Shown: positions 1 to 64,000 of the stretch, piece after piece
How the letters are laid out: each line of letters opens with the position of its first letter
Numbering within the stretch: position 1 is the stretch's first letter
NCBI GenBank assembly: GCA_022760735.1
Contig: JAKELU010000010.1
Span: 13,630-77,629 of the forward strand
DNA length: 64,000 nt
Origin: Firmicutes bacterium FC7
GTDB taxonomy: Bacteria; Bacillota; Clostridia; Tissierellales; Tissierellaceae
Direction of reading: 5' to 3'
The notes under the pieces: model-generated
What the model saw: only the letters and a program-made list of their open reading frames with translations
Told to the model about the DNA's origin: nothing
Databases searched by the model: none
Position numbers and translations under genes: made by a program

Positions 1-1155
1 ATTTCTAGCAGTAAGTAAGGCTGCTTCATTTACTAGATTTTCAAGATCTGCTGGAGTAAAACCCGGAGTTCTCTTTGCTACCACCTTTAAGTCCACATCT
101 TCATCTAATGGTTTATTTTTTGTGTGAACTTGTAATATCTCTTCTCTTCCTCTTATGTCTGGCAATCCTACATAAATAGTTCTGTCAAATCTTCCAGGTC
201 TTAAAAGGGCCGGATCTAGAATATCTGCTCTGTTAGTTGCTGCCATAACTATTATACCTTCATTAACAGCAAAACCATCCATCTCAACTAGTAGTTGGTT
301 CAAGGTTTGTTCTCTTTCATCATGACCGCCACCAAGGCCTGCCCCTCTTCTCCTACCTACAGCATCTATTTCATCAATAAAAATTATACAAGGTGAATTT
401 TTCTTAGCTTGTTCAAATAAATCTCTTACACGGCTTGCTCCAACACCTACAAACATCTCAACGAAATCCGAACCTGATATTGTAAAAAATGGAACACCAG
501 CCTCCCCAGCAACTGCTCTACTTAAATAAGTTTTTCCAGTTCCCGGAGGTCCAACTAATAAAACTCCTGTTGGAATTCTTGCACCAATTTCTATATACTT
601 TCTAGGATTCTTTAGGAAGTCTACAATTTCTCTTAATTCTTCCTTTTCTTCTTTAAGTCCTGCTACATCAGCAAAAGTAACTCTCTTGCCATCATCTTCT
701 TTGTGCATTCTAGCTCTGCTCTTGCCAAATGACATTACACGGCCACCACTACCACCTTGTGATTGTTGCATAAAAACAAACCAAAATACTCCAAATACTA
801 GTAATATCATTATGGTTGGAAGCAAATCTACATACCACGGGGTTGATGGAGGGTCCTCTGCACCATAGGAAATAGCCCCTGACTGTACTAGAGACTCTAA
901 ATTTTCAACGTAGAACCTCTCTATTATTTCATGAGGAAATACAGTTATAAACTGAGTCCCATCCTTTAATTTCCCCTGTAATATATTATCAACCATTATA
1001 ATTCTTTCAACATTTCCTGCTTTAATATTACTTACTAATTCAGTTATATCCATTTCACTAACTGACTCAACATTACTTCCAAATAGACTGACTCCAAACA
1101 TTATCAGTATAACAATTAGTAAGTAAACACTCATTCCTTTGAAAAAACGTTTCAA
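1..1155 (-). CDS. ftsH: ATP-dependent zinc metalloprotease FtsH (C-terminal part outside window)
   Basis: Membrane-anchored AAA+ protease that degrades misfolded membrane proteins and short-lived regulators. The 385 visible residues contain an N-terminal membrane segment (about 9-25), an extracytoplasmic FtsH domain, a second membrane segment (about 110-129), and the AAA module with Walker A GPPGTGKT at about 202-209 followed by Walker [10 protein letters not shown] and the second region of homology. The zinc HExxH protease domain lies beyond base 1. I take a TTG start at 1155 because AAGGAGG sits just upstream and the next residues (KRFFKG) fit the family. It is the last visible gene of the conserved tilS-hpt-ftsH run. 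Identification is firm; only the start is inferred. Confidence 0.95.
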
Positions 1156-1222
1156 TACGAATCCTCCCTCCTTTAAGTAAACATTAAGATATTATAGCAT
1201 AATAAATGGTTCTAATCAATCA

Positions 1223-1762
1223 CTATCCCTTGTAAACTTCCTCTTTTAATGTTCCTACAAAGGGAAGATTTCTATATTGTTCTGCATAATCTAAGCCATA
1301 ACCTACAACGAATTCATCTGGTATTTCAAAGCCTAAATAATCAACATTAACGCCTATAGTTCTTCGATCCGGTTTGTCTAAAAGAGTACAAACCTTAACG
1401 CTGTTAGCTCCCCTTTTCTTTAATAGCTCTGATAAGTAATTAAGAGTTAGACCTGTATCTATAATATCCTCTACTATAAGCAAATCCTTACCTTCAACTG
1501 AAAAATCTAAGTCCTTAATTATTCTAACTTCTCCAGTAGAAATAGTTGATTTACCATAGCTTGACACTGCCATAAAGTCTATAGTAATAGGCATTTTAAT
1601 GTTCTTAACAAGTTCAGACATAAAGATAACTGCTCCCTTTAAAATTCCTATTACAACTAAATCCTTATCCTTATAGTCATTTGTTATTTCTTCTCCTAAC
1701 TCCTTAATCCTTTTTGATAATGTCTCTTCTGACAATAAAACTTCTTTAATAATGCTTTCCAT
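1223..1762 (-). CDS. hpt: Hypoxanthine(-guanine) phosphoribosyltransferase
   Basis: Purine salvage enzyme that joins hypoxanthine or guanine to PRPP in the cytoplasm. The 179-residue length is typical. The PRPP-binding loop LIVEDIIDTG is at about 96-105 and the flexible-loop motif SSYG at about 67-70. It lies 10 bases downstream of tilS and upstream of ftsH, the same order as in Bacillus, where TilS and HprT also interact and regulate ftsH; whether that holds here is inference. Confidence 0.96.
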   Translation of the reverse strand: MESIIKEVLLSEETLSKRIKELGEEITNDYKDKDLVVIGILKGAVIFMSELVKNIKMPITIDFMAVSSYGKSTISTGEVRIIKDLDFSVEGKDLLIVEDIIDTGLTLNYLSELLKKRGANSVKVCTLLDKPDRRTIGVNVDYLGFEIPDEFVVGYGLDYAEQYRNLPFVGTLKEEVYKG

Positions 1763-1772
1763 ACTACGCCCC

Positions 1773-3149
1773 CTAAATAATTTTGTAATTAACTACTAAA
1801 ATTCTTTTAGTATCATTAGTCACCTTATATAAATCATTGGTAGCATATCCCATGATCCAAATGATATTTTTATCGTCTACCAATAAAGGAATTCTATTTC
1901 TTTCTTCCTTAGGTATCTTTTTATCTATAAAGTAATCTTTAACTTTTTTAGTTCCCTTCATTCCAAAAGGAGTAAATTTATCACCATTTTTTCTATTTCT
2001 AATTTTTAAACTTCCACAAACTTTATCAAAATCAAATACCCTATAGCGCTTATCTTTTATCCAATTATTTTCATTTGAATAAACGGACAGATTTATATAA
2101 ACCCCAATATCTTGGAATATATTTTCACCTAGTTCTAATACGTGTTCAAAGTCTCTTATTTCCTCCCTGAAATTCCTTTCTATTATAAGATCATCATAAT
2201 TTGTTCTGCCAACAATATCATGTGGAAGATTAATCTGCTTGCCCGTATTGTTGGGTGTAAACAATTCTGTTAACGATGTTATATGGCTTTCACTTATGCC
2301 TTGTAAACTTTCAGAAATTTCATCAATACATTTCCTAATTATTCTTTGCTTCATGCATTGATTTTCTTTGTAAAAAAGCCTTCCATCTAGAATTATACTA
2401 TGTTTAGACTTACTTTTCACTATTAATTTAAATTTTTCCTCCGTTAAATACTCAAGGTACTCACTGTCAATTCTTGAGTTCCTTGATAATCTCCATAGAG
2501 TATCAATAATGTTTGGATTAAAATTATCTTGTATGTACGGGATTAATTCAAGTCTTACCTTATTTCGACTATATAAAGGTAAGAGATTTGTTTTATCTAA
2601 TACAGTATCTATGTCATTTTCATCTATATATCTTTCAATTTCATCCCTGGAAACATTTAAAAGTGGCCTTATTATATCTCCTGATATAAAATCCATCCCC
2701 TTTAAACCATCTAAACCAGTTCCTCTCATTATTCTAAAGAGAATAGTCTCAGCCTGGTCATTCTTGTTATGAGCTACTGCAATCTTTCCTCCGCCCTTAT
2801 CTTTAAGAATGCTTCTAAAAAACCCATATCTTAACTCCCGTCCTGCTTCCTCAGAGGTAATTCCCTTTTCCTTAGCATAAGCATCCATATCCACGTCTAT
2901 TGTATAATAGGGTAAACTTAATTCCTTAGTCTTAATTCTTACAAAATCTTGGTCAGCTTTTGCTTCATCCCCTCTTACACCATGATTCACATGAGCTACA
3001 TAGAGGTTGAACTGAAGTTCATTCCTTAATGCTAGTAAGGAATATAGCAAAGCCATGGAATCTGGACCTCCAGATACACCCACAACTATATTCTCATCTC
3101 TTTTAATTAAGTTATACCTAATAATATTATCTCTTACTATTTTTAACAT
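1773..3149 (-). CDS. tilS: tRNA(Ile)-lysidine synthetase
   Basis: Converts C34 of the CAU-anticodon isoleucine tRNA to lysidine so that it reads AUA codons; essential in most bacteria. The N-type ATP pyrophosphatase loop SGGPDS is at residues 26-31. A middle substrate-binding domain follows, and the C-terminal TilS domain shows the LKIRNRKNGDKFTPFGM stretch. The 458-residue length is normal for the family. Co-directional with hpt at a 10-base spacing, so probably one transcript with hpt and ftsH. Confidence 0.96.
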   Translation of the reverse strand: MLKIVRDNIIRYNLIKRDENIVVGVSGGPDSMALLYSLLALRNELQFNLYVAHVNHGVRGDEAKADQDFVRIKTKELSLPYYTIDVDMDAYAKEKGITSEEAGRELRYGFFRSILKDKGGGKIAVAHNKNDQAETILFRIMRGTGLDGLKGMDFISGDIIRPLLNVSRDEIERYIDENDIDTVLDKTNLLPLYSRNKVRLELIPYIQDNFNPNIIDTLWRLSRNSRIDSEYLEYLTEEKFKLIVKSKSKHSIILDGRLFYKENQCMKQRIIRKCIDEISESLQGISESHITSLTELFTPNNTGKQINLPHDIVGRTNYDDLIIERNFREEIRDFEHVLELGENIFQDIGVYINLSVYSNENNWIKDKRYRVFDFDKVCGSLKIRNRKNGDKFTPFGMKGTKKVKDYFIDKKIPKEERNRIPLLVDDKNIIWIMGYATNDLYKVTNDTKRILVVNYKII

Positions 3150-3215
3150 AATCTCACCTATTATCTAATATACCCTATAATAAGATACCCTTCCAGTGAA
3201 ATTTTACAAAATCAT

Positions 3216-3261
3216 ACCCGAGATTCTTCGTCAGCTGTAAATCTTCTATGAAATCTCGGGT
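3216..3261. terminator. Hairpin between spoIIE and tilS
   Basis: Ten-base arms ACCCGAGATT (3216-3225) and AATCTCGGGT (3252-3261) enclose a 26-base loop. The plus strand continues with a short T-rich run; the minus strand, which is the transcribed one, has only a weak T run. It may slow or end spoIIE transcription before tilS. It shares GAGRTTCTTCG with a hairpin near 23.0 kb. Confidence 0.5.
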
Positions 3262-3300
3262 TTTAATTATTAGTTGTGCATTTTGAACTGTAAATTATTA

Positions 3301-5637
3301 TTAATTATTGTTTTTCCAAACTTTTGTGACAAGTACTGTCATATCATCTTTTATTTCATTCCCGCTTGATATTTTAGCTATATGCAATATCTCGTCAGCT
3401 ATTGTTTGTGGATTCTGTGCATCTAGTCCAGCTATAACTTTCTTCATCCATTTCTCTGGATCTTCATTTTCATAACTACATTCAAGTACACCATCTGTCA
3501 TCATAATAATCATGTCTCCATCTTCAATACTCTCTTCGTAAATATTAAAATCTACATCTTTTAATATTCCTATTGGCAAGGACATGGAGTTGATTACCTT
3601 AACATCCTCGCCGCGCTTAATAAATGTTGGACATGCCCCCGATTTAATAACTTGAAGTTTCCCCTTATATAAATCAATGAAAGATATATCTAGAGTTGTA
3701 AACATCTCATCCTTAGATTTGGTTCTTAAAACATTGTTAATAGTCTTTATTGCCATTTCCTTATCGGTATTAATTTCCATCATCTTTTCTAAAAGCTCGA
3801 TCGCAATCATACTTTCAATATTAGCCTTTCTACCTGTTCCCATACCATCGCTTAGTGCAGAGTAGGATATATTTTCTATTTCTCCGTAAGTATAGCTATC
3901 ACCTGAAATTCCATTCCTAGAATTTGCCTCCTCGCTTACCTTAGTTAAGGCCCCATATCTATTACATCTTATTAATTTAAATCTATTAGTTTTTTCTATA
4001 GAACCAAAATTATAATCTGGGGCTACCTTGTATCCCAATGAGTTTGAAACAATTCTTGTTACTCGTTCAATCTTATCCATTGTATTATTTGAATGGAATT
4101 CAATATATATCTCAATATTTTCTTCTGGCAGCTGAGCGAAGATTACTTCTTTAACGTCAATTTTTCTATCCTTAATCTCTTTTTCAAGCAATTCTTCAAG
4201 TTCTTCATTAAATGTTGCGTTCTTATAAACTTCAATATTTATGTCATTAACTAACTTACCTAAACCTTCAAGTTGTTCTACTAGAACAAGCTTCTGTTCA
4301 TTAATTTTATTAATTACTTCTTCTCTTTCCTTGTATCTTTTGTAGATATTCTTAATTGTTACAGTTAAACTATCAACATCTTCACACTTTTCAAGTAACG
4401 AATTAATCAACTTTTCCTTATCTTCCACTTCTGATTCTAGTACACCAACGGTTGTAAATAATGAATAATAAGTCTCGCTCTTTTCCTTTCCCCAACAATT
4501 ATTAAAGCTTTTACAAGACTGGCACATATTTACCTTTACATCATCAACTATTGTGTAAATTTGTGAGCTAGAGAATACATCATCACTCTCCATGGTATTT
4601 TTAAAAGTCTTTGCAATTGATTCTAGTAGATCTGATGTATGCGCTAATTTTCTGCTAGCTAATTCGAACTTTCTGTTCTCAATTTCCTTCTTTACTTTTG
4701 ATTTTGCTTTAAATACATTATCAATGACTTTCTCAACTTTATTATATGATAATAAAAATATAATTGCTGAAATTAACAACTCTTCGTAGTTTAAAAAGCT
4801 TGTACCTAGTCCATTCACATAATAGCTTATTATTCCATTCCCTAATACAAAACCAATTACAGCGCCACTTTTACCTAATTCCTTAAATAGACCTGTAAGA
4901 ATTCCACCTACTGCAAATATAGCAATTATAAAAGGCATTTCAACATTTGATATATAAGCTACCATTCCTAAAATAACTCCAGTGATCCCACCAACATATA
5001 TTCCTTGATTGTATCCTAGGGTTACAATTGCTAAAATACATACAATATTTTTTAATGAGGCTCCCATTATGCTTATTTCACTAAAACCAGCTAAAACTAA
5101 TGCAAAGGTTATAAAAGTACATACCATCTTTTCATGTGAAACTTCTATGCCTGTAAATTCTTCTATAGGAAAACTAAAAGAAAATATATATGTCATAGTA
5201 AACACAAGAATCCCTTCAAATAGGATTAGGATCAAGTCATAGATCGCTGCTGTCTCCGAAAAATTCATACCTATTAGTCTTATAGCTGTAAATATACATC
5301 CAACTATAATACATGTAGCAATTAAGGAATATTTATTACTCTCTTTGTTTCTTGTAAAGAATCCATATATAAGTAGAGATGCAATTATGTAACTAATACT
5401 TCCAAATCCGCAGGCACTAAAGGTTCCTAGCATAGCTGCAGCGATTACTCCCTTATTTATGCTCTTAAAGATGGTATAAGCTCCTATGAAAGCTATTCCA
5501 AAGGGATATAAGCGATCCAATATATTCACTCTTCCTAATAAGAAGCTTATTATAACTAATAGTACAGTATGCATTTCAATCTTTAGGTCAACTTTTCTCC
5601 TTGAAACTACCGTTTCCATTCTTGCCACTTTCATCAC
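3301..5637 (-). CDS. spoIIE: Stage II sporulation protein E, PP2C-type phosphatase
   Basis: Membrane serine phosphatase that dephosphorylates the anti-anti-sigma factor SpoIIAA to release sigma-F in the forespore and also works at the polar septum. About 300 N-terminal residues are a run of hydrophobic segments. A central region carries the CxxCxxxxxCW cysteine cluster. The C-terminal third is the PPM phosphatase domain with ALSDGMGTGRKA and MMTDGVLE metal-binding stretches. Length 778 is close to the usual 800+. The start is ambiguous: GTG at 5637 and ATG at 5634 sit too close to the AGAGGGG ribosome site, and ATG at 5619 is possible. It is followed by tilS, as in Bacillus with yabS/yabT missing. 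Confidence 0.96.
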   Translation of the reverse strand: MMKVARMETVVSRRKVDLKIEMHTVLLVIISFLLGRVNILDRLYPFGIAFIGAYTIFKSINKGVIAAAMLGTFSACGFGSISYIIASLLIYGFFTRNKESNKYSLIATCIIVGCIFTAIRLIGMNFSETAAIYDLILILFEGILVFTMTYIFSFSFPIEEFTGIEVSHEKMVCTFITFALVLAGFSEISIMGASLKNIVCILAIVTLGYNQGIYVGGITGVILGMVAYISNVEMPFIIAIFAVGGILTGLFKELGKSGAVIGFVLGNGIISYYVNGLGTSFLNYEELLISAIIFLLSYNKVEKVIDNVFKAKSKVKKEIENRKFELASRKLAHTSDLLESIAKTFKNTMESDDVFSSSQIYTIVDDVKVNMCQSCKSFNNCWGKEKSETYYSLFTTVGVLESEVEDKEKLINSLLEKCEDVDSLTVTIKNIYKRYKEREEVINKINEQKLVLVEQLEGLGKLVNDINIEVYKNATFNEELEELLEKEIKDRKIDVKEVIFAQLPEENIEIYIEFHSNNTMDKIERVTRIVSNSLGYKVAPDYNFGSIEKTNRFKLIRCNRYGALTKVSEEANSRNGISGDSYTYGEIENISYSALSDGMGTGRKANIESMIAIELLEKMMEINTDKEMAIKTINNVLRTKSKDEMFTTLDISFIDLYKGKLQVIKSGACPTFIKRGEDVKVINSMSLPIGILKDVDFNIYEESIEDGDMIIMMTDGVLECSYENEDPEKWMKKVIAGLDAQNPQTIADEILHIAKISSGNEIKDDMTVLVTKVWKNNN

Positions 5638-5658
5638 CCCTCTAATTTCTTGTCTAAA

Positions 5659-5691
5659 ATACTAACAAAATCAGAAAATATTTTTTGTCAA
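5659..5691 (-). promoter_or_regulatory. Putative spoIIE promoter with 21-base spacer
   Basis: On the minus strand TTGACA (5691-5686) is followed by 21 bases and TAGTAT (5664-5659), ending about 20 bases before the gene. In Bacillus the Spo0A-activated sigma-A promoters of spoIIE and spoIIG are known for this same over-long spacing. No clean Spo0A box (TGTCGAA) is seen; TGTCGGA near 5867 is one mismatch away but distant. Confidence 0.5.
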
Positions 5692-5925
5692 TACAAGGGT
5701 TTTATTTTATGATTTTTCGGACAATTAAATGGCTATTTTCCTATAACCTTAAGATTTTTATATGATGTTAGTTTAAATTTTAAAAAACCATACATTAACA
5801 GCAAAAGTATTGATTTGACTACATTACATCATTTAAGCATCGAAAAAACCTTTAAATGTAATTATCTGTCGGATTTTTAATGATTTTCAAAAAAAATAAT
5901 TAAATAAGAATAACAATTTTTGGTA
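5692..5925. other. Non-coding spacer upstream of spoIIE
   Basis: Together with the spoIIE promoter and the yabR terminator this makes a gene-free stretch of 314 bases. It is strongly AT-rich and I find no open frame with a ribosome site. Bacillus carries tRNA genes at this place between yabR and spoIIE; none is recognisable here. Confidence 0.6.
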
Positions 5926-5953
5926 TTAAAAAAAACCGGTAAAATCCGGTTTT
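5926..5953 (-). terminator. Intrinsic terminator after the S1-domain gene
   Basis: AAAACCGG (5932-5939) and CCGGTTTT (5946-5953) form a hairpin with a six-base loop; on the minus strand it runs into about nine Ts. It overlaps the stop codon of the S1-domain gene. Confidence 0.85.
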
Positions 5954-6371
5954 AATAATCCATGTTACTTGCTCGTTTTCCTCGCATTCCACTGTTTCTT
6001 CTTGAGTCACGAGTCTTTATTTGATCCATTCTTTCATTGCTTTCCTTAAGGAACTTGCTTAACTTATCTTCAAAAGACATGTATTTTTGCATATCATCAG
6101 GTTTATTCCATTCAATTTCAGCAGGTCTATTAGTTTTTGGCTTGGCCTGTCTTATGGAAAGGCTTATCTTGCCTTCTTTTGAAACTGAAAGTACCTTTAC
6201 TTTTACCTTTTGATCCTTCTTTAAATAATCTGCTACCTTCTCCACATAATCATGTGATATTTCTGAGATATGGACTAGACCACTTTTTCCTTCAGGTAGT
6301 TGAATAAAAGCACCAAAATTAGTAATACCAGTTACAGTGCCTTCAACTATTTCTCCAACAGCTACGGGCAT
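5952..6371 (-). CDS. yabR: S1 RNA-binding domain protein (YabR-like)
   Basis: Small RNA-binding protein of 139 residues. Residues 1-73 form one S1 (OB-fold) domain starting PVAVGEIVEGTVTGITNFGAF, with LVHISEIS and KVKVLSV typical of S1 repeats. The rest is a charged, Arg/Lys-rich tail ending in GMRGKRASNMDY. It sits between divIC and spoIIE as in Bacillus and other spore formers. Function is not well defined; binding of ribosomes or mRNA is inferred from the domain. Confidence 0.88.
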   Translation of the reverse strand: MPVAVGEIVEGTVTGITNFGAFIQLPEGKSGLVHISEISHDYVEKVADYLKKDQKVKVKVLSVSKEGKISLSIRQAKPKTNRPAEIEWNKPDDMQKYMSFEDKLSKFLKESNERMDQIKTRDSRRNSGMRGKRASNMDY

Positions 6372-6436
6372 AAATTAATGATTCCTCCTTAAATTATTCT
6401 TAAAATCAGTATATATTAGAAAATACAGAATGTCAA

Positions 6437-6778
6437 TTAGTTATCATTTTTAAAAATGTTAAATAAAGGGTCTTTTGGCTTGTTTATATCTACATATATA
6501 ATCTCCCTTGGTTTCACCATGCCCAATTCATCTCTGGCAACCTTTTCCACAAATTCAAGAGTTCCACTACTTTCTATTTCTTTATTTAAAGCTTCGATAT
6601 CCTTTTTTAACTCTTCTATCTTAGCCTCATTCATTTTCTTTTTAGCATCTAGATTTTTTAGTAGTTTTCTTTGGTGATTAAAAACTATAACAACGTATAT
6701 TAACAGGAATAAGATAATAAAATGAATTAATCTAAACTTACCTTTCTTTTGTTTTTTCCTAGCCATATCTAACACCAT
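6437..6778 (-). CDS. divIC: Septum formation initiator DivIC/FtsB family
   Basis: Bitopic cell-division protein that joins FtsL and DivIB at the septum. It has a basic N-terminus (MARKKQKKGKFR), one membrane helix at about 20-38, then a coiled coil rich in Lys/Glu/Leu (about 40-75) and the short conserved end VEKVARDELGMVKPREIIYV. ATG at 6778 is the longest start; ATG at 6766 (MARKK) is an alternative, with AAGG a little far from it. The position between yabQ and the S1 gene matches the conserved order. Confidence 0.9.
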   Translation of the reverse strand: MVLDMARKKQKKGKFRLIHFIILFLLIYVVIVFNHQRKLLKNLDAKKKMNEAKIEELKKDIEALNKEIESSGTLEFVEKVARDELGMVKPREIIYVDINKPKDPLFNIFKNDN

Positions 6779-6794
6779 ACCTTATCCTATGTAT

Positions 6795-7274
6795 TCATTT
6801 CTTCTTGGATATTATTTTACTATATCTAGCTATTTCTTTAAAATATAATTTTAGCATAACTATAAATTTTTTAACTGGTTTTTTAACCATTTTCATACTG
6901 TTAACAAATGGCATTTTTATTAACTTTATTATCTCATTTATCGCATTTAATATCAACTTGAATATTGAAATAAATAAGGACAAAATTCTACTTGATAAGG
7001 TGAGCAAGTAAAGTAAACCTCCAGAAAAGCTACCGATAAAAACAAAGCCTCTTAGAACCCCATCTGTAGTAGAAACCAAAAGTAGGAAGAATAACACCCC
7101 AACTATAATCCAAAATAAGAAATCCTCTATATAAGATAGTATTCCTTTAGGCTTAGAAAAGTACCTAAAAGCTCTATACAAATCAAAGAGGATCCCTATC
7201 AATATACCACTCAGTATTGAAACCCCAAAAGTGATTAAATCACTCATTACATCGATATCCATTGGCTTCACCAA
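6795..7274 (-). CDS. yabQ: Spore cortex biosynthesis protein YabQ
   Basis: Integral membrane protein needed for spore cortex formation, made in the mother cell. Four hydrophobic segments are visible (about 12-30, 50-68, 72-90 and 95-112), followed by a basic tail (KKPVKKFIVMLKLYFKEI). Start codon is uncertain: TTG at 7274, GTG at 7271 or ATG at 7262 all lie directly after the yabP stop codon, suggesting translational coupling. 159 residues is usual for the family. Confidence 0.88.
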   Translation of the reverse strand: MVKPMDIDVMSDLITFGVSILSGILIGILFDLYRAFRYFSKPKGILSYIEDFLFWIIVGVLFFLLLVSTTDGVLRGFVFIGSFSGGLLYLLTLSSRILSLFISIFKLILNAINEIIKLIKMPFVNSMKMVKKPVKKFIVMLKLYFKEIARYSKIISKKK

Positions 7275-7553
7275 CTATTTAAATATTTTTCCCATTAGAT
7301 TCTTAGGAGCACCCTCCTTACTTATATAAGTCAAACTATTTATGGTTCCAGAAATCTTAACGTTACCTTCATCCAAGTTTAATTTGCTTACATTAAGGTT
7401 CTCTCCTTTAATGCTTAATCCACCTTTTATTGTGGATAATATGATGGTATTTTCATTGAAACTATCAACTTGTTCAACACCTGAGATAGTTACATTATTT
7501 CTATCCTCTATTAAAATGTTCTGAGATTTAGAATTAAGTCTATTTTCAGACAC
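7275..7553 (-). CDS. yabP: Sporulation protein YabP
   Basis: Small mother-cell protein required for normal sporulation, of the YabP/YqfC family. Ninety-two residues, almost all beta-strand in character, with the family stretch RNNVTISGVEQVDSF near residues 18-32 and a second half containing LSIKGENLNVSKLNLDEG. GTG start at 7553 behind a GGGGGG-type ribosome site. Directly abuts yabQ. Confidence 0.9.
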   Translation of the reverse strand: MSENRLNSKSQNILIEDRNNVTISGVEQVDSFNENTIILSTIKGGLSIKGENLNVSKLNLDEGNVKISGTINSLTYISKEGAPKNLMGKIFK

Positions 7554-7615
7554 AATTATCCCCCCTTCATATATATAATATCTATGAAAAAAAAAGGACT
7601 TTTATACCAAAGTCC

Positions 7616-7858
7616 CTAATCAATATTTTTGTATAAGGTTGTTGCTGCATCTTTCCCCGGATTGTCTTTAATATTAAGAACTTCCACCTTAATAGAATTA
7701 CTGCCAAAATTTATCTGAATTTTATCACCAACTTTTACCTCATCTCCAGGTTTAGCAACTTTCTCATTTATAAGCACCTTTCCTTGCTCGCATGCTTCTT
7801 TCGCTATAGTTCTTCTCTTTATAATTCTAGCATTTTTTAAAAACTTATCGATTCTCAT
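7616..7858 (-). CDS. rqcP: S4-domain RNA-binding protein RqcP (YabO)
   Basis: Eighty-residue protein made of a single S4 RNA-binding domain beginning MRIDKFLKNARIIKRRTIAKE and continuing VLINEKVAKPGDEVKVGDKI. In Bacillus RqcP works with RqcH on stalled 50S subunits to add alanine tails to truncated nascent chains. The AGGAGGTA ribosome site is ideally placed. The gene lies between hup and yabP, a common order in Clostridia. Confidence 0.92.
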   Translation of the reverse strand: MRIDKFLKNARIIKRRTIAKEACEQGKVLINEKVAKPGDEVKVGDKIQINFGSNSIKVEVLNIKDNPGKDAATTLYKNID

Positions 7859-7872
7859 ATTACCTCCTATGT

Positions 7873-7899
7873 AAAAAAATCAGGTCAAAGACCTGATTT
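7873..7899 (-). terminator. Intrinsic terminator after hup
   Basis: AAATCAGGT (7877-7885) pairs with ACCTGATTT (7891-7899) over a five-base loop, with a seven-base T run on the minus strand. It separates hup from rqcP, so rqcP either has its own start site or depends on read-through. Confidence 0.85.
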
Positions 7900-7914
7900 C
7901 ATAATTACTTAGAA

Positions 7915-8193
7915 TTATTTGTTAACTATTTCCTTTAATGCTTTACCAGCTTTAAATACCGGAGCCTTTGATGCTGGAATCTTGATAACTTCTTCTGGAT
8001 TTCTAGGATTTCTACCTTCTCTTGCTTTTCTTTCTCTAACTTCAAAAGTACCAAATCCAACTAGTTGAACTTTGTCTCCATTTTCTAATGCTTCTTCAAC
8101 TGACTTCATAAATCCGTTTAATGCAGCTTCTGCATCTTTTTTAGTTAAGTTTGCTTTCTCTGCTATGCTTGCTATTAATTCAGCTTTGTTCAT
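7915..8193 (-). CDS. hup: HU-family DNA-binding protein
   Basis: Histone-like protein that bends and compacts DNA as a dimer. The 92-residue frame MNKAELIASIAEKANLTKKD is canonical, as is the beta-arm region VQLVGFGTFEVRERKAREGR with the Arg-Asn-Pro tip (GRNPRNPEE). ATG at 8193 is preferred over the TTG six bases upstream because AGGAGG is eight bases before it. It has its own strong terminator, in keeping with high expression. Confidence 0.96.
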   Translation of the reverse strand: MNKAELIASIAEKANLTKKDAEAALNGFMKSVEEALENGDKVQLVGFGTFEVRERKAREGRNPRNPEEVIKIPASKAPVFKAGKALKEIVNK

Positions 8194-8254
8194 AATCAAT
8201 TCCTCCTCTTATTTGTTCTTTGGTAAAATATATTAAATAATAAAACACAACTAA

Positions 8255-9709
8255 TTATAATAAATTTTTTGCATAATTCCAGAGAATATCCATCTCTTCT
8301 AGTGTCATATTCTTTAAATCTTTACCTTTTTCTTTAGCTTTAAGCTCCATTAACTCTAATCTTTTTATGAACTTATTAACGGTTCTATTCAATGCAACTT
8401 CTGGATTAACATCAAGAAATCTTGCAAGATTTACTACTGCAAATAATAAATCTCCCAATTCTTCTTCAACATGCTTATGTTTTTTTCCATACTCTTTATA
8501 AGCATCTAAAACCTCATTGAACTCTTCAGACACCTTATCTATAGGTCCCTGTATATCGTCCCAGTCAAAACCTATTTCAGCTGCTTTGTCTTGAACTTTA
8601 AAGCTCATCATTAGAGCGGGAAGCTTTGGTAAATCCTTAAGTTTTTCTGTGAGAGTGGTTAACTCCCTGCTTTCATACTTAATCTTATTCCAATTATATA
8701 CTACTTCATCTGATTTTTCCACATTTTTTTGAGAAAATACATGCGGATGACGCAAAATTAATTTGTTTCCCAAAGCAGAAGTTACATCGATAGGATTAAA
8801 CTCACCTTCCTCATATGCAATTTGGGAGTGGAAAACCACCTGCAATAGTAAATCGCCCAATTCTTCCATCAAATTATCGATATCACCACTGTCTATAGCG
8901 TCTACTACTTCATAGGCTTCCTCAATTAATGATTGCCTTATGGACTCATGAGTCTGCTCTATATCCCATGGGCAACCCTCATTACTCCTTAATAACCTCA
9001 TTATACCCATAATATCGTTAAAATCAAATATTTTTTTATCCTTTTTTTCTATTTTTGGTACAAAAATACTTGTTAACGCACCAACTTTACCTGTTCTATC
9101 CAGTTCAAATATTGGAATTTTAAATACTTCTTCCTCATTTTTAACCCCGCCACTATGAATTAGCCATATTTTGTGCTCATCACCGTAAATTTCAGATAAA
9201 ATGATTTTAACTTCACTTAATATTCTCTCATTATATACTTGAGTTATTATCATATCAACGTTGATATCGACAACAAGGCTATCAAATTCAGCCCCATCAA
9301 CAATTTTAAGGCCGTTAATTGGATCTCGTCCAACTATCTCTATTAACGGCTCTATAAAGCTCATTCCCGATACTATCTCTATTTCTAAATCCTCTTTTAA
9401 AAGTAGCTCTACCGTCTTCTCAGCAACCATAGGATTCCCAGGAACGTAATAATTTATCTCATCCTCCTTAGCTGCTTCCTCTTTTAACTCCATAACGATT
9501 CTTTTATATACATTTGAAAAATCCTCTTCTGTATCATATATATAATCATAACTCTTATACTCTATATTGTTGTCTTTAAAATATTTTACTGTTGGATGTT
9601 TTTCAGTTCTTAAAAAATGTTTTGAGCCACTATTAATTCGATTAATCGCTCCTAATGTTAAAGAACTTTCATCACCTGGCCCTAAACCAATTATATAAAT
9701 CTTTCCCAT
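8255..9709 (-). CDS. mazG: Tetrapyrrole methylase / MazG pyrophosphohydrolase fusion (YabN)
   Basis: Two-domain protein of 484 residues. Residues 1-220 resemble SAM-dependent tetrapyrrole methylases (IYIIGLGPGDESSLTLGA at the N-terminus and YVPGNPMVAEKTVELL). Residues 235-480 are a tandem MazG NTP pyrophosphatase region with GCPWDIEQTHESI, EEAYEVVDAI and EELGDLLLQVVFHS, the EExxE/ExxD metal-binding pattern, repeated as EEFNEVLDAY and EELGDLLFAV. It probably cleans up non-canonical NTPs; the role of the methylase half is unknown even in Bacillus. It lies between spoVB and hup. Confidence 0.93.
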   Translation of the reverse strand: MGKIYIIGLGPGDESSLTLGAINRINSGSKHFLRTEKHPTVKYFKDNNIEYKSYDYIYDTEEDFSNVYKRIVMELKEEAAKEDEINYYVPGNPMVAEKTVELLLKEDLEIEIVSGMSFIEPLIEIVGRDPINGLKIVDGAEFDSLVVDINVDMIITQVYNERILSEVKIILSEIYGDEHKIWLIHSGGVKNEEEVFKIPIFELDRTGKVGALTSIFVPKIEKKDKKIFDFNDIMGIMRLLRSNEGCPWDIEQTHESIRQSLIEEAYEVVDAIDSGDIDNLMEELGDLLLQVVFHSQIAYEEGEFNPIDVTSALGNKLILRHPHVFSQKNVEKSDEVVYNWNKIKYESRELTTLTEKLKDLPKLPALMMSFKVQDKAAEIGFDWDDIQGPIDKVSEEFNEVLDAYKEYGKKHKHVEEELGDLLFAVVNLARFLDVNPEVALNRTVNKFIKRLELMELKAKEKGKDLKNMTLEEMDILWNYAKNLL

Positions 9710-9725
9710 TTCTTTCTCCTTTGTA

Positions 9726-11342
9726 TTACTTAAATATTCTATATTTATTTAACTTACTAGCTAATTTGTCCCCTTTAGGTATAATATTTAAATCCTCTTC
9801 TGTTATTGTACCTGTTATTATCAATAGTATTACATAAGTTAGAGCTCCTATACATACTCCAGCAAGAGTAGCCAATCTATCGCTTACTATATCAAGTAAT
9901 ATAGTATAACCTAACCTTGCTACAATTGCCATTCCTACAGCAGAAATCAATGGTTTAAATATTATATTAATGTAATTTACCTTAACTTTAGTTATCTTCA
10001 TTACACATATAAAGTCAAGTATTGCTGCTATTGTATAAGCTGCAACAGTGCTAATTGCAGCACCTCTAATATTTATAGCTGGAATTGCAGTTAAAGTATA
10101 GGTTAAGATTACTTTAACTATTGCTCCTAAGGCTAAGTTCCTAACTGGTATAAAAGGCTTACCTAAACCTTGGAGCATTGCAGTTAAGGATTGAACTAGG
10201 GTTAAGAAAATTACTCCAAAGGATAAATATGCTAAGAGCTCACCAGTACTTCTTATTGTTTCAGCTGGATTTTTGTAATATAGAAGTTCAATTATAGGTG
10301 TTGATAATACGAATAATCCAAAGGCACACGGAAGACCAATTAGCAAAGTAATTCTTACTCCTGATGATATAAGCTCCTTAATTTCATATTTATTATTTCT
10401 AATATACGCATCTGATATTGATGGAACCATACTCATAGCAATTGCAACTGAAAAAACTTGAGGTAAATTGATTAAGGTTTGTGCAAAACCTTTAAGTTGA
10501 CCATATAGGTCATTTGCAATTTTTTCACTATAGCCGATTGATTGAAGCCTTCTTAAAACCAAGGATGCATCTATTGTATCCATAATTGGAGCTATAGCCG
10601 AGCCAATTGTTATTGGTATAGCTATAGCTAATAAGTCTCGAACTATTTTTGAAACAGGGTATTCTTTATGTATTGTACTTTGTTTTACCTCTGTTGTTAT
10701 TGATGTTCTATTCTTAATATATATATACATCATAATTAAAGCTCCTGCTATTCCACCAGCTGAACCACCAAAGGATGCTCCACCTGCTGCCATTGGAATG
10801 TCATAGCCTAATTTTAGTAGTAATACTGTCAACCCTAATCCAGCAACAACTCTAAATAATTGCTCCACTATTTGTGATAATGCAGTTGGGACCATAGTTT
10901 TTCTTCCCTGAAAAAATCCCCTAAAGGCCGACATGATTGGAACTACTAACAAAGCGGGAACTAATGCAATTAAAGCATAGTATGCATTAGTATTACCTAT
11001 ATATTTAACGATAGTCTTACCACCTATTAAAACAAATAGGGACGTAAGAATTCCACCTAAACTTAAGCCTAATAAGGCTACTTTGAATACCTTATGTGCA
11101 CTTCTATGATCACCTATTGCCCTCTTTTCAGAAACCAGCTTTGCGATTGCTACTGGAAAACCTGCCGTTGAAAGAGTTAGCAGTAGATTATAGAATGGAT
11201 AAGCTGTCTGATAATATCCCATCCCTTCTGATTTAATGATATTAGATAATGGTATTCTATAAATTGCACCTAGAATTTTTACAATAACGCCTGCTATTCC
11301 TAAAATAGCAGCCCCCCTTAAGAAATTGTTGTCCTTAGCCAT
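9726..11342 (-). CDS. spoVB: Stage V sporulation protein B / MATE-like lipid-linked precursor flippase
   Basis: Polytopic membrane protein (about 14 hydrophobic helices) of the MOP exporter superfamily, polysaccharide biosynthesis branch. SpoVB-type proteins are needed for spore cortex and YabM relatives sit at this position in Bacillus. The N-terminal FLRGAAILGIAGVIVKILGAIYRIPL is typical. ATG at 11342 is chosen over the ATG at 11348 because AGGAGG is nine bases upstream of it and only three from the other. Which paralogue (SpoVB or YabM/MurJ-like) cannot be settled without comparison. Confidence 0.87.
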   Translation of the reverse strand: MAKDNNFLRGAAILGIAGVIVKILGAIYRIPLSNIIKSEGMGYYQTAYPFYNLLLTLSTAGFPVAIAKLVSEKRAIGDHRSAHKVFKVALLGLSLGGILTSLFVLIGGKTIVKYIGNTNAYYALIALVPALLVVPIMSAFRGFFQGRKTMVPTALSQIVEQLFRVVAGLGLTVLLLKLGYDIPMAAGGASFGGSAGGIAGALIMMYIYIKNRTSITTEVKQSTIHKEYPVSKIVRDLLAIAIPITIGSAIAPIMDTIDASLVLRRLQSIGYSEKIANDLYGQLKGFAQTLINLPQVFSVAIAMSMVPSISDAYIRNNKYEIKELISSGVRITLLIGLPCAFGLFVLSTPIIELLYYKNPAETIRSTGELLAYLSFGVIFLTLVQSLTAMLQGLGKPFIPVRNLALGAIVKVILTYTLTAIPAINIRGAAISTVAAYTIAAILDFICVMKITKVKVNYINIIFKPLISAVGMAIVARLGYTILLDIVSDRLATLAGVCIGALTYVILLIITGTITEEDLNIIPKGDKLASKLNKYRIFK

Positions 11343-11400
11343 GGACATATACCTCCTAATTATTTAAAAATTTCATATACTTATTTAGACTCCAAAATTA

Positions 11401-11531
11401 CAAAGGAATTTCAACATACTTCACAATGAGTATAACTCATTTTAGCATCAGGAAATTGCATAGCAATTTCTTAACATTGCGGTAATGAGTTGAGGATTAA
11501 TCACCAACTCATTATACCAAAGGAGTTCAAG
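11401..11531. repeat. Three-hairpin intergenic module flanked by imperfect direct repeats
   Basis: Hairpin 1 has arms AATGAGT/ACTCATT (11425-11441). Hairpin 2 has arms GAAATTGC/GCAATTTC (11452-11470). Hairpin 3 has arms near GGTAATGAGTTG and CAACTCATTATACC (11481-11518, two-base bulge). Imperfect direct repeats CAAAGGAATTTCAA (11401) and CAAAGGAGTTCAA (11518) flank the module. Arms of hairpins 1 and 3 share AATGAGT and could pair with one another. It lies in the transcribed spacer from birA to spoVB. Confidence 0.55.
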
Positions 11532-11549
11532 TAATACCACTGAAAAGTT

Positions 11550-12530
11550 CTAAATGTATCCCTCTACTCCTCTTATTGAAATTTCTCCAGAAAAGACATT
11601 CTCAATATTACCATCTTCAAATTCAACAATTAGTTCACCAGCTTCATTTATATCAAGAGCTCTACCTAATTTATAAGTTGAACCATTCATGACTTTTATT
11701 TCTTTGCCAATAACAGCAGAGCTGTTTCTGCATATTTCTATTGTTCTACTTATGTTTTCTTCATCTCTAAAAGGTATATACAATTCCTCAAATTTGCTTA
11801 AAATAGTACCCAACAACTTCTTTCTATCTATTCTATTTTTTGCTTCTATCTTAAGTGATGTTGCTTTATGCTTAATATCCTCTGGAATCTCACTTTCTTC
11901 TAAGTTTACATTAACACCTATACCAATAATTACATAGTTTATCATATTTAATTCACTATTCATTTCCGTAAGAATGCCACATACTTTTTTACCATTTATA
12001 ACAATATCATTTGGCCATTTTATTTTAGATTCAATTCCCATTTCTTTTAATGAAAGGCAAACAGCCGCAGCCCCTATTAAGGTCAATTTAGCAACTTTCA
12101 TTGGTGTCATTTGTGGTTTTAGGATAACGGAAAAATATATTCCTTTTTTCTTAGGAGATTCCCACGTCCTGCCAAGCCTACCTCTACCTTTTGTTTGTTC
12201 TTCAGCTACTACAATTACACCCTCTTTCTCTTCAAAAGCTATATCCTTGGCCATTTTATTTGTAGAATCTATTGAATCATAATAGTATATTTTATTGCCT
12301 ATAAATCTAGTATCTAAATACTCCTTAATTTCTTCATAAGTAAGAATATCAGGTGATGATACTAGTTTATATCCCTTTCTTGGAATTGATTCTATTTCAT
12401 AGCCATCATCTTTTAATGAATTGATAGCTTTCCATATAGCTGCCCTAGTTACACCAAATTTTTTTGAAATACTTTCTCCTGATACAAAGTCTTCACTTTC
12501 TTTTAGTAATTCTAAAATCTTGTTTCTCAC
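11550..12530 (-). CDS. birA: Biotin--[acetyl-CoA-carboxylase] ligase / biotin operon repressor BirA
   Basis: Bifunctional BirA: it attaches biotin to carboxylases and represses biotin genes. Residues 1-60 are a winged helix (ESISKKFGVTRAAIWKAINS). The ligase core has YYDSIDSTNKMAK, the biotinyl-AMP loop GRGRLGRTWESP and the active-site stretch KWPNDI with the catalytic Lys. A C-terminal SH3-like domain ends the 326 residues. GTG start at 12530. Its place between spoVT and spoVB is not part of the Bacillus order. Confidence 0.95.
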   Translation of the reverse strand: MRNKILELLKESEDFVSGESISKKFGVTRAAIWKAINSLKDDGYEIESIPRKGYKLVSSPDILTYEEIKEYLDTRFIGNKIYYYDSIDSTNKMAKDIAFEEKEGVIVVAEEQTKGRGRLGRTWESPKKKGIYFSVILKPQMTPMKVAKLTLIGAAAVCLSLKEMGIESKIKWPNDIVINGKKVCGILTEMNSELNMINYVIIGIGVNVNLEESEIPEDIKHKATSLKIEAKNRIDRKKLLGTILSKFEELYIPFRDEENISRTIEICRNSSAVIGKEIKVMNGSTYKLGRALDINEAGELIVEFEDGNIENVFSGEISIRGVEGYI

Positions 12531-12635
12531 ATTATCACAACCTATTCTTTATATATAATTCTAATTTCTAAATCACCTATACATATTATAAGATAATTAA
12601 CAATAAAACACAGCACATCTTTAAACTTGCAAAAT

Positions 12636-12660
12636 AAAAACCTACCCCTTTGGGTAGGTT
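12636..12660 (-). terminator. Intrinsic terminator after spoVT
   Basis: AACCTACCC (12639-12647) pairs with GGGTAGGTT (12652-12660) over a four-base loop, followed on the minus strand by five or more Ts. The right arm abuts the spoVT stop codon. Confidence 0.9.
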
Positions 12661-13211
12661 TAGTTTCCCATCTGTTTTGATAAGAATCCTGCTGCAGTTT
12701 CAGCAAGTTTAATTTCCAATTCTCCCATCTTAGCATCGAATTCCTTTGATAATAGTACCACTGCACCAATAGGGTCGCCTTGCATGACAATAGGAGCAAT
12801 TACCTGGCCAGTGTATTCATTTTCACCTTCATCCTCATAATAGATTTTTATTGGTTTGTTTTTTTCGTCAGCAACATAAGTAGTTCTATTTTCTGTTAAC
12901 CTTTCTAAATCTGGACTTACCCGCTTATCTAAATATTCTTTCTTTGAACCACCTGAAATTGCGATTATTGTGTCTCTATCTGTAATTATTGCAATGTGTC
13001 CTGTATTATCATGTAAAGACTGACAATATTCACTAGCAAATTCATTTAATTCTCCTATTGGTGAGTATTTCTTTAATATTACCTGACCTTCTCTATCTGT
13101 GAATATCTCCAAAGGATCTCCTTCTCTAATTCTAAGGGTCCGTCTGATTTCTTTAGGAATAACAACTCTGCCTAAATCATCTATACGTCTTACGATTCCT
13201 GTGGCCTTCAA
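12660..13211 (-). CDS. spoVT: Stage V sporulation protein T, AbrB-type regulator
   Basis: Forespore transcription factor that modulates sigma-G genes. Residues 1-50 form the AbrB swapped-hairpin DNA-binding domain (MKATGIVRRIDDLGRVVIPK, then LRIREGDPLEIF). The rest is a GAF-like domain ending in ETAAGFLSKQMGN. TTG start at 13211 with AAGGAGG upstream. 183 residues is standard. A terminator follows directly, so it is likely monocistronic. Confidence 0.96.
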   Translation of the reverse strand: MKATGIVRRIDDLGRVVIPKEIRRTLRIREGDPLEIFTDREGQVILKKYSPIGELNEFASEYCQSLHDNTGHIAIITDRDTIIAISGGSKKEYLDKRVSPDLERLTENRTTYVADEKNKPIKIYYEDEGENEYTGQVIAPIVMQGDPIGAVVLLSKEFDAKMGELEIKLAETAAGFLSKQMGN

Positions 13212-13321
13212 AATAACTACCTCCTTACATATGTTGGTTTACTTATTATTTTACTTTACATGTAAATTTATACATTCCAATAGATCAAGTCAGAACAAAG
13301 CAAAACATACAAATATTAAAA

Positions 13322-13370
13322 TAAAAAATTGGAGATTATTAACTATCTCTATAGGTTAATATCTCCAATT
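13322..13370 (-). terminator. Hairpin terminator after the PrsA-like gene
   Basis: TTGGAGATTATTAAC and GTTAATATCTCCAA pair imperfectly (13329-13370) with a short loop; the minus strand runs into a T-rich tail. Located between the foldase gene and spoVT. Confidence 0.75.
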
Positions 13371-13389
13371 TTATAAATTCTACTAATTA

Positions 13390-14331
13390 TTAATCTAAAT
13401 ATTTTTCTACCTTAGCATCGTCTCTTAATTTCTGAATCTTATTTAAATATTGTTCTTCCTTAAGAAGGTTCTTAATATCATCAGAAAGTTCTTCATAGGC
13501 ATCTCTTTTCTCATTTAACTGAATTATGTGGTATCCTACTTCAGTCTTAACTAGCTCACTGATTTCTCCTTCTTCTAAAGCAAAAGCTGCATCTTCAAAC
13601 TCTGGAATCATTTGACCCTTTCCAAAGTAACCTAAATCTCCTCCATGAGCAGCTGATACACTATCAATTGATTTAAGTGTTGCAAGGGTAGCAAAGTCTT
13701 CCCCATCCTTTAATCTTTCTAAAATTTCTCTTCCTTCTTCTTCAGTTGCAACTAGAATGTGACTAGCTCTAATTACAATTAGATTATCCTTATTTTCATC
13801 ATAGTATTCTTTTGCCTCATCATCTGCAATCTCGATACCTTTTAAAAATTCTTCCTTGTGTTTAGATACTAATAGTTCTTTTCTCATATTGGTAATAAAA
13901 AATTCTTCTGATATCTCAGTACTTTTTAGAAATTCATCATATTTTTCCCTGCCACCCATTCCTTCTATATAACTTTCCATTAGGTCATCTATTTCTACAT
14001 CTGTAATTGAAATATTCATGGATTCTGCCTCTTTAGCTATTATCTTCTCCATAATTATTTTTTCCAGTACACTTTCCTTTATAGTATCATCAAGAGACTT
14101 TCCATCTGCTCCAACCTGATCTAATGCATCTTCTCCTAATTCTCTTTCATAGAGCTTTCTAAACACATTATAATCCTCTTGAAATTCCTCTTCAGTAATG
14201 CCTTCTCCATTTACTTTAGCAACCAAGCCCTCAACATTTTTCTCTGCACAACCAACTACTCCAACAGCTAATATCATTATTGTCAAAATAAATGACAACT
14301 TCCTTAATATAAGTTTATTCAAATAAAACAT
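13390..14331 (-). CDS. Peptidylprolyl isomerase, PrsA/SurA-like lipoprotein
   Basis: Extracytoplasmic foldase of 313 residues. An N-terminal signal with lipobox VVGC (Cys at about 28) predicts lipid anchoring. A SurA-N-like helical region follows (about 30-180), then a parvulin domain at about 185-285 with IRASHILVATEEEG, HGGDLGYFGKGQMIPEFEDAAFALEEGE and GYHIIQL. PrsA-like proteins often sit after mfd in Clostridia. It lies 67 bases downstream of mfd, separated by a hairpin. Confidence 0.93.
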   Translation of the reverse strand: MFYLNKLILRKLSFILTIMILAVGVVGCAEKNVEGLVAKVNGEGITEEEFQEDYNVFRKLYERELGEDALDQVGADGKSLDDTIKESVLEKIIMEKIIAKEAESMNISITDVEIDDLMESYIEGMGGREKYDEFLKSTEISEEFFITNMRKELLVSKHKEEFLKGIEIADDEAKEYYDENKDNLIVIRASHILVATEEEGREILERLKDGEDFATLATLKSIDSVSAAHGGDLGYFGKGQMIPEFEDAAFALEEGEISELVKTEVGYHIIQLNEKRDAYEELSDDIKNLLKEEQYLNKIQKLRDDAKVEKYLD

Positions 14332-14360
14332 CCTCTCTTTTTCTTGTAAGTCTCATTTAG

Positions 14361-14398
14361 ATAAGTTTAGAATAATCCTTGTAATCATTCTAAACTTA
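14361..14398 (-). terminator. Hairpin after mfd
   Basis: ATAAGTTTAGAAT (14361-14373) and ATTCTAAACTTAT (14386-14398) are perfect 13-base arms with a 12-base loop directly after the mfd stop codon. The minus-strand continuation is only moderately T-rich, so it may be a weak terminator or an mRNA-stabilising hairpin. Confidence 0.6.
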
Positions 14399-17300
14399 TT
14401 ATAATTCATTTTGCTTTATTAAAAAAGCGTTAATTTTTTCAACTAATTCCTTCAATTCTTTCAATGAATTTTTTACCTTAAATAGGAAATATGGTGAACT
14501 TGATAAATCAAAGCTAAGTTTATTTCCATATTCCTCAGTTAAATAATGTATTAATTCAAGAGAAAGTTTCTTTGTTGAAACAAAATCAATCTTAATATCC
14601 TTGTCTCTTTCCTGGATGTTTTTAATATCAATTTTACTTGATAACGATCTAATGTATGAGATATCCATAAGATTTTCTACCTCTTTTGGAACATCACCAA
14701 ATCTATCTATAAGTTCATCTAGAAGCTCTCTATAATCCTCAATATTCTCTATGGAGGAAATCTTTTTATAGATTTCTATCTTTTGTTCTTCATCGGCTAT
14801 ATACCTCTTAGGTATAAAACCATCAACCTTCAAGTCGATTGTAGTCTCTAGCTCCTCAATTACTTCATTACCCTTTAATCTGTTTATAGCTTGACTTAAA
14901 TACTTAACATACAAATCGTAGCCTATAGATTCCATATGACCATGTTGAGCGTGCCCTATAAGATTACCTGCACCTCTAATTTCCAGGTCTCTCATAGCAA
15001 TCTTGTGGCCAGAACCAAACTCTGTAAATTCCTTAATAGCTCTTAGCCTTTTCTCTGCTACTTCAGTAAGGATCTTATCTTTTTCATAAGTAAAGTACGC
15101 ATATGCAACCCGATTTGATCTTCCAACTCTTCCCCTTAGCTGATAAAGCTGAGATAATCCCATTTTATCAGCATCATAGATTATTATAGTGTTAACATTT
15201 GGAATATCCAAGCCTGTTTCAATTATGGTAGTACTTACTAATACATCCTGTTCCTTATTGAGAAAATCCATCATTACCTTCTCAAGCTGTCTTTCAGACA
15301 TCTGACCATGACCAATTGCAAAAGTAGCTTCCGGTACCAGTGCTCTTAATTTTGATGCCATTAACTCTATACTTTCAACTCTGTTATAAACAAAATAAAC
15401 CTGTCCACCTCTACCAATTTCTCTTAGTATAGCATCCCTTATCATCTGTTCATTATATTCAACAACATAAGTTTGAATAGGATATCTTTCTTCCGGCGGA
15501 TCTTCTATAACAGACATATCTCTAATCCCAACTAATGACATATGAAGCGTTCTTGGTATAGGCGTAGCTGTCAGAGTAAGAACATCTACAGTCTCTTTCA
15601 ACTTCTTTAATGCTTCCTTATGCTTAACTCCAAATCTTTGCTCCTCATCTATAATAAGAAGTCCTAAGTCCTTAAATGCAATGTCCTTTGACAATAACCT
15701 ATGGGTACCCACAACCATGTCAATTGTACCTTTTCTTAGGCCTTCAATAGATAACTTTTGCTCGTGTGGACTCTTAAACCTACTTAACAAAGCCACCTTT
15801 ATAGGGAAATTTGCAAACCTATCTACAATGGTGTTGTAATGTTGCTGAGCTAATATTGTAGTAGGCACTAAAAATGCTACCTGTTTTCCTTCCATCAACG
15901 CTTTAAAAGCAGCTCTTAGCGCAACTTCAGTCTTACCATATCCAACATCACCACAAAGTAACCTATCCATAGGTTTAGGACTTTCCATGTCCTTTTTAAT
16001 CTCTTCTACTGACTTCAATTGACCTTCAGTTTCCTCATAAGGGAATAAATCTTCAAATTGTCTCTGCCATGGTGTATCAGGACCAAAAGCATACCCTTTG
16101 AGCTTTTCTCTTTTCGCATATAGCTCTACCAGATCCATGGCCATTTCTTCTACAGCCTTCTTAGCCTTTGTTTTGGCCTTTGTCCACTCCGTACTCGATA
16201 GTTTATTGATTTTAGGTTTTGCTTCTGAACCGATATATTTCTGTAGCATGTTCATCTGGTCAATAGGTAGATAAAGCTTATCCTTACCCTTATATTGAAT
16301 AGCTAGAAAATCCTTCTTTACATTCTGAATAGTTAACTGAACTACTCCTTCATATTGACCTATACCATAGTTCTCATGAACTACATAATCACCTACATTT
16401 AAATCAGTTATGCTTAAGGATTTACCTTTTGCCTTTTTTCGTTTCTTTGAAGCCCTATTCTTTCCAGCCCCAAATATTTCCTTATCACTTATAACAACTA
16501 ATTTAATACCTAAATACTCAAATCCACCTTTAAGGCTACCAGGTGTAATAAATATCTGAGATGATTTTATTTCTGCATTTCTATCTGCATAGAAACTACT
16601 CTCTATACCTAAGTCTCTTAAATTAGTCTGAAGCCTAATTCCCCTTTCCTCAGTTCCAGAAAGTATAATTATCTTATAACCCCTATATCTATAATGAATT
16701 AAATCCTCCTTTAATAGGTCCATCTTTGAATGATAGGATGGCATGGATTTTGATGTAAAGTTAATTATAGACAATGGGTTAAAATTTGAATCCCCCTTAA
16801 CTAAACTGCTATTTACAATACACTGTTTTTCCTTTATTACTGAAAGTAAATTTTTATATTCTATATATAAATTTATATGGCCAGGAAGAACTTCCCCTAT
16901 TTCTAATAGGTCTGTATATTTAATATTAAAATCATCTTTGAAATTTTTATAGCTTTCCTCTACTCGCTTTGGTTCATCTATAATAATTACAAGTTCATCA
17001 TTAAAATATCTAATCAAGTTGCTTAAGTATTCATCAGCTATATATGGTATTATTAAATCCCTATTAGCCATATACATATTTTCGTTTAAAAGCTCAATAT
17101 ATTTTGCAAACTTTTCATTGGCTACCCTAATAGCATGCTCTGTACTTTTCTTAGAATTTAGCTTTTTTAAATCCTTCTCAAGATTCTTTATTATACTATT
17201 CTTATACTCATCTATTATTAAAATTTCCTTTACAGGAGGAATTGTTACAATATTTTCATTATCTATCGAACGTTGTGTTAATAAATCAAAGGTTCTAATA

Positions 17301-17914
17301 GAATCTACTTCAGTATCAAATAATTCGACCCTATATGGATTTACACTATTAGGCGGGAAAAAGTCAATTATTCCACCTCTTACACTAAATTGACCTACCC
17401 CTTCAACCATAGGAACTCTTTCATAGCCAGCACTTACAAATGTGGACAATGCATCATCTAAATCTATATCTTTACCTACTTCAAAAATTTGAGTATATTT
17501 CTTGAATATTTCAGGTGTCGGAATTTTATCTAACAATGCCTCTATTGAAGAAATTACAAGTAAATCTTTTCCTTCCAAAAGACTAGATAAAATATTAAGC
17601 CTCTGAATAGCTCTTTCAGAGCTGAATGCATCTACATCATAATATAATACCTCTCTCTTTGGAAAAAGAGCAACATTTGAGTAACCAAGGTTTTTTATAT
17701 CATCATATAATATACTGCTTCTTACGTCATCGTAGGTAATTAACAATATTGGCTTATTAGCATGCTGCTTTAAAGCATAGGAAAAGTGCCCCAAATTCTC
17801 ATCTATGATTCCATAGGTTGAAATCGGAGTAAGCTTATCTTCTATATCCTTTAAAAGCTTTTTGTATGAATCTAAATTTTTTAGTGGATCAATCAAAAAG
17901 TCGTTCATTTTCAT
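14399..17914 (-). CDS. mfd: Transcription-repair coupling factor Mfd
   Basis: DNA translocase that removes RNA polymerase stalled at lesions and recruits UvrA. The 1171 residues cover the family's full length. In order: UvrB-like N-terminal module, the RNA-polymerase-interacting CarD-like domain (LNVGDYVVHENYGIGQYEGV), RecG-like helicase with Walker A GDVGYGKTE, the IIDEEQRFGV box and the TATPIPRTL motif, and a C-terminal TRCF domain. It lies between pth and the PrsA-like gene. The Bacillus fin gene normally between pth and mfd is absent here. Confidence 0.98.
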   Translation of the reverse strand: MKMNDFLIDPLKNLDSYKKLLKDIEDKLTPISTYGIIDENLGHFSYALKQHANKPILLITYDDVRSSILYDDIKNLGYSNVALFPKREVLYYDVDAFSSERAIQRLNILSSLLEGKDLLVISSIEALLDKIPTPEIFKKYTQIFEVGKDIDLDDALSTFVSAGYERVPMVEGVGQFSVRGGIIDFFPPNSVNPYRVELFDTEVDSIRTFDLLTQRSIDNENIVTIPPVKEILIIDEYKNSIIKNLEKDLKKLNSKKSTEHAIRVANEKFAKYIELLNENMYMANRDLIIPYIADEYLSNLIRYFNDELVIIIDEPKRVEESYKNFKDDFNIKYTDLLEIGEVLPGHINLYIEYKNLLSVIKEKQCIVNSSLVKGDSNFNPLSIINFTSKSMPSYHSKMDLLKEDLIHYRYRGYKIIILSGTEERGIRLQTNLRDLGIESSFYADRNAEIKSSQIFITPGSLKGGFEYLGIKLVVISDKEIFGAGKNRASKKRKKAKGKSLSITDLNVGDYVVHENYGIGQYEGVVQLTIQNVKKDFLAIQYKGKDKLYLPIDQMNMLQKYIGSEAKPKINKLSSTEWTKAKTKAKKAVEEMAMDLVELYAKREKLKGYAFGPDTPWQRQFEDLFPYEETEGQLKSVEEIKKDMESPKPMDRLLCGDVGYGKTEVALRAAFKALMEGKQVAFLVPTTILAQQHYNTIVDRFANFPIKVALLSRFKSPHEQKLSIEGLRKGTIDMVVGTHRLLSKDIAFKDLGLLIIDEEQRFGVKHKEALKKLKETVDVLTLTATPIPRTLHMSLVGIRDMSVIEDPPEERYPIQTYVVEYNEQMIRDAILREIGRGGQVYFVYNRVESIELMASKLRALVPEATFAIGHGQMSERQLEKVMMDFLNKEQDVLVSTTIIETGLDIPNVNTIIIYDADKMGLSQLYQLRGRVGRSNRVAYAYFTYEKDKILTEVAEKRLRAIKEFTEFGSGHKIAMRDLEIRGAGNLIGHAQHGHMESIGYDLYVKYLSQAINRLKGNEVIEELETTIDLKVDGFIPKRYIADEEQKIEIYKKISSIENIEDYRELLDELIDRFGDVPKEVENLMDISYIRSLSSKIDIKNIQERDKDIKIDFVSTKKLSLELIHYLTEEYGNKLSFDLSSSPYFLFKVKNSLKELKELVEKINAFLIKQNEL

Positions 17915-17947
17915 ACCCCTTGCATAATTTAAGACACAACACTACAA

Positions 17948-17967
17948 GCCCAGGTTTATTCCTGGGC
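17948..17967 (-). terminator. GC-rich hairpin at the end of pth
   Basis: GCCCAGG (17948-17954) pairs with CCTGGGC (17961-17967) over a six-base loop and overlaps the pth stop region. The minus-strand tail (TTGTAGTGTTGTG) is only weakly T-rich, so it may attenuate rather than end transcription into mfd. Confidence 0.5.
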
Positions 17968-18534
17968 CCTAGTCTTAACATTATATTTATTCATAGCTTT
18001 GTTTATATCTTCATTTATTATTGTCTCTACTGCTTCAGCTGCTGTAAGGATTGCAGCCTGAATATGTGGTTGTTCTTCCTTAGAATATCTACTTAATACG
18101 AAATCTGCCAAGTCCTGATTCTCATGTTTTTTACCTACGCCAATCTTAACCCTTGGAAATTGGTCACTTTGTATGTGATAGATAATTGATTTAAGCCCAT
18201 TATGTGAACCTGCGCTACCCTTCGCCCTAATACGAATTGTAGCAAATTCAATATCTATATCATCAACTATTACTATTATATTCTCAACTGGTAATTTGTA
18301 GAATTGAATTATTTCTCTAACACATATTCCGCTATTATTCATGTATGTTTGAGGCTTAACCAGGATTACTTTTTCATTTCCTATCTTGCCTTCACCATAT
18401 ACTGCTTTAAATTTTATCTTATTTAAGGCTATATTATTTCTTTCTGCTAGTACATCTATTGCATCAAAGCCTGCGTTGTGTCTTGTATTAGTATAATCTT
18501 TCCCCGGATTACCTAATCCTATTACAACAAACAT
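17956..18534 (-). CDS. pth: Peptidyl-tRNA hydrolase
   Basis: Releases tRNA from peptidyl-tRNAs that drop off the ribosome. The 192-residue sequence begins MFVVIGLGNPGKDYTNTRHN with the catalytic His of NTRHNAGF at about 20, and has VKPQTYMNNSG and VDDIDIEF typical of Pth. Ribosome site GGAG lies eight bases upstream of the ATG. It is called spoVC in Bacillus and stands next to prs; the ctc ribosomal L25-like gene usually between them is absent. Confidence 0.97.
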   Translation of the reverse strand: MFVVIGLGNPGKDYTNTRHNAGFDAIDVLAERNNIALNKIKFKAVYGEGKIGNEKVILVKPQTYMNNSGICVREIIQFYKLPVENIIVIVDDIDIEFATIRIRAKGSAGSHNGLKSIIYHIQSDQFPRVKIGVGKKHENQDLADFVLSRYSKEEQPHIQAAILTAAEAVETIINEDINKAMNKYNVKTRAQE

Positions 18535-18550
18535 TCTATCATCTCCACTA

Positions 18551-19498
18551 TTAATCGAATAGAATGCTTACTGATTCGCATTTATTTATCTTCTTTATTG
18601 CTTTAGCAAAAAGTGGCGCAACACTAACTACATCAATCTTACCCTCTTTACATTCATTTCTTAGTGGAATTGTATCTGTTATAACAAATTTCTCTAATTC
18701 TGAATTAGTAATTCTATCAACTGCAGGACCTGATAATACACCGTGAGTTGCACATCCAAAAATTCTTTTTGCACCAAAATTCTTTAATACACTTGCAGCC
18801 TTTACAATAGTCCCCGCTGTATCGATAATGTCGTCTACAATTATAACATTCTTACCTTGAATATCACCTATTACATTCATTACTTCAGAAACATTAGGCT
18901 TTGGTCTTCTCTTTTCAATTATTGCTATTGGCATATCTAATATATTTGCAAAAGCTCTAGCTCTTGTAACACCGCCTAAGTCAGGAGAAACTATTACAGT
19001 ATCTGTTCCCTTTAAGAATTCAAAATAATGAGCTAATATAGGAATTGCAGATAAATGATCTACAGGAATATCAAAGTATCCTTGGATCTGGCCTGCGTGA
19101 AGGTCCATTGTTACAACCCTATCAGCACCAGCTGATTGCAATAAATCTGCTACTAATTTAGCTGTAATTGGCTCTCTAGCTTTAGTTTTTCTATCCTGTC
19201 TTGCATATCCATAATATGGAATTACTGCATTGATTCTGCCAGCTGAAGCTCTCTTTACAGCATCAATCATTATAAGTAATTCCATTAAATTGTCATTTAC
19301 AGGAGAATGAGTTGGTTGTACTATAAATACGTCACAACCTCTAACAGTTTCATCTATGTTCACATTAATTTCTCCATCACTGAAATGAGATACAACACAT
19401 TTCCCCATTTCCATTTGTAGTTCCTTACATACTTTTTCAACAAATTGTTTATTAGCGTTACCAGTGAATATCTTAACGCCACCAAAACATTGGTTCAT
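18551..19498 (-). CDS. prs: Ribose-phosphate pyrophosphokinase
   Basis: Makes PRPP from ribose 5-phosphate and ATP for purine, pyrimidine, His and Trp synthesis. Motifs include [30 protein letters not shown], the Lys/Arg catalytic loop KAREPITAK and the PRPP loop [16 protein letters not shown] at 19498 is preferred to the upstream in-frame TTG at 19513, since GGGAGG lies seven bases before it; this gives 315 residues, the usual length. It is 20 bases from glmU. Confidence 0.97.
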
Positions 19499-19518
19499 TT
19501 CATTGCCTCCCAAAATTT

Positions 19519-20904
19519 TTATTTTCGTTTGTTCAATCCTTTTTTCTCAACCCATCCAGCCTTATTAACCTGACGAGCTCTTGCTATTGATAAGTCTCCT
19601 TTTCCTACATCTTCAGTAATTGTTGAACCAGCGGCTATGTAACCCCATTCCTCAACATGAACAGGAGCCACTAAATTTGAATTGCTACCTATAAATGCAT
19701 TGTCTTCAATGGTGGTTCTGAATTTTTCTCTACCATTGTAATTAACAAATACTACACCACATCCTATATTTACATTGCATCCTACATCAGCATCACCTAC
19801 ATAGGACAAGTGGCTTGCCTTAGTATTATCACCTAAAGTAGCATTTTTAATTTCAACGAAATTACCTATTTTTATATTCTTACCCAATTTACTCTTAGGT
19901 CTTAAATGTGCATATGGTCCCAAATGACATTTGTCATCCACAATGCTTTCTTCTATTAAAGATGATTCAATCTCAACAGAGTTTCCAATTTTACTATTGA
20001 TTATTCTTGTATTTCCTCTTATAATACAATTCTCACCAATTATAGTATTACCTTCTAAAACAACACCCGGATAAATAATAGTATCTCGACCTACTATAAC
20101 ATCTTCATCTATATAAGTGCAATTTGGATCAATAATTGTAACCCCTGATAGCATTAACTTTTGATTTATTCTTTTTCTCATTTCTTGCTCGCCCATAGCC
20201 AATTGCACTCTAGTATTAACACCATATATCTCAATATGATTATCTATAGTATAAGCTCCAACCTTATATCCTTCGTTGTTAAGTATACTAACTACATCCG
20301 TAAGATAATATTCATTTTGTGAATTATTGTTTTCTATTTTATTAAGAGCCTCTTTTAATGCCTTCCCGTTAAAACAGTACATTCCTGAATTAACCTCTTT
20401 TATTTTTAGCTCATCATTATTTGCATCTTTTTGCTCTACTATCCTATCTATTTCTCCAGATTCTTTTCTTACTATTCTTCCATAACCAGTAGCATCCTCT
20501 AAGATAGCAGTTAAAACAGTTCCTGCGTAATTTCCATTTCTATGAAACTCTATCAATCTAGTAATTGTATCATCATTAATAAGCGGAGTATCACCACACA
20601 AAATAGTGACAATACTATCATCTGGAATCACATCAATAGCCTGCATTACAGCAAAACCAGTCCCATATGGAGCACCTTCATAAATAGGCTGCTCTCTAAA
20701 TATGATCGATTCATCTTTTAGGTTATCGATTAACTTATCTTTCCCATGTCCTACTATTATTACATTTTTTTCTATTTTAGCTCCCTTACAGGCATCTAAA
20801 ACATAATCTATTAAATATTTACCACAAATTTTGTGCATTACCTTTGGTATGTTGGATTTCATTCTAGTTCCTTCGCCAGCTGCTAAAATAATTGATATAT
20901 TCAC
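19519..20904 (-). CDS. glmU: Bifunctional UDP-GlcNAc pyrophosphorylase / GlcN-1-P acetyltransferase
   Basis: Final two steps to UDP-N-acetylglucosamine for peptidoglycan. The N-terminal Rossmann-like uridyltransferase has [11 protein letters not shown]. The C-terminal half is a left-handed beta helix of hexapeptide repeats ([45 protein letters not shown]). I choose GTG at 20904, preceded by GAGGTG six bases away, over ATG at 20925, because the protein then begins with the family's [11 protein letters not shown]. 461 residues is normal. Confidence 0.96.
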
Positions 20905-21013
20905 CTGTTTCACCTCACTTCTCAAATCCCATATTATATTTTACCTTATTTTCATAATTAGTCTACATAAAATGAATAAAAACTCAAATTTATTGATTAT
21001 TTAAAAAAGTAAA

Positions 21014-21034
21014 GAGAGCCATAAAATGGCTCTC
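21014..21034 (-). terminator. Intrinsic terminator after spoVG
   Basis: GAGAGCCAT (21014-21022) pairs with ATGGCTCTC (21026-21034) around AAA; the minus strand then carries TTTACTTTTTT. It implies partial separation of spoVG from glmU. Confidence 0.88.
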
Positions 21035-21036
21035 AA

Positions 21037-21300
21037 TTACTCTGTAGCAAGACTCTTTTCATACTCAGCAAAAATTGCCTCTTGAATTTTTTGCCTAGTG
21101 GCTGCATTTATAGGGTGGGCGATGTCTCTAAATTCTCCATCTGCCATCTTTCTACTTGGCATAGCGATAAACAATCCATTTTGACCCTCAATTACCTTGA
21201 TATCATGAACCACAAATTCCTCATCAAAAGTAACGGAAACGATTGCCTTCATTTTGCCTTCCTCTGTAACCTTTCTTACCCTAACGTCTGTAATCTTCAT
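21037..21300 (-). CDS. spoVG: Septation regulator SpoVG
   Basis: Small RNA- and DNA-binding regulator of 87 residues, involved in septation and developmental control. It opens [20 protein letters not shown] and has the conserved [20 protein letters not shown] and [17 protein letters not shown]. Its position upstream of glmU is the classical one. A sigma-H-type promoter is visible directly upstream. Confidence 0.97.
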
Positions 21301-21346
21301 TGTCTTTCACCACCTTGTCCTAATCTAGATAATGCTTGCTTAATAT

Positions 21347-21371
21347 ATTCTCTATAATTCTTCAAATTCCT
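21347..21371 (-). promoter_or_regulatory. Sigma-H-type promoter of spoVG
   Basis: On the minus strand AGGAATT (21371-21365) is followed by exactly 14 bases and GAAT (21350-21347). This is the sigma-H arrangement (AGGAwwT-N14-GAAT) known for Bacillus spoVG. It ends about 47 bases before the start codon. Confidence 0.65.
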
Positions 21372-21558
21372 TCTTTTTTTAAAAATTTTTTTTAAAAAAT
21401 TTGAATTTTTTATTTATAGTCATTATTTGTTCTTTCTAATATTTTCTGATATGATATAATCTATCAGTGGCATTAATATATGTTTAGAATACTATAATAA
21501 TAGACATAATGATAATAACGTATTTTTTCATATATAGAAATTAGTATTAGGAGGAAAC

Positions 21559-22962
21559 ATGATGTTTGAATTTTTCATTAAGGATCACAAGTATAGTCAT
21601 GTTCATTTCATCGGAATTGGCGGAATTAGTATGAGTGGTTTGGCAGAAATTTTGTTAATAGAAGGATATAAGGTTAGCGGTACAGATGCAAAAGAAAGTG
21701 GAATTATAGATAGATTAAGAAAATTAGGTGCAAAAATTTACATAGGGCATAGTAAGGAAAATATACAGGGCGCTGACTTGATAATTTACACAGACGCCAT
21801 TTCCAAAGATAATGAAGAGTTAGTAGCTGCAGCTAATTCTGAAGCTGAATTAGTAGATAGAGCTACTTTTTTAGGTGCTCTTATGAAAAATTATGAAAAC
21901 TCAATAGCTGTATCTGGAACTCATGGAAAAACAACTACCACAAGTATGATCGCAACCATAACAAATCATGTCAACCTAAATCCAACTATTTTAATAGGTG
22001 GAGAGTTAGATGAAATAGGAGGCAATGTAAGACTTGGAAATAATAAGTATTTCTTAACTGAAGCATGCGAGTACAAAGCAAATATTTTGAAATACTATCC
22101 TACTCTAGCAATTATATTAAATATTGATGAAGACCATTTAGATTATTTTAAGAGTTTAGATCATATTATAGATACCTTCGTCCAATACGGGAAGAATATC
22201 CCTGAAAATGGTAATCTTATAATAAATAAAGATGATCCAAACGCTCATTATGTAATCAATAGCACAAGGGCTAATGTCGTTACTTTCGGTATTAATGAAA
22301 ACTGCGATTATCGTGCTGAGAATATAACCTATACAGATGAAGGATACCCAAAATACACTCTTAATATTAGAAATACGGAATTTTATGATATATGCTTAAG
22401 CGTTATGGGCAAGCACAATATATATAACTCATTAGCAGCTATAGCAGCAACACATACTTTAGGTATTAACATGGAAGAAATATCTAAAAACCTAACTCTA
22501 TATAAAGGTGTTCATAGAAGATTAGAGCTATTAGGCTACATGGAAAATGTGAAAATAATTGATGACTATGCTCATCATCCAACAGAAATAAAGGCAAGTC
22601 TTAAAGCTTTAAGAAGTTCAGCAAAAGGAAAAATATATTGCATATTCCAGCCACATACTTTTACTAGAACAAAAGCACTCCTTAATAGCTTTGCTGAAGC
22701 ATTTTCAGATGCAGATATAACCATAATTGCAGATATTTATGCTGCAAGGGAATTAGATAATGGGGAAATTCATTCTAGGGATTTAGCAAATAGAATTATA
22801 GAAAATGGCAACAATGCATTATACTTAGGTTCCTTTGAGGATATAAAAAATTACATTATTAAAGAAGTTAAAGATGACGATATCATCTTAACTATGGGAG
22901 CCGGCAATGTCTATCAAATTGGAAAAGACTTATTAAACAGCTATAAGAAAAAAGCAGTATGA
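21559..22962 (+). CDS. murC: UDP-N-acetylmuramate--L-alanine ligase
   Basis: Adds the first amino acid to UDP-MurNAc in peptidoglycan synthesis. The 467 residues contain the Rossmann start HFIGIGGISMSGLAEIL, the ATP loop GTHGKTTTTS at about 119-128, and the Mur-ligase C-terminal domain with DDYAHHPTEIKASL. Start ATG follows AGGAGG. It is transcribed divergently from spoVG-glmU, placing two precursor-pathway genes back to back. Confidence 0.97.
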   Translation: MMFEFFIKDHKYSHVHFIGIGGISMSGLAEILLIEGYKVSGTDAKESGIIDRLRKLGAKIYIGHSKENIQGADLIIYTDAISKDNEELVAAANSEAELVDRATFLGALMKNYENSIAVSGTHGKTTTTSMIATITNHVNLNPTILIGGELDEIGGNVRLGNNKYFLTEACEYKANILKYYPTLAIILNIDEDHLDYFKSLDHIIDTFVQYGKNIPENGNLIINKDDPNAHYVINSTRANVVTFGINENCDYRAENITYTDEGYPKYTLNIRNTEFYDICLSVMGKHNIYNSLAAIAATHTLGINMEEISKNLTLYKGVHRRLELLGYMENVKIIDDYAHHPTEIKASLKALRSSAKGKIYCIFQPHTFTRTKALLNSFAEAFSDADITIIADIYAARELDNGEIHSRDLANRIIENGNNALYLGSFEDIKNYIIKEVKDDDIILTMGAGNVYQIGKDLLNSYKKKAV

Positions 22963-23008
22963 AATAATAATCAACATCAAACAACCAATAGTAAAAGATA
23001 ATTCAAGC

Positions 23009-23080
23009 CTGAGGTTCTTCGATTTGCTCAGTATGACAGTACTCATTGTTCCCAGCCTAGCCGAAGAACCTCAGTTTTTT
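23009..23080 (+). terminator. Terminator after murC
   Basis: Arms CTGAGGTTCTTCG (23009-23021) and CGAAGAACCTCAG (23062-23074) are a perfect 13-base match enclosing 40 bases, followed by six Ts on the plus strand. The left arm shares GAGRTTCTTCG with the hairpin near 3220. Confidence 0.8.
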
Positions 23081-23086
23081 ATGATC

Positions 23087-24073
23087 TTATTTTTCTACAT
23101 TATATATCTCCTCTAGCATCTTTTTTACTTCCTTCTGATTATGCACATAATATGAATATACTTTTCCGTTCACAGATCTAAAATCTGATTTACCTGGTAA
23201 CAAGTAAAATTTTATATTGCTATTATCTATCCCAATTGCATTTCTTCCAAGGGAGATAATATCAAATAATCCCATGTCAGTTTCTACATAATGATACCCC
23301 TTTGTAATGACCGATAACATGTTGTCAGAAATCTTTGTTGCAAGTCCTTCTAGTAATTGTTGCTGAGCTTTAATTCTTCCAATATCCCCATCAATATAGC
23401 CATCGTTATTATTATTTTTTCGCCACCTAATGAAATCTAGAGCGTTCTTCCCATCAAGAGTCTGTCTTCCTTTTTTGATATCTATATTAAGTGGTGGTTT
23501 TGCTGTAGGATCGCTATATTTCATATCAAATGGGACATCTACCTCTACTCCTCCAACTAAATCTATTATGTTTATAACTCCCTCATAATCAATTATGGCA
23601 TGATGATGTATTGGTATATCCTCTAAAATGTAAGATACCGCCTGCATAACCCCGCTTGCACCATGACTATAGAATATGCTATTAATTTTGCGTTGATCTC
23701 CACCATTATAGCCCTTTCTGTGAATATAGGTATCTCTTGGAATTGATATTACGTCTATTTTTTTAGATTCCTTATTAAATGAAACTAATAGTATAGTATC
23801 GGTACGAACATCTTCCATACCTAAAACAAGAAAATTTACTCTAGAACTATCCCTTAAAGCCTCCTCAAGGGTTTTATAGCTAATCTCTTCCTTCGGTTCA
23901 GTTTCTAATTTAGTCAACAAAATTCTTGAAAGCTGCTCCTTCTCAGCATACCCTATACCTATATTCTCACTTATGTCCATGTCATTAACTTTTAATGAAG
24001 TGACAGTGCCAAGGAAAATGGCTATAAAAAAACATAAAAAAGATACAATAAAGACCTTAGTAAAAGTTTTCAT
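23087..24073 (-). CDS. LytR-CpsA-Psr (LCP) family cell-wall glycopolymer ligase
   Basis: Membrane-anchored enzyme predicted to transfer lipid-linked anionic polymers onto peptidoglycan. One N-terminal membrane helix (about 7-26) precedes the LCP domain (about 90-240), with NFLVLGMEDVRTDTILLVSFN, VISIPRDTYI and the Arg/Asp-rich LDGKNALDFIRWRKN. 328 residues is typical. The substrate cannot be read from the sequence. It lies convergent to murC. Confidence 0.92.
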   Translation of the reverse strand: MKTFTKVFIVSFLCFFIAIFLGTVTSLKVNDMDISENIGIGYAEKEQLSRILLTKLETEPKEEISYKTLEEALRDSSRVNFLVLGMEDVRTDTILLVSFNKESKKIDVISIPRDTYIHRKGYNGGDQRKINSIFYSHGASGVMQAVSYILEDIPIHHHAIIDYEGVINIIDLVGGVEVDVPFDMKYSDPTAKPPLNIDIKKGRQTLDGKNALDFIRWRKNNNNDGYIDGDIGRIKAQQQLLEGLATKISDNMLSVITKGYHYVETDMGLFDIISLGRNAIGIDNSNIKFYLLPGKSDFRSVNGKVYSYYVHNQKEVKKMLEEIYNVEK

Positions 24074-24158
24074 AGTTAACCTCCGTTAATCCTTATTGTA
24101 TCCACATATTTTTATTAAAATTCTATAATTACAAATAATCTAAAATCCTTTTTTATAT

Positions 24159-25463
24159 CTATAGATTTGGTTTTCCAAGTAGCCTAAACATATTCTTCTT
24201 ATATTCTTCTACACCAGGTTGATCAAATGGATTAACTCCAAGTATATATCCAGATATAGCACATGCCTTTTCAAAGAAATATATAAGTTTCCCAAAATAA
24301 TATTCATCTAGTTTAGGTATATTGATTACTAAATTAGGTACATTACCTTTAACATGAGCCATTAAAGTTCCTTCAAAAGCTTTTTTATTAATAAAGTCCA
24401 AGGATTTCCCTGCTAAATAGTTTAATCCATCTAAATTATCATCGTTAGCCTTAAGATTTATTTCTCTCCTAGGATGTTCAATATTAATAGTAGTTTCAAA
24501 GATATTCCTTTTCCCATCTTGAATTAACTGTCCTAAGGAATGTAAATCCGTTGTAAAATTTGCACTTCCTGGATAAATACCCTTCCCATCCTTACCTTCA
24601 GATTCACCATAAAGCTGCTTCCACCATTCTGCTAAATACTGTAGAGATGGTTCATAATTTACAAGTATTTCAATATCCTTGCCTCTATTGTATAGAACAT
24701 TTCTAATAGCTGCATACTGATAACATGGATTTTCTTCAATGTTTTCATTCAAATACTCATTAAATCCGCTTAGTGCACCTTCCATAAGCTTATCTATGTC
24801 AATTCCTGCTACTGCAATTGGTAGTAGCCCTACGGCTGTTAATATGGAATATCTTCCACCTATATCATCGGGAATTACGAACGTCTCATAGCTTTCTTCA
24901 TTAGAAAGTTGCCTTAAAGCCCCCTTAGCCTTATCAGTAGTAGCAAATATTCTAGTTCTAGCTTCTTCTTTTCCATATTTAGCTTCCATATACTCCTTAA
25001 ATATCCTAAAAGCTATGGCTGGTTCAGTAGTTGTCCCTGACTTTGAAATAACATTAATACTTATATCCTTGCCATCAATAGCATCTAACAAGTCACACAA
25101 ATATGTACTTGAAATATCCTTTCCCACAAAATAAATCTCAGGTGAGTTTCTTTTGTCATTAGGTATAATATTGTAAAAGCTATGGCTCAAAGCTTCAATA
25201 CAAGCCCTTGCTCCAAGATAGGACCCTCCAATACCAATAACTATAAATACATCTGAATTATTTTTAATTTTTTCTGCCGCTTCTTTTATTCTAGTGTACT
25301 CTTCTTTATCATAGTTTGCTGGTAGATCCAACCATCCAGTAAATTCTCTCCCCGGCCCCTTTTTTTCATGTAAAAGCTCGTGACTCTTCTTTACAAAAGG
25401 AATCATATTTACAATTTCATGATTCTTAACAAAACTATTTGAATAATCAAAGCTAATTCCCAT
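24159..25463 (-). CDS. pgi: Glucose-6-phosphate isomerase
   Basis: Interconverts glucose 6-phosphate and fructose 6-phosphate. The 434-residue Firmicute-type PGI has [20 protein letters not shown], the sugar-phosphate loop [11 protein letters not shown] and [17 protein letters not shown]. Ribosome site AGGAG precedes the ATG. It is transcribed toward the LCP gene after the PAS-PP2C gene's terminator, so probably from its own promoter. Confidence 0.97.
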
Positions 25464-25510
25464 TTATAATCACTCCTTGTTTACATTATAACAAAGTTTC
25501 ATCTACGCCT

Positions 25511-25540
25511 AAAAAACCTAGAAAATAATTTCTAGGTTTT
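25511..25540 (-). terminator. Terminator after the PAS-PP2C gene
   Basis: AAAACCTAGAAA (25513-25524) pairs with TTTCTAGGTTTT (25529-25540) over ATAA, with Ts on the minus strand. It overlaps the stop codon of the upstream gene. Confidence 0.85.
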
Positions 25541-26663
25541 AGTCAATAACATCTATTAGTACCAGAGCATAATCGTCATCTTGCTCGCCCCAGCTATGAT
25601 ATATATACTTGTTTTCAATTTCTTCCAAAAGGTTATAAGGATTCTTTTCTATAGTTTCTAGTATCCCTTTTACGCCAAATTCATGGCCATTATGATCCTT
25701 TGCTTCAGTTATACCATCTGTATATAAAAGAATCTTGTCTCCTTTACATAGCTTTATCATTTTCTCATCATATTCTATTTCATCAAATAACTTAGATATA
25801 GGAAATCCCTTTATTTCAAGAAGCTCATAACCATTGTAATTGAATTTTACAGGTACACAATTGTGGCCAGCATTTGAATATCTAAACTCGTGATTTACTT
25901 TGTTGTATACACCATAAAACATTGTAAAGTACTTATCAGTTTCTAAGTTTAACATTGTGAATGTCTTGTGAAGTTCCGCCAATACTTCTGGTGGATTCAG
26001 CATGTTATCAATTATACCTCTCATTGTTTGTCTAATGAACATGGTCATCATTGAAGCAGCAATACCATGGCCAGCAACATCACTTATATATATTCCAATG
26101 TTATCCTCATCAATTTGAAATATATCAAACATATCTCCACTTAGCATTTCTGATGCTTTATATATATAATCGATATTTATATTTTCAATGGTTCCCTTGC
26201 GAGGTAGAATCTTCTCTTGAATCTTCTTTGCAAACTGAAGATCCTTTCTCATTTTCTTATTTCGTTCTATTAACTCCAGTTCTAATTTTCTTTCCCTGGT
26301 TACATCTCTGAATACTTCAACAGCTGCTGTTATCTTTCCATCACCATTAAAAACAGGTGAACTTTTCACGGAATAATATCGGCCGTTAATAATTTCTTCC
26401 TTTTGCATTACTTCTCCAGTCAGGATACTTCTATTTGTAATACAAAATGTACATTTCTTTTCCTTGCAGTAGGCCTTGTAGCAATCCTTTCCTACAATTG
26501 AATCACCTAGGGCCTTTTTCATAGGGTTATTTGCAAAGATAATGGTACCATTACCATCGATTACACGTACCCAATCAGCCATTCCATCAAGGACATTGTA
26601 GTTTAATATACCATTTGCTTCAAGATTCATTGTATTATTATTTAAATCTTCCCTTTTTATCAT
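25539..26663 (-). CDS. PAS domain-linked PP2C-type serine phosphatase (RsbU/SpoIIE-like)
   Basis: Cytoplasmic signalling phosphatase. A PAS domain (about 20-125) carries four cysteines at about 61, 66, 71 and 74 (CYKAYCKEKKCTFC), which could bind a metal or iron-sulfur cluster. A short helical linker (RKLELELIERNKKMRKDLQF) leads to a PPM phosphatase domain with LSGDMFDIF, SDVAGHGIAASMMTMFIRQ and YTDGITEAKD. Such proteins dephosphorylate anti-anti-sigma factors; the partner is not in the window. ATG at 26663 has AGGTGAT six bases upstream and is preferred to ATG at 26684. Confidence 0.88.
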   Translation of the reverse strand: MIKREDLNNNTMNLEANGILNYNVLDGMADWVRVIDGNGTIIFANNPMKKALGDSIVGKDCYKAYCKEKKCTFCITNRSILTGEVMQKEEIINGRYYSVKSSPVFNGDGKITAAVEVFRDVTRERKLELELIERNKKMRKDLQFAKKIQEKILPRKGTIENINIDYIYKASEMLSGDMFDIFQIDEDNIGIYISDVAGHGIAASMMTMFIRQTMRGIIDNMLNPPEVLAELHKTFTMLNLETDKYFTMFYGVYNKVNHEFRYSNAGHNCVPVKFNYNGYELLEIKGFPISKLFDEIEYDEKMIKLCKGDKILLYTDGITEAKDHNGHEFGVKGILETIEKNPYNLLEEIENKYIYHSWGEQDDDYALVLIDVID

Positions 26664-26866
26664 AGCAATCACCTGTTTACCCATTTGAGGCTTCTTCCAA
26701 CATAGTTAATTATTTATCAATTTATATACCACCATTACTCACTCAATAAAAGTTTATTAATTGCCTCTATATATTCATTGTATAACATAATGCCAAATAA
26801 TTCTATAGATAATTAGCATTGTAAAAGTTATTTTTTAAGTGATCCTGTTTTTTTGCATAAGGGAAT

Positions 26867-27391
26867 TTAATATCTTACTTTAACTTGTTCATCTTCAGAA
26901 TATCTAGCCATAGCATACAAGGCATCTGATAATCTATTAACAAACTTTATAACCAATTCATCTATCATTGATACTTTAGATAATGAAATTATTCTTCGCT
27001 CAGCCCTTCTACAAACTGTCCTTGCAACATGTAAATATGCTGATTTTATATTTGAACCTGGCACTATGAAGCCTGTAGGATTATTCAATAACCCCATATA
27101 TTTATCAATTATGTCTTCCAGTTCTTTTATATCCTCCTCAGTAATATGATGTTTAACTTTTAACGGATCCTCTGTTGCCAAAATACTTGCTACAGTAAAA
27201 AGTTTATTTTGTATTTTTTGAATCAATCCTGCCATTTCTTCATCGTTAACGTGATGCTTAGCTAAGCCTAGGAATGTTCCTAACTCATCAACAGTTCCAT
27301 AGCATTCTACCCTTATATCGTCCTTAGGTACTCTAGCACCATCAAATAATGATGTTTTTCCTTTATCCCCAGTCTTAGTATAAATTGTCAT
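26867..27391 (-). CDS. Cob(I)yrinic acid a,c-diamide adenosyltransferase, PduO type
   Basis: Transfers adenosyl from ATP to cob(I)alamin to make coenzyme B12. The 174 residues begin IYTKTGDKGKTSLFDGARVPKDD (N-terminal ATP site) and carry RTVCRRAERRII and VIKFVNRLSDALYAMAR, hallmarks of the PduO fold. An unrelated CobA/CobO-type enzyme of the same reaction lies at 39.9 kb. It is co-directional with the downstream pgi group but separated by a 180-base spacer. Confidence 0.94.
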   Translation of the reverse strand: MTIYTKTGDKGKTSLFDGARVPKDDIRVECYGTVDELGTFLGLAKHHVNDEEMAGLIQKIQNKLFTVASILATEDPLKVKHHITEEDIKELEDIIDKYMGLLNNPTGFIVPGSNIKSAYLHVARTVCRRAERRIISLSKVSMIDELVIKFVNRLSDALYAMARYSEDEQVKVRY

Positions 27392-27424
27392 ACATATATC
27401 CCTCTTTTCTATTGAGTTATATTT

Positions 27425-28564
27425 TTAATAATTTTTTGGTGGTTTAGGCCCGTAATACTGATAATAGTCTACCTTTATTCTACCATTATATAATTTCCTT
27501 TTTCTGTCTGCCTTTTTGCCATACAATTTCTCAAAATTTTCCTCCGAAGTAATGATATACATGGACCAGGTATTTAACGCTCTAAATTTTTTCCCTAAAT
27601 CGACATAAAGTTGCTCTACTTCTTCTTTGTCGCCCATTCTTTCACCATAAGGTGGGTTAGTTATTACTACCCCATAATTGTCTTTTAAATCAACATTTCG
27701 CATATCTTTCATAAAAAATTGTATATCGTCTTCTAAGCCTAAATTAGCAGCATTATCTCTTGCCCTTAAAATTGACCTCTTATCAATGTCACATCCCATT
27801 ATATCTAACTTTACATCATTGTCTATTTTTTTTAATGCTTCTCTTCTAGCTTCTGCCCAATATTCCTTTGGTACTCTTGGCCATTCTTCTGCTGCAAAGC
27901 TTCTATCAAGACCTGGTGCTATATTTCTTCCTATCATTGCCGCTTCAATAGGAATTGTTCCTGAACCACAGAAAGGGTCCAATAGAGTTCTTTCCTTGTT
28001 CCAATAGCTTAATAAAATCATTGCTGCAGCAAGTGTTTCTTTAATAGGCGCATCTCCTGCTCTATCCCTGTAGCCTCTTTTATGGAGCCCTTCTCCTGAA
28101 GTATCTATGGTAAGTGTTGCAATGTCCTTTAAAATTGAAACCTCAATCGTATATTTAGCACCAGTTTTCGGAAACCATTCTACATCATATTTAGTTTTTA
28201 GCTTTTCTACAATAGCTTTCTCAACTATCCTCTGTGAGTCTGATATGCTGTATAGCTTTGAGGAAACGCTTTTACCTTCTACTATGAAGTTTCCATCCTC
28301 AGGAATCCATTCATCCCAAGGTAATGCCTTTGTCTTTTCAAACAATTCTTCAAAGCTTAGTGCTTTAAACTCTCCTATTTTTATTAATACCCTTTCTGCA
28401 GTTCTTAACCATATATTTGCTATTGGAATATCTTTTTCAGTTGCAGAAAAAGTAACTTTTCCGTTTTCAACAATTATATCTTCGAATCCTAAATCCATTA
28501 ACTCTCTTTTACAAACTGCCTCTAACCCAAAGGTAGTTGTAGCAATTAATTGCAATTTTTCCAT
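27425..28564 (-). CDS. THUMP-domain class I SAM-dependent rRNA methyltransferase (RlmL/YpsC-like)
   Basis: Predicted 23S rRNA N2-guanine methyltransferase. An N-terminal ferredoxin-like and THUMP region (about 1-155; MEKLQLIATTTFGLEAVCKR) precedes a Rossmann methyltransferase domain with LLDPFCGSGTIPIEAAMIG and the catalytic NPPYGERMG. 379 residues matches YpsC of Bacillus. ATG at 28564 is eight bases from AGGAG; GTG at 28567 is the other option. It lies upstream of the adenosyltransferase by 33 bases, probably one transcript. Confidence 0.93.
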   Translation of the reverse strand: MEKLQLIATTTFGLEAVCKRELMDLGFEDIIVENGKVTFSATEKDIPIANIWLRTAERVLIKIGEFKALSFEELFEKTKALPWDEWIPEDGNFIVEGKSVSSKLYSISDSQRIVEKAIVEKLKTKYDVEWFPKTGAKYTIEVSILKDIATLTIDTSGEGLHKRGYRDRAGDAPIKETLAAAMILLSYWNKERTLLDPFCGSGTIPIEAAMIGRNIAPGLDRSFAAEEWPRVPKEYWAEARREALKKIDNDVKLDIMGCDIDKRSILRARDNAANLGLEDDIQFFMKDMRNVDLKDNYGVVITNPPYGERMGDKEEVEQLYVDLGKKFRALNTWSMYIITSEENFEKLYGKKADRKRKLYNGRIKVDYYQYYGPKPPKNY

Positions 28565-28714
28565 CACATCTTCTCCTCTTTAGAATAAACTATGTATACT
28601 AATTATACCTTTAATTATATTATTTTATAGAGCATTATAAATATTTTTTGGGTACTTTAAATATATTTTGGGTATAAGAGAAATAATAATTAGAAAATAT
28701 GGGAGGTTATTAAA

Positions 28715-29092
28715 TTGAAAAGTATAGGTAATTTATATCAAACAGGAGATTGGAAAGGCGAAAAACACGTTCCAGTAATTCATGCACCAGAAACTGCTAA
28801 TAAGGATGAATACATTAATGTTAAAGTACTTATTGGGGAAGAAATTCCTCATCCTAATACCTTAGAGCATCATATTCAATGGGTTAAAGTATACTTCCAC
28901 CCAGAAGGAAGTAAGTTCCCAGTTGAAGTAGCAAATGCTGATTTTAGCGCTCACGGAGAATTAGGAGTTTATACAGATTATTGTGTTGAATTTAAGTTTA
29001 AGGCTGATAAATCAGGTACATTATATGCTACAAGCTATTGCAACATACATGGTCTATGGGAAAACAGTATGGAGATTACTATAGCTGAATAG
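28715..29092 (+). CDS. Superoxide reductase, one-iron (neelaredoxin/class II) type
   Basis: Reduces superoxide to peroxide without making oxygen, typical of anaerobes. The 125 residues hold all ligands of the catalytic Fe(His4Cys) centre: His18, His46, His52, Cys109 and His112, with the Glu16-Lys17 pair that supplies protons. The N-terminal desulforedoxin domain of 2Fe enzymes is absent. TTG start at 28715 behind GGGAGG. A single gene transcribed away from the methyltransferase; the tyrS promoter begins directly after its stop codon. Confidence 0.94.
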   Translation: MKSIGNLYQTGDWKGEKHVPVIHAPETANKDEYINVKVLIGEEIPHPNTLEHHIQWVKVYFHPEGSKFPVEVANADFSAHGELGVYTDYCVEFKFKADKSGTLYATSYCNIHGLWENSMEITIAE

Positions 29093-29121
29093 TTGACTTT
29101 TTTACTTTTTTATAATAATAT
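29093..29121 (+). promoter_or_regulatory. Promoter of the tyrS T-box leader
   Basis: TTGACT (29093-29098), 17-base spacer, TAATAT (29116-29121). It is well placed to start RNA about 10 bases before the T-box stem I. Confidence 0.5.
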
Positions 29122-29138
29122 ATCCTTAACTCTATAAT

Positions 29139-29346
29139 AGCGATGGGAAATAAGTAGCTAGCCAATTTAAGTTTCACAGAGAGCAAACTAGGGTGAGAGG
29201 TTTGTAACAGTTGACTTAGTGAATTACAATTCCTTTAAAATAATCGTGATGGATGCCACACTTTACGTGGTTAGAGGCTTTTAGCGAATAAAGGTGGTAC
29301 CACGGGTTTTCTCTCGTCCTTTCTGGATAAGAGGAAACCCTTTTTT
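29139..29346 (+). ncRNA. T-box leader (tyrosine) with terminator
   Basis: Stem I apical signature is visible (AGAGAG at about 29178 and GGTGAGAG near 29193). A TAC tyrosine specifier candidate is at 29225-29227 in GAATTACAAT. The T-box AAAGGTGGTACCACG is at 29290-29304. The terminator stem CGGGTTTTCTC pairs with GAGGAAACCC (to 29340) and is followed by six Ts. Uncharged tRNA-Tyr binding should favour the antiterminator and switch on tyrS. The specifier matches the downstream gene. Confidence 0.93.
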
Positions 29347-29429
29347 AATGAGCACCAATTTTGTGAACATAGCGAGCAAAATTGAGTTACGAAACTGTGT
29401 ATTATTTTTATATTTGTAGGAGGAAAAAC

Positions 29430-30653
29430 ATGGGTAACGTATTAGACTTGTTATATGAAAGAGGATATATTGACCAAGTAACATTTGAAGAGGAAGTTAG
29501 AGAACTACTAGAAAGGGAATCAGTGACATTCTATATAGGGTTCGATGCTACAGCAGATAGCCTTACTCTAGGCCATTTTCTTCAAATAATGGTAATGAAA
29601 CATATGCAAAATGCAGGACATAGACCTATAGCGCTTCTGGGTGGAGGAACTACCATGGTCGGAGACCCAACTGGTAAATCTGACATGAGAAAAGTACTAA
29701 CTAAGGAAGCAATAGAGTATAATGCAAGCAGATTCAAAGAACAGTTTAGCAGATTCTTAGATTTTAGCGATGGCAAAGCTATTATGGATAACAATGCAAA
29801 CTGGCTATTGGACCTAAACTTCCTAGAGTTTATGAGAGAGGTTGGGGTACACTTTTCAGTTAACAAAATGCTGACTGAGGATGCATATAAAACTAGAATG
29901 GAGAGAGGGCTTACATTCTTTGAATTTAGTTATCAACTACTACAGTCCTACGATTTCCTAGTTCTATATAGAAAATATGGATGTAAAATGCAATTAGGTG
30001 GTAGTGATCAATGGTCAAATATCTTAGGTGGATACGACTTAGTAAGAAAGCTTGAGAATGATAAAGTATATGCTATGACTTTCAAACTTCTAACAACTGC
30101 TGAAGGTAAGAAGATGGGAAAAACTGAAGCAGGTACAATCTGGCTAGATGCTGAAAAAACTTCACCATATGAATTATATCAATATATGAGAAATACAGAT
30201 GATAGAGACGTTGAGAAGTTCTTAGCTTTATTAACATTCTTACCTATGGATGAGGTCAGAAGACTTGGTGCTCTAGAAGGTGCTGAAATAAATAAGGCTA
30301 AAGAAGTATTAGCCTTTGAAGTAACTAAGTTAATACACGGAGAAGAAGAGGCTACAAAAGCACAAAATGCTTCTAGAGCTTTATTTGCTGGTGGTGGAGA
30401 TGAATCAGCTATACCATTTACTGAAATGGATAGAAGTGTATTTGAAAAAGGTATAGGAATACTTGATTTATTAAAAGAATTAGGTTTAACTAAGTCTAAT
30501 GGTGAAGGACGTAGACTTGTAGAACAAGGTGGTATTTCAATTGATGATGTTAAGGTTGAAGAAATAAATAGAACAATTACCTTAGATGATTTTAAGGATG
30601 GAAAAATTCTAATCAGAAAGGGTAAAAAGGTATATCATCAAGTTAGAATTTAG
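29430..30653 (+). CDS. tyrS: Tyrosyl-tRNA synthetase
   Basis: Charges tRNA-Tyr. The class Ic core has the HIGH-like LTLGHFLQI, the tyrosine pocket GGSDQWSNI and the KMSKS-like [11 protein letters not shown]-terminal S4 RNA-binding domain (about 345-407) ends [14 protein letters not shown] at 29430 directly follows TAGGAGGAAAAAC and gives 407 residues; an in-frame ATG 48 bases upstream would add 16 residues outside the family alignment. Controlled by the T-box leader. Confidence 0.97.
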
Positions 30654-30658
30654 TTTAT

Positions 30659-30692
30659 AGGCTATCGCATTTATTTATGCGAAGCCTTTTTT
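30659..30692 (+). terminator. Terminator after tyrS
   Basis: AGGCTATCGCAT pairs with ATGCGAAGCCT (one bulged base) over a short loop and runs into six Ts. Confidence 0.88.
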
Positions 30693-30784
30693 ATTATGAA
30701 ATTAGAGAATACTAAAGCTTTTTATATTGTTTTACCATTTTCTGATATATATAATACTAATAAAAGCAAAAGGGGTTGATTTAT

Positions 30785-31336
30785 ATGCCATTTTTAGTAG
30801 GTGATAGGATAGTTCTTAGAGATTATAGAAAAGAAGATTTACCTTATATGAGAAAATGGGTCAACGACAACGAAATAACCAAATATTTAAGCAATATTTT
30901 TTTATATCCTCACACCCTCCATGATACTGAGAGTTTTCTAAATAGTCTATTAGAAGGCAGAGCTGGATATAAAGGATTTGTAATAGCTAACAAGGATACT
31001 GAAGAGTATATAGGACAGATTGATCTTATTAAGATAGACTGGGTAAACAGAGTTGGAACCTTAGGAATAGTTATAGGAACTAAGGAAAATTTAGGAAAAG
31101 GTTATGGTACTGAAGCAATTAAGCTGTTACAGGAGTTTGCCTTCAATAAGTTAAATCTTCACAAATTGGAATTAGAGGTAAGAGATTTCAACGTAAGAGC
31201 TATCAACTGTTACAAGAAATGTGGGTTTATAGAAGAAGGAAGAAAAAGAGAAAGTTTCTTTGCAGATGGTAAATATCATGATACTGTTATTATGGGAGTG
31301 CTAAAAAGAGAATATCTAGACCTTATTAAAAATTAA
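30785..31336 (+). CDS. GNAT family N-acetyltransferase (RimJ/RimL-like)
   Basis: Predicted acetyl-CoA-dependent acetyltransferase of 183 residues. The N-terminal strand is VGDRIVLRDYRKEDLPYM. The acetyl-CoA loop GTKENLGKGYGTEAIKLL is at about 98-115. The motif B region NVRAINCYKKCGFIEEGRKRE follows. ATG at 30785 is chosen over the TTG nine bases upstream because AGGGG sits nine bases before it. Substrate unknown; relatives act on ribosomal proteins or small amines. Confidence 0.88.
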   Translation: MPFLVGDRIVLRDYRKEDLPYMRKWVNDNEITKYLSNIFLYPHTLHDTESFLNSLLEGRAGYKGFVIANKDTEEYIGQIDLIKIDWVNRVGTLGIVIGTKENLGKGYGTEAIKLLQEFAFNKLNLHKLELEVRDFNVRAINCYKKCGFIEEGRKRESFFADGKYHDTVIMGVLKREYLDLIKN

Positions 31337-31357
31337 CTTAAATCATCCATTTTAGTA

Positions 31358-31385
31358 TAGACTTACCATTTAGATATGTTATAAT
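31358..31385 (+). promoter_or_regulatory. Promoter upstream of the THF riboswitch
   Basis: TAGACT (31358-31363), 16-base spacer and a perfect TATAAT (31380-31385); transcription would begin just before the riboswitch. Confidence 0.5.
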
Positions 31386-31401
31386 TTAAGAAAATACATA
31401 T

Positions 31402-31495
31402 GACAGAGTAGATAACAAGCGTTAAGTGTTTGAGAATGGAACGTTGTCTCAAAACGAAAAGCTATGCTTGCGGTTTGTTATCGCGTTCACTGCTC
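31402..31495 (+). ncRNA. Tetrahydrofolate (THF-I, folT motif) riboswitch
   Basis: The sequence follows the folT motif. GAGTAGA starts P1. GATAACAA pairs with TTGTTATC (P2). The conserved GCGTTAAGTG and GAGAATGGAACGTTGTCTC (P3) are present. GAACG can form the pseudoknot with CGTTC near 31484, and CTGCTC closes P1. It stands directly upstream of a folate ECF transporter subunit. Downstream, CTTCTTT (31502-31508) can pair with the folT ribosome site, suggesting translational control. Confidence 0.92.
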
Positions 31496-31545
31496 ATAAG
31501 ACTTCTTTCTTATGTGCAGAAAGTCATAGGAAAGGAGGATAGTAT

Positions 31546-32067
31546 ATGAAAAGAGTTAGTTTTCTTACTACAAAGAAAATTGCCTATGCAGGTATTTTTG
31601 TTGCCCTATCCGTAGCTATCAACACATTAAGAATTGGTAGTATAAGCTTTGGTGGTTTCCCTATTATCTTCTCTGGTTACGCCTTAGGCCCAGTATTAGG
31701 ATTTATTGTTGGTGGACTAGCTGATATAGTTGGTTTTATAATAAGACCATCATCTACAGGTGGATTCAATCCTATTTTTACCCTTACATCAGCTCTAACA
31801 GGGGCTATTCCAGTTATTGTAACCAGTGCCTTAGGAAATAAATATCCTAATTATAAGTTTGGGAAGATTCTAGTAGGAGTATTGATAGGACAAACTATTA
31901 CCTCAGTAATTATTGTACCACTTGCAATTTCAATACTATATGGTAAGAATACATTCTGGTATTATATGACATCTGCAGCAATTAAGCAAGCAGTTTCAAT
32001 ACCTGTATATAGTATTCTTATAATAAGCATAAATAAAATTCTTTCAAAGCAATTTTTATTTCGCTAA
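31546..32067 (+). CDS. folT: ECF transporter S component, folate family (FolT)
   Basis: Substrate-binding membrane subunit of an energy-coupling-factor transporter for folates. 173 residues with about six membrane helices; KKIAYAGIFVALSVAINTLRI and GYALGPVLGFIVGGLADIVGF are typical of the FolT/PanT class. Substrate assignment rests on the THF riboswitch upstream. The shared EcfAAT energising module is not in the window. AAAGGAGG is well placed before ATG 31546. Confidence 0.9.
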   Translation: MKRVSFLTTKKIAYAGIFVALSVAINTLRIGSISFGGFPIIFSGYALGPVLGFIVGGLADIVGFIIRPSSTGGFNPIFTLTSALTGAIPVIVTSALGNKYPNYKFGKILVGVLIGQTITSVIIVPLAISILYGKNTFWYYMTSAAIKQAVSIPVYSILIISINKILSKQFLFR

Positions 32068-32101
32068 AAATAACTCCTTGGAAAATCCAAGGAGTTATTT
32101 T
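32067..32101. terminator. Bidirectional terminator between folT and the PhzF gene
   Basis: AAAATAACTCCTTGGA (32067-32082) and TCCAAGGAGTTATTTT (32086-32101) form a perfect 16-base stem with a three-base loop and A/T tails on both sides, serving two convergent genes. Confidence 0.9.
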
Positions 32102-32930
32102 ACTTAGAATATATTTCACCTTTTAGTGTTATAACTGCATCCCCAATAATCTCTAATCTGTTGTTGTCCAGTATCTTTAATATTAGCTCTCCTCCTCTAT
32201 AAGATGCCTGATATGCCTTCATTTCATTTTTATCTAGCAATTCACCCCAATAAGAAGCCAATACAGTATGAACCGATCCAGTTACAGGATCCTCATTAAT
32301 TCCAGCCCAGGGATTGAAATATCTTGACACAAAGTCATAATTATCACAATTATTGGTAGTAACTGCTACACCCTTTACATTATCCTTAAACTTTAATTCT
32401 TTTAATTTATCAAAGTTTGGTTTTAAATTATAGATTATATGCTCATCACTTACTTCGATAATTACTTTACCAGTTTTAGCACCTATTTTTGCAACCTTAT
32501 ATTCATTAAGACCTAACGCCTTCAACAGCTCAATTGTAGGCTCGAAATTTAGAGGCATATCTAAAGGCATATCAATACCTATGCCGTTTTCATATTTCTT
32601 AGCTATTAAATCACCACTTTTAGTCTTAAAAACCAATGCCTCTGATTTTGCACCTATAAGATCATAAATAATTTTTGATGTGCCTATGGTTCCATGACCA
32701 CATATATCTACCTCAACTTCTGGAGTAAACCATCTAAGGGAATATATGTCCTTTTCCTTTTCTTTTTCTAAAGGTAGTAAAAATGCTGTTTCAGAGAGAT
32801 TCATCTCCGCTGCAATTTTCTTCATTAGCTCTTCTTCAATTTCTTCCTCTAATACACATATAGCAGCAGGATTACCTCCATAGTACTCCTTTGTAAAAAC
32901 ATCAACTTGATATATTGGAAACTTTCTCAT
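32100..32930 (-). CDS. PhzF family isomerase/epimerase
   Basis: Protein of the PhzF/diaminopimelate-epimerase fold, 276 residues. Typical stretches are VDVFTKEYYGGNPAAICVLEE, NLSETAFLLP with the catalytic Glu, and DICGHGTIGTSKI, then FNPWAGINEDPVTGSVHTVL in the second half. Reactions in this family vary widely and the substrate here is unknown. It lies 13 bases downstream of nfo. Confidence 0.9.
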   Translation of the reverse strand: MRKFPIYQVDVFTKEYYGGNPAAICVLEEEIEEELMKKIAAEMNLSETAFLLPLEKEKEKDIYSLRWFTPEVEVDICGHGTIGTSKIIYDLIGAKSEALVFKTKSGDLIAKKYENGIGIDMPLDMPLNFEPTIELLKALGLNEYKVAKIGAKTGKVIIEVSDEHIIYNLKPNFDKLKELKFKDNVKGVAVTTNNCDNYDFVSRYFNPWAGINEDPVTGSVHTVLASYWGELLDKNEMKAYQASYRGGELILKILDNNRLEIIGDAVITLKGEIYSK

Positions 32931-32943
32931 TCAATCCCCTCTT

Positions 32944-33780
32944 TCATTTTTTATTATATAATTCTTTTAATAACTTAATCTCTTCACCATATCCCTCTAG
33001 CTCATTAGGTGTTTCTAAATAAAATGGCAAATATCTTAGCTTTGGATGATTTATGATATTTGTAAATGTATCTAAGCCAAGGGTACCTTCACCAATTTTT
33101 TCATGTCTATCCTTATGACTTGAGAAGGGATTTTTACTATCATTTAGATGAATTGCATATAGTCTATCTAAGCCTATAGTTCTATCAAACTCATCTAATA
33201 CACTCTCTAAATCATTGACTATATCATAACCCCCATCAAAAACATGGCAAGTATCTAGGCATACACCTAGTTTTTCATTAAGTTTTACTCCATCTATAAT
33301 TGCTCTTAACTCCTCAAAGCTTCTTCCTATTTCCGTACCCTTTCCAGACATTGTTTCTAATAATACAGTAGTTGTTTGCTCAGGTTTTAAAATTTCATTG
33401 AGCAACTCAATAATATACTCAATTCCTTTTTCAACTCCTTGTCCTACATGACTTCCAGGGTGAAAATTATAATAATTATTCGGCAAATATTCCATTCTTT
33501 TTAAGTCATCTTCCATAACTATTTTAGCAAACTCCCTCGTCTCCGCCTTGTTTGAACAAGGATTTAATGTATATGGAGCATGAGCTAATAGCTTCCCAAA
33601 ATTATGTTCCTCCATTATCTTTAATAGTCTATCTACATCATTAGAATCTATATCCTTTGCTCTACTTCCTCTTGGGTTTCGTGTGAAAAACTGGAATGTA
33701 TTAGCACCTATTTTTAAAGCATCCTTACCCATAGCTTCATATCCTTTTGATGTAGATAAGTGACAACCTATTGTAAACAT
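32944..33780 (-). CDS. nfo: Endonuclease IV
   Basis: AP endonuclease for base excision repair; TIM-barrel zinc enzyme of 278 residues. Visible family motifs are [57 protein letters not shown] and [13 protein letters not shown], which carry the trinuclear-zinc ligands. Starts at ATG 33780 with GGAGGAA upstream. Probably cotranscribed with the PhzF gene. Confidence 0.96.
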
Positions 33781-33892
33781 TTTATTCCTCCAACAATTTT
33801 AGTCATATAATAAGATAATACCCTGTTATCGATTAAATCATATATCAAATACTCCTAACTAATTTTACCATATTGTATGATAATCTTTATGT

Positions 33893-33925
33893 AAAAAACC
33901 TGGTAATTTTTCAATTACCAGGTTT
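33893..33925 (-). terminator. Terminator after the copper-amine-oxidase-like gene
   Basis: AAACCTGGTAATT (33896-33908) and AATTACCAGGTTT (33913-33925) form a 13-base stem with a four-base loop and a minus-strand T run. Confidence 0.9.
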
Positions 33926-33934
33926 GAAAATATT

Positions 33935-34954
33935 CTAATAAAGTATTTTTAATCCTTCTGGAATAATTTCAACCTTTGCCTTTAAAACTTCCTCTATAAA
34001 GCTTTGAGGCACATAAGTTTTTGAATCAACTAACTCTGGAGCAGCACCTAATCTAATAAGCATCTTTGCAAAGTTATAATTGTCCTTACCTATGGTCACT
34101 GCTGTCCATTGAGCTCCTCTAGTTAATTCAGCAGTTTTAGTTTCCTGATTCCAAGCAACTTCATATCCTAAGCCTTCGCCAACAAATCTTAGTGGAATCA
34201 TTTTAAAACCATTTATATCTTTTATACATTCATTGTCTAATATAAACTCCTTAAATTCCTTTTCTTCACCTTCATTTACCTCATCAACTACCCCTACTTC
34301 TTCTCTCTCAGGCATAACAATTATCTTTTTAGGAGAAGTTTGACCTGGATAGCTAGTTAGTACAATATCGAAGAATGCTATTAAGTCTCTATTAGCCAAA
34401 TCTTCAATCTCTAAAGATTCACCATCTTTATCAACTATTACTGTTTCTTCTGAAGGCCTAATTATCATATCACCTTCAGCATTTAACAAGTTTTCATCAA
34501 ATTTTGAAATCATAACTCCCTGATATTCTTCCGCTTCATTTATAATTACAACATCAGGTCCTAGTTGTGGTGGATAGCTCATAGCCATGATAGTATCCTT
34601 ATGATAAAAAATTGTAACCTCCATACCTACTTCTAAATCATCTTCATCTGCAAACTCCAATGTTTTGTCATTTAGTAGAATTACATCTTCATTAATGTAT
34701 GCCTTCAAAGCGTCAAGACCTTCGGTATTTTCATTCTCAACTAAAATAGCAAGCATATTATGGCCATTTTCTACTTTAGTAATTTTACCTCTGAATTCAA
34801 TATATTCGGTTACTTTAGCCTCATCTATAGGTGCACTAATTGGTGAGTTAATTGGAGCGCTAATTAGCCTTATTTCCTCTTCAGCATTTACTGCTATTGG
34901 ACTTACTGCAATACATGTAGCTAAGGATAATGCCATAACCTTCTTTATATTCAT
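33935..34954 (-). CDS. Secreted protein with C-terminal copper amine oxidase N-like domain
   Basis: Signal peptide MNIKKVMALSLATCIAVSPI with AVNAEEE cleavage region. The middle (about 40-230) is a set of beta-rich stretches that look like two related units (VTEYIEFRGKITKVENGHNM and EEYQGVMISKFDENLLNAEG). The C-terminal ~95 residues are the copper-amine-oxidase N-like domain (MIPLRFVGEGLGYEVAWN, TYVPQSFIEEVL) common in clostridial surface proteins, where it acts as a structural or wall-associated module, not an oxidase. Function unknown. It is followed by its own terminator. Confidence 0.85.
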   Translation of the reverse strand: MNIKKVMALSLATCIAVSPIAVNAEEEIRLISAPINSPISAPIDEAKVTEYIEFRGKITKVENGHNMLAILVENENTEGLDALKAYINEDVILLNDKTLEFADEDDLEVGMEVTIFYHKDTIMAMSYPPQLGPDVVIINEAEEYQGVMISKFDENLLNAEGDMIIRPSEETVIVDKDGESLEIEDLANRDLIAFFDIVLTSYPGQTSPKKIIVMPEREEVGVVDEVNEGEEKEFKEFILDNECIKDINGFKMIPLRFVGEGLGYEVAWNQETKTAELTRGAQWTAVTIGKDNYNFAKMLIRLGAAPELVDSKTYVPQSFIEEVLKAKVEIIPEGLKILY

Positions 34955-35130
34955 AATTTGAACCTCCTAATTAATCATATCTTAATCTTTATCTAAATTA
35001 TATCAACGGTTTTTAAACAAGGGGTTACATAGTGGTTACATAAAGGTAACAATTTACCAAAATATCTATTATGTAAATTTTAATATTATGGTATTATATA
35101 CTTATACTTATCATCTTAGGAGGGATATTC

Positions 35131-35565
35131 ATGAACGTCACCATTAAACCAATTATCTATGGAACACAAGAGTATGAAGAATCAGTTGATCTAAGAAATG
35201 AAGTATTTAGGAAGCCTTGGGGTCTCGATATTAGAAATGAAGACTTATCATCAGATGCTACTTATGAAATGTTTGGTGCATATAAAGATGATAAGCTTAT
35301 TGCAACAATTTTCTTGACTGAAGACGATGATGAAACTGCTAGAATTAAAAGTGTTGCGATTTTTGATGAATATAGAGGAAAAGGCCTTGGTACATATTTA
35401 ATGGATTATGTTGAAGATATTGCTCGCAAAAAAGGTTATAAAAAGGTAGCATTAATGGGTAGAGTGTCAGCAGAAGTCTTCTACCATAAACTTGGATATA
35501 AGACTATAAGTGAAGCTTACGACTATAATACTATACCGCATGTTGATATGATTAAGGATTTATAA
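35131..35565 (+). CDS. GNAT family N-acetyltransferase
   Basis: A 144-residue acetyltransferase of single-domain type. The acetyl-CoA loop VAIFDEYRGKGLGTYLMDYV is at about 77-96 and VSAEVFYHKLGYKTIS near 113-128 is the final beta-bulge. AGGAGGG ribosome site before ATG. Resembles ElaA/YitI-like proteins in layout; substrate unknown. Confidence 0.88.
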   Translation: MNVTIKPIIYGTQEYEESVDLRNEVFRKPWGLDIRNEDLSSDATYEMFGAYKDDKLIATIFLTEDDDETARIKSVAIFDEYRGKGLGTYLMDYVEDIARKKGYKKVALMGRVSAEVFYHKLGYKTISEAYDYNTIPHVDMIKDL

Positions 35566-35667
35566 AAACGGAGCTTGTTCTCAATTTATATATTATAAGT
35601 ATAAATTTGATTTTTTTAGCAAACAATTTATTATGAGAATCGTTTTCTCATTATGATTTTCTGGGTG

Positions 35668-35712
35668 AAGCTATAGCATTAAAGATTGGTTATCTTTTTG
35701 CTATAGCTTTTT
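35668..35712 (+). terminator. Terminator after the GNAT gene
   Basis: AAGCTATAGC (35668-35677) pairs with GCTATAGCTT (35700-35709), with a second inner stem AAAGAT/ATCTTT, then five Ts. A weaker AT-rich hairpin with a T run lies upstream near 35581-35615. Confidence 0.75.
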
Positions 35713-35792
35713 CGCTCTCCAAATTATTTTGTTGTATATAAACATATCAATTGATATAGTATAATTAGGAAAAAATAAAGGAGTGGATTTTA

Positions 35793-36362
35793 ATGGAATA
35801 TAGGAATGCAACATTAAATGACATCCCGGCTGTTTCAAAATTACAAGAAAAGTATCATGTATCAACAATAAGTGAAGAAGATAAGCCAGACGGTTTTGTT
35901 ACTACGCTTTTTACAGAAGAGCAATTTAAAAGGCTAATAGAAGATGAAAATGGACTAGCTGTCGCTTGTGATGGGGGAAAAGTCATTGGATATGCCATGG
36001 CTGCATCATGGCAGTATTGGTCAGAATGGCCACTATTTCAACATATGATTAAGGATTTACCTAATACTACATACATGGGACAAGTCCTCTCAATGGATAA
36101 TTCTTACCAATATGGGCCAGTTTGTGTACATAAGGACTATCGAGGTAGCGATGTTTTTCCCAATTTATTTGAATTTTCAAGAAGGCAGATGAAAGACAGA
36201 TACCCTATATTGATAACCTTTATAAACAAGATAAACCCAAGGTCCTATAAAGCTCATGCGAAGATTGGACTCGATGTGATTAAAACATTTGAATTTAATA
36301 ATAATCAATATTATGAACTTGGATATGATACATCTGTGAAAACTGTAGGTTCTAATATCTAG
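35793..36362 (+). CDS. GNAT family acetyltransferase-like protein
   Basis: A 189-residue protein with a GNAT-type N-terminus (MEYRNATLNDIPAVSKLQEKY) and GPVCVHKDYRGSDVFPNLFE in place of the canonical Q/RxxGxG/A loop, a degenerate acetyl-CoA motif. The end (NPRSYKAHAKIGLDVIKTFEF) matches the NxxSxxxYxKxGF-like region. It may still bind acetyl-CoA or have diverged. Start ATG with AAAGGAG upstream. Confidence 0.8.
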   Translation: MEYRNATLNDIPAVSKLQEKYHVSTISEEDKPDGFVTTLFTEEQFKRLIEDENGLAVACDGGKVIGYAMAASWQYWSEWPLFQHMIKDLPNTTYMGQVLSMDNSYQYGPVCVHKDYRGSDVFPNLFEFSRRQMKDRYPILITFINKINPRSYKAHAKIGLDVIKTFEFNNNQYYELGYDTSVKTVGSNI

Positions 36363-36365
36363 AAT

Positions 36366-36398
36366 ATAGCCTCAAGCTTTTATTTAGCTTGAGGCTAT
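36366..36398. terminator. Shared convergent terminator
   Basis: ATAGCCTCAAGCT (36366-36378) and AGCTTGAGGCTAT (36386-36398) form a 13-base stem with a seven-base loop between two convergent genes. The tails are weakly T-rich. Confidence 0.75.
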
Positions 36399-37147
36399 TA
36401 TGATTTTAACTTCTCTGAAAATCTTTTAAGAATTACCGCTATTTCCTCACGGGTAGCAGGATCCTTTGGTCTAGTTCCATCCATTAAACCTTTATTTTTT
36501 GCCCAAATCCAAGCTTCGCTTGCCCAAGTTGAAGGTTGATTTTTATCAGTTTCTTTAGTATCCTTCGTAAAATAAGATAGCGGTTTATCACTCAAAATTC
36601 TGTTTAAATCAAGGTTGCCATTATATCCTGCAAGTTTACCAACAGAGGTATATTGGTGTATATCACAAGGGTAATTAGGTCTGCTATTTGGAAGACCATT
36701 GTTTATACCATAATGTGGTATCCATATGGCATCAGCTTCTTCCAACTTTAAATTAAACTCTTTATATAAATGATGCGCAATGTAAATACCCACCTTATGC
36801 GCTCCTAATTCCTTTAACTTATTCACATAAGCAGAAACTCCACTTCTCATATCATTCATACTCTTTTCCTCCACATCTAAAAACCAGAAGGTTGGAGCCA
36901 AATCAACGGTTCTATTATAGAAATCAGTAGCCTCCTTCTCCATATCGGCTATAGACCTTCCCCTTACCCAGGCATAACTGGCGGTAGGTACTCCTCTTTT
37001 TCTAAACTCCTCATGATGAATTTTATAATATCTATCAATTAATGAGCTTCCATATTGTGTTCTTATAATGACGAAATCCACCTGCTCTGACAGTCTATCA
37101 TAATTCATATTTTGGGGATTTTGATGATGAGAAATATCTATAATCAT
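36398..37147 (-). CDS. GH25 family lysozyme with C-terminal SLH-like segment
   Basis: Predicted muramidase of 249 residues. The GH25 barrel (about 1-190) shows MIIDISHHQNPQNMNY, VDFVIIRTQYGSSLIDRYY, the catalytic-site stretch FWFLDVEEKSMN (Asp-Val-Glu) and IHQYTSVGKLAGYNGNLDLN. Residues 208-249 (TWASEAWIWAKNKGLMDGT, TREEIAVILKRF) resemble the SLH-like tail seen in phage and clostridial endolysins. No signal peptide, as in endolysins. No other phage gene is nearby, so it may be a captured phage lysin or a mother-cell lytic enzyme. Confidence 0.87.
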   Translation of the reverse strand: MIIDISHHQNPQNMNYDRLSEQVDFVIIRTQYGSSLIDRYYKIHHEEFRKRGVPTASYAWVRGRSIADMEKEATDFYNRTVDLAPTFWFLDVEEKSMNDMRSGVSAYVNKLKELGAHKVGIYIAHHLYKEFNLKLEEADAIWIPHYGINNGLPNSRPNYPCDIHQYTSVGKLAGYNGNLDLNRILSDKPLSYFTKDTKETDKNQPSTWASEAWIWAKNKGLMDGTRPKDPATREEIAVILKRFSEKLKS

Positions 37148-37250
37148 TTTTTCCTCCTTATACTTATTGGTTTAAAATCATATTATGCAAATCAAAGCTC
37201 TTTTGCATATATAAATTATTATTAAATATATAAGGAGTTAAAAAAATTTA

Positions 37251-38357
37251 CTATTCAAACGGAAATCTATATGGTAATCCTAAACTATCACGAATTTCAA
37301 TAAACTCCTTCTGTATGGACTCTCCAATTGGAACCCCCTTATCTTTCCTTTCAAGCCATGATAAGTATTCTTTTTCACCAGCAGTATATATCTTTTCATG
37401 GTTAGGTGCCTTTTTAGAGTTTCTTAGCTGTCTTAAAATATCTCCGGCTATACTTTTGAACACATTTGATCCTAAAAAACTTTCTGTATCAATAGCAATA
37501 AAGAAATGGCCTAAATGATATGGTATTTTTTCACCCTTTTCGTCAAATCCTGATAACATCTTAAGATAACTTCCAGCCTGTAATGCAGCTGAAAGAATTT
37601 CTACTACAGTTGCATAGCCATATCCCTTATAGCCCCCCATCTCCTCACCAATGCCTCCCAATGGGGCAAGAGCTGCATCTCCGTTCAAGAGGTCAATTAA
37701 TATTTGCTTGCTATCAGTAAGAGATGTGCCATCCTTTCCAATTACCATACCCTTAGGAGTTTCCTTCCCGACTCTAGCATAATATTCTATTTTACCACGT
37801 TGAGTAATGCTTGTAGCACAGTCTAATACGAAAGGAAATTCCTCATCTGTAGGTAGTCCAATTGTTAACGGATTTGTTCCTAGCATGTTCTCAACACCAA
37901 AGGTAGGGGCTACTGATGGCCTTGCATTAGTTCCAGTTATACCAATCATATTTTCCTTAGTAGCCATTGTAACATAATATCCAGCAATACCATAATGGGA
38001 TGAATTCCTAACTGCCACCATACCCAGACCATATTCTTTTGCCTTCTCAATAGCAAGCTTCATCGCCTTATATGCTATAACCATTCCCATTCCATCATGA
38101 CCGTCAACTACGGCTGTGGCCTTATTTTCTCTAACTATCTCAAAGTTTGTAACCGGATTTAATATTCCCGATCTTATTCGGTCAATGTATATCGACTTAA
38201 ATCTATTACATCCATGGCTCTCTATACCTCTTCGATCGCTTTCAAGCAGTACATCTACGCAGATAACTGCATCTATGTGAGAAACTCCTACCTTTTCAAA
38301 GGCTGAAATCATAAAATCAGATAATAAATCCCATGAAATATACGGTCTATTGTCCAT
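37251..38357 (-). CDS. Ldh family NAD(P)-dependent oxidoreductase
   Basis: Member of the malate/L-lactate dehydrogenase type-2 family (includes ureidoglycolate and sulfolactate dehydrogenases), 368 residues. Typical features are SDRRGIESHGCNRF, VAVRNSSHYGIAGYYVTMA with the active-site His, TNARPSVAPTFGVENMLGTNPL and GGYKGYGYATVVEIL. The substrate cannot be assigned. Stands alone with no pathway partners. Confidence 0.92.
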   Translation of the reverse strand: MDNRPYISWDLLSDFMISAFEKVGVSHIDAVICVDVLLESDRRGIESHGCNRFKSIYIDRIRSGILNPVTNFEIVRENKATAVVDGHDGMGMVIAYKAMKLAIEKAKEYGLGMVAVRNSSHYGIAGYYVTMATKENMIGITGTNARPSVAPTFGVENMLGTNPLTIGLPTDEEFPFVLDCATSITQRGKIEYYARVGKETPKGMVIGKDGTSLTDSKQILIDLLNGDAALAPLGGIGEEMGGYKGYGYATVVEILSAALQAGSYLKMLSGFDEKGEKIPYHLGHFFIAIDTESFLGSNVFKSIAGDILRQLRNSKKAPNHEKIYTAGEKEYLSWLERKDKGVPIGESIQKEFIEIRDSLGLPYRFPFE

Positions 38358-38595
38358 AATTGACCTCCCTATAACATTTTATATAGCTATGCATAAAAGC
38401 TTAATTTGTACATCATATACCCTAATATCAAAATAGTTCAACATTAGTTACAATATCTTTATAAGAATGACTAATATAATATACAATATACATTAATTTA
38501 CGTATTTGTTAACGAAAAAGCACTAACTTGAGTTATATTTAATAAATTTGGGTAAAATTGTTGATAATAAATTATAAACAAGGGAGTGTTTAATT

Positions 38596-39093
38596 ATGAG
38601 TAAATATATAATACTTTACAGGCATGGAATAGCAGAAGATAAAGCTGTTTCACCAAATGATGATTTAAGATCTCTATCCATCAGAGGAAGAAGATTACTG
38701 GCTAGAAGTATAGCAGGATTAAAAATAATGCTTGGAAGACATGAAAATGTAAAAATATTTTCCAGTCCAAAACTAAGGGCAGTAGAAACTGCAGAGATGC
38801 TATCATCAGAATTAGACTTAGAACCACCAAAATACTATGACTTTCTTGCAACTGGTGGTCATATAAGGTTAATTAGAGGAATATTGGAAGAATTAGAGCA
38901 CGGCGAAGTAGCTATTGTCGTCGGTCATCAACCATTTCTTTCAGTTTGGAGCCAAGAACTGTCCGGATTTTATCTTCCATTTAAAAAAGGAACTGCAGCA
39001 TGCTATAAATTCCCTAATGACATAACAGAGAGAAAAGGGGAGCTTAGATGGTATTTACAGACTAGAGACTTTATTAAAATAAAAGGCAAATAA
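38596..39093 (+). CDS. sixA: Phosphohistidine phosphatase SixA-like
   Basis: Histidine phosphatase superfamily, 165 residues. The catalytic RHG is in LYRHGIAEDKA at about 7-17. FSSPKLRAVETAEML and VVGHQPFLSVWSQEL carry the second catalytic His region. SixA removes phosphate from HPt domains or from NPr in enterobacteria; the target here is unknown. GGGAGTG ribosome site before ATG 38596. Confidence 0.88.
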   Translation: MSKYIILYRHGIAEDKAVSPNDDLRSLSIRGRRLLARSIAGLKIMLGRHENVKIFSSPKLRAVETAEMLSSELDLEPPKYYDFLATGGHIRLIRGILEELEHGEVAIVVGHQPFLSVWSQELSGFYLPFKKGTAACYKFPNDITERKGELRWYLQTRDFIKIKGK

Positions 39094-39101
39094 GAATAAA
39101 A

Positions 39102-39142
39102 AAATACACACTAGCTTAGAAAGATGCTAGTGTATATTTTTT
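39102..39142. terminator. Bidirectional terminator between sixA and the SASP gene
   Basis: ACACTAGC (39108-39115) pairs with GCTAGTGT (39126-39133), flanked by A-rich and T-rich tails on the two sides, between convergent genes. Confidence 0.85.
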
Positions 39143-39161
39143 TATTTTTATAATTTATATC

Positions 39162-39383
39162 TTAGAAGCTTTTACCTGCTAATTGGTTTTGAGCTTGCTC
39201 AACTAATCTCTTAGTCATATATCCTCCAACATAGCCATTTTGTCTTGATGGAAGATTACCTTTGTCTATACTGTTATAGTTTGCTATTCCTAGTTCATTA
39301 GCTATTTCTAATTTCATTTGATCTAGCGCCTGTCTTGCCGCTGGAACTACTATTTTATTACTACTTCTATTGTTAGTTGCCAT
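39162..39383 (-). CDS. Alpha/beta-type small acid-soluble spore protein
   Basis: DNA-coating protein of dormant spores that protects against UV and heat, degraded at germination by GPR. The 73 residues contain the diagnostic ALDQMKLEIANELGI (GPR cleavage region) and NGYVGGYMTKRLVEQAQ. ATG at 39383 is chosen because GGAG lies nine bases upstream; the ATG at 39398 would place it inside that ribosome site. A sigma-G-like sequence (GCATA, 18 bases, CAATTAA) lies on the minus strand near 39430-39465, only a moderate match. Confidence 0.96.
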   Translation of the reverse strand: MATNNRSSNKIVVPAARQALDQMKLEIANELGIANYNSIDKGNLPSRQNGYVGGYMTKRLVEQAQNQLAGKSF

Positions 39384-39639
39384 TAACATCATCTCCATTT
39401 TCTAAGTTATTTTTTAAAAGTTTAAAATTTTATATTTAATTGTAATTATATTATTGTCCTTATGCTTAATATAATTCCTGTTAATTTTTAATAAAAATGT
39501 TATTAAATGATAATTTTTATCACTAATAATAAAAATAAATATAGAACACAATTGCTAATAGTATGTAGTAAATTCCATAAAAATATTTTATAATTAGTAA
39601 AAAAGTAAATGAAGGATTCTAAAATTTAGGAGGAGTAAA

Positions 39640-39822
39640 TTGAAAAGAAAGTCAACTTGCGAATCTTGTGTTTATTATAATTACGATGAGGAATATAACT
39701 GCTATGTATGCGAAGTCAACTTAGATCAAGATGAAATGGAAAAATTCGTAACTAACACTTTTTATAATTGTCCATATTTTAGATTTTATGATGAATACAA
39801 GACTGTAAAAAAACAAAACTAA
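39640..39822 (+). CDS. Small Cys-rich protein, DUF6472-like
   Basis: Sixty residues with two CxxC-type pairs (CESCVYYNYDEEYNCYVCEV) and a later Cys in NCPYFRFYDEYKTVKKQN. The pattern matches a short clostridial family I recall as DUF6472 and could hold a zinc ion. TTG start behind TAGGAGG. Function unknown; it stands alone before a strong terminator. Confidence 0.8.
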   Translation: MKRKSTCESCVYYNYDEEYNCYVCEVNLDQDEMEKFVTNTFYNCPYFRFYDEYKTVKKQN

Positions 39823-39862
39823 TTTAAGATTTAGACTCTTATGGAGACCCAAGTTTTTCAAA

Positions 39863-39906
39863 AAAATGGTTTTATTCTAATCAAATGATTAGAATAAAAC
39901 CATTTT
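39863..39906. terminator. Long perfect hairpin terminator between convergent genes
   Basis: A perfect 21-base stem, left arm 39863-39883 (starts AAAATGGTTTTATTC), two-base loop and right arm 39886-39906. It serves the DUF6472-like gene and cobO, which converge. Confidence 0.85.
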
Positions 39907-39916
39907 GATAAGAATG

Positions 39917-40432
39917 TTAATGGTCTATCCCATCTCTGGATAATACTCCTTGAGTATAGTAATGCTTCACTTCTACCATCTCTGTTACTAGATCAGCAAT
40001 ATCTATAATTTCTTGAGGTGCGTATCTTCCAGTTAGTACTACTTCTGTATTAATAGCTTTGTTCTCAAGTACCTCTAATACATCTTTTACATCCAATAGC
40101 TTAAAGTATAAGGCTATAAATATTTCATCTAATATCACTAAATCATATTCCCCACTAGATAATTTTTGACTACACTCTTCTAGACCCATATAAGCATATT
40201 TAACATCCTCTTCTTCAAGGTCCTTAGTAATGAAGCATCCTCTACCAAGTTGTTTAATTTCTATGTTATCAAAGTGTTCAACAAGTTTTGTTTCATTATA
40301 TTTCATATCCTTAACAAACTGTCCTATGAATACCTTTTTTCCTGATAATAGTGCTCTAACAGCTAGTCCAAAAGCAGCTGTTGTCTTACCCTTACCATTT
40401 CCTGTATATACATGTATGTATCCTTTTTCCAT
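39917..40432 (-). CDS. cobO: Cob(I)yrinic acid a,c-diamide adenosyltransferase, CobA/CobO type
   Basis: P-loop enzyme that adenosylates corrinoids, 171 residues. Walker A is GNGKGKTT at about 11-18 in HVYTGNGKGKTTAAFGLAVRA, with VILDEIFIALYFKL (Walker B) and VLTGRYAPQEIIDIADLVTEM. Second adenosyltransferase in the window, unrelated in fold to the PduO type. It lies 10 bases after lrgB, apparently the third gene of an lrgA-lrgB-cobO operon. Confidence 0.94.
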   Translation of the reverse strand: MEKGYIHVYTGNGKGKTTAAFGLAVRALLSGKKVFIGQFVKDMKYNETKLVEHFDNIEIKQLGRGCFITKDLEEEDVKYAYMGLEECSQKLSSGEYDLVILDEIFIALYFKLLDVKDVLEVLENKAINTEVVLTGRYAPQEIIDIADLVTEMVEVKHYYTQGVLSRDGIDH

Positions 40433-40442
40433 TTTAAACCTC

Positions 40443-41156
40443 CTATAATTTGAATACTAATAATTCTATAATTCTTAAAAATAAAGGAACTAAGAACACC
40501 ATAATTACTCCTGCTATTGTAATAGCAGCTGATGACATAGCGCCTTCTTTTTCTCCAAGCTCCATTGCTTTTGCTGTTCCTACAACGTGTGAATTGGTAC
40601 CTAGAGTTACTCCTTTTATTAATGGATTATCTATTTTTAATATTTTGAAAAGATATTCTCCTACAACATATCCTGTAACTCCAGCAATCAAAATAAGTAC
40701 TAAAGTAATTTCAGGTCTCCCACCTATCATATCTGAAATAACATAGCCAATAGCAGAAGTAACAGATTTAGGTAGCATAGAAATTGTTACCTGATTATTT
40801 ATACCAAAAATCATACACAAGCAAAATGCAGTTATCAAACCTGTTAAAAGTCCTCCAAAGATTCCAAGGATTATTATTAATAGGTTTTCTTTTATGATCC
40901 TAAGATTCTTATATAAAGGAATGGCAAAAGATACTGTAGCTGGACCAATAAAAAAACTAACAATACTAGCACCCTGTTTATAACTTTCATAATTTATATT
41001 AGTTATCAACAAAACACTAACAATCATAATTGTCCCAGTAAGAATAGGTGATAGAACCTTAAGTCCAGTTTTTTTCTGTATCCACTTACCTATTTCATAG
41101 CAGATAACAGTTAAGGCTACTCCAAAGGCAGTATTTTGAACTAGTTCATTTATCAT
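40443..41156 (-). CDS. lrgB: LrgB/CidB family membrane protein
   Basis: Holin-like partner protein, 237 residues with about seven membrane helices. PTVTFALPLY-like region appears as GPATVSFAIPLYKNL, and LPKSVTSAIGYVISDMIGG and GVTLGTNSHVVGTAKAMELGE are family hallmarks. In other bacteria Lrg/Cid proteins affect autolysis and pyruvate/3-hydroxypropionate or glycolate transport. Partner lrgA is immediately upstream. Confidence 0.94.
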   Translation of the reverse strand: MINELVQNTAFGVALTVICYEIGKWIQKKTGLKVLSPILTGTIMIVSVLLITNINYESYKQGASIVSFFIGPATVSFAIPLYKNLRIIKENLLIIILGIFGGLLTGLITAFCLCMIFGINNQVTISMLPKSVTSAIGYVISDMIGGRPEITLVLILIAGVTGYVVGEYLFKILKIDNPLIKGVTLGTNSHVVGTAKAMELGEKEGAMSSAAITIAGVIMVFLVPLFLRIIELLVFKL

Positions 41157-41166
41157 TTATAACCTC

Positions 41167-41508
41167 CTATTTTGCCTTATTTAATAACAACTTCATAATA
41201 AGAGCTGTAACAATCATAGATATAATAGTTGAAATTGAAACAATAAAAAATACTATTAAAAACTTGCCTTCAAATAAATCCAAGCTATCCATGATTCCAA
41301 TTGACAATGGAAGTATAAATAATGTAATTTCACCTAGTAATACATCTGAAACTTTTTCTACCTGATCCAGTTTTATAATTTTAGTAAGCAGCATTATTAA
41401 CAATAAAAGCATTCCGATAATAGAGGCAGGTATAGGTAAGTTAAGTCCAATCTCTAACATATAGGATATTGCTAATATTGACACAATTATTGAAAACTGT
41501 TTGATCAT
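41167..41508 (-). CDS. lrgA: LrgA/CidA family holin-like protein
   Basis: Four-helix membrane protein of 113 residues with LNLPIPASIIGMLLLLIMLLT and the LLGEITLFILPLSIGIMD segment characteristic of LrgA/CidA. Ten bases before lrgB. The regulator pair LytSR that often controls lrgAB is not in the window. Confidence 0.93.
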   Translation of the reverse strand: MIKQFSIIVSILAISYMLEIGLNLPIPASIIGMLLLLIMLLTKIIKLDQVEKVSDVLLGEITLFILPLSIGIMDSLDLFEGKFLIVFFIVSISTIISMIVTALIMKLLLNKAK

Positions 41509-41659
41509 CTTATACTCTCCCTATACAATTAAATTATAGTCTATTCTAATTCTCATTATATCATGTTATTTCTTCAATAAACACTTAGCAGGATATTTTT
41601 ATCATTTTCTTTTGATATAGTAATATATCTTAATCACAAAAAATCAAAAAAGACAGGAG

Positions 41660-42409
41660 TTATAGATCTGCCCTGCCCTCATTAATATAATCTATAATGC
41701 TTCTTGCAATGCGATCTATCATTTCCTCTTGATGTTCATCTTGCAAGAGAAGTTTTCTATCAACTTCATTTGAAATAAATCCCATTTCCACTATAACTCC
41801 AGGTGATTTAATATTTCGTAAAGTAAAGAAATTGCCTGTTGTTGGAGTATGCTTAATATTAATATCTAGTTTTTTATATGTAGAGAGTTTATTTAGATTA
41901 TCCTGTATATAAGTTGCTAGTCTTTTACTTTCTTCACTATTTTCATCATAAAATACAATCGGTCCAATCTTTTTTTCATTCTTTGTATGATTTACATGAA
42001 TACTTATAAATATATCTACTTCATTTTCATTGGCTGTCTTAACCCTTGCTTCTAAATCTTCACGATGCCGACTCCTACTATTATCTATTTGGTCATCAAG
42101 CGAAATATCAGCCTCACGGGTCATTATCACATTGGCCCCCCTTTTTATTAATACCTCCTTAAGCTTTAATCCAACAGTTAAGTTTATGTGTTTTTCAAGT
42201 ATTTCTCCATGGGATGTTCCACCATCTATTCCTCCATGCCCTGGGTCTATTACAATTGTTATATTGTTTAAAGGTCTAATTATTTTATTGTTTATAGCAT
42301 TTAATATGGCCTTTGATGGAAGCGAAAACAATATAGCAATTATAATTAATATGAACACAGTATAATATAATCTCTTATTTACAAAAAATGAAGAAATGTG
42401 CTTCCCCAC
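41660..42409 (-). CDS. cwlD: N-acetylmuramoyl-L-alanine amidase CwlD
   Basis: Spore-cortex amidase that with PdaA creates muramic-delta-lactam. One N-terminal membrane/signal segment (about 14-30) precedes an Amidase_3 zinc domain with TIVIDPGHGGIDGG, the Glu of ILEKHINLTV, ISIHVNHT (second His) and VEMGFISNEVD (catalytic Glu). GTG start at 42409 behind GGGGGGAG. 249 residues is typical. Confidence 0.94.
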   Translation of the reverse strand: MGKHISSFFVNKRLYYTVFILIIIAILFSLPSKAILNAINNKIIRPLNNITIVIDPGHGGIDGGTSHGEILEKHINLTVGLKLKEVLIKRGANVIMTREADISLDDQIDNSRSRHREDLEARVKTANENEVDIFISIHVNHTKNEKKIGPIVFYDENSEESKRLATYIQDNLNKLSTYKKLDINIKHTPTTGNFFTLRNIKSPGVIVEMGFISNEVDRKLLLQDEHQEEMIDRIARSIIDYINEGRADL

Positions 42410-42510
42410 TTATACTCCCCCCTTATATACATGTTGAAATTAGTATAATTTATTCTGAAAGCACATTTTTTATACTTTATTTTTACTGAAGGTTAATTTT
42501 TTACACCTAT

Positions 42511-42903
42511 CTAACCCTCGATTAATTTTACATATATCTTCCTATTCCTTGGTCCATCAAATTCACAAAAGTATACTCCTTGCCATGTACCAAGTTTAAG
42601 TCTTCCATCTTCTATAATGACATTACAAGATGAACCCATAAGGGAAGCCTTAATATGAGCATGAGAGTTTCCTTCAAAATGTTTGAACTCAGGGTATTTA
42701 TGTACTATTTTACTAAGTCCAAATAAAATATCATGAATAACATCTGGATCAGCATTTTCATTTATAGTGATCCCAGCTGTAGTATGAGGTACAAATATAG
42801 TCACTATTCCATTCATAACTCCAGTATTTCTTATCTCATTCTCTATAATTGAGGTGATATTTATCATTTCCTCCGACCTATTAGTTCTTAAATGATGTTC
42901 CAT
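42511..42903 (-). CDS. YjbQ family protein (secondary thiamine-phosphate synthase-like)
   Basis: Conserved 130-residue protein of the UPF0047/YjbQ family, shown in some organisms to have weak thiamine-phosphate synthase activity. FVPHTTAGITINENADPDV and ASLMGSSCNVIIEDGRLKLGTWQGVYFCEFDGPRNRK are the full family signature. Cellular role unclear. Confidence 0.93.
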   Translation of the reverse strand: MEHHLRTNRSEEMINITSIIENEIRNTGVMNGIVTIFVPHTTAGITINENADPDVIHDILFGLSKIVHKYPEFKHFEGNSHAHIKASLMGSSCNVIIEDGRLKLGTWQGVYFCEFDGPRNRKIYVKLIEG

Positions 42904-42970
42904 AGTTCACATCCCTCTTTTATTATATATATATTCTAAAGTAATTATATCTTATTTCGAAAAAGATAAT

Positions 42971-43007
42971 ACACCCCAAAGTCAGTTTATCAGAACTCTG
43001 GGGTGTG
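42971..43007 (-). terminator. Terminator of the sigma-54-controlled operon
   Basis: ACACCCCAAAGT (42971-42982) pairs with ACTCTGGGGTGT (42996-43007) with one mismatch; the minus strand continues into ATTATCTTTTT. It closes the dpaL to deacylase operon. Confidence 0.85.
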
Positions 43008-43020
43008 ATTACTTTAGAAT

Positions 43021-44604
43021 TTATTTCTTTCTTAAAACTTTACCTGAACGATTTCCAGTATCTTCTCCATTTTTAATTACTAATTCTCCATTTACTATTA
43101 CATGTTTAATTCCTTCTGGGAATTGAATTGGATTCGTATAATCACCTTTATCAATAATTTTTTCAAAATCAAATATTACAATATCTGCAGCATAGCCTTC
43201 TTTTAGAAGCCCTCTATCCTTCAAACCTATTACATCAGCAGATTTCTTTGTCATTTTGTAAATAGCTGTCTCTAATGAAAAAGTATTTTCATCTCTTACA
43301 TACTTTCCAAGAACCCTTGGGAATGAACCATATAGTCTTGGATGAGGTTTACCTCCCATAATTCCATCAGTACATACATTTTGCTCAGGGCGACTCATTA
43401 TAAGCTTAACGTGCTCTTCAGTTCCATAGAAATCAACTAATCCTACTATATTTTCTTCTTCAAGGATTACATCAAAGATTGCATCCAATGGTTCTTTACC
43501 TTTAATTTGACCTACTTCAATAAGATTTTTACCTACTACATCTTGGTTCTTATCAGAGCCCACAAAAGTTACGAAGATACCATCTAATCCTGCAAATTCA
43601 ACAAAGTTGTCCCATCCTGGTATTCCATTTGCTATATCTTCTTTCATCTTCTCTCTTGCGTCTTTATCCTTTAATCTTTCTAATAGCTTGTCTGTACCAC
43701 CATCATGTGCCCATGGAGGAAGTATAACACTCATCATTGTACTACCTGCAACATATGGGTATTGATCAAAGGAAACGGTCATACCTTCTTCTTTTGCCCT
43801 ATCTAATCTAGCTAGAACCTTAGGGAACTTGTCCCAGTTTTTCTTACCACAAACTTTGAAATGCGAAAAATGAACTTTACATCCACTTTCTTTTCCTATT
43901 GTTAGTATTTCCTCCATAGAATCTAATATCGAATCCGCTTCACTTCTTTGATGAGTTACAAAAACTGCATCTTTTTCATGTAGCACTTTTCCTAATTCTA
44001 TAAATTCATCTATATCAGCATAGCAACATGGTGGATAAATCATACCAGTTGACATTCCAAATGCTCCTTCGTCTATTGCCTTTGCTAAGTTTTCTTGCAT
44101 TAACTTCATTTCATCTTCTGTAGGCTTTCTATTGTCTAAACCCATGGATACCATCCTAATATTTCCGTGTGGAGCAAGGTATGCAATGTTTGGACCTAAA
44201 TCTAATTTTTCAATTCTCTCTAAATAATCCTTTACACTTCTCCATGTCCACTCTACTTCATATTCCCCTTCTAATCCCTTCATAGCTTTAATCCATGGTG
44301 ATAAGGTTTCCTCATTTACTGGAGCTGGTCCCATTCCATCTTGAGCCACTAATTCAGTAGTTATCCCTTGACGAATCTTTGGCTCTAATAAAGAATCCTT
44401 AAACAACAACATACTAGAGTGACTATGAGTATCTATAAATCCAGGGCTTACAACAAGGCCTTCTGCATCAATAACTTCAGCATCATCTACCTCAATATTT
44501 TGTCTGATTTTTTCTATTTTTTCACCGTCAATTAGCAAATCAGCTATATATGCCTTTTCCCCACTTCCATCTACAATTAAACCATTTTTTATTAACTTTT
44601 TCAT
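43021..44604 (-). CDS. N-acyl-D-amino-acid deacylase (D-aminoacylase)
   Basis: Amidohydrolase-superfamily enzyme, 527 residues, predicted to release D-amino acids from N-acyl forms. Metal-binding GFIDTHSHSSMLLF (HxH) is at about 60-70 of the chain; CKVHFSHFKVCGK and MGGKPHPRLYGSFPRVLGKYV are typical of the D-aminoacylase branch. ATG at 44604 has GAGGTG six bases upstream and is preferred to the GTG at 44613. Last gene of the operon with symporter, M20 hydrolase and dpaL. Confidence 0.92.
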   Translation of the reverse strand: MKKLIKNGLIVDGSGEKAYIADLLIDGEKIEKIRQNIEVDDAEVIDAEGLVVSPGFIDTHSHSSMLLFKDSLLEPKIRQGITTELVAQDGMGPAPVNEETLSPWIKAMKGLEGEYEVEWTWRSVKDYLERIEKLDLGPNIAYLAPHGNIRMVSMGLDNRKPTEDEMKLMQENLAKAIDEGAFGMSTGMIYPPCCYADIDEFIELGKVLHEKDAVFVTHQRSEADSILDSMEEILTIGKESGCKVHFSHFKVCGKKNWDKFPKVLARLDRAKEEGMTVSFDQYPYVAGSTMMSVILPPWAHDGGTDKLLERLKDKDAREKMKEDIANGIPGWDNFVEFAGLDGIFVTFVGSDKNQDVVGKNLIEVGQIKGKEPLDAIFDVILEEENIVGLVDFYGTEEHVKLIMSRPEQNVCTDGIMGGKPHPRLYGSFPRVLGKYVRDENTFSLETAIYKMTKKSADVIGLKDRGLLKEGYAADIVIFDFEKIIDKGDYTNPIQFPEGIKHVIVNGELVIKNGEDTGNRSGKVLRKK

Positions 44605-44661
44605 ATAGTTCACCTCGTTAGTATTATCGCTTTAATGCAATATTTCAAGAAATTTGTTCGA

Positions 44662-46140
44662 TTAAGCTTCGCTAAACTCTATTTCTGGTGCCGGATTAAC
44701 TCCATTCTTTCTATCAATAGCTGATACAATAAATATTACTATAAATGCCACTATACCTCCTGGAACCATTGCATTAAGTCCCCAAGGTGTTTTAAGTCCA
44801 TATATCCAAATAGCCGCTACTATAGTTCCTGTTACAATTGATAAGAATCCTGCTCTCTTGGTAACGTTTTTATAGAATAGTCCACAAATAAAAGCTGCAA
44901 ATGGTCCTGCACTTCTTAGGGCAAAGGCACTCATCATTACACTAATAATATTAGATGCCTTTATTGCAATTATCAAACCTACTCCTCCAACTACTAGCAT
45001 TGCTATACGAGTGATCCAAACTTCTTTTTGCTCGTCCTTAACACCCTTATTAATATATGGTGTAAAAATATCACGAGTAAACATTGTTGCAGTACCAATC
45101 ATATTCCCTGAAGCACTACTCATAGTTGCAGCTACTATAGCTGCAAGTACTAACCCAGAAACAACTGGTGGCGCAAATGTTATAGTTGCTTCTGCAAGAG
45201 CATTTTTCTGTGCACCAGCTGCAGCAAAACCATCTATACATGTATAAGCTACAAGACCTAGCATTGCAGGCACTATAGCATAAGCTGACGATATAACTCC
45301 TGCTAATACAGAGCCTGTCATTGCGGATTTACCATCTTTTGCAGAACAATAAGTTTGTACTATTTCTTGTCCTGTTGGGAAAGTCATAAAATACATTGCA
45401 ATATATCCAATTATTGTTGGAAAACCTACTTTAGTCATGCTTAGAAGATTTAGATTATTACCAGAAGCATCACTTACAGTCTTAGCCTTTTCAAATAGTG
45501 CAGAAAATCCTCCAACAGCACTATTATTTACTACAATAAGCATTGCAATAGCCATTCCAATAGTTATAAAGAGTAGGTGCATTATATTTACTGCAGTTAC
45601 TGACTTATATCCACCAACCATTGTATAGATAATAGTTACAATAGTTGAAATTATCGCAGCTGTTTGAAAATCATATCCAGTAACTACATTAATAATTGAA
45701 GCTGTAGCTATAATCTGTGCTCCTGTAGCCATAAATAAGGCTGTTATAGATGTTATAGCTGTGAAAATATGTGCTTCTTTTCCATATCTCTTACTAATAA
45801 TTTCAGGAACTGTACTCGCCTGAGCTCTTCTAAAATATGGAGCAATAAAGGAAACTAAAACAAATCCAATACCTGCAGCAATTACATACCAGCTTGCAGA
45901 TAAACCATAAGTATAAACATTTGTTGCAATACCAGTTGTACTTGCCCCTCCGGTATTTGCGGCAAAAAGTGTTCCTGCAAGCACAATTGGTCCAAGTGAT
46001 TTACCAGCCATAAGAAAATCATCATTACTCAACTTTTCTGATTTCTTCTTGTTACGATATGTTACGAAAAGACCTATGACAACAGCAGCTGCCATGTACA
46101 ACATAATTACTATTAATGCTGTAGTTTGAGCACTATTCAT
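44662..46140 (-). CDS. Sodium:solute symporter family transporter
   Basis: Na+-coupled permease of the SSS family, 492 residues with about 13 membrane helices. DDFLMAGKSLGPIVLAGTLFAANTGG near the N-terminus and the TMSSASGNMIGTATMFTRDIF segment (Na2-site region) are hallmarks. Between the M20 hydrolase and deacylase genes, so it probably imports their substrate. AGGAGG lies before ATG 46140. Confidence 0.93.
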   Translation of the reverse strand: MNSAQTTALIVIMLYMAAAVVIGLFVTYRNKKKSEKLSNDDFLMAGKSLGPIVLAGTLFAANTGGASTTGIATNVYTYGLSASWYVIAAGIGFVLVSFIAPYFRRAQASTVPEIISKRYGKEAHIFTAITSITALFMATGAQIIATASIINVVTGYDFQTAAIISTIVTIIYTMVGGYKSVTAVNIMHLLFITIGMAIAMLIVVNNSAVGGFSALFEKAKTVSDASGNNLNLLSMTKVGFPTIIGYIAMYFMTFPTGQEIVQTYCSAKDGKSAMTGSVLAGVISSAYAIVPAMLGLVAYTCIDGFAAAGAQKNALAEATITFAPPVVSGLVLAAIVAATMSSASGNMIGTATMFTRDIFTPYINKGVKDEQKEVWITRIAMLVVGGVGLIIAIKASNIISVMMSAFALRSAGPFAAFICGLFYKNVTKRAGFLSIVTGTIVAAIWIYGLKTPWGLNAMVPGGIVAFIVIFIVSAIDRKNGVNPAPEIEFSEA

Positions 46141-46183
46141 TTTTATTTCCTCCTATTATTTTTTATTTATTTTTTCGTTAATC

Positions 46184-46204
46184 GATTGGGGCAAATCCCC
46201 AATC
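46184..46204 (-). other. Intercistronic hairpin between M20 hydrolase and symporter genes
   Basis: GATTGGGG (46184-46191) pairs with CCCCAATC (46197-46204) over a five-base loop. There is no T run on the minus strand, so it is more likely an RNA-processing or stability element than a terminator. Confidence 0.6.
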
Positions 46205-46224
46205 AATCAACTTGTTTACAATTT

Positions 46225-47409
46225 TTATTTTAATAATGCCTTCATAACGCCATAATAGCACTCTGTTACTGAAGTTAATTGTTCTATTTCTATATACTCG
46301 TCTACTGTGTGGGCAAGATTTTCTCTTGAAGGCCCAAGTCCAAGTGTTTTTATTTTAGCCTCTCCTGCATAATGACTACCATTAGTACAGAAATTATACT
46401 GAGTTATTGATGGATTGTATCCCATTTTATTCAATTCATTATAAACAGCTTGTACAAACTCTTCATCTTTATCAAATAACCATCCTGGGAAGAATCTCTC
46501 ACCTTCTATTTCATTTCCTGTATAGCACATCTCTTTTCCTACTGAATATGAAGCTTTTACCTTTAATTGAGGATCTTTTTTCATCATCTCTTCAAGTAGC
46601 TCATTTATAGGTGCTAATACACTCTCCTTTGTTTCTCCTACTAAAAGTCTTCTATCATAAGTGGCTCTACAATATTCAGGTACTACTGATGCTCCAGGAT
46701 ATGGACTTGACTTAATGTCTGTTAGCTCTAATATTCCATCTCCTAATACTTCATGATGTGTTGGTTCTAATGTTCTAATAGCTTCAATTACCTGAGCCAT
46801 CTTATACACAGCATTGATGCCTTTTTCTGGATTTGCAGAATGGCAAGGTTTTCCGAAGGTCTCTATTATTATTTCTCCTCTACCTCTTTGTCCTATTTTA
46901 AGGTTTAGTTCAGATGCCTCACCTATTATTACGTAATCAGGCTTTACTCTTTGACTTATAGCTCTTGAAGCAACTCCTTCAAAGCATTCCTCATGAACAA
47001 CCCCTGCTACATAAATATCTCCTGCAAAATCCTTCTTACAGTCTTTAGCAAAGTTTGCCGCTGCACAAACCATTGCTGCAACTGCTCCTTTCATATCTGT
47101 AGCACCTCTACCATAGATTTTTCCGTCATTAATTTCAGCTCCAAAAGGTGGATATGTCCATTCATCAGGATTTGTTACTGGAACTGTATCTATATGTCCG
47201 TCAAAAAGAATCTTTTTTCCAGGTCTATTCCCTTTTATATGGCCAATGATGTTTCCATATCCATCAATTATTACATCGTCAAAACCCATTTCCTTGAAAT
47301 TCTTTTTTAGGACTTCTGCAACCTTATTCTCTTGCCCAGAATAGCTCTGAGCTCGTATCAACTCTTGACATAAGGCAATTACTTTTTCTTCTCTTTCTCT
47401 GTTTAACAT
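46225..47409 (-). CDS. ygeY: M20 family metallohydrolase, YgeY type
   Basis: Di-zinc deacylase/peptidase of 394 residues. FDGHIDTVPV carries the first metal His and Asp; GRGATDMKGAVAAMV follows; HEECFEGVASRAI carries the catalytic Glu pair; a dimerisation domain lies about 190-300. The closest recognisable type is YgeY, which in Escherichia coli adjoins ygeX (dpaL), the same pairing as here. The exact substrate is unknown; removal of an N-acyl group is inferred. Confidence 0.88.
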   Translation of the reverse strand: MLNREREEKVIALCQELIRAQSYSGQENKVAEVLKKNFKEMGFDDVIIDGYGNIIGHIKGNRPGKKILFDGHIDTVPVTNPDEWTYPPFGAEINDGKIYGRGATDMKGAVAAMVCAAANFAKDCKKDFAGDIYVAGVVHEECFEGVASRAISQRVKPDYVIIGEASELNLKIGQRGRGEIIIETFGKPCHSANPEKGINAVYKMAQVIEAIRTLEPTHHEVLGDGILELTDIKSSPYPGASVVPEYCRATYDRRLLVGETKESVLAPINELLEEMMKKDPQLKVKASYSVGKEMCYTGNEIEGERFFPGWLFDKDEEFVQAVYNELNKMGYNPSITQYNFCTNGSHYAGEAKIKTLGLGPSRENLAHTVDEYIEIEQLTSVTECYYGVMKALLK

Positions 47410-47422
47410 TCACTGTCACCTC

Positions 47423-48649
47423 TTAGTATTTTTTCTTTTCAAAGCTTGGATATTTGCCGTTCCAAACTATGTCAATATAGCTTTTCTTGTCGGTATCTCC
47501 CTCAGTACTAAAGAATAACACTCTTGAGTTTTCATCTAATCTAAGCTTTTCTCTCATCCAAGCAAGATTTTCATTTGTCATTATCTCAGCTACACATCCT
47601 AAAGTGGCAGCTCCACTTTCACCTGAAATTACTCTTTCATCACCTCTAGGTGGATTTCCTAGGATTCTCATTCCTTCCGCCGCTGTAAAGTCTGGACATG
47701 ATATAAAATTATCCGCATAATCTCTTAATATGTTCCAACCTATGGTACATGGCTCGCCACAAGCTAGACCTGCCATCAATGTATCCATATCATCTGTAAC
47801 AAATCTAAGTTTCCCATCATTTGCTTCTGCTGTTCTATAAATGCAATCAGCTTTATTAGGCTCTACAATTGTTATGATTGGTCTATCTTCACCATATATG
47901 GATGCAAATAAACCTGTTATTGCTGCTGCCATAGAACCTACTCCTGCTTGAAGGAATATATGCGTTGGTTTATCTTCTCCTAGTCTACTTAATTGTTCAT
48001 AGGCTTCAAGACCCATTGTGCTATAGCCTTGAATTATCCATGTTGGAATATCCTCATATCCTTCCCATGCTGTATCCTGGACCATTACCCACCCATTCTC
48101 TTCAGCCATTTTATTTGCTAAGCGAACTGCACCATCATAATTAAATTCAGTAATTGAAGCATCTGCTCCTTCAGCAATTATATTATTTAATCTTTCTTGA
48201 GAACTGCCCTTTGGCATATACACAACTGAATGCTGTTTAAGCTGATTTGCAGTCCAGGCAACACCTCTACCATGATTACCGTCTGTGGCAGTAACAAATA
48301 CCATATCACCTAATTCTTTTCTTACTTCTTCTGAAACTAACTTTTCATATGGCATTTCAGATATGCTTCTATTTAATTTCTTCGCTAGAAAATTGCCTAT
48401 TGCAAAACTACCACCTAATACTTTGAAAGCATTAAGTCCAAATCTATAGGATTCATCTTTAACATATATAGAACCTAGTCCTAATTCCCTTGCTAGATTT
48501 TTCATATGTCTTAAAGGAGTTTCTGTATACATCGGAAAACTCTGATGAAAACTCATCACCTCCTTAGCTACATCAACATTAATAAAGTCTAAAGGATGCT
48601 TTTCATTCCTTTTTCGTTCAAAATGAACTAACTTAAAAGTTTCATTCAT
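47423..48649 (-). CDS. dpaL: Diaminopropionate ammonia-lyase
   Basis: PLP enzyme that turns 2,3-diaminopropionate (D or L) into pyruvate and two ammonia. The PLP lysine is Lys76 in RFGLNAFKVLGGSFA (Lys77 in E. coli), with VTATDGNHGRGVAW, AGVGSMAAAITGLF as the glycine-rich phosphate loop, and GLACGEPC with the conserved cysteine region. 408 residues is normal. First gene of the operon, 47 bases or so after a sigma-54 promoter. Confidence 0.95.
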   Translation of the reverse strand: MNETFKLVHFERKRNEKHPLDFINVDVAKEVMSFHQSFPMYTETPLRHMKNLARELGLGSIYVKDESYRFGLNAFKVLGGSFAIGNFLAKKLNRSISEMPYEKLVSEEVRKELGDMVFVTATDGNHGRGVAWTANQLKQHSVVYMPKGSSQERLNNIIAEGADASITEFNYDGAVRLANKMAEENGWVMVQDTAWEGYEDIPTWIIQGYSTMGLEAYEQLSRLGEDKPTHIFLQAGVGSMAAAITGLFASIYGEDRPIITIVEPNKADCIYRTAEANDGKLRFVTDDMDTLMAGLACGEPCTIGWNILRDYADNFISCPDFTAAEGMRILGNPPRGDERVISGESGAATLGCVAEIMTNENLAWMREKLRLDENSRVLFFSTEGDTDKKSYIDIVWNGKYPSFEKKKY

Positions 48650-48706
48650 TAATCTGTCCTCCTGTATTTTTGTCTTTTTACTCTTTATCTTCTGTCATTT
48701 ATATAT

Positions 48707-48723
48707 AGCACTTTTCGTGCCAA
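48707..48723 (-). promoter_or_regulatory. Sigma-54 (-24/-12) promoter of the dpaL operon
   Basis: The minus strand reads TTGGCACGAAAAGTGCT. GG at -24 and GC at -12 are separated by ten bases, the strict sigma-54 spacing, and TGGCACG is a full -24 match; the -12 element has GTGC in place of TTGC. It lies just upstream of dpaL and downstream of a gene for a sigma-54 activator. Confidence 0.85.
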
Positions 48724-48794
48724 CTTTTAAAAAATGGATTATTTTAAGGCTAATTTTTAGAAGTTTTACTAACAACGTGTATTTTAAAAGAAAA

Positions 48795-48823
48795 GACGTT
48801 TACAAGACAAGCTTATAAACGCC
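48795..48823 (-). terminator. Terminator after the sigma-54 activator gene
   Basis: GACGTTTACAAG (48795-48806) and CTTATAAACGCC (48812-48823) pair completely when two G-U pairs are allowed; the minus strand then reads TTTTCTTTT. It separates the regulator from the dpaL operon, so the operon depends on its own promoter. Confidence 0.85.
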
Positions 48824-48902
48824 CTTTAGTAAATTAAAAAAACTAAGTAAGTTATATAGTCGAATTTTTCAATTTTAAAATTGAAAATTCAATTTGAAAA
48901 AT

Positions 48903-50654
48903 TTATTTTCTCTCTAGTTCTTCTATCCTTCTGTAAAGAGTTGTTAAACCTATTCCTAGGCTAATAGCTGCCTTTCTCTTCCCATCAGTACTATCACCAA
49001 AAATATTTAGTGCCTTTTTAATTTCTCTTAGTTCAAGCTCTTTAATTGGTATTAATTCACTAGGATCATTAATTTTTATATTTTTACTTAATGAATCTTC
49101 AAAAAAATCTACTGGCAAAGTTTTATCATTTAAAACACCATCTGGCTCCATCATATTTACCATAAACTCAACAGTATTTTCAAGCTCCCTTACGTTACCT
49201 CTCCATTCATGATTTTTTAACAACTCCATAGTGCTTTGTTCTATGTAACTAAATGGCTTATGTAGTAGATTACAGTATCTTCTTATAAAATGCTCAGTAA
49301 GCTCCTCTATATCTTCTTTTCTCTCTCTAAGAGGCTTGATATTTAAAGGTATAACGTTTAGCCTATAATATAGGTCTTCTCTAAACTTTTTAGTTTCTAT
49401 CATAGCTTTTAGGTCTTTATTAGTTGCTGCTATTACCCTAACATCTATAGGGATGAGTTGATTAGAACCAATACGTGTTATCGTTCTCTCTTGTAGGACT
49501 CTTAAAAGCTTTGCCTGAAGATATATTGGCATATCACCTATTTCATCTAGGAAGATAATTCCATGATTTGCTAGCTCAAACTTACCTATCCTTCCCTTTG
49601 GATCAGCTCCACTAAAGGCACCTTTAACGTAACCAAATAGCTCACTTTCCAGTAGTGCCTCTGGAATAGCAGCACAATTCACACCAACAAACTTCTGATT
49701 CCTTCTATCACTTTCTCTCCATATAGCACGAGCAACCATTTCCTTACCGGTACCGCTTTCCCCGGTTATTAGGACAGTCGAATTAGAGCTTGCAACCTTC
49801 TTTATATTACTAAGCAAGTTTTTGGTTGCCTCACTGCTACCAATAATGGTTTTTGCATCTATGGCTCTAGGACTTGCTGTCATTTCATATAAGTCAGAAT
49901 GTATAGTTTCAACATTCTTGAATATAAGTATGCTTGTATATTGATAATTTCTTAGGCCCAATGGGTGTATTTCTCCCATTACTAATACTTCTTTATTATC
50001 AACCCTTATTTTATATTCAGACTTATTCAGCTCATCTCCTGTATAAATAATTTCGACATTTTTACCTGTTAAGGTGGAAATCCCTAAGTGTTTCTTAGCA
50101 CTTTCGTTGGATTTTGTTATAAGATTATCTTTTCCAATTATTAGCACACCTTGTTCCATAAAATCTATTACTCTGTTTAATATGGAAATCAAATATTTAC
50201 TATTTTCTTTATCCTTTGTTTCTAAAAACTTAGAAGCAATAAAATCTGAAATTTGATTAATAAACTCTAAATAAAGCTTCTCATTTAACAAGATCATGTC
50301 TCTTTGCTCTCTAGTGCTCCCAACGAGACCAATAATACCTATTATTTCATCATGTACCTTGATTGGCATAGAAATTTCTATAGTCTCATTGCAATTGCTA
50401 TATTTTGGGCAGCTAGTACATAAGACATCTATTCCTGGATTGTATATAACCTTTGTTTCACCAGTTTTTAATATATGTCTATATACATAACCCTCTGAGG
50501 ACATGTCTTGATTTATATCTTTAGCATAAAGACCTGTACCTGCTACTCGATATAATTTATTATCAACCACTTCTACATCTACACCAGACACCTGAGAGAT
50601 AACCTCAGCATATTTTTGAACAGTATCTTGTATTATATACAAATCAAAATTCAT
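48903..50654 (-). CDS. Sigma-54-dependent transcriptional activator with PAS domain
   Basis: Enhancer-binding protein of 583 residues. The N-terminal ~150 residues are a sensory domain with three cysteines (Cys79, 82 and 88; CTSCPKYSNC). A PAS domain spans about 160-255. The AAA+ domain (about 265-500) has Walker A GESGTGKE at 298-305 and the sigma-54 contact loop GAFSGA (for GAFTGA) at 345-350. A Fis-type helix-turn-helix ends the protein (RKAAISLGIGLTTLYRRIEEL). Likely activator of the adjacent dpaL operon. Confidence 0.95.
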   Translation of the reverse strand: MNFDLYIIQDTVQKYAEVISQVSGVDVEVVDNKLYRVAGTGLYAKDINQDMSSEGYVYRHILKTGETKVIYNPGIDVLCTSCPKYSNCNETIEISMPIKVHDEIIGIIGLVGSTREQRDMILLNEKLYLEFINQISDFIASKFLETKDKENSKYLISILNRVIDFMEQGVLIIGKDNLITKSNESAKKHLGISTLTGKNVEIIYTGDELNKSEYKIRVDNKEVLVMGEIHPLGLRNYQYTSILIFKNVETIHSDLYEMTASPRAIDAKTIIGSSEATKNLLSNIKKVASSNSTVLITGESGTGKEMVARAIWRESDRRNQKFVGVNCAAIPEALLESELFGYVKGAFSGADPKGRIGKFELANHGIIFLDEIGDMPIYLQAKLLRVLQERTITRIGSNQLIPIDVRVIAATNKDLKAMIETKKFREDLYYRLNVIPLNIKPLRERKEDIEELTEHFIRRYCNLLHKPFSYIEQSTMELLKNHEWRGNVRELENTVEFMVNMMEPDGVLNDKTLPVDFFEDSLSKNIKINDPSELIPIKELELREIKKALNIFGDSTDGKRKAAISLGIGLTTLYRRIEELERK

Positions 50655-50750
50655 ATCCTCATCCTCCTTTATGTTAAGTTAATAATATCCCAACATAAAA
50701 ACCATGTCAATTATGAGGATATATTGTCGATTGCTAAAATAAAAGTAATA

Positions 50751-50772
50751 GAGACATCCTATTGGATGTCTC
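50751..50772 (-). terminator. Terminator after the ferritin-like gene
   Basis: GAGACATCC (50751-50759) and GGATGTCTC (50764-50772) with a four-base loop, followed by a T-rich minus-strand tail. Confidence 0.85.
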
Positions 50773-50777
50773 AGAAT

Positions 50778-51215
50778 TTATACATATGTTAAAACACTCT
50801 TTAGTTTGTTTATAGATTTTCTATCATTATCTAAGACAAGCTCTGTCATTGTCCTAGCATCTTCATCTAAGGTTCCTCTTAAAATCTTTTCTGCCATATT
50901 GATACCCTGGGTTTCACCTTCTATTGCCTTTTCTAATATTTCATTTGCATCTTTATCATTTAACTTAATATTAAGCCAGAATTCTGCCATCTTTCCTTTT
51001 AGTCCAAGGTTTTCATCAGGCTGACCTCCAAGGTCCTGTATATAGTCAGCAAGTGCAGCTATATTGTCTCTATGCTGTGCCTGAACTTCTTTAAATATCT
51101 GTTTTATCTTTTCATCTTCTACCTTAGAAATAAAATTATTGTAGCTTTCTATTGCCATGTATTCCCCTTGTAATAGTTCATTTAGTGACTTTATTATTTC
51201 TTTATCTTTGCTCAA
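50778..51215 (-). CDS. Ferritin-like four-helix protein (DUF2383-like)
   Basis: 145 residues predicted as a four-helix bundle. Glu/His-rich helix ends (LLQGEYMAIESYNNF, FKEVQAQHRDNIAALADYI, EKAIEGETQGINMAE) give a possible di-iron or metal site pattern of E...ExxH type. Related small proteins are common in clostridial spore formers. TTG start at 51215 with AAGGAG upstream. Function unproven. Confidence 0.82.
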   Translation of the reverse strand: MSKDKEIIKSLNELLQGEYMAIESYNNFISKVEDEKIKQIFKEVQAQHRDNIAALADYIQDLGGQPDENLGLKGKMAEFWLNIKLNDKDANEILEKAIEGETQGINMAEKILRGTLDEDARTMTELVLDNDRKSINKLKSVLTYV

Positions 51216-51294
51216 ATTAATTCACTCCTTTTGTAATTATGTGTTCTTAATTTTCCATAATTACAAAAATTAATTCATCACTAAATCCTATTTC

Positions 51295-52200
51295 CTATTT
51301 AATAACCTCCAAAGGATTGTTTGCCATTATTTCTTCTACTTCTTCATAGCCTTCAAGAAATGCAAAATTATATCTTGCTGGAAGGGCAAAAACGTACTTA
51401 TCATTTTCTCCAAGATACTTTGGAGGAATTGGAGCAGCACCAACGCTTAATTCTTCTTTTTCAATCAGTTTCCATTGCTCATGGGTAAAAATCATAATAG
51501 GTATATCTTGACGAGGCTTTTCCTCTGTCCATCTAGGATGTCTAATATTTACTATGACACCCGTTTGAGATTTATCATTGCTAACCCACTCTTCTTCAAA
51601 AACAGTATGTTCTTCCCATGATTTTGGCAATTTTAGACTAAACCCATATTCAATATTTTCATATTTGCAACCTTCATAGCTACCTTCATTTATGTTAAAT
51701 TCACCGATAAGCCATGAATCATCAACTTTTTCTATCTCTATGGTAACTTTTCTTCTTGCCTCTTCATTCTTAACGCTTGTTACTTCAACAATTTCTCCTT
51801 CAACCTTGTAGATATCTTCTGCTATTTCTTCAATTTCTAAAATTTCTATTCTATCAGGCCAAGGGCTAGAAGTAAGCTTTCCTGGAGCCTTTAGAGGATT
51901 AGCGATCCACTTATCAAGTAGTTCTTTTGTAACATATTTACCATATTCCTTTTGCATTGATTCTATCAGAACATCCTCTGGGCTCATTAATGAAACAAGC
52001 TTTAATTTTTCCCCAAATTCATCAATTACCTTTACAACCTCTTCCTCGCTGTTTTTATGTTCTTCTGTAATATCCACTTCTTTTATATTTTCTTCTATTT
52101 GCTGTTTAGGTTCTTCAGCATCATTCGTTTGACATCCTATTAATGACACACTTAAAACAGCAGCGGATAATATAATATATATTTTTTTCATCTTAATCAT
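51295..52200 (-). CDS. Putative lipoprotein, unknown function
   Basis: 301 residues with signal peptide and lipobox SLIGC (Cys at about 23), so probably anchored to the outer leaflet. An acidic linker (about 25-60, many Glu) is followed by a domain of about 100 residues (VIDEFGEKLKLVSLMSPEDV to IEKVDDSWLIGEFNINEG) that looks NTF2/DUF4878-like by layout only, and a C-terminal half with YGFSLKLPKSWEEHTVFEEEW, reminiscent of PsbP-like folds. I do not recognise the family. Confidence 0.8.
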   Translation of the reverse strand: MIKMKKIYIILSAAVLSVSLIGCQTNDAEEPKQQIEENIKEVDITEEHKNSEEEVVKVIDEFGEKLKLVSLMSPEDVLIESMQKEYGKYVTKELLDKWIANPLKAPGKLTSSPWPDRIEILEIEEIAEDIYKVEGEIVEVTSVKNEEARRKVTIEIEKVDDSWLIGEFNINEGSYEGCKYENIEYGFSLKLPKSWEEHTVFEEEWVSNDKSQTGVIVNIRHPRWTEEKPRQDIPIMIFTHEQWKLIEKEELSVGAAPIPPKYLGENDKYVFALPARYNFAFLEGYEEVEEIMANNPLEVIK

Positions 52201-52490
52201 ATTTCAAACCTCCAAAATCACTAGATTTTCTTCACATATTATTATAAATTAGCCAATCGATTAAGGTTTTACAAAACAGTTAAAACTTATTTTCAAATTG
52301 GTTAAATTCGTTTTTCTTTTTTATCAACTTCACCTTATTACATAATATGGTTTTTGATACCATTAAAAGTCTTGTCTTTTTTGACAAATTTAAACTCAAC
52401 ATTTTCATTAGATTCAAATCTACCACTGTCACACTTGTCTTATGCAACGAATAAAATAGTTATAGGCTAAAGAAAAAAGGAGGAAATAAA

Positions 52491-53258
52491 ATGATAATAA
52501 CAGTAACCAATACAAATGATAGCGGTCCTGGCTCACTCCGTGATGCTGTAAACACAGCAAGTTCAGGTGATACTATCATTTTCGATATAGATGGAACAAT
52601 AAATTTATCTGTCCCAATTCTAATTATAGATAAGTCATTAACAATATTAGGTCCAGGTCCTAGAATTGTAGGAAGTTTTGACCGTATATTTAATATATCG
52701 GGTTCAAATCATGTAGTAACTATAGCATATTTAGAGCTTATAAATGGCTATGATCAAACAGGTGAAGGTGGCGGAGCTATTATTAACGATGAAAGCACAT
52801 TAAATATATTCAATTGCTTCTTTGCTTATAATACATCTGCTGGTGGAGGAGCTATAGCGAATAGAAACTCAGGTACACTAAATATTGACAGAAGTATATT
52901 TTTCAACAATTCTGCTACCAGAGGTGGAGCAATACTAAATTTAAATGGTACACTTAATATTTCAAACAGCTCATTTTATAACAATATAGCACCACTAGGC
53001 GATGGTGGAGCAATCGAAAATTCTGATGGAACAATTATTATAAAAAACAATTTGTTCTATGGTAATAGTGCAAGCCAAAATGGTGGAGGGATAATAACTA
53101 CCGGCACCGCTACATTAATTTGTAATATTTTTTACTTTAACACTGCAACAAGTGGTGGAGCCATAGCTAATGTTCCCCCTGGGTCTATCCAACTTGAAAA
53201 CAACACTTTAATTAGAAATAGTATTCCAGCAATATCTGGAATCTTTAATGATATATAA
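52491..53258 (+). CDS. Leaderless right-handed beta-helix protein with GGAI repeats
   Basis: 255 residues. The N-terminal TVTNTNDSGPGSLRDAVNTA is the usual cap of secreted beta-helix proteins. It is followed by about six repeats of roughly 25 residues, each with G-G-A/G-I and an SxFxxNxA-type turn, as in polymorphic outer-membrane-protein repeats. No signal peptide is present: the cap motif starts at residue 3. Strong AAGGAGG ribosome site. A spore-surface place would explain the missing leader, but this is inference from its neighbours. Confidence 0.82.
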   Translation: MIITVTNTNDSGPGSLRDAVNTASSGDTIIFDIDGTINLSVPILIIDKSLTILGPGPRIVGSFDRIFNISGSNHVVTIAYLELINGYDQTGEGGGAIINDESTLNIFNCFFAYNTSAGGGAIANRNSGTLNIDRSIFFNNSATRGGAILNLNGTLNISNSSFYNNIAPLGDGGAIENSDGTIIIKNNLFYGNSASQNGGGIITTGTATLICNIFYFNTATSGGAIANVPPGSIQLENNTLIRNSIPAISGIFNDI

Positions 53259-53283
53259 ACGTAGCTTTCAAGCTACGTTTTAA
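53258..53283 (+). terminator. Terminator after the beta-helix gene
   Basis: AACGTAGCTT (53258-53267) and AAGCTACGTT (53270-53279) with a two-base loop, then a T-rich tail. Confidence 0.85.
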
Positions 53284-53372
53284 TTTGTTAAGGATTAATT
53301 AAAATCTTTCATTAATCTTGAAAAAATACTATACTTAATAAGTGAGATACTATTAGATAGAGAGGTTATTAC

Positions 53373-54605
53373 ATGAAAAGAAAAGATATACTTGAGCTAA
53401 AGAGGCGATTTAATAAAGATGAATGTACAATCACTAGAATGTGTGGTTGCTTTGTTAATGCAGAAAAAAATATAATTTTAAAATTAAATGAAACTTTCTT
53501 AAATTTAGAAGAAGATGATTTCTTCAAGTACTTAGAAATTGCAAAAAAGGTCTTCTCAGGAGGTATCGGAAACAATATTTTAAAACTTAACTTTCCAACT
53601 GATGCAGATGGTATGAGTAGTAAGCAACTTTCCCTTTTCCAACTAAAGAAGAGCAAATTAAAAGACGAAGAAATGCTTGATAATCTTTATAAATCGATCA
53701 TTGATAATTACGATTTTGCAGAGAATTTTTTAATACTTATTTTTCATGACGTTTATGATATTATCACTAAAACAACAGATAATTTAAAACTAGATGAGTC
53801 TGAAGAAGTTTATGAATATATAATATGTGCTATTTGTCCTGTTTCACTTTCAGATCCTGGACTAAGCTATTTTGAAGAAGAAAATGTCATAAAATCCCGC
53901 TTAAGGGATTGGATAGTTGAACCCCCTGCAAACGGATTTGTATATCCAGCTTTTATAGATCGTTGTGCAGATGTAAATTCTATCATGTATTATACAAAGA
54001 ATGCTAAAGATATTCACCCTGAGTTAATGGAAGATGTATTAGGCTGTATTTCTAAGGAAACTACCACTATACAGAAGGAAAAGTTCAAATCTATTGTTAA
54101 AGGTACTTTAAGCGCTGACGAAGATGAAGCAAATGAATTTTATATGGAAATTCAAGATAATCTGAATACTATAGTTGAAGAATATAAATCAATCCATGAT
54201 GATGAAGATAGTGAACCAATAAAATTAACAAAAAGTGATTTGAAAGATGTTCTATTGGAAAGCGGAGTTCCAAAGGAAAATGTTGAACTAATTGAAAGAT
54301 TTTATGAGGAAAGCTTTAGCGATGAATTACCATTGGTAGAAAATCTTATAGAACCAAAAATCCTAAAAGCCAACGAACAAAGAAAAAAGGAAAAAGCTTT
54401 AGAAAAACAGGTTGAGTTTCTAAAAGTTAAGCTTGAAGAGGTAAGTCTTGAAGATAATTCCGAGGAGTTTGATATTGTCTTAAAGGTGAAGCCTGAAAAG
54501 ATAGATGAAATCAAAACCCAAATAATAGATGGACAAGAATACATAATAATTCCTGTCAGTGAAAATGAAAAAACAAAAATCAACGAATTAAAAACCACCA
54601 ATTAA
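53373..54605 (+). CDS. DUF4317 family protein
   Basis: 410-residue soluble protein of a clostridial family of unknown function. Recognised by MKRKDILELKRRFNKDECTI, the MCGCFVN motif, and the central CPVSLSDPGLSYFEEENVI and DWIVEPPANGFVYPAFIDRCAD. The C-terminal third is acidic with a helical, possibly coiled-coil stretch (EQRKKEKALEKQVEFLKVKL). Its stop codon overlaps that of the convergent LapA-like gene. Confidence 0.9.
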   Translation: MKRKDILELKRRFNKDECTITRMCGCFVNAEKNIILKLNETFLNLEEDDFFKYLEIAKKVFSGGIGNNILKLNFPTDADGMSSKQLSLFQLKKSKLKDEEMLDNLYKSIIDNYDFAENFLILIFHDVYDIITKTTDNLKLDESEEVYEYIICAICPVSLSDPGLSYFEEENVIKSRLRDWIVEPPANGFVYPAFIDRCADVNSIMYYTKNAKDIHPELMEDVLGCISKETTTIQKEKFKSIVKGTLSADEDEANEFYMEIQDNLNTIVEEYKSIHDDEDSEPIKLTKSDLKDVLLESGVPKENVELIERFYEESFSDELPLVENLIEPKILKANEQRKKEKALEKQVEFLKVKLEEVSLEDNSEEFDIVLKVKPEKIDEIKTQIIDGQEYIIIPVSENEKTKINELKTTN

Positions 54606-54617
54606 ACTGGTGGTTTT
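54590..54617. terminator. Terminator hairpin spanning two convergent stop codons
   Basis: AAAACCACCA and TGGTGGTTTT form the stem; the loop contains TTAA, which serves as a stop codon on both strands. A/T tails on both sides fit bidirectional termination. Confidence 0.85.
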
Positions 54618-54991
54618 TCTGATTCTATGATTTCTTCTATTTCTCCGATTACTTCTCCATTTTCTACATCCTCATCAACTATTTTAGCGCAGCTTAGTTG
54701 CTCTAATCTAACTTCTAGTTCTTCATTTTGGACTTTAAGAATATTTATCTCCTTAGTTAGTTGCTTAACTTTTATGTTCTGTCTAATTTGCTTTATAAGT
54801 CCTAGTAAAAATGCAATTATGGCCCCTATAACAGCAGAAACTAATATAACTACAGCTTGAGATATGTAAAATTTAGAAAAGAAAAACTTAACTTCTACAC
54901 TATCTGCATTTTGAATAGCGAATATGGAAACTAAAACAGCAAATATTAATGAAAAAACAAACTTAAATTCCATGTTCATTTTTGGCTTCAT
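54602..54991 (-). CDS. LapA-domain membrane protein
   Basis: 129 residues with two membrane helices (about 8-26 and 42-64) separated by FAIQNADSVEVKFFFSKF, the LapA/DUF1049 signature. A cytoplasmic coiled coil follows (VKQLTKEINILKVQNEELEV) and an acidic tail. LapA-type proteins help assemble envelope components in Gram-negatives; the role in Firmicutes is unknown. Confidence 0.86.
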   Translation of the reverse strand: MKPKMNMEFKFVFSLIFAVLVSIFAIQNADSVEVKFFFSKFYISQAVVILVSAVIGAIIAFLLGLIKQIRQNIKVKQLTKEINILKVQNEELEVRLEQLSCAKIVDEDVENGEVIGEIEEIIESEKPPV

Positions 54992-55112
54992 AAAAAATTC
55001 CCCCTAAGCGTTAATTCACACCTCATATATAAAATTATATACCAATATTACCCACAAAACTAGGATTAATCTCTAATCTGGACAAAAGTATACATACTTA
55101 AAGAATAAAAAT

Positions 55113-55136
55113 TAGACCAACAAAATTGTTGGTCTA
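55113..55136 (-). terminator. Terminator after the CotF-like gene
   Basis: TAGACCAACAA (55113-55123) pairs with TTGTTGGTCTA (55126-55136) over two bases; T-rich on the minus strand. Confidence 0.85.
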
Positions 55137-55154
55137 AATACCTAATTAAATATT

Positions 55155-55646
55155 TTATTTTACATTATACATTCCTTTGCTTTCCATGTACTTAAATATT
55201 CCTTCTCCGTGTTGCTGTTCTTCTTTTTGTATGTGATTGAGTATATTTCTTAAATTTGTATCCCTACACTCAAATATTGCAGTATCGTAAGTGCTAGATA
55301 CATATTTCTCAGTCATTAGTAAATCAGAGCAAAGTTTGGCATCATTACTATTAGCCATATTACTATTTCCAGTTTGTGAACTCATTTGTTGATTTTGTTG
55401 GTTTTGCTGGTTCTGATTCTTCTGCCCTTGTTGCTGATTCATATTTGGAAGTTGCCCAGATAAAATTTGATTAATTGTATTATAGTGCTCTCTTTCTTGT
55501 TGTGCATATGTGTTAAGTAAGTTCTTTAACTCAGGACACTGTGCTTGATTAGCATAATTAGTATACTTTTCGATACATATTTCTTCATGACTTTTTTGAT
55601 CTTCTAAAAGCATTCTTTCTTTTTGTGATAAATTTATCTTTGTCAT
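55155..55646 (-). CDS. CotF-like spore coat protein
   Basis: 163 residues in two ferritin-like halves (MLLEDQKSHEEICIEKYTNY and LCSDLLMTEKYVSSTYDTAI), the Coat-F layout, joined by a Gln/Asn-rich low-complexity linker at about 67-97 (MNQQQGQKNQNQQNQQNQQM). Each half carries ExxH-like residues at helix ends. AGGAGGTG ribosome site. Directly downstream of the cysteine-rich cluster, supporting a spore-surface setting. Confidence 0.9.
   Translation of the reverse strand: MTKINLSQKERMLLEDQKSHEEICIEKYTNYANQAQCPELKNLLNTYAQQEREHYNTINQILSGQLPNMNQQQGQKNQNQQNQQNQQMSSQTGNSNMANSNDAKLCSDLLMTEKYVSSTYDTAIFECRDTNLRNILNHIQKEEQQHGEGIFKYMESKGMYNVK
55380..55445 (-). repeat. Gln/Asn codon low-complexity tract
   Basis: Imperfect runs of CAA/AAT-type codons within the CotF-like gene encode the NQQ-rich linker; prone to length change by slippage. 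Confidence 0.7.
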
Positions 55647-55730
55647 GTAAACACCTCCTATGGATAGGATTCCAAATCTTACTTCTATTATTCAAGCTTT
55701 TTACCAAAGGAGGTGAATATATCCAATTGC

Positions 55731-56750
55731 CTAGACACATAGTTCTTGAGCAAGTGCATTTATAGCCGAATCTTCAATTATTAATTCCTCTAAAGCTCTT
55801 AGACCAACCACTCTTAAGCCGACAAGCACCACTGTATATATGCAACATTTTTTATTGCAGTGAATATCATCGCAGTAATTAATTGAGAAGGAATTTCTTG
55901 TTCTATAACTACTGCCGTTAGCACCCCCAGCTGTACTTAAATCTCTTACAAATTTATATTCCCTTAAAACTTCATCTACTCCATCGCACTTTCTTCTCAA
56001 TTCAAAAATTAGTTGTATGCCTGAAGTAAAATCTTCATCTGATGCTTCAGCACTTTCTGATACTTCAATCATTGTTGAAAAATCAATTTTTACAATAGGT
56101 TTATTTAGACATTCAACATCTAAAGTTATCCTAGCCAAAATATAAGGATTTGACAGTTCAAAAGCTGGTGATATATTAGCTAGAGCTACTCTTTGAACCT
56201 CCCTACCACAAGCTAAATTAAAATCCCTATGACTATTAGGAGGCCAATTGCAATTATCTATATCCTGAACAATTGCCCTAATAAAAGAGTCTTCAATAAT
56301 TAACTCATTTGATGGTTCTACAGGACCAGTAAAATTTACCTCAATACTTATAAGCTCTACCGTATATATACAGCACTCCATATTACACAATAAATCTTTA
56401 TCACAATAGGTAAAAGTAAATGAATCCCTAACGTTATACCCAGGAGATTGATTATCGCCTTCTCTTACATCTACTATATATTGATAACTCTTTAAAGTTT
56501 CTGCTACTCCATTACAATCTCTTCTTAACTCTAAATTAAATATGGCTCCCACTGTATTAACATCATCAGGACTGATGACTTGTATAATAGTTGAAAAATC
56601 AATTTTTATAAGGGGTTCCTTAAATGGTTTAGCATCAACAGCAACCCTTGCCAATACCACAGGATCATCATTAAAATCTAGACTTCTAGTATCTACTTCT
56701 CTAATTCTTCTAACTTCCTTGCCACAGATTAAGAAAGTATCCTTATTCAT
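55731..56750 (-). CDS. Two-domain cysteine-rich protein (DUF4489-like), cluster member 6
   Basis: 339 residues made of two copies of the cluster's domain. Domain A (about 1-170) has LICGKEVRRIREVDT, VVLARVAVDAKPFKEPLIKI and YCDKDLLCNMECCIYTVEL. Domain B (about 172-339) has LACGREVQRVALANIS, YILARITLDVECLNKPIVKI and YCDDIHCNKKCCIYTVVL. Domain A is most like member 2 and domain B most like member 3, in the same order as those genes. No signal peptide. It ends in IEDSAINALAQELCV. Probably a spore or cell-surface structural protein; function unproven. Confidence 0.85.
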   Translation of the reverse strand: MNKDTFLICGKEVRRIREVDTRSLDFNDDPVVLARVAVDAKPFKEPLIKIDFSTIIQVISPDDVNTVGAIFNLELRRDCNGVAETLKSYQYIVDVREGDNQSPGYNVRDSFTFTYCDKDLLCNMECCIYTVELISIEVNFTGPVEPSNELIIEDSFIRAIVQDIDNCNWPPNSHRDFNLACGREVQRVALANISPAFELSNPYILARITLDVECLNKPIVKIDFSTMIEVSESAEASDEDFTSGIQLIFELRRKCDGVDEVLREYKFVRDLSTAGGANGSSYRTRNSFSINYCDDIHCNKKCCIYTVVLVGLRVVGLRALEELIIEDSAINALAQELCV

Positions 56751-56778
56751 TTATTTCCCTCCCTTGCCATTCATTTCA

Positions 56779-57276
56779 CTAACATAGCTCTTGGACAATT
56801 GCACTAATTGACGAATCTTCTATTACTAATTCATCTAATTGTCCACCTCCCCCAATCATTTCAAAACCTGAAAACTCCACTGAATATTTGCAACATTTAT
56901 TTTTACAATTAAAAACTTCATCACAGAGCATAAAGCTAAAGGAATCCCTTGTATCATAACTGTCACTAATGGAAGCAAAGAAAAACCCTCTTGCATATTG
57001 ATATTCTTTAATTACTTCCTCTCTACCATTACATAATCGTTTTACCCTAAAATTTAATACTATTCCTTCCTTATCTGTATCACCATTAACGCCATCTATA
57101 ACTTGAATATAAGTTGTAAAATCAAGGCTTACGACAAGTTTTTTAAAACTACTTGTATCTATTTCAATTCTTGCTAATTCCTTTGGAAAATCTAAAACTA
57201 GAAAAAACTTTTCTCTCACTCTTTTTACTTCTTTCCCACAAACCAAAATAGGACTTTCTACAAATTTGCATATCAT
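56779..57276 (-). CDS. Cysteine-rich protein (DUF4489-like), cluster member 5
   Basis: 165 residues with the full domain: LVCGKEVKRVREKF, ELARIEIDTSSFKKLVVSLD, VKRLCNGREEVIKEYQYARG, SFSFMLCDEVFNCKNKCCKY and the end LVIEDSSISAIVQELC. The core is nearest to member 1 (shared VSLDF, RxCNGRE, CCxYxVEF). Start overlaps the stop of member 4 by ATGA, so translation is coupled. No export signal. Confidence 0.84.
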   Translation of the reverse strand: MICKFVESPILVCGKEVKRVREKFFLVLDFPKELARIEIDTSSFKKLVVSLDFTTYIQVIDGVNGDTDKEGIVLNFRVKRLCNGREEVIKEYQYARGFFFASISDSYDTRDSFSFMLCDEVFNCKNKCCKYSVEFSGFEMIGGGGQLDELVIEDSSISAIVQELC

Positions 57277-57866
57277 ATTAGAGCCTCCTTTTTCACTTGA
57301 ACAAGTGCATTTATAGCCGAATCACTAATGACTAACCTTTCTAAAGGATCAGCTAAAACTTGCACTTCATATAATTCTACTGAATAGGTACAACAACCAT
57401 TCTTGCATAAGAATTCATCATCACAGAAGGTAAAACAAGATGAATCCTTAGTTTCATAAAGAAGGACATTTTCTCCACTAGGCCTAAATATTCTTTTATA
57501 TTCATAGGTTTTTAAAGTGTATGTCTCACCATTACAAGTCCTATTTAACCTAAACCTTAAAATTATTCCATCATCTACAAGTGATGCAGAGTCCCTTATC
57601 TCTATCAGGGTTGAAAAATCTATTTTTACTAATGGCTTAAAAATTGGAGATATATCTACAGAAACTCTTGCAAGAACCTTTGGCAATTGGTTATTAAACT
57701 GATCTGTCACTAATTCTTTCCTTACACCACTTACTTCTCTTCCACATGCTAAGTCTACTTCTTTAAATTTTATAGGTTTTGGCTTTGATTTTGGTCTATA
57801 ACACCTTAAATACTCTTTTGTACAATAAATCGAATTCCCCTTACCTTGTATTAGAATGCTTTCCAT
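57273..57866 (-). CDS. Cysteine-rich protein (DUF4489-like) with N-terminal extension, member 4
   Basis: 197 residues. An N-terminal extension (MESILIQGKGNSIYC and a basic RCYRPKSKPKPIKF stretch) precedes the domain: DLACGREVSGVRKEL, KVLARVSVDISPIFKPLVKI, NRTCNGETYTLKTYEY, CFTFCDDEFLCKNGCCTYSV. It lacks the terminal Cys of the others and ends ALVQVKKEALI. The extension matches that of member 1. Its start lies within the 3' end of member 3 (26-base overlap). Confidence 0.84.
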   Translation of the reverse strand: MESILIQGKGNSIYCTKEYLRCYRPKSKPKPIKFKEVDLACGREVSGVRKELVTDQFNNQLPKVLARVSVDISPIFKPLVKIDFSTLIEIRDSASLVDDGIILRFRLNRTCNGETYTLKTYEYKRIFRPSGENVLLYETKDSSCFTFCDDEFLCKNGCCTYSVELYEVQVLADPLERLVISDSAINALVQVKKEALI

Positions 57867-58383
57867 ATAAATAACTCCTTTCGCATAATCCTTTAGCTAA
57901 GGCATTGATCGCTGAGTCTTCAACAAGTAATTGATCTATTCTACCAGGTGCAATTAATCTGACCTTTACAAGTTGTACTGTATATACGCAGCATGCATTA
58001 CTACAGAATGAATCATCACAGTAGGAAAAGGCCAAAGAATTTCTTATATTGTAACTTGCTCCATCATTTAACTCCACATATCTTATAACCTTATATTCCT
58101 TTAAAATTTGTTCTACTCCATCACAGTTCTTTTTTAATTCAAAACTTAATTCTATTCCACTAGTTTGAGCCTCATCACCTGTAGCTGTATCGAGTACTTG
58201 AATTATTGTTGAAAAATCAATTGTTACTAAAGGTTTGCATAAATACTCTGTATCTACTATAAGTCTTGCTAAAGTAACCGGATTTAATATATCAGATGTT
58301 ATGTTAGTTAGATTTACTCTCCCAACTTCTCTACCGCAAAATAAAATAGCATCCTTTTCATTACACACATCATAATTTTTCAT
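57841..58383 (-). CDS. Cysteine-rich protein (DUF4489-like), cluster member 3
   Basis: 180 residues: ILFCGREVGRVNLTNITSD, VTLARLIVDTEYLCKPLVTI, LKKNCDGVEQILKEYKVIR, FSYCDDSFCSNACCVYTVQL and LLVEDSAINALAKGLC. After the usual final Cys the frame continues for 13 residues (ERSYLYGKHSNTR) through the ribosome site and start of member 4, apparently by loss of the stop codon seen at this place in its paralogues. No signal peptide. Confidence 0.84.
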   Translation of the reverse strand: MKNYDVCNEKDAILFCGREVGRVNLTNITSDILNPVTLARLIVDTEYLCKPLVTIDFSTIIQVLDTATGDEAQTSGIELSFELKKNCDGVEQILKEYKVIRYVELNDGASYNIRNSLAFSYCDDSFCSNACCVYTVQLVKVRLIAPGRIDQLLVEDSAINALAKGLCERSYLYGKHSNTR

Positions 58384-58397
58384 ACAATCCTTCCTTT

Positions 58398-58889
58398 CTA
58401 GTCACATCTTCCCTGAGCTATTGCTCTAATTGAAGAATCTTCTATTATAATGGTATTTTCATTTGGCTCTCCACCCAAGACATCTATTCTTAACAATTCT
58501 ACTGTATAAATACAGCATTTTTTCTTACATAATATTTCATTATCACAGAAGGTAAACTCAAAGGTATCCCTTAGGTCAAATGAAGGTGATTCAGGTTCTA
58601 GGTTACTAATATTTATCACATATTGATACTCCTTTAATGTTTCTATTTCTCCATCACAGTTTCTTCTCAATTCAAAATCTAATACAGTTCCTACAGTTGC
58701 TCCTACAGGAGTAAATACCTGTATAAAAGTAGAAAAGTCAATTTTCACAAGAGGCTTTTTTAGAAAACTTGTGTCTAAAACTACTCTTGCTAATACTACT
58801 GGATTTGAAGTAAAATCTAAGTCTCCAGTATTTACCTCCCTAATTTTCTTTACCTCTCTACCGCAAGCTAAAACTATACCCTTATCCAT
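58398..58889 (-). CDS. Cysteine-rich protein (DUF4489-like), cluster member 2
   Basis: 163 residues, the simplest form of the domain: IVLACGREVKKIREVNTGDL, VVLARVVLDTSFLKKPLVKI, LRRNCDGEIETLKEYQYVI, FTFCDNEILCKKKCCIYTVE and IIIEDSSIRAIAQGRCD. The cluster's conserved cysteines are those of CGRE, C(N/D)G, (Y/F)CD, C...CC and the C-terminus. GGAGG lies upstream of the ATG. No signal peptide. Confidence 0.85.
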   Translation of the reverse strand: MDKGIVLACGREVKKIREVNTGDLDFTSNPVVLARVVLDTSFLKKPLVKIDFSTFIQVFTPVGATVGTVLDFELRRNCDGEIETLKEYQYVINISNLEPESPSFDLRDTFEFTFCDNEILCKKKCCIYTVELLRIDVLGGEPNENTIIIEDSSIRAIAQGRCD

Positions 58890-58919
58890 AATCTATTACC
58901 TCCGCTCCAACTATCCTCA

Positions 58920-59531
58920 CTAACATAGCTCTTGAACAATTGCCCTCATAAATGAATCATCTATATCTACCTCTCTTATTACATCAACCCATTGACCGGA
59001 TGCAAAAAGCCTAAAGCCTATGAATTCTACAACATATTCGCAACATTTACATTTACAATTTAAAGTGTCACAATACATAATTTTGAAAGAATCCCTTAAC
59101 TCATAACTAGCTCCATCACCAGCTAGAATAAATCTAGTAAATTTGTAATCTTTGAGAACATATTCCCTTCCATTGCAAATTCTTTTTAGTCTAAAATCTA
59201 GTACAATTCCTATAACATTATCTAAATCAGAACTCAAAAACCGTATAAAGGTAGAAAAATCAAGACTTACAACAGGATTTTTAAAACCATCTAAATCTAC
59301 TTCAACTCTTGCTAAAATAACCGGCTCTTCAAAGATGACAATAGGTTCTATAGGAAATTCAACAGTAGCTTTAATATCACTCTCTCTAAACCTATTTACT
59401 TCTCTTCCGCAGACTAAAGTAACTTCATTAGTAATTGGTTTCTTTTGATTACATTTATCTTTTTCTTTATCTCTAAAACACTTTTTTAAATCAATTGAAT
59501 TACTTCTACCTGATATAAGAATATCGTTCAT
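58920..59531 (-). CDS. Cysteine-rich protein (DUF4489-like) with N-terminal extension, member 1
   Basis: 203 residues; first gene of the cluster. N-terminal extension MNDILISGRSNSIDLKKCFR plus a charged linker, then the domain: VTLVCGREVNRFRESDI, VILARVEVDLDGFKNPVVSL, LKRICNGREYVLKDYKFTRF, IMYCDTLNCKCKCCEYVVEF, and VDIDDSFMRAIVQELC. AAAAGGGG precedes the ATG. CATAAAAT on the minus strand at 59588-59581 resembles a sigma-E -10 element (one mismatch), but no clear -35 goes with it. Confidence 0.84.
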   Translation of the reverse strand: MNDILISGRSNSIDLKKCFRDKEKDKCNQKKPITNEVTLVCGREVNRFRESDIKATVEFPIEPIVIFEEPVILARVEVDLDGFKNPVVSLDFSTFIRFLSSDLDNVIGIVLDFRLKRICNGREYVLKDYKFTRFILAGDGASYELRDSFKIMYCDTLNCKCKCCEYVVEFIGFRLFASGQWVDVIREVDIDDSFMRAIVQELC

Positions 59532-59634
59532 AGCAAAAACCCCTTTTATTTATTTGATAGAATATTCCTTGTCCTGATACATTTTATGTAAGGAAGCTAC
59601 ATTAGGTTCTCTATAAGTGTTTTAGAACAAATAT

Positions 59635-59677
59635 AAAAAGGCATAACTCCTACAAAAATTATTGAAGGAGTTATGCC
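59635..59677 (-). terminator. Terminator after hom
   Basis: GGCATAACTCCT (59640-59651) and AGGAGTTATGCC (59666-59677) form a 12-base stem with a T-rich minus-strand tail. A second imperfect hairpin (GCAGCAATTGT with ACAAACTGCTGC) lies at 59690-59722. The rest of the spacer down to 59532 holds the promoter region of the cysteine-rich cluster. Confidence 0.85.
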
Positions 59678-59815
59678 TAAAATTAAGAAGCAGCAATTGT
59701 ACACTACGAACAAACTGCTGCCTTTTAATCTTCTATATATATATATTAATTCAACTATGAGTTAATATAGTTATACCCATTTTTTACACTATTATTACTT
59801 TTTTACTTTAAATTC

Positions 59816-61033
59816 CTAATAATTTAGTATTCTTGCAAAGAAGTATCTGTCATTACCTATATTTAAATCATCTATGAGCCTTCCTAATCCTGTCAACTGA
59901 ACTTCCTCTGTAATAATCGTTGTAATCGAGCCTACTGACATGGTAATTTCAGCTATCCTTTTTAATGTACGAATTATCTCAGCGTTACAATCTGAGACTC
60001 TAAGATAGTACTTTCCTCTTATTTTTGAATTTAAGTTCTTCAAAACTCTTTGGCCTAATGGATTACCTTTTCTATATGTCCCCATTATAATATCTAGAAC
60101 ATCACTTAGTACTGCATTTGCTGTAGGAAGCTTACCTGCCCCAGCGCCGTAAAATTTTAACTCCCCTACATTATTCCCCTTAAAAGCAACTGAATTGTAA
60201 GCCATATTTACATTGGCAAAGTAATTGCTATTCTTAATTATTGTAGGTTGGACTACCGCCGTAAATCCATCCTCCACAATTTTAGCTTCACCAATAAGCT
60301 TTACTGTAGAATTCATATTTTTAATGTAATCTATGTCATAGGAAGTAATTGTACTTATGCCATTTAGTAAAATATCTTCTTCCCTGATTTGCCCTTGAAA
60401 TGCCAAAGTAGCTAATATTCTTAGTTTTCTTAAGGTATCATGTCCTTCAATATCAGCAGTTGGATCCACTTCTGCATAACCAAGCTCCTGTGCATTTCTT
60501 AATACATCTTCATAATTTCTACCCTCATCTATCATTCTAGTTAAAATATAATTACAAGTCCCATTGAGTATACCTTGAACTTCAGTGATTTCATTTAAAA
60601 ATAAAGCTTCCTTAAGAGGTTTAAGTACTGGTATTCCTCCACCTACACTAGCTTCATATAAAAATGCTACATTATTATCTGCTGCCAATGATAATAATTT
60701 TTCAAAGTACTTTGAAACTACAGCTTTATTTGCAGTAACTACATGCTTTCTCCTAGTTAAGGCATCAGAAATGTATTTATATGACATTTCTAAATCTCCT
60801 GTTACCTCAACAATAATATCTATTTCTTCATCACTTAATATTTCATCATAATTTGTGGTTAATAGATCTGGTTCTAAAATAATATCTCTTTTCTTATTTA
60901 AGTCCCTTACCAATACCTTCTTTATTCGGATATCATGTCCAGTTAAATTCTTTATCTCCTCTTTTCTAATTTCTAATATTTCAATTATTCCACTACCAAC
61001 AGTACCAAGGCCTAATAATCCTATATTCTTCAA
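59816..61033 (-). CDS. hom: Homoserine dehydrogenase
   Basis: NAD(P)-dependent step from aspartate semialdehyde to homoserine for Thr and Met. 405 residues. Rossmann start NIGLLGLGTVGSGIIEIL, VVTANKAVVSKY, the signature EASVGGGIPVLKPL and ILNGTCNYILTRM, DPTADIEGHDTLRKLRIL, and KFYGAGAGKLPTANAVLSD. The C-terminal ~60 residues look like an ACT regulatory domain (YYLRVSDCNAEIIRTLKRIAE). TTG start at 61033 with AGGAGG upstream. Confidence 0.96.
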   Translation of the reverse strand: MKNIGLLGLGTVGSGIIEILEIRKEEIKNLTGHDIRIKKVLVRDLNKKRDIILEPDLLTTNYDEILSDEEIDIIVEVTGDLEMSYKYISDALTRRKHVVTANKAVVSKYFEKLLSLAADNNVAFLYEASVGGGIPVLKPLKEALFLNEITEVQGILNGTCNYILTRMIDEGRNYEDVLRNAQELGYAEVDPTADIEGHDTLRKLRILATLAFQGQIREEDILLNGISTITSYDIDYIKNMNSTVKLIGEAKIVEDGFTAVVQPTIIKNSNYFANVNMAYNSVAFKGNNVGELKFYGAGAGKLPTANAVLSDVLDIIMGTYRKGNPLGQRVLKNLNSKIRGKYYLRVSDCNAEIIRTLKRIAEITMSVGSITTIITEEVQLTGLGRLIDDLNIGNDRYFFARILNY

Positions 61034-61376
61034 TGTTATACCTCCTAGTTTAGATTTCTAGCAGTATAATTTAATCTCCTCTATTATATATTCTTTGTTC
61101 ATAAAGAAAACCCTGCAAATAGAAGAATTTTTAAGATGTTCTTTTTATAATATCTAGTGGAAAGAGATTTTTTCATAATGGGTATAATACTGATTAATTA
61201 ATTTAGAAGTATCTATCTTATAATTTCTAATAAAGGTCAATAATGTCATTAATAAATTTAAATAGTCAACTTAAAAAAAGATAGACCATCGTAAATTTAT
61301 TAGATATAATATCAAAATAGTAAACTTACAGAAAATTTTAAACTAACAATATAGTCAGAATATGAGGAGGATTTTC
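61034..61376. other. Divergent intergenic region between hom and ald
   Basis: 343 bases, very AT-rich, carrying the promoters of both divergent genes. I find no open frame with a ribosome site, no riboswitch signature and no strong hairpin, except AT-rich short repeats around 61250-61310 (ATTAATAAATTTAAAT and GTAAATTTATTAGATA) that could be an operator. Confidence 0.5.
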
Positions 61377-62492
61377 ATGATTATAGGCGTACCAAAAGAA
61401 GTTTTAAACAACGAAAACAGAGTAGGTATGACCCCAGCAGGTGTATATACACTAGTTCAGAAAGGTCACAAAGTGTTAATCCAATCCAATGCAGGAGTGG
61501 GAAGTGGATTTACTGATGAGGAATATATTGAGGTAGGAGGAAGAATTATTGATACTTCTGAAGAAGTTTATAAATCATCAGATATGATTGTAAAGGTGAA
61601 AGAACCTCAGGACCATGAAGTAGATATGATGAAGGAAGGGCAGATTCTCTTTGCATACCTTCACCTTGCGGCCATACCTAATTTAACACAAAGATTAATG
61701 GATAAAAAAGTAGTTGCAATTGCTTATGAAACTGTTCAACTAGAAGATGGTTCTCTTCCTCTCTTAATTCCCATGAGTGAAGTTGCAGGAAGAATTGCAG
61801 TCATGATAGGAGGAAACCTTCTATCTAAAGCACAAGGTGGTAAAGGTGTTCTTGTTTCAGGAGTACCTGGTGTAAAGCCTGCTAAGGTTACAATACTTGG
61901 AGCTGGTACAGTTGGAATAAATGCTGCAAAAATCGCCGTTGGACTAGGAGCAGATGTTACTATACTAAATAAGAGCCCTGGCAAACTAAAATATATTGAA
62001 GACATATATGGTTCCAGAATAAAAACGTTAATTCTAAATGAACTTACCCTAGCCGATGCTATAAAGGATACAGACCTTTTCATAGGCGGTATTCTTATTC
62101 CAGGAGCTAGAGCACCTAAATTAGTTAAAGAATATATGGTTAAGAGTATGAAACCTGGTTCTGTTATTGTTGATGTAGCTATAGACCAAGGAGGATGTGT
62201 TGAAACAATTACCCATCCAACATCCCATGACAATCCAACATATGTAAAACATGGAGTTATTCATTATAGCGTACCAAATATGCCTGGTGCATATGCTAAA
62301 ACTTCAACATATGCTCTAACAAATGTAACACTACCATATGTAGTGAAGTTGGTTGAAGATGGATTATTGGAAACTTTAAAGAAAGATATAAGTCTAAGAA
62401 AAGGTGTCAATGTTATGAATGGAAAATGTACCTGTGAAGGACTAGCAAAATCGCTTGACCTTGAATACACTGATATAAATACAATGATTTAA
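61377..62492 (+). CDS. ald: Alanine dehydrogenase
   Basis: NAD-dependent oxidative deamination of L-alanine to pyruvate and ammonia. 371 residues: MIIGVPKEVLNNENRVGMTP, VKVKEPQ with the catalytic Lys, FAYLHLAA with the catalytic His, and the Rossmann loop VTILGAGTVGINAAKIAVGL. ATG at 61377 is chosen because AGGAGG lies just upstream; the ATG at 61362 would include that site. In Bacillus Ald is needed for sporulation on alanine. Confidence 0.97.
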   Translation: MIIGVPKEVLNNENRVGMTPAGVYTLVQKGHKVLIQSNAGVGSGFTDEEYIEVGGRIIDTSEEVYKSSDMIVKVKEPQDHEVDMMKEGQILFAYLHLAAIPNLTQRLMDKKVVAIAYETVQLEDGSLPLLIPMSEVAGRIAVMIGGNLLSKAQGGKGVLVSGVPGVKPAKVTILGAGTVGINAAKIAVGLGADVTILNKSPGKLKYIEDIYGSRIKTLILNELTLADAIKDTDLFIGGILIPGARAPKLVKEYMVKSMKPGSVIVDVAIDQGGCVETITHPTSHDNPTYVKHGVIHYSVPNMPGAYAKTSTYALTNVTLPYVVKLVEDGLLETLKKDISLRKGVNVMNGKCTCEGLAKSLDLEYTDINTMI

Positions 62493-62496
62493 AAAA

Positions 62497-62526
62497 GGAA
62501 GTCCATAAATTTGGGACTTCCTCTTT
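62497..62526 (+). terminator. Terminator after ald
   Basis: GGAAGTCC (62497-62504) and GGACTTCC (62514-62521) with a nine-base loop, followed by TCTTT. Confidence 0.75.
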
Positions 62527-62606
62527 ATAAATATAGTACTAATTGTAATTTGAGCAACCTCAACTTTAGAAGCTAAAGATTTTAAGTTTCTATGGAAAAT
62601 TCAGTT

Positions 62607-64000
62607 TCAGGATATTTTATAATTATTAAAAGAAGACGTGAAATATGCCACTACTTCAGGATCATATTTTATTCCTGATAGAGTTTTTATTTCCTCAATG
62701 GCTTCTTCATGAGTAAGGCCTTTACCACCTAAAGCATTTGTCATAGCATCATATCCTTCTGCAACTGATATAATCCTTGCAAATATATGTATTTCTTCAC
62801 CTTTTAAACCTTTAGGATATCCTGTTCCATCCCATCTTTCATGGTGAGTCAATACTGCCTCTGCTATGTCTACAGTTTCATCAAATAGATTCAATATCCT
62901 ATAACCTATTAAAGGATGTCGCTCCATTTCCTCCATTTCCTTTTCCTTAAGTTCTTCTTGTTTGTTCAAAGTATCCTTATCTAACACTATCTTACCTATA
63001 TCATGATAAAAACCAGCAACTGCAACTTTCTTAATGTCATTTTCAGGTAGATTCATTTGAATTGCAATTCTTTTACTTAATCGTGACACATTAATGGAAT
63101 GAATCTTTTCTCTTTGGCTCCTTCTATATAAGGCTTCCATAATATCCTTGAGCATTCCAGAACTAACATTTTTTCTTTCTAATGTCTTTACCTTATACAT
63201 GGCTGCTTCTGCATTATTTAAAATTGCATATATATCATCTTCAGGAGATGTTTTTGTATCAGCTGCAAGAGATATACTAGCCTTTATTCCTGCTATTTCT
63301 TCTGAAGCAAGCTCACTCTTAATTCTTTGGAGTAGTATATTAGCTTCTTTAGCTTCAGTTTTAGCAAGTAGTATGACAAACTCGTCACCACCTACCCTAG
63401 CGACAATATCATTTTCCCTACAAACTCTTGTTAAGACCTCTGTAGTTCTTATTAACAGCTCATCTCCTTTTGCATGTCCATGTATATCATTTAATAATTT
63501 TAAGCCATTTACATCACCATATATAATGGAAATCGGAAGATTCTCCTCCTTATCAATTCTTTTTAATTCATCTTCAAAGAACCTTCTATTATATGCCCCT
63601 GTTACAGGATCATGGGTACTTAAATACTCAATATGTTCTTTAACCTTTTTCGACTCAGTGATATCTGTAAATGTAACTACAGCGCCTACTATTTCATCAT
63701 CCTTTAGTTGAGGATAAACATTGTATTCAACATCAAAGAATGATCCATCCTTTCGCCAAAAAATCTCATCATAAGCATGATAACAAGTTCCTTCTTTAAT
63801 AGCTTTAATTATTTTACATTCACTTATATCCATTGGTGTACCATCTCTATTAGAATGATGAATTTGATAATGCATATTCTTACCAATCAACTCATCATAT
63901 TGACTATAACCAAGTAATTCTAAAGATCTTCTATTACAAAATGTACAATTCCCCTCTATATCCATTCCATAAATGGCCTCAGCTGTTGAATCCAAAATTA
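62607..64000 (-). CDS. PAS-GGDEF-HD-GYP cyclic-di-GMP protein (N-terminus outside window)
   Basis: Signalling protein with both synthesis and hydrolysis modules for c-di-GMP. From the visible end: PAS domain (ILDSTAEAIYGMDIEGNC to about residue 120), GGDEF domain with intact ARVGGDEFVILLA and an upstream RxxD inhibitory site (REND), then HD-GYP with GFYHDIGKIVLD and THHERWDGTGYPKGLKGEEI. The frame stays open to base 64000 and PAS-like residues continue upstream, so the true start is beyond the window. Confidence 0.9.
   Translation of the reverse strand, partial: ILDSTAEAIYGMDIEGNCTFCNRRSLELLGYSQYDELIGKNMHYQIHHSNRDGTPMDISECKIIKAIKEGTCYHAYDEIFWRKDGSFFDVEYNVYPQLKDDEIVGAVVTFTDITESKKVKEHIEYLSTHDPVTGAYNRRFFEDELKRIDKEENLPISIIYGDVNGLKLLNDIHGHAKGDELLIRTTEVLTRVCRENDIVARVGGDEFVILLAKTEAKEANILLQRIKSELASEEIAGIKASISLAADTKTSPEDDIYAILNNAEAAMYKVKTLERKNVSSGMLKDIMEALYRRSQREKIHSINVSRLSKRIAIQMNLPENDIKKVAVAGFYHDIGKIVLDKDTLNKQEELKEKEMEEMERHPLIGYRILNLFDETVDIAEAVLTHHERWDGTGYPKGLKGEEIHIFARIISVAEGYDAMTNALGGKGLTHEEAIEEIKTLSGIKYDPEVVAYFTSSFNNYKIS

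Follow-up and report, generated by a model that had tools for sequence, protein, structure and literature searches.

Ena1 and Ena3 (DUF3992) are leaderless, all-beta appendage subunits at the spore surface. F-ENA (DUF4183) is likewise described as a leaderless, all-beta subunit of spore-surface appendages (PMC11952670). The exosporium of the B. cereus group contains BxpB/ExsF (ExsFA), a trimeric protein; the only two cysteines of BxpB are located in its N-terminal arm, and bonding to ExsY has been suggested (PMC10470788). The accessible text of PMC7333573 describes the Clostridia as being without an ExsF homologue; the cysteine-rich exosporium lattice protein of Clostridium is CsxA (PMC7333573, PMC4942563), and the exosporium of C. 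sporogenes includes CsxB, a protein of 151 residues with 10 cysteines that shares an exosporium gel band with BclA (PMC4942563). Neither DUF4489 nor its Pfam entry, PF14879, is named in the searched open literature of 5.39 million papers, and the accessible parts of the C. sordellii CsA/CsB study (PMC5927469) and of PMC517825 contain nothing on DUF4489. Here we propose, with a probability of about 0.57, that DUF4489 proteins are TNF/C1q-like heads of the spore surface, produced late in the mother cell, likely trimeric and linked by their arms to a CsxA-type lattice.

The window, that is, the entire 64,000-nucleotide stretch of FC7 DNA that was analyzed, includes six consecutive minus-strand genes encoding seven copies of one domain, as the first-pass annotation had recognized, and a PF14879 profile search of the 2.5 Mb genome located seven DUF4489 domains in total, all in these six genes. 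The same search bears out the family name that had been suggested: all six proteins score 47-127 bits, above the Pfam gathering cut-off of 27 bits, and so do all seven domains; an NCBIfam search gave only weak matches, far under the cut-off. A plasmid search with one window protein produced no match, and a single-protein scan of genome contigs found no relatives. Going by open reading frames, Pfam matches and the domain tree, the cluster is headed by a type A gene (gene 1, 58920..59531, 203 aa) that starts with an N-terminal arm containing two cysteines (residues 1-37, 59421..59531), followed by the type B gene (gene 2, 58398..58889, 163 aa), for which the structure was predicted, and the type C gene (gene 3, 57841..58383, 180 aa). 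Two A-like genes come next. Gene 4 (57273..57866, 197 aa; weak tree support, 93/53) overlaps the 3' end of the type C gene and has an arm resembling that of gene 1 (residues 1-37, 57756..57866; ILI.G..NSI, two cysteines), and gene 5 (56779..57276, 165 aa; tree support 100/72) is almost devoid of an arm. Gene 6 (55731..56750, 339 aa) encodes two domains, of which the first groups with type B and the second with type C, so that it is probably a fused B-C copy. Read in this way, the tree would make the cluster one A-B-C trio and a further set in which B and C are fused. A hairpin with a T run after it (59639..59678, minus strand) lies between the cluster and the homoserine dehydrogenase gene and probably splits the two into separate transcription units; it was spotted visually and is missing from a hairpin scan with a loop limit of 8.

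All seven domains share the motifs C-G-x-E, LAR...D, D-F-x-T, C-x-G, C-D...C...C-C-x-Y-x-V and D-S...A, and the other domains are 39-53% identical to the first domain of the cluster, far above chance. The domain pattern initially drawn up holds, apart from its KPxVxIDFST block, which reads KKLVVSLDFTT in the protein encoded at 56779-57276. The proteins are also leaderless, as had been claimed: the maxima of 19-residue Kyte-Doolittle averages are 0.9-1.9, with N-terminal maxima of at most 0.7, indicating neither a signal peptide nor a membrane span.

Every genome in which DUF4489 was found (47 of 47) encodes the spore gene SpoIVA, which links the family to sporulation. Among relatives, SpoIVA is present in 22 of 22 DUF4489-bearing genomes against a background of 78 of 120 (p = 2e-5), and among genomes of the class, in 16 of 16 against 207 of 291 (p = 0.004), both values being uncorrected for common descent; the other DUF4489-bearing genomes add 10 of 10. 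Three same-genus genomes are without DUF4489, which, therefore, is accessory.

The suggested expression in the mother cell is supported by promoter sequences, with many exceptions. A sigma-K-like match, ACCTAATGTAGCTTCCTTACATAAAAT (59581..59607, minus strand), precedes the first start codon of the cluster by 76 nt, a site that by itself is no better than chance, given 8 matches in the window compared to 7.15 expected. Across the family, the pattern AC-N15..18-CATAnnAT, which is the sigma-K pattern of C. difficile (AC, CATATAAT; described in PMC3789822), occurs upstream of 28 of 65 DUF4489 genes versus 25 of 396 neighbors (p = 4e-13, uncorrected for common descent) and in 14 of 29 genera (per-genus Wilcoxon p = 0.003), with no enrichment at wrong spacings or when scrambled; 11 of the 25 control matches are CsxA-like genes themselves. 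DUF4489 genes within 60 nt of an upstream same-strand gene were excluded from these tests (69 kept), and the stricter set of 65 genes was obtained by dropping every gap below 60 nt; control genes shorter than 120 aa were excluded. The motif is absent from over half of the DUF4489 genes and was not found at any Syntrophomonas or allied locus (L048-L053, L055), and in the named loci (L140-L156, which include L142, L144 and L147 from Clostridium tetanomorphum, C. magnum and Syntrophomonas wolfei) the strict pattern precedes just 3 of 28 genes, an unfiltered count in which several genes are second members of tandem pairs. Sigma-E-type promoters were considered as well and set aside, the ATA form with CATAnnAT being not clearly enriched (6 of 65 versus 15 of 396, p = 0.06) and other forms giving 1 of 69 versus 6 of 396 (p = 0.68) and 5 of 69 versus 5 of 396 (p = 0.009).

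Gene neighborhoods point to the spore surface. A CsxA-like gene lies within 3 kb of DUF4489 in 12 of the 22 DUF4489-bearing relatives, in more than one arrangement, and near DUF4489 in three further genomes. We infer that this neighbor, identified indirectly, is csxA, the clostridial exosporium lattice gene. The recurrent linkage lends support to the spore-surface location proposed in the first-pass annotation, as far as gene order can, although the 25 named loci, scanned with flanks of up to 6 kb, yielded neither the CsxA-like gene nor its partner. Among SpoIVA-positive relatives, co-occurrence of the two genes was not significant (19 of 22 versus 57 of 78, p = 0.08); the 5' sequence of csxA was not found in 206 genomes of one family, and a plasmid search with the CsxA-like protein gave no match. 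In the FC7 genome itself, a csxA-like gene with a divergent partner is present on a different contig from the DUF4489 cluster, an F-ENA pilin (DUF4183) is encoded at a separate locus, and an F-Anchor-like protein combines a CsxA-like region with three DUF4183 and two DUF11 stretches; the DUF4489 promoter pattern recurs at the csxA-like and F-Anchor genes. The genome also has a collagen-like gene; in Bacillus, BxpB/ExsF is the anchor of a collagen-like nap protein on the lattice.

These same data bear on the possibility that DUF4489 proteins belong to the inner or outer coat rather than to the exosporium and are expressed like other sigma-K coat genes. A sigma-K-like promoter cannot separate coat from exosporium, and most DUF4489 regions are away from a CsxA-like gene (13 of 57 are near one). 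Furthermore, the gene following the cluster is CotF-like, as originally noted (Coat_F, 55155..55646, minus strand; PF07875, E = 2.6e-24), with a terminator-like hairpin behind it (55112..55137, minus strand; hairpin scan). However, this adjacency is not conserved and looks incidental: no homologue of the CotF gene was detected in the other 56 DUF4489 regions or in the 25 named loci, and in a genome of the same genus (G674) the CotF gene resides elsewhere, in the absence of any DUF4489. The recurring linkage, where there is one, is to the CsxA-like gene, and we consider a coat location distinctly unlikely.

The predicted structure of the type B protein (58398..58889; pLDDT 89.1, pTM 0.87) is a jelly-roll beta-sandwich and suggests a TNF/C1q-like fold for the DUF4489 domain. 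The matches listed include BxpB (8d02; Z 9.8 over 119 residues, 3.0 A), ExsF/ExsFA (Z 8.6-8.9) and solved TNF-like structures (Z 8-10), although the TNF/C1q fold is widespread and BxpB is equalled in score by lectins, Pgp3 and a viral capsid domain; Foldseek TM-scores by query length are low, at 0.2-0.5 among the 50 matches listed. The model of the two-domain protein (pLDDT 70, pTM 0.53) is too weak for the domain arrangement to be read. Indirectly in keeping with a trimer, none of 113 proteins carries more than three domains on one chain. Two TNF-like lectins, PLTL and BC2L-C, rank among the strongest fold matches (Z 9.4-9.8), and a viral fold library yields general TNF/C1q-like and fibre matches, with collagen-like viral proteins at the top of the list. 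It is conceivable, therefore, that DUF4489 proteins are spore-surface adhesins or lectins, with heads that mainly bind sugars or other ligands instead of building a layer, and paralogues as divergent as those in the window could vary in ligand. Such a role would be compatible with the main explanation, but the six conserved cysteines and the cysteine-rich arms are indicative of structural cross-linking, which makes a primarily ligand-binding function improbable.

The first-pass annotation had taken the Ena appendages as an analogue, in logic and not in homology, and, in an Ena-like arrangement, jelly rolls would stack via N-terminal connectors into a disulfide-linked fibre. Tandem, leaderless, cysteine-rich paralogues with a predicted beta-sandwich would suit such a fibre, as would the arms of most family members: an N-terminal arm of at least 20 residues precedes the domain in 102 of 110 DUF4489 proteins (those without their own start excluded), 97 of these 102 arms contain a cysteine, and cysteine makes up 8.0% of the arms compared with 1.9% across all ORFs longer than 150 aa in the 57 DUF4489 regions, with the first possible start codon taken throughout, so that arm lengths may be overestimated. 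Tandem expansion, moreover, recurs in the family, one genome having at least 12 DUF4489 matches. Nevertheless, in four of the six window proteins only 5-12 residues precede the domain; none of the six matches DUF3992 at E<=1, DUF4489 being the sole Pfam family reported, nor do they match the DUF4183 profile, which does detect the true DUF4183 proteins of the FC7 genome; and F-ENA, both pilin and anchor, is already encoded in that genome. The fold matches listed are TNF-like trimeric proteins, BxpB/ExsF among them, and similar sandwiches, and Ena structures do not appear among the 50 VIA matches listed, which leaves room for an Ena fold. A place at the spore surface is thus the supported part of the original proposal, whereas the choice of Ena as the best analogue finds no support, and an Ena-like fibre seems to us a shade more improbable than a lectin.

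Six or seven near-invariant cysteines had been noted; six are invariant in the window, and the C-terminal one is frequent without being universal. Across the wider family, as read from 137 distinct domains, conservation is 90-100% for four of the six and 86-87% for the other two (here, as in the arm and domain-per-chain counts, identical sequences were counted once and those cut by contig ends were kept). In the 107 of these 137 rows with letters in every chosen column, the presence of C72 goes with that of C114 (phi 0.69) and C110 with C113 (phi 0.73; model columns, shared descent uncorrected). A cytoplasmic protein in which the dense cysteine block and the CG motif hold zinc or another metal is very improbable, given this covariation in two pairs, as expected of disulfides, the restriction of DUF4489 to spore-formers and its repeated tandem amplification.

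SpoIVA co-occurrence, the promoter, the CsxA-like linkage and the predicted BxpB/ExsF-like fold jointly support a place at the spore surface, and the predicted shape, promoter and gene company make a role as a building block of the outer spore coat the most likely one. In the scenario we favor, the leaderless DUF4489 proteins would be made late in the mother cell, driven by sigma-K in many lineages; each domain would fold into a TNF/C1q-like jelly roll, most likely trimerizing and stiffened by the conserved putative disulfides; and the cysteine-rich N-terminal arm usual in the family would cross-link the head to the cysteine-rich exosporium lattice of the CsxA type. The heads might decorate this layer or tie it together, comparable to BxpB/ExsF on the ExsY lattice of Bacillus. 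The FC7 cluster would provide heads of three types (A, B and C), the long arm being confined to type A and one A-like copy. A more ambitious version, unlikely in its entirety, would have DUF4489 as the clostridial counterpart of BxpB/ExsF, by convergence or by descent beyond sequence detection, forming disulfide-armed trimers in the CsxA lattice that dock collagen-like and F-ENA appendages. Here, an A-B-C heterotrimer like the complement C1q head would have one long cysteine arm, on A, the second set would consist of A-like copies and the fused B-C chain, and elsewhere three-domain chains would be whole trimers.

If the main proposal is correct, DUF4489, a family with no assigned function, would acquire one, and the clostridial spore surface, a further cysteine-rich component, linked in part of the family to the CsxA lattice gene. 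It would also be a candidate for the anchor missing from Clostridia, to the extent that PMC7333573 describes them as having no ExsF homologue. The family, furthermore, is a test case for the passage of a TNF-like head from a single gene to three-subunit sets and fused chains.

Ena1/Ena3 and F-ENA are separate families, with no Pfam cross-matches to DUF4489; homology to Ena was rejected on this ground. CsxA-like genes share the DUF4489 promoter type and often adjoin DUF4489, and a distant kinship between the two was rejected (hhalign probability 0.2, obtained with the CsxA-like alignment A6, not CsxA itself). CsxB, compared by description only, matches a DUF4489 domain in size and cysteine content. 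The C-terminal head of BclA and other TNF/C1q-like heads belong to the same predicted fold class; unlike BclA, DUF4489 is cysteine-rich and has no collagen stalk. BxpB/ExsF differs in lacking the conserved in-head cysteines, tandem arrays and multi-domain forms of DUF4489, and no sequence match connects the two, the window profile having found nothing in the PDB at E<=10 even though BxpB is there as 8d02. In the predicted jelly roll and similar size, in the cysteines of the N-terminal arm and, for part of the family, in the gene linkage to a cysteine-rich lattice gene, the two are alike, and by this comparison BxpB/ExsF would be a better analogue of DUF4489 than Ena.

The best-supported reading of the DUF4489 family is that of a late mother-cell protein with a predicted TNF-like fold, which would assemble as a trimer and be held by cysteine cross-links in an outer spore layer of the CsxA type, CsxA being the clostridial exosporium lattice protein. 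In the window, six consecutive minus-strand genes, from 59531 to 55731, encode seven copies of the domain, and all six proteins exceed the gathering cut-off of PF14879 (DUF4489) in a Pfam profile search. The tandem cluster and the family name proposed in the first-pass annotation are thus borne out by the open reading frames and the seven PF14879 matches, which are also the only DUF4489 domains in the organism's genome (whole 2.5 Mb searched). The description of the proteins as cysteine-rich and leaderless holds as well: six cysteines are invariant across the seven domains, and no segment in any of the six proteins reaches the hydrophobicity of a signal peptide or membrane span.

Upstream, a hairpin plus T run, picked out by eye, sets the cluster apart from a homoserine dehydrogenase gene; downstream lie a Coat_F gene and then a terminator-like hairpin. 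The CotF-like gene reported after the cluster is therefore present, but it probably offers no meaningful context. No homologue of it occurs in the other 56 regions compared or in 25 loci from named organisms, and in a genome of the same genus, G674, which lacks DUF4489, a Coat_F protein 81-83% identical, with 48 nt of upstream sequence conserved, is encoded at another place, so that the adjacency is probably incidental. Also near spore genes, at 52491-53258 on the plus strand, is a gene for a 255-aa protein with Chlam_PMP (polymorphic-membrane-protein-type) repeats, with no evident signal peptide and possibly a beta-helix.

DUF4489 is present in 11 of 398 genomes of the phylum, 16 of 291 of the class and 22 of 120 relatives, that is, in 47 distinct genomes, the organism's own being counted in all three sets. 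Matches above cut-off to SpoIVA (PF09547), a coat morphogenetic protein, occur in 78/120 relatives and 207/291 class genomes, and SpoIVA is present in every one of the 47 DUF4489-bearing genomes (22/22 relatives, 16/16 class, 10/10 others); with kinship of the genomes ignored, the chance of such full co-occurrence is 2e-5 for the relatives and 0.004 for the class. Since SpoIVA occurs without DUF4489 in three congeneric genomes, the family is an accessory component of sporulation. Among the named carriers are Clostridium simiarum, C. thermopalmarium, C. tetanomorphum, C. sulfidigenes, C. magnum, C. bovifaecis and Syntrophomonas wolfei. The Bacillota bacterium MAG.222 (L065-L067, L079-L083, L132-L139) carries a large expansion of twelve or more genes, most of them two-domain, whose first and second domains form two separate clades.

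The timing of expression is suggested by the promoters. According to PMC3789822, C. difficile sigma-K promoters combine AC at -35 with a -10 element such as CATATAAT, whereas its sigma-E promoters carry ATA at -35. The pattern AC-N15..18-CATAnnAT is found in the 200 nt before 28/65 DUF4489 genes vs 25/396 other genes of the same loci (p = 4e-13), 11 of these 25 control matches being CsxA-like neighbour genes; a looser form gave 31/69 vs 41/396. The enrichment vanishes with wrong spacings (4/65 and 2/65) or a scrambled -10 (3/65), CATAnnAT by itself is enriched (35/65 vs 78/396), and a sigma-A-like pattern is rarer before DUF4489 genes (1/65) than before controls (50/396). The commonest offset is 16-17 nt, at which controls show a smaller peak as well. 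The motif precedes DUF4489 in 14 of 29 genera, the per-genus mean fraction being 0.40 vs 0.07 (Wilcoxon p = 0.003). Exceptions are many: among L140-L156, loci from named organisms, only 3 of 28 DUF4489 genes have the strict form upstream, none of these three being from Syntrophomonas. Some of the 28 are second members of tandem pairs, and a number of the loci come from genomes already counted. The site 76 nt upstream of the window cluster, ACCTAATGTAGCTTCCTTACATAAAAT, proves nothing by itself, since the window holds eight matches at a spacing of 16-17 nt against an expectation of 7.15. The cluster's pattern recurs before the csxA-like and F-Anchor genes of the organism but is absent before its genes for the F-ENA pilin, the collagen-like protein and Coat_F. 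A sigma-K-like motif also lies upstream of two iron/manganese superoxide dismutase genes near DUF4489 genes (L056:1700-2323, L064:1616-2260).

In a phylogeny of 137 domains, the seven from the window fall into one clade with three genes of G680, a genome of the same family (support 99/97). Three kinds occur in the same order in both genomes: type A (59531->58920, minus strand, 55% identical to its G680 counterpart), type B (58889->58398, minus, 69%) and type C (58383->57841, minus, 62%), with support of 100/97 for the A and C pairs. In the 339-aa protein, domain 1 falls with the B genes (100/99) and domain 2 with the C genes (100/66). The other two genes join A (93/53 and 100/72), weakly by one measure; the first gene also fails the composition check. 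These groupings make A, B, C, A', A'', B-C the best reading of the cluster. Among 113 distinct proteins, some ending at contig ends, 91 have one domain, 19 two and three have three, never more; the three-domain chains of two distant genomes (loci L082 and L114, the latter ending at a contig end) match domain by domain. TNF/C1q-like heads usually form threes, and the domain counts, the three-domain chains and the A/B/C arrangement would fit a unit of three, which is suggestive only.

An AlphaFold2 model of the type B protein (45 aligned rows; pLDDT 89.1, pTM 0.87) is all beta except for one short helix; the two-domain protein gave a weak model. Foldseek lists TNF-family ligands, lectins, and phage fibre and capsid domains; TM-scores by query length are low (0.2-0.5). 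The matches listed by VIA-align include a VP2 domain from a virus (Z 10.5), Pgp3 of Chlamydia (9.9), two TNF-like lectins, PLTL and BC2L-C (9.4-9.8), many TNF-family ligands, and the trimeric Bacillus exosporium protein BxpB/ExsF (BxpB 8d02, Z 9.8 over 119 residues at 3.0 A; ExsF 9h3d, 8.9; ExsFA 7r5i, 8.8). Such matches to a model indicate fold class, not kinship, and BxpB does not stand out among them. Collagen-like proteins are the top matches in a viral structure library, and a sequence search of the PDB found no chain matching DUF4489.

Across the 137 domains, C4 (model column) is invariant where present, and C105, C72, C114, C113 and C110 are kept in 86-99%. Because cysteine presence covaries in the pairs C72/C114 (phi 0.69) and C110/C113 (phi 0.73; 107 rows, kinship ignored), two disulfides are suggested, which would leave C4 and C105. 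An N-terminal arm of at least 20 residues precedes the domain in 102 of 110 proteins with their own start, a good part of them from the much expanded MAG.222, and contains cysteine in 97 of the 102; the cysteine content is 8.0% for arms vs 1.9% for all ORFs >150 aa of the 57 regions. Long arms in the window are confined to the first and fourth proteins (genes 59531->58920 and 57866->57273). Both arms start ILI.G..NSI, of which type A of G680 (L121) has the loose form IIIKSNGNSI, a possible docking peptide. A subfamily of 287-312 aa (L073, L074, L075, L078, L149, L152) has an N-terminal extension of 140-165 residues (e.g. MKATRIDFDEMWEKHFDNYRGW), and its domain has lost several usual cysteines.

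Part of the family is linked to a CsxA-like gene. Gene-neighbourhood clustering of 57 regions (56 loci and the window) yielded one recurrent neighbour pair, a cysteine-bearing protein of 212-294 aa (13/57) and a divergent protein of ~410-560 aa (12/57), with no Pfam family in the three pairs scanned. The former is identified as CsxA-like on three indirect grounds, CsxA having been compared by description and a primer-read N-terminus. A homologous region lies within a 992-aa protein of the organism's own genome, with three DUF4183 and two DUF11 stretches, whose gene adjoins a DUF4183 pilin gene; PMC11952670 reports an F-Anchor-3 of this kind from C. aceticum and terms this region CsxA-like. PMC7333573 places a conserved divergent partner and a cysteine-rich ORF near csxA, and the N-terminus MSINFNKFVP resembles MAINSKDFIP, read from a csxA primer there. 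A CsxA-like gene is present in 19 of the 22 DUF4489-bearing relatives and lies within 3 kb of DUF4489 in 12 of them (eight genera), and three additional genomes (loci L060, L061, L067) show the linkage too; the nominal binomial value, 5e-21, is inflated by shared descent of gene order. Two layouts recur, with DUF4489 directly downstream of the CsxA-like gene or beside the divergent partner. Neither gene was found in the 25 named loci (flanks <=6 kb, several ending at contig ends), and among SpoIVA-positive relatives alone the co-occurrence is not significant (p = 0.08).

The organism's own Pfam-negative csxA-like pair (L163:2284-2898, minus, and 2985-4091, plus; contig C25) is on a different contig from the cluster, without DUF4489 nearby, and adjoins genes resembling Rrf2-NifS-NifU. 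On contig C1, the F-ENA pilin gene (DUF4183; L162:2593-2979) is followed by the F-Anchor-3-like gene (3141-6119, both plus), and the organism probably makes F-ENA spore appendages. A collagen-like gene (L164:3896-4795, minus; contig C34), whose repeat region includes an unread stretch, also encodes a non-collagen C-terminal part.

Cysteine-rich spore-surface proteins are an already known kind. In the open literature, most subscription papers and all bioRxiv preprints being outside this scope, we found no paper naming DUF4489 or PF14879 and no report of a link to a CsxA-like gene or of the A/B/C organisation. The analogy with Ena appendages (DUF3992) drawn at first pass, for a spore-surface layer or fibre, is a weaker comparison than that with BxpB/ExsF; by sequence, DUF4489 belongs to neither. 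BxpB has its only cysteines in an N-terminal arm, which its authors suggest bonds to the ExsY lattice (PMC10470788), and most DUF4489 proteins likewise have a cysteine-bearing N-terminal arm.
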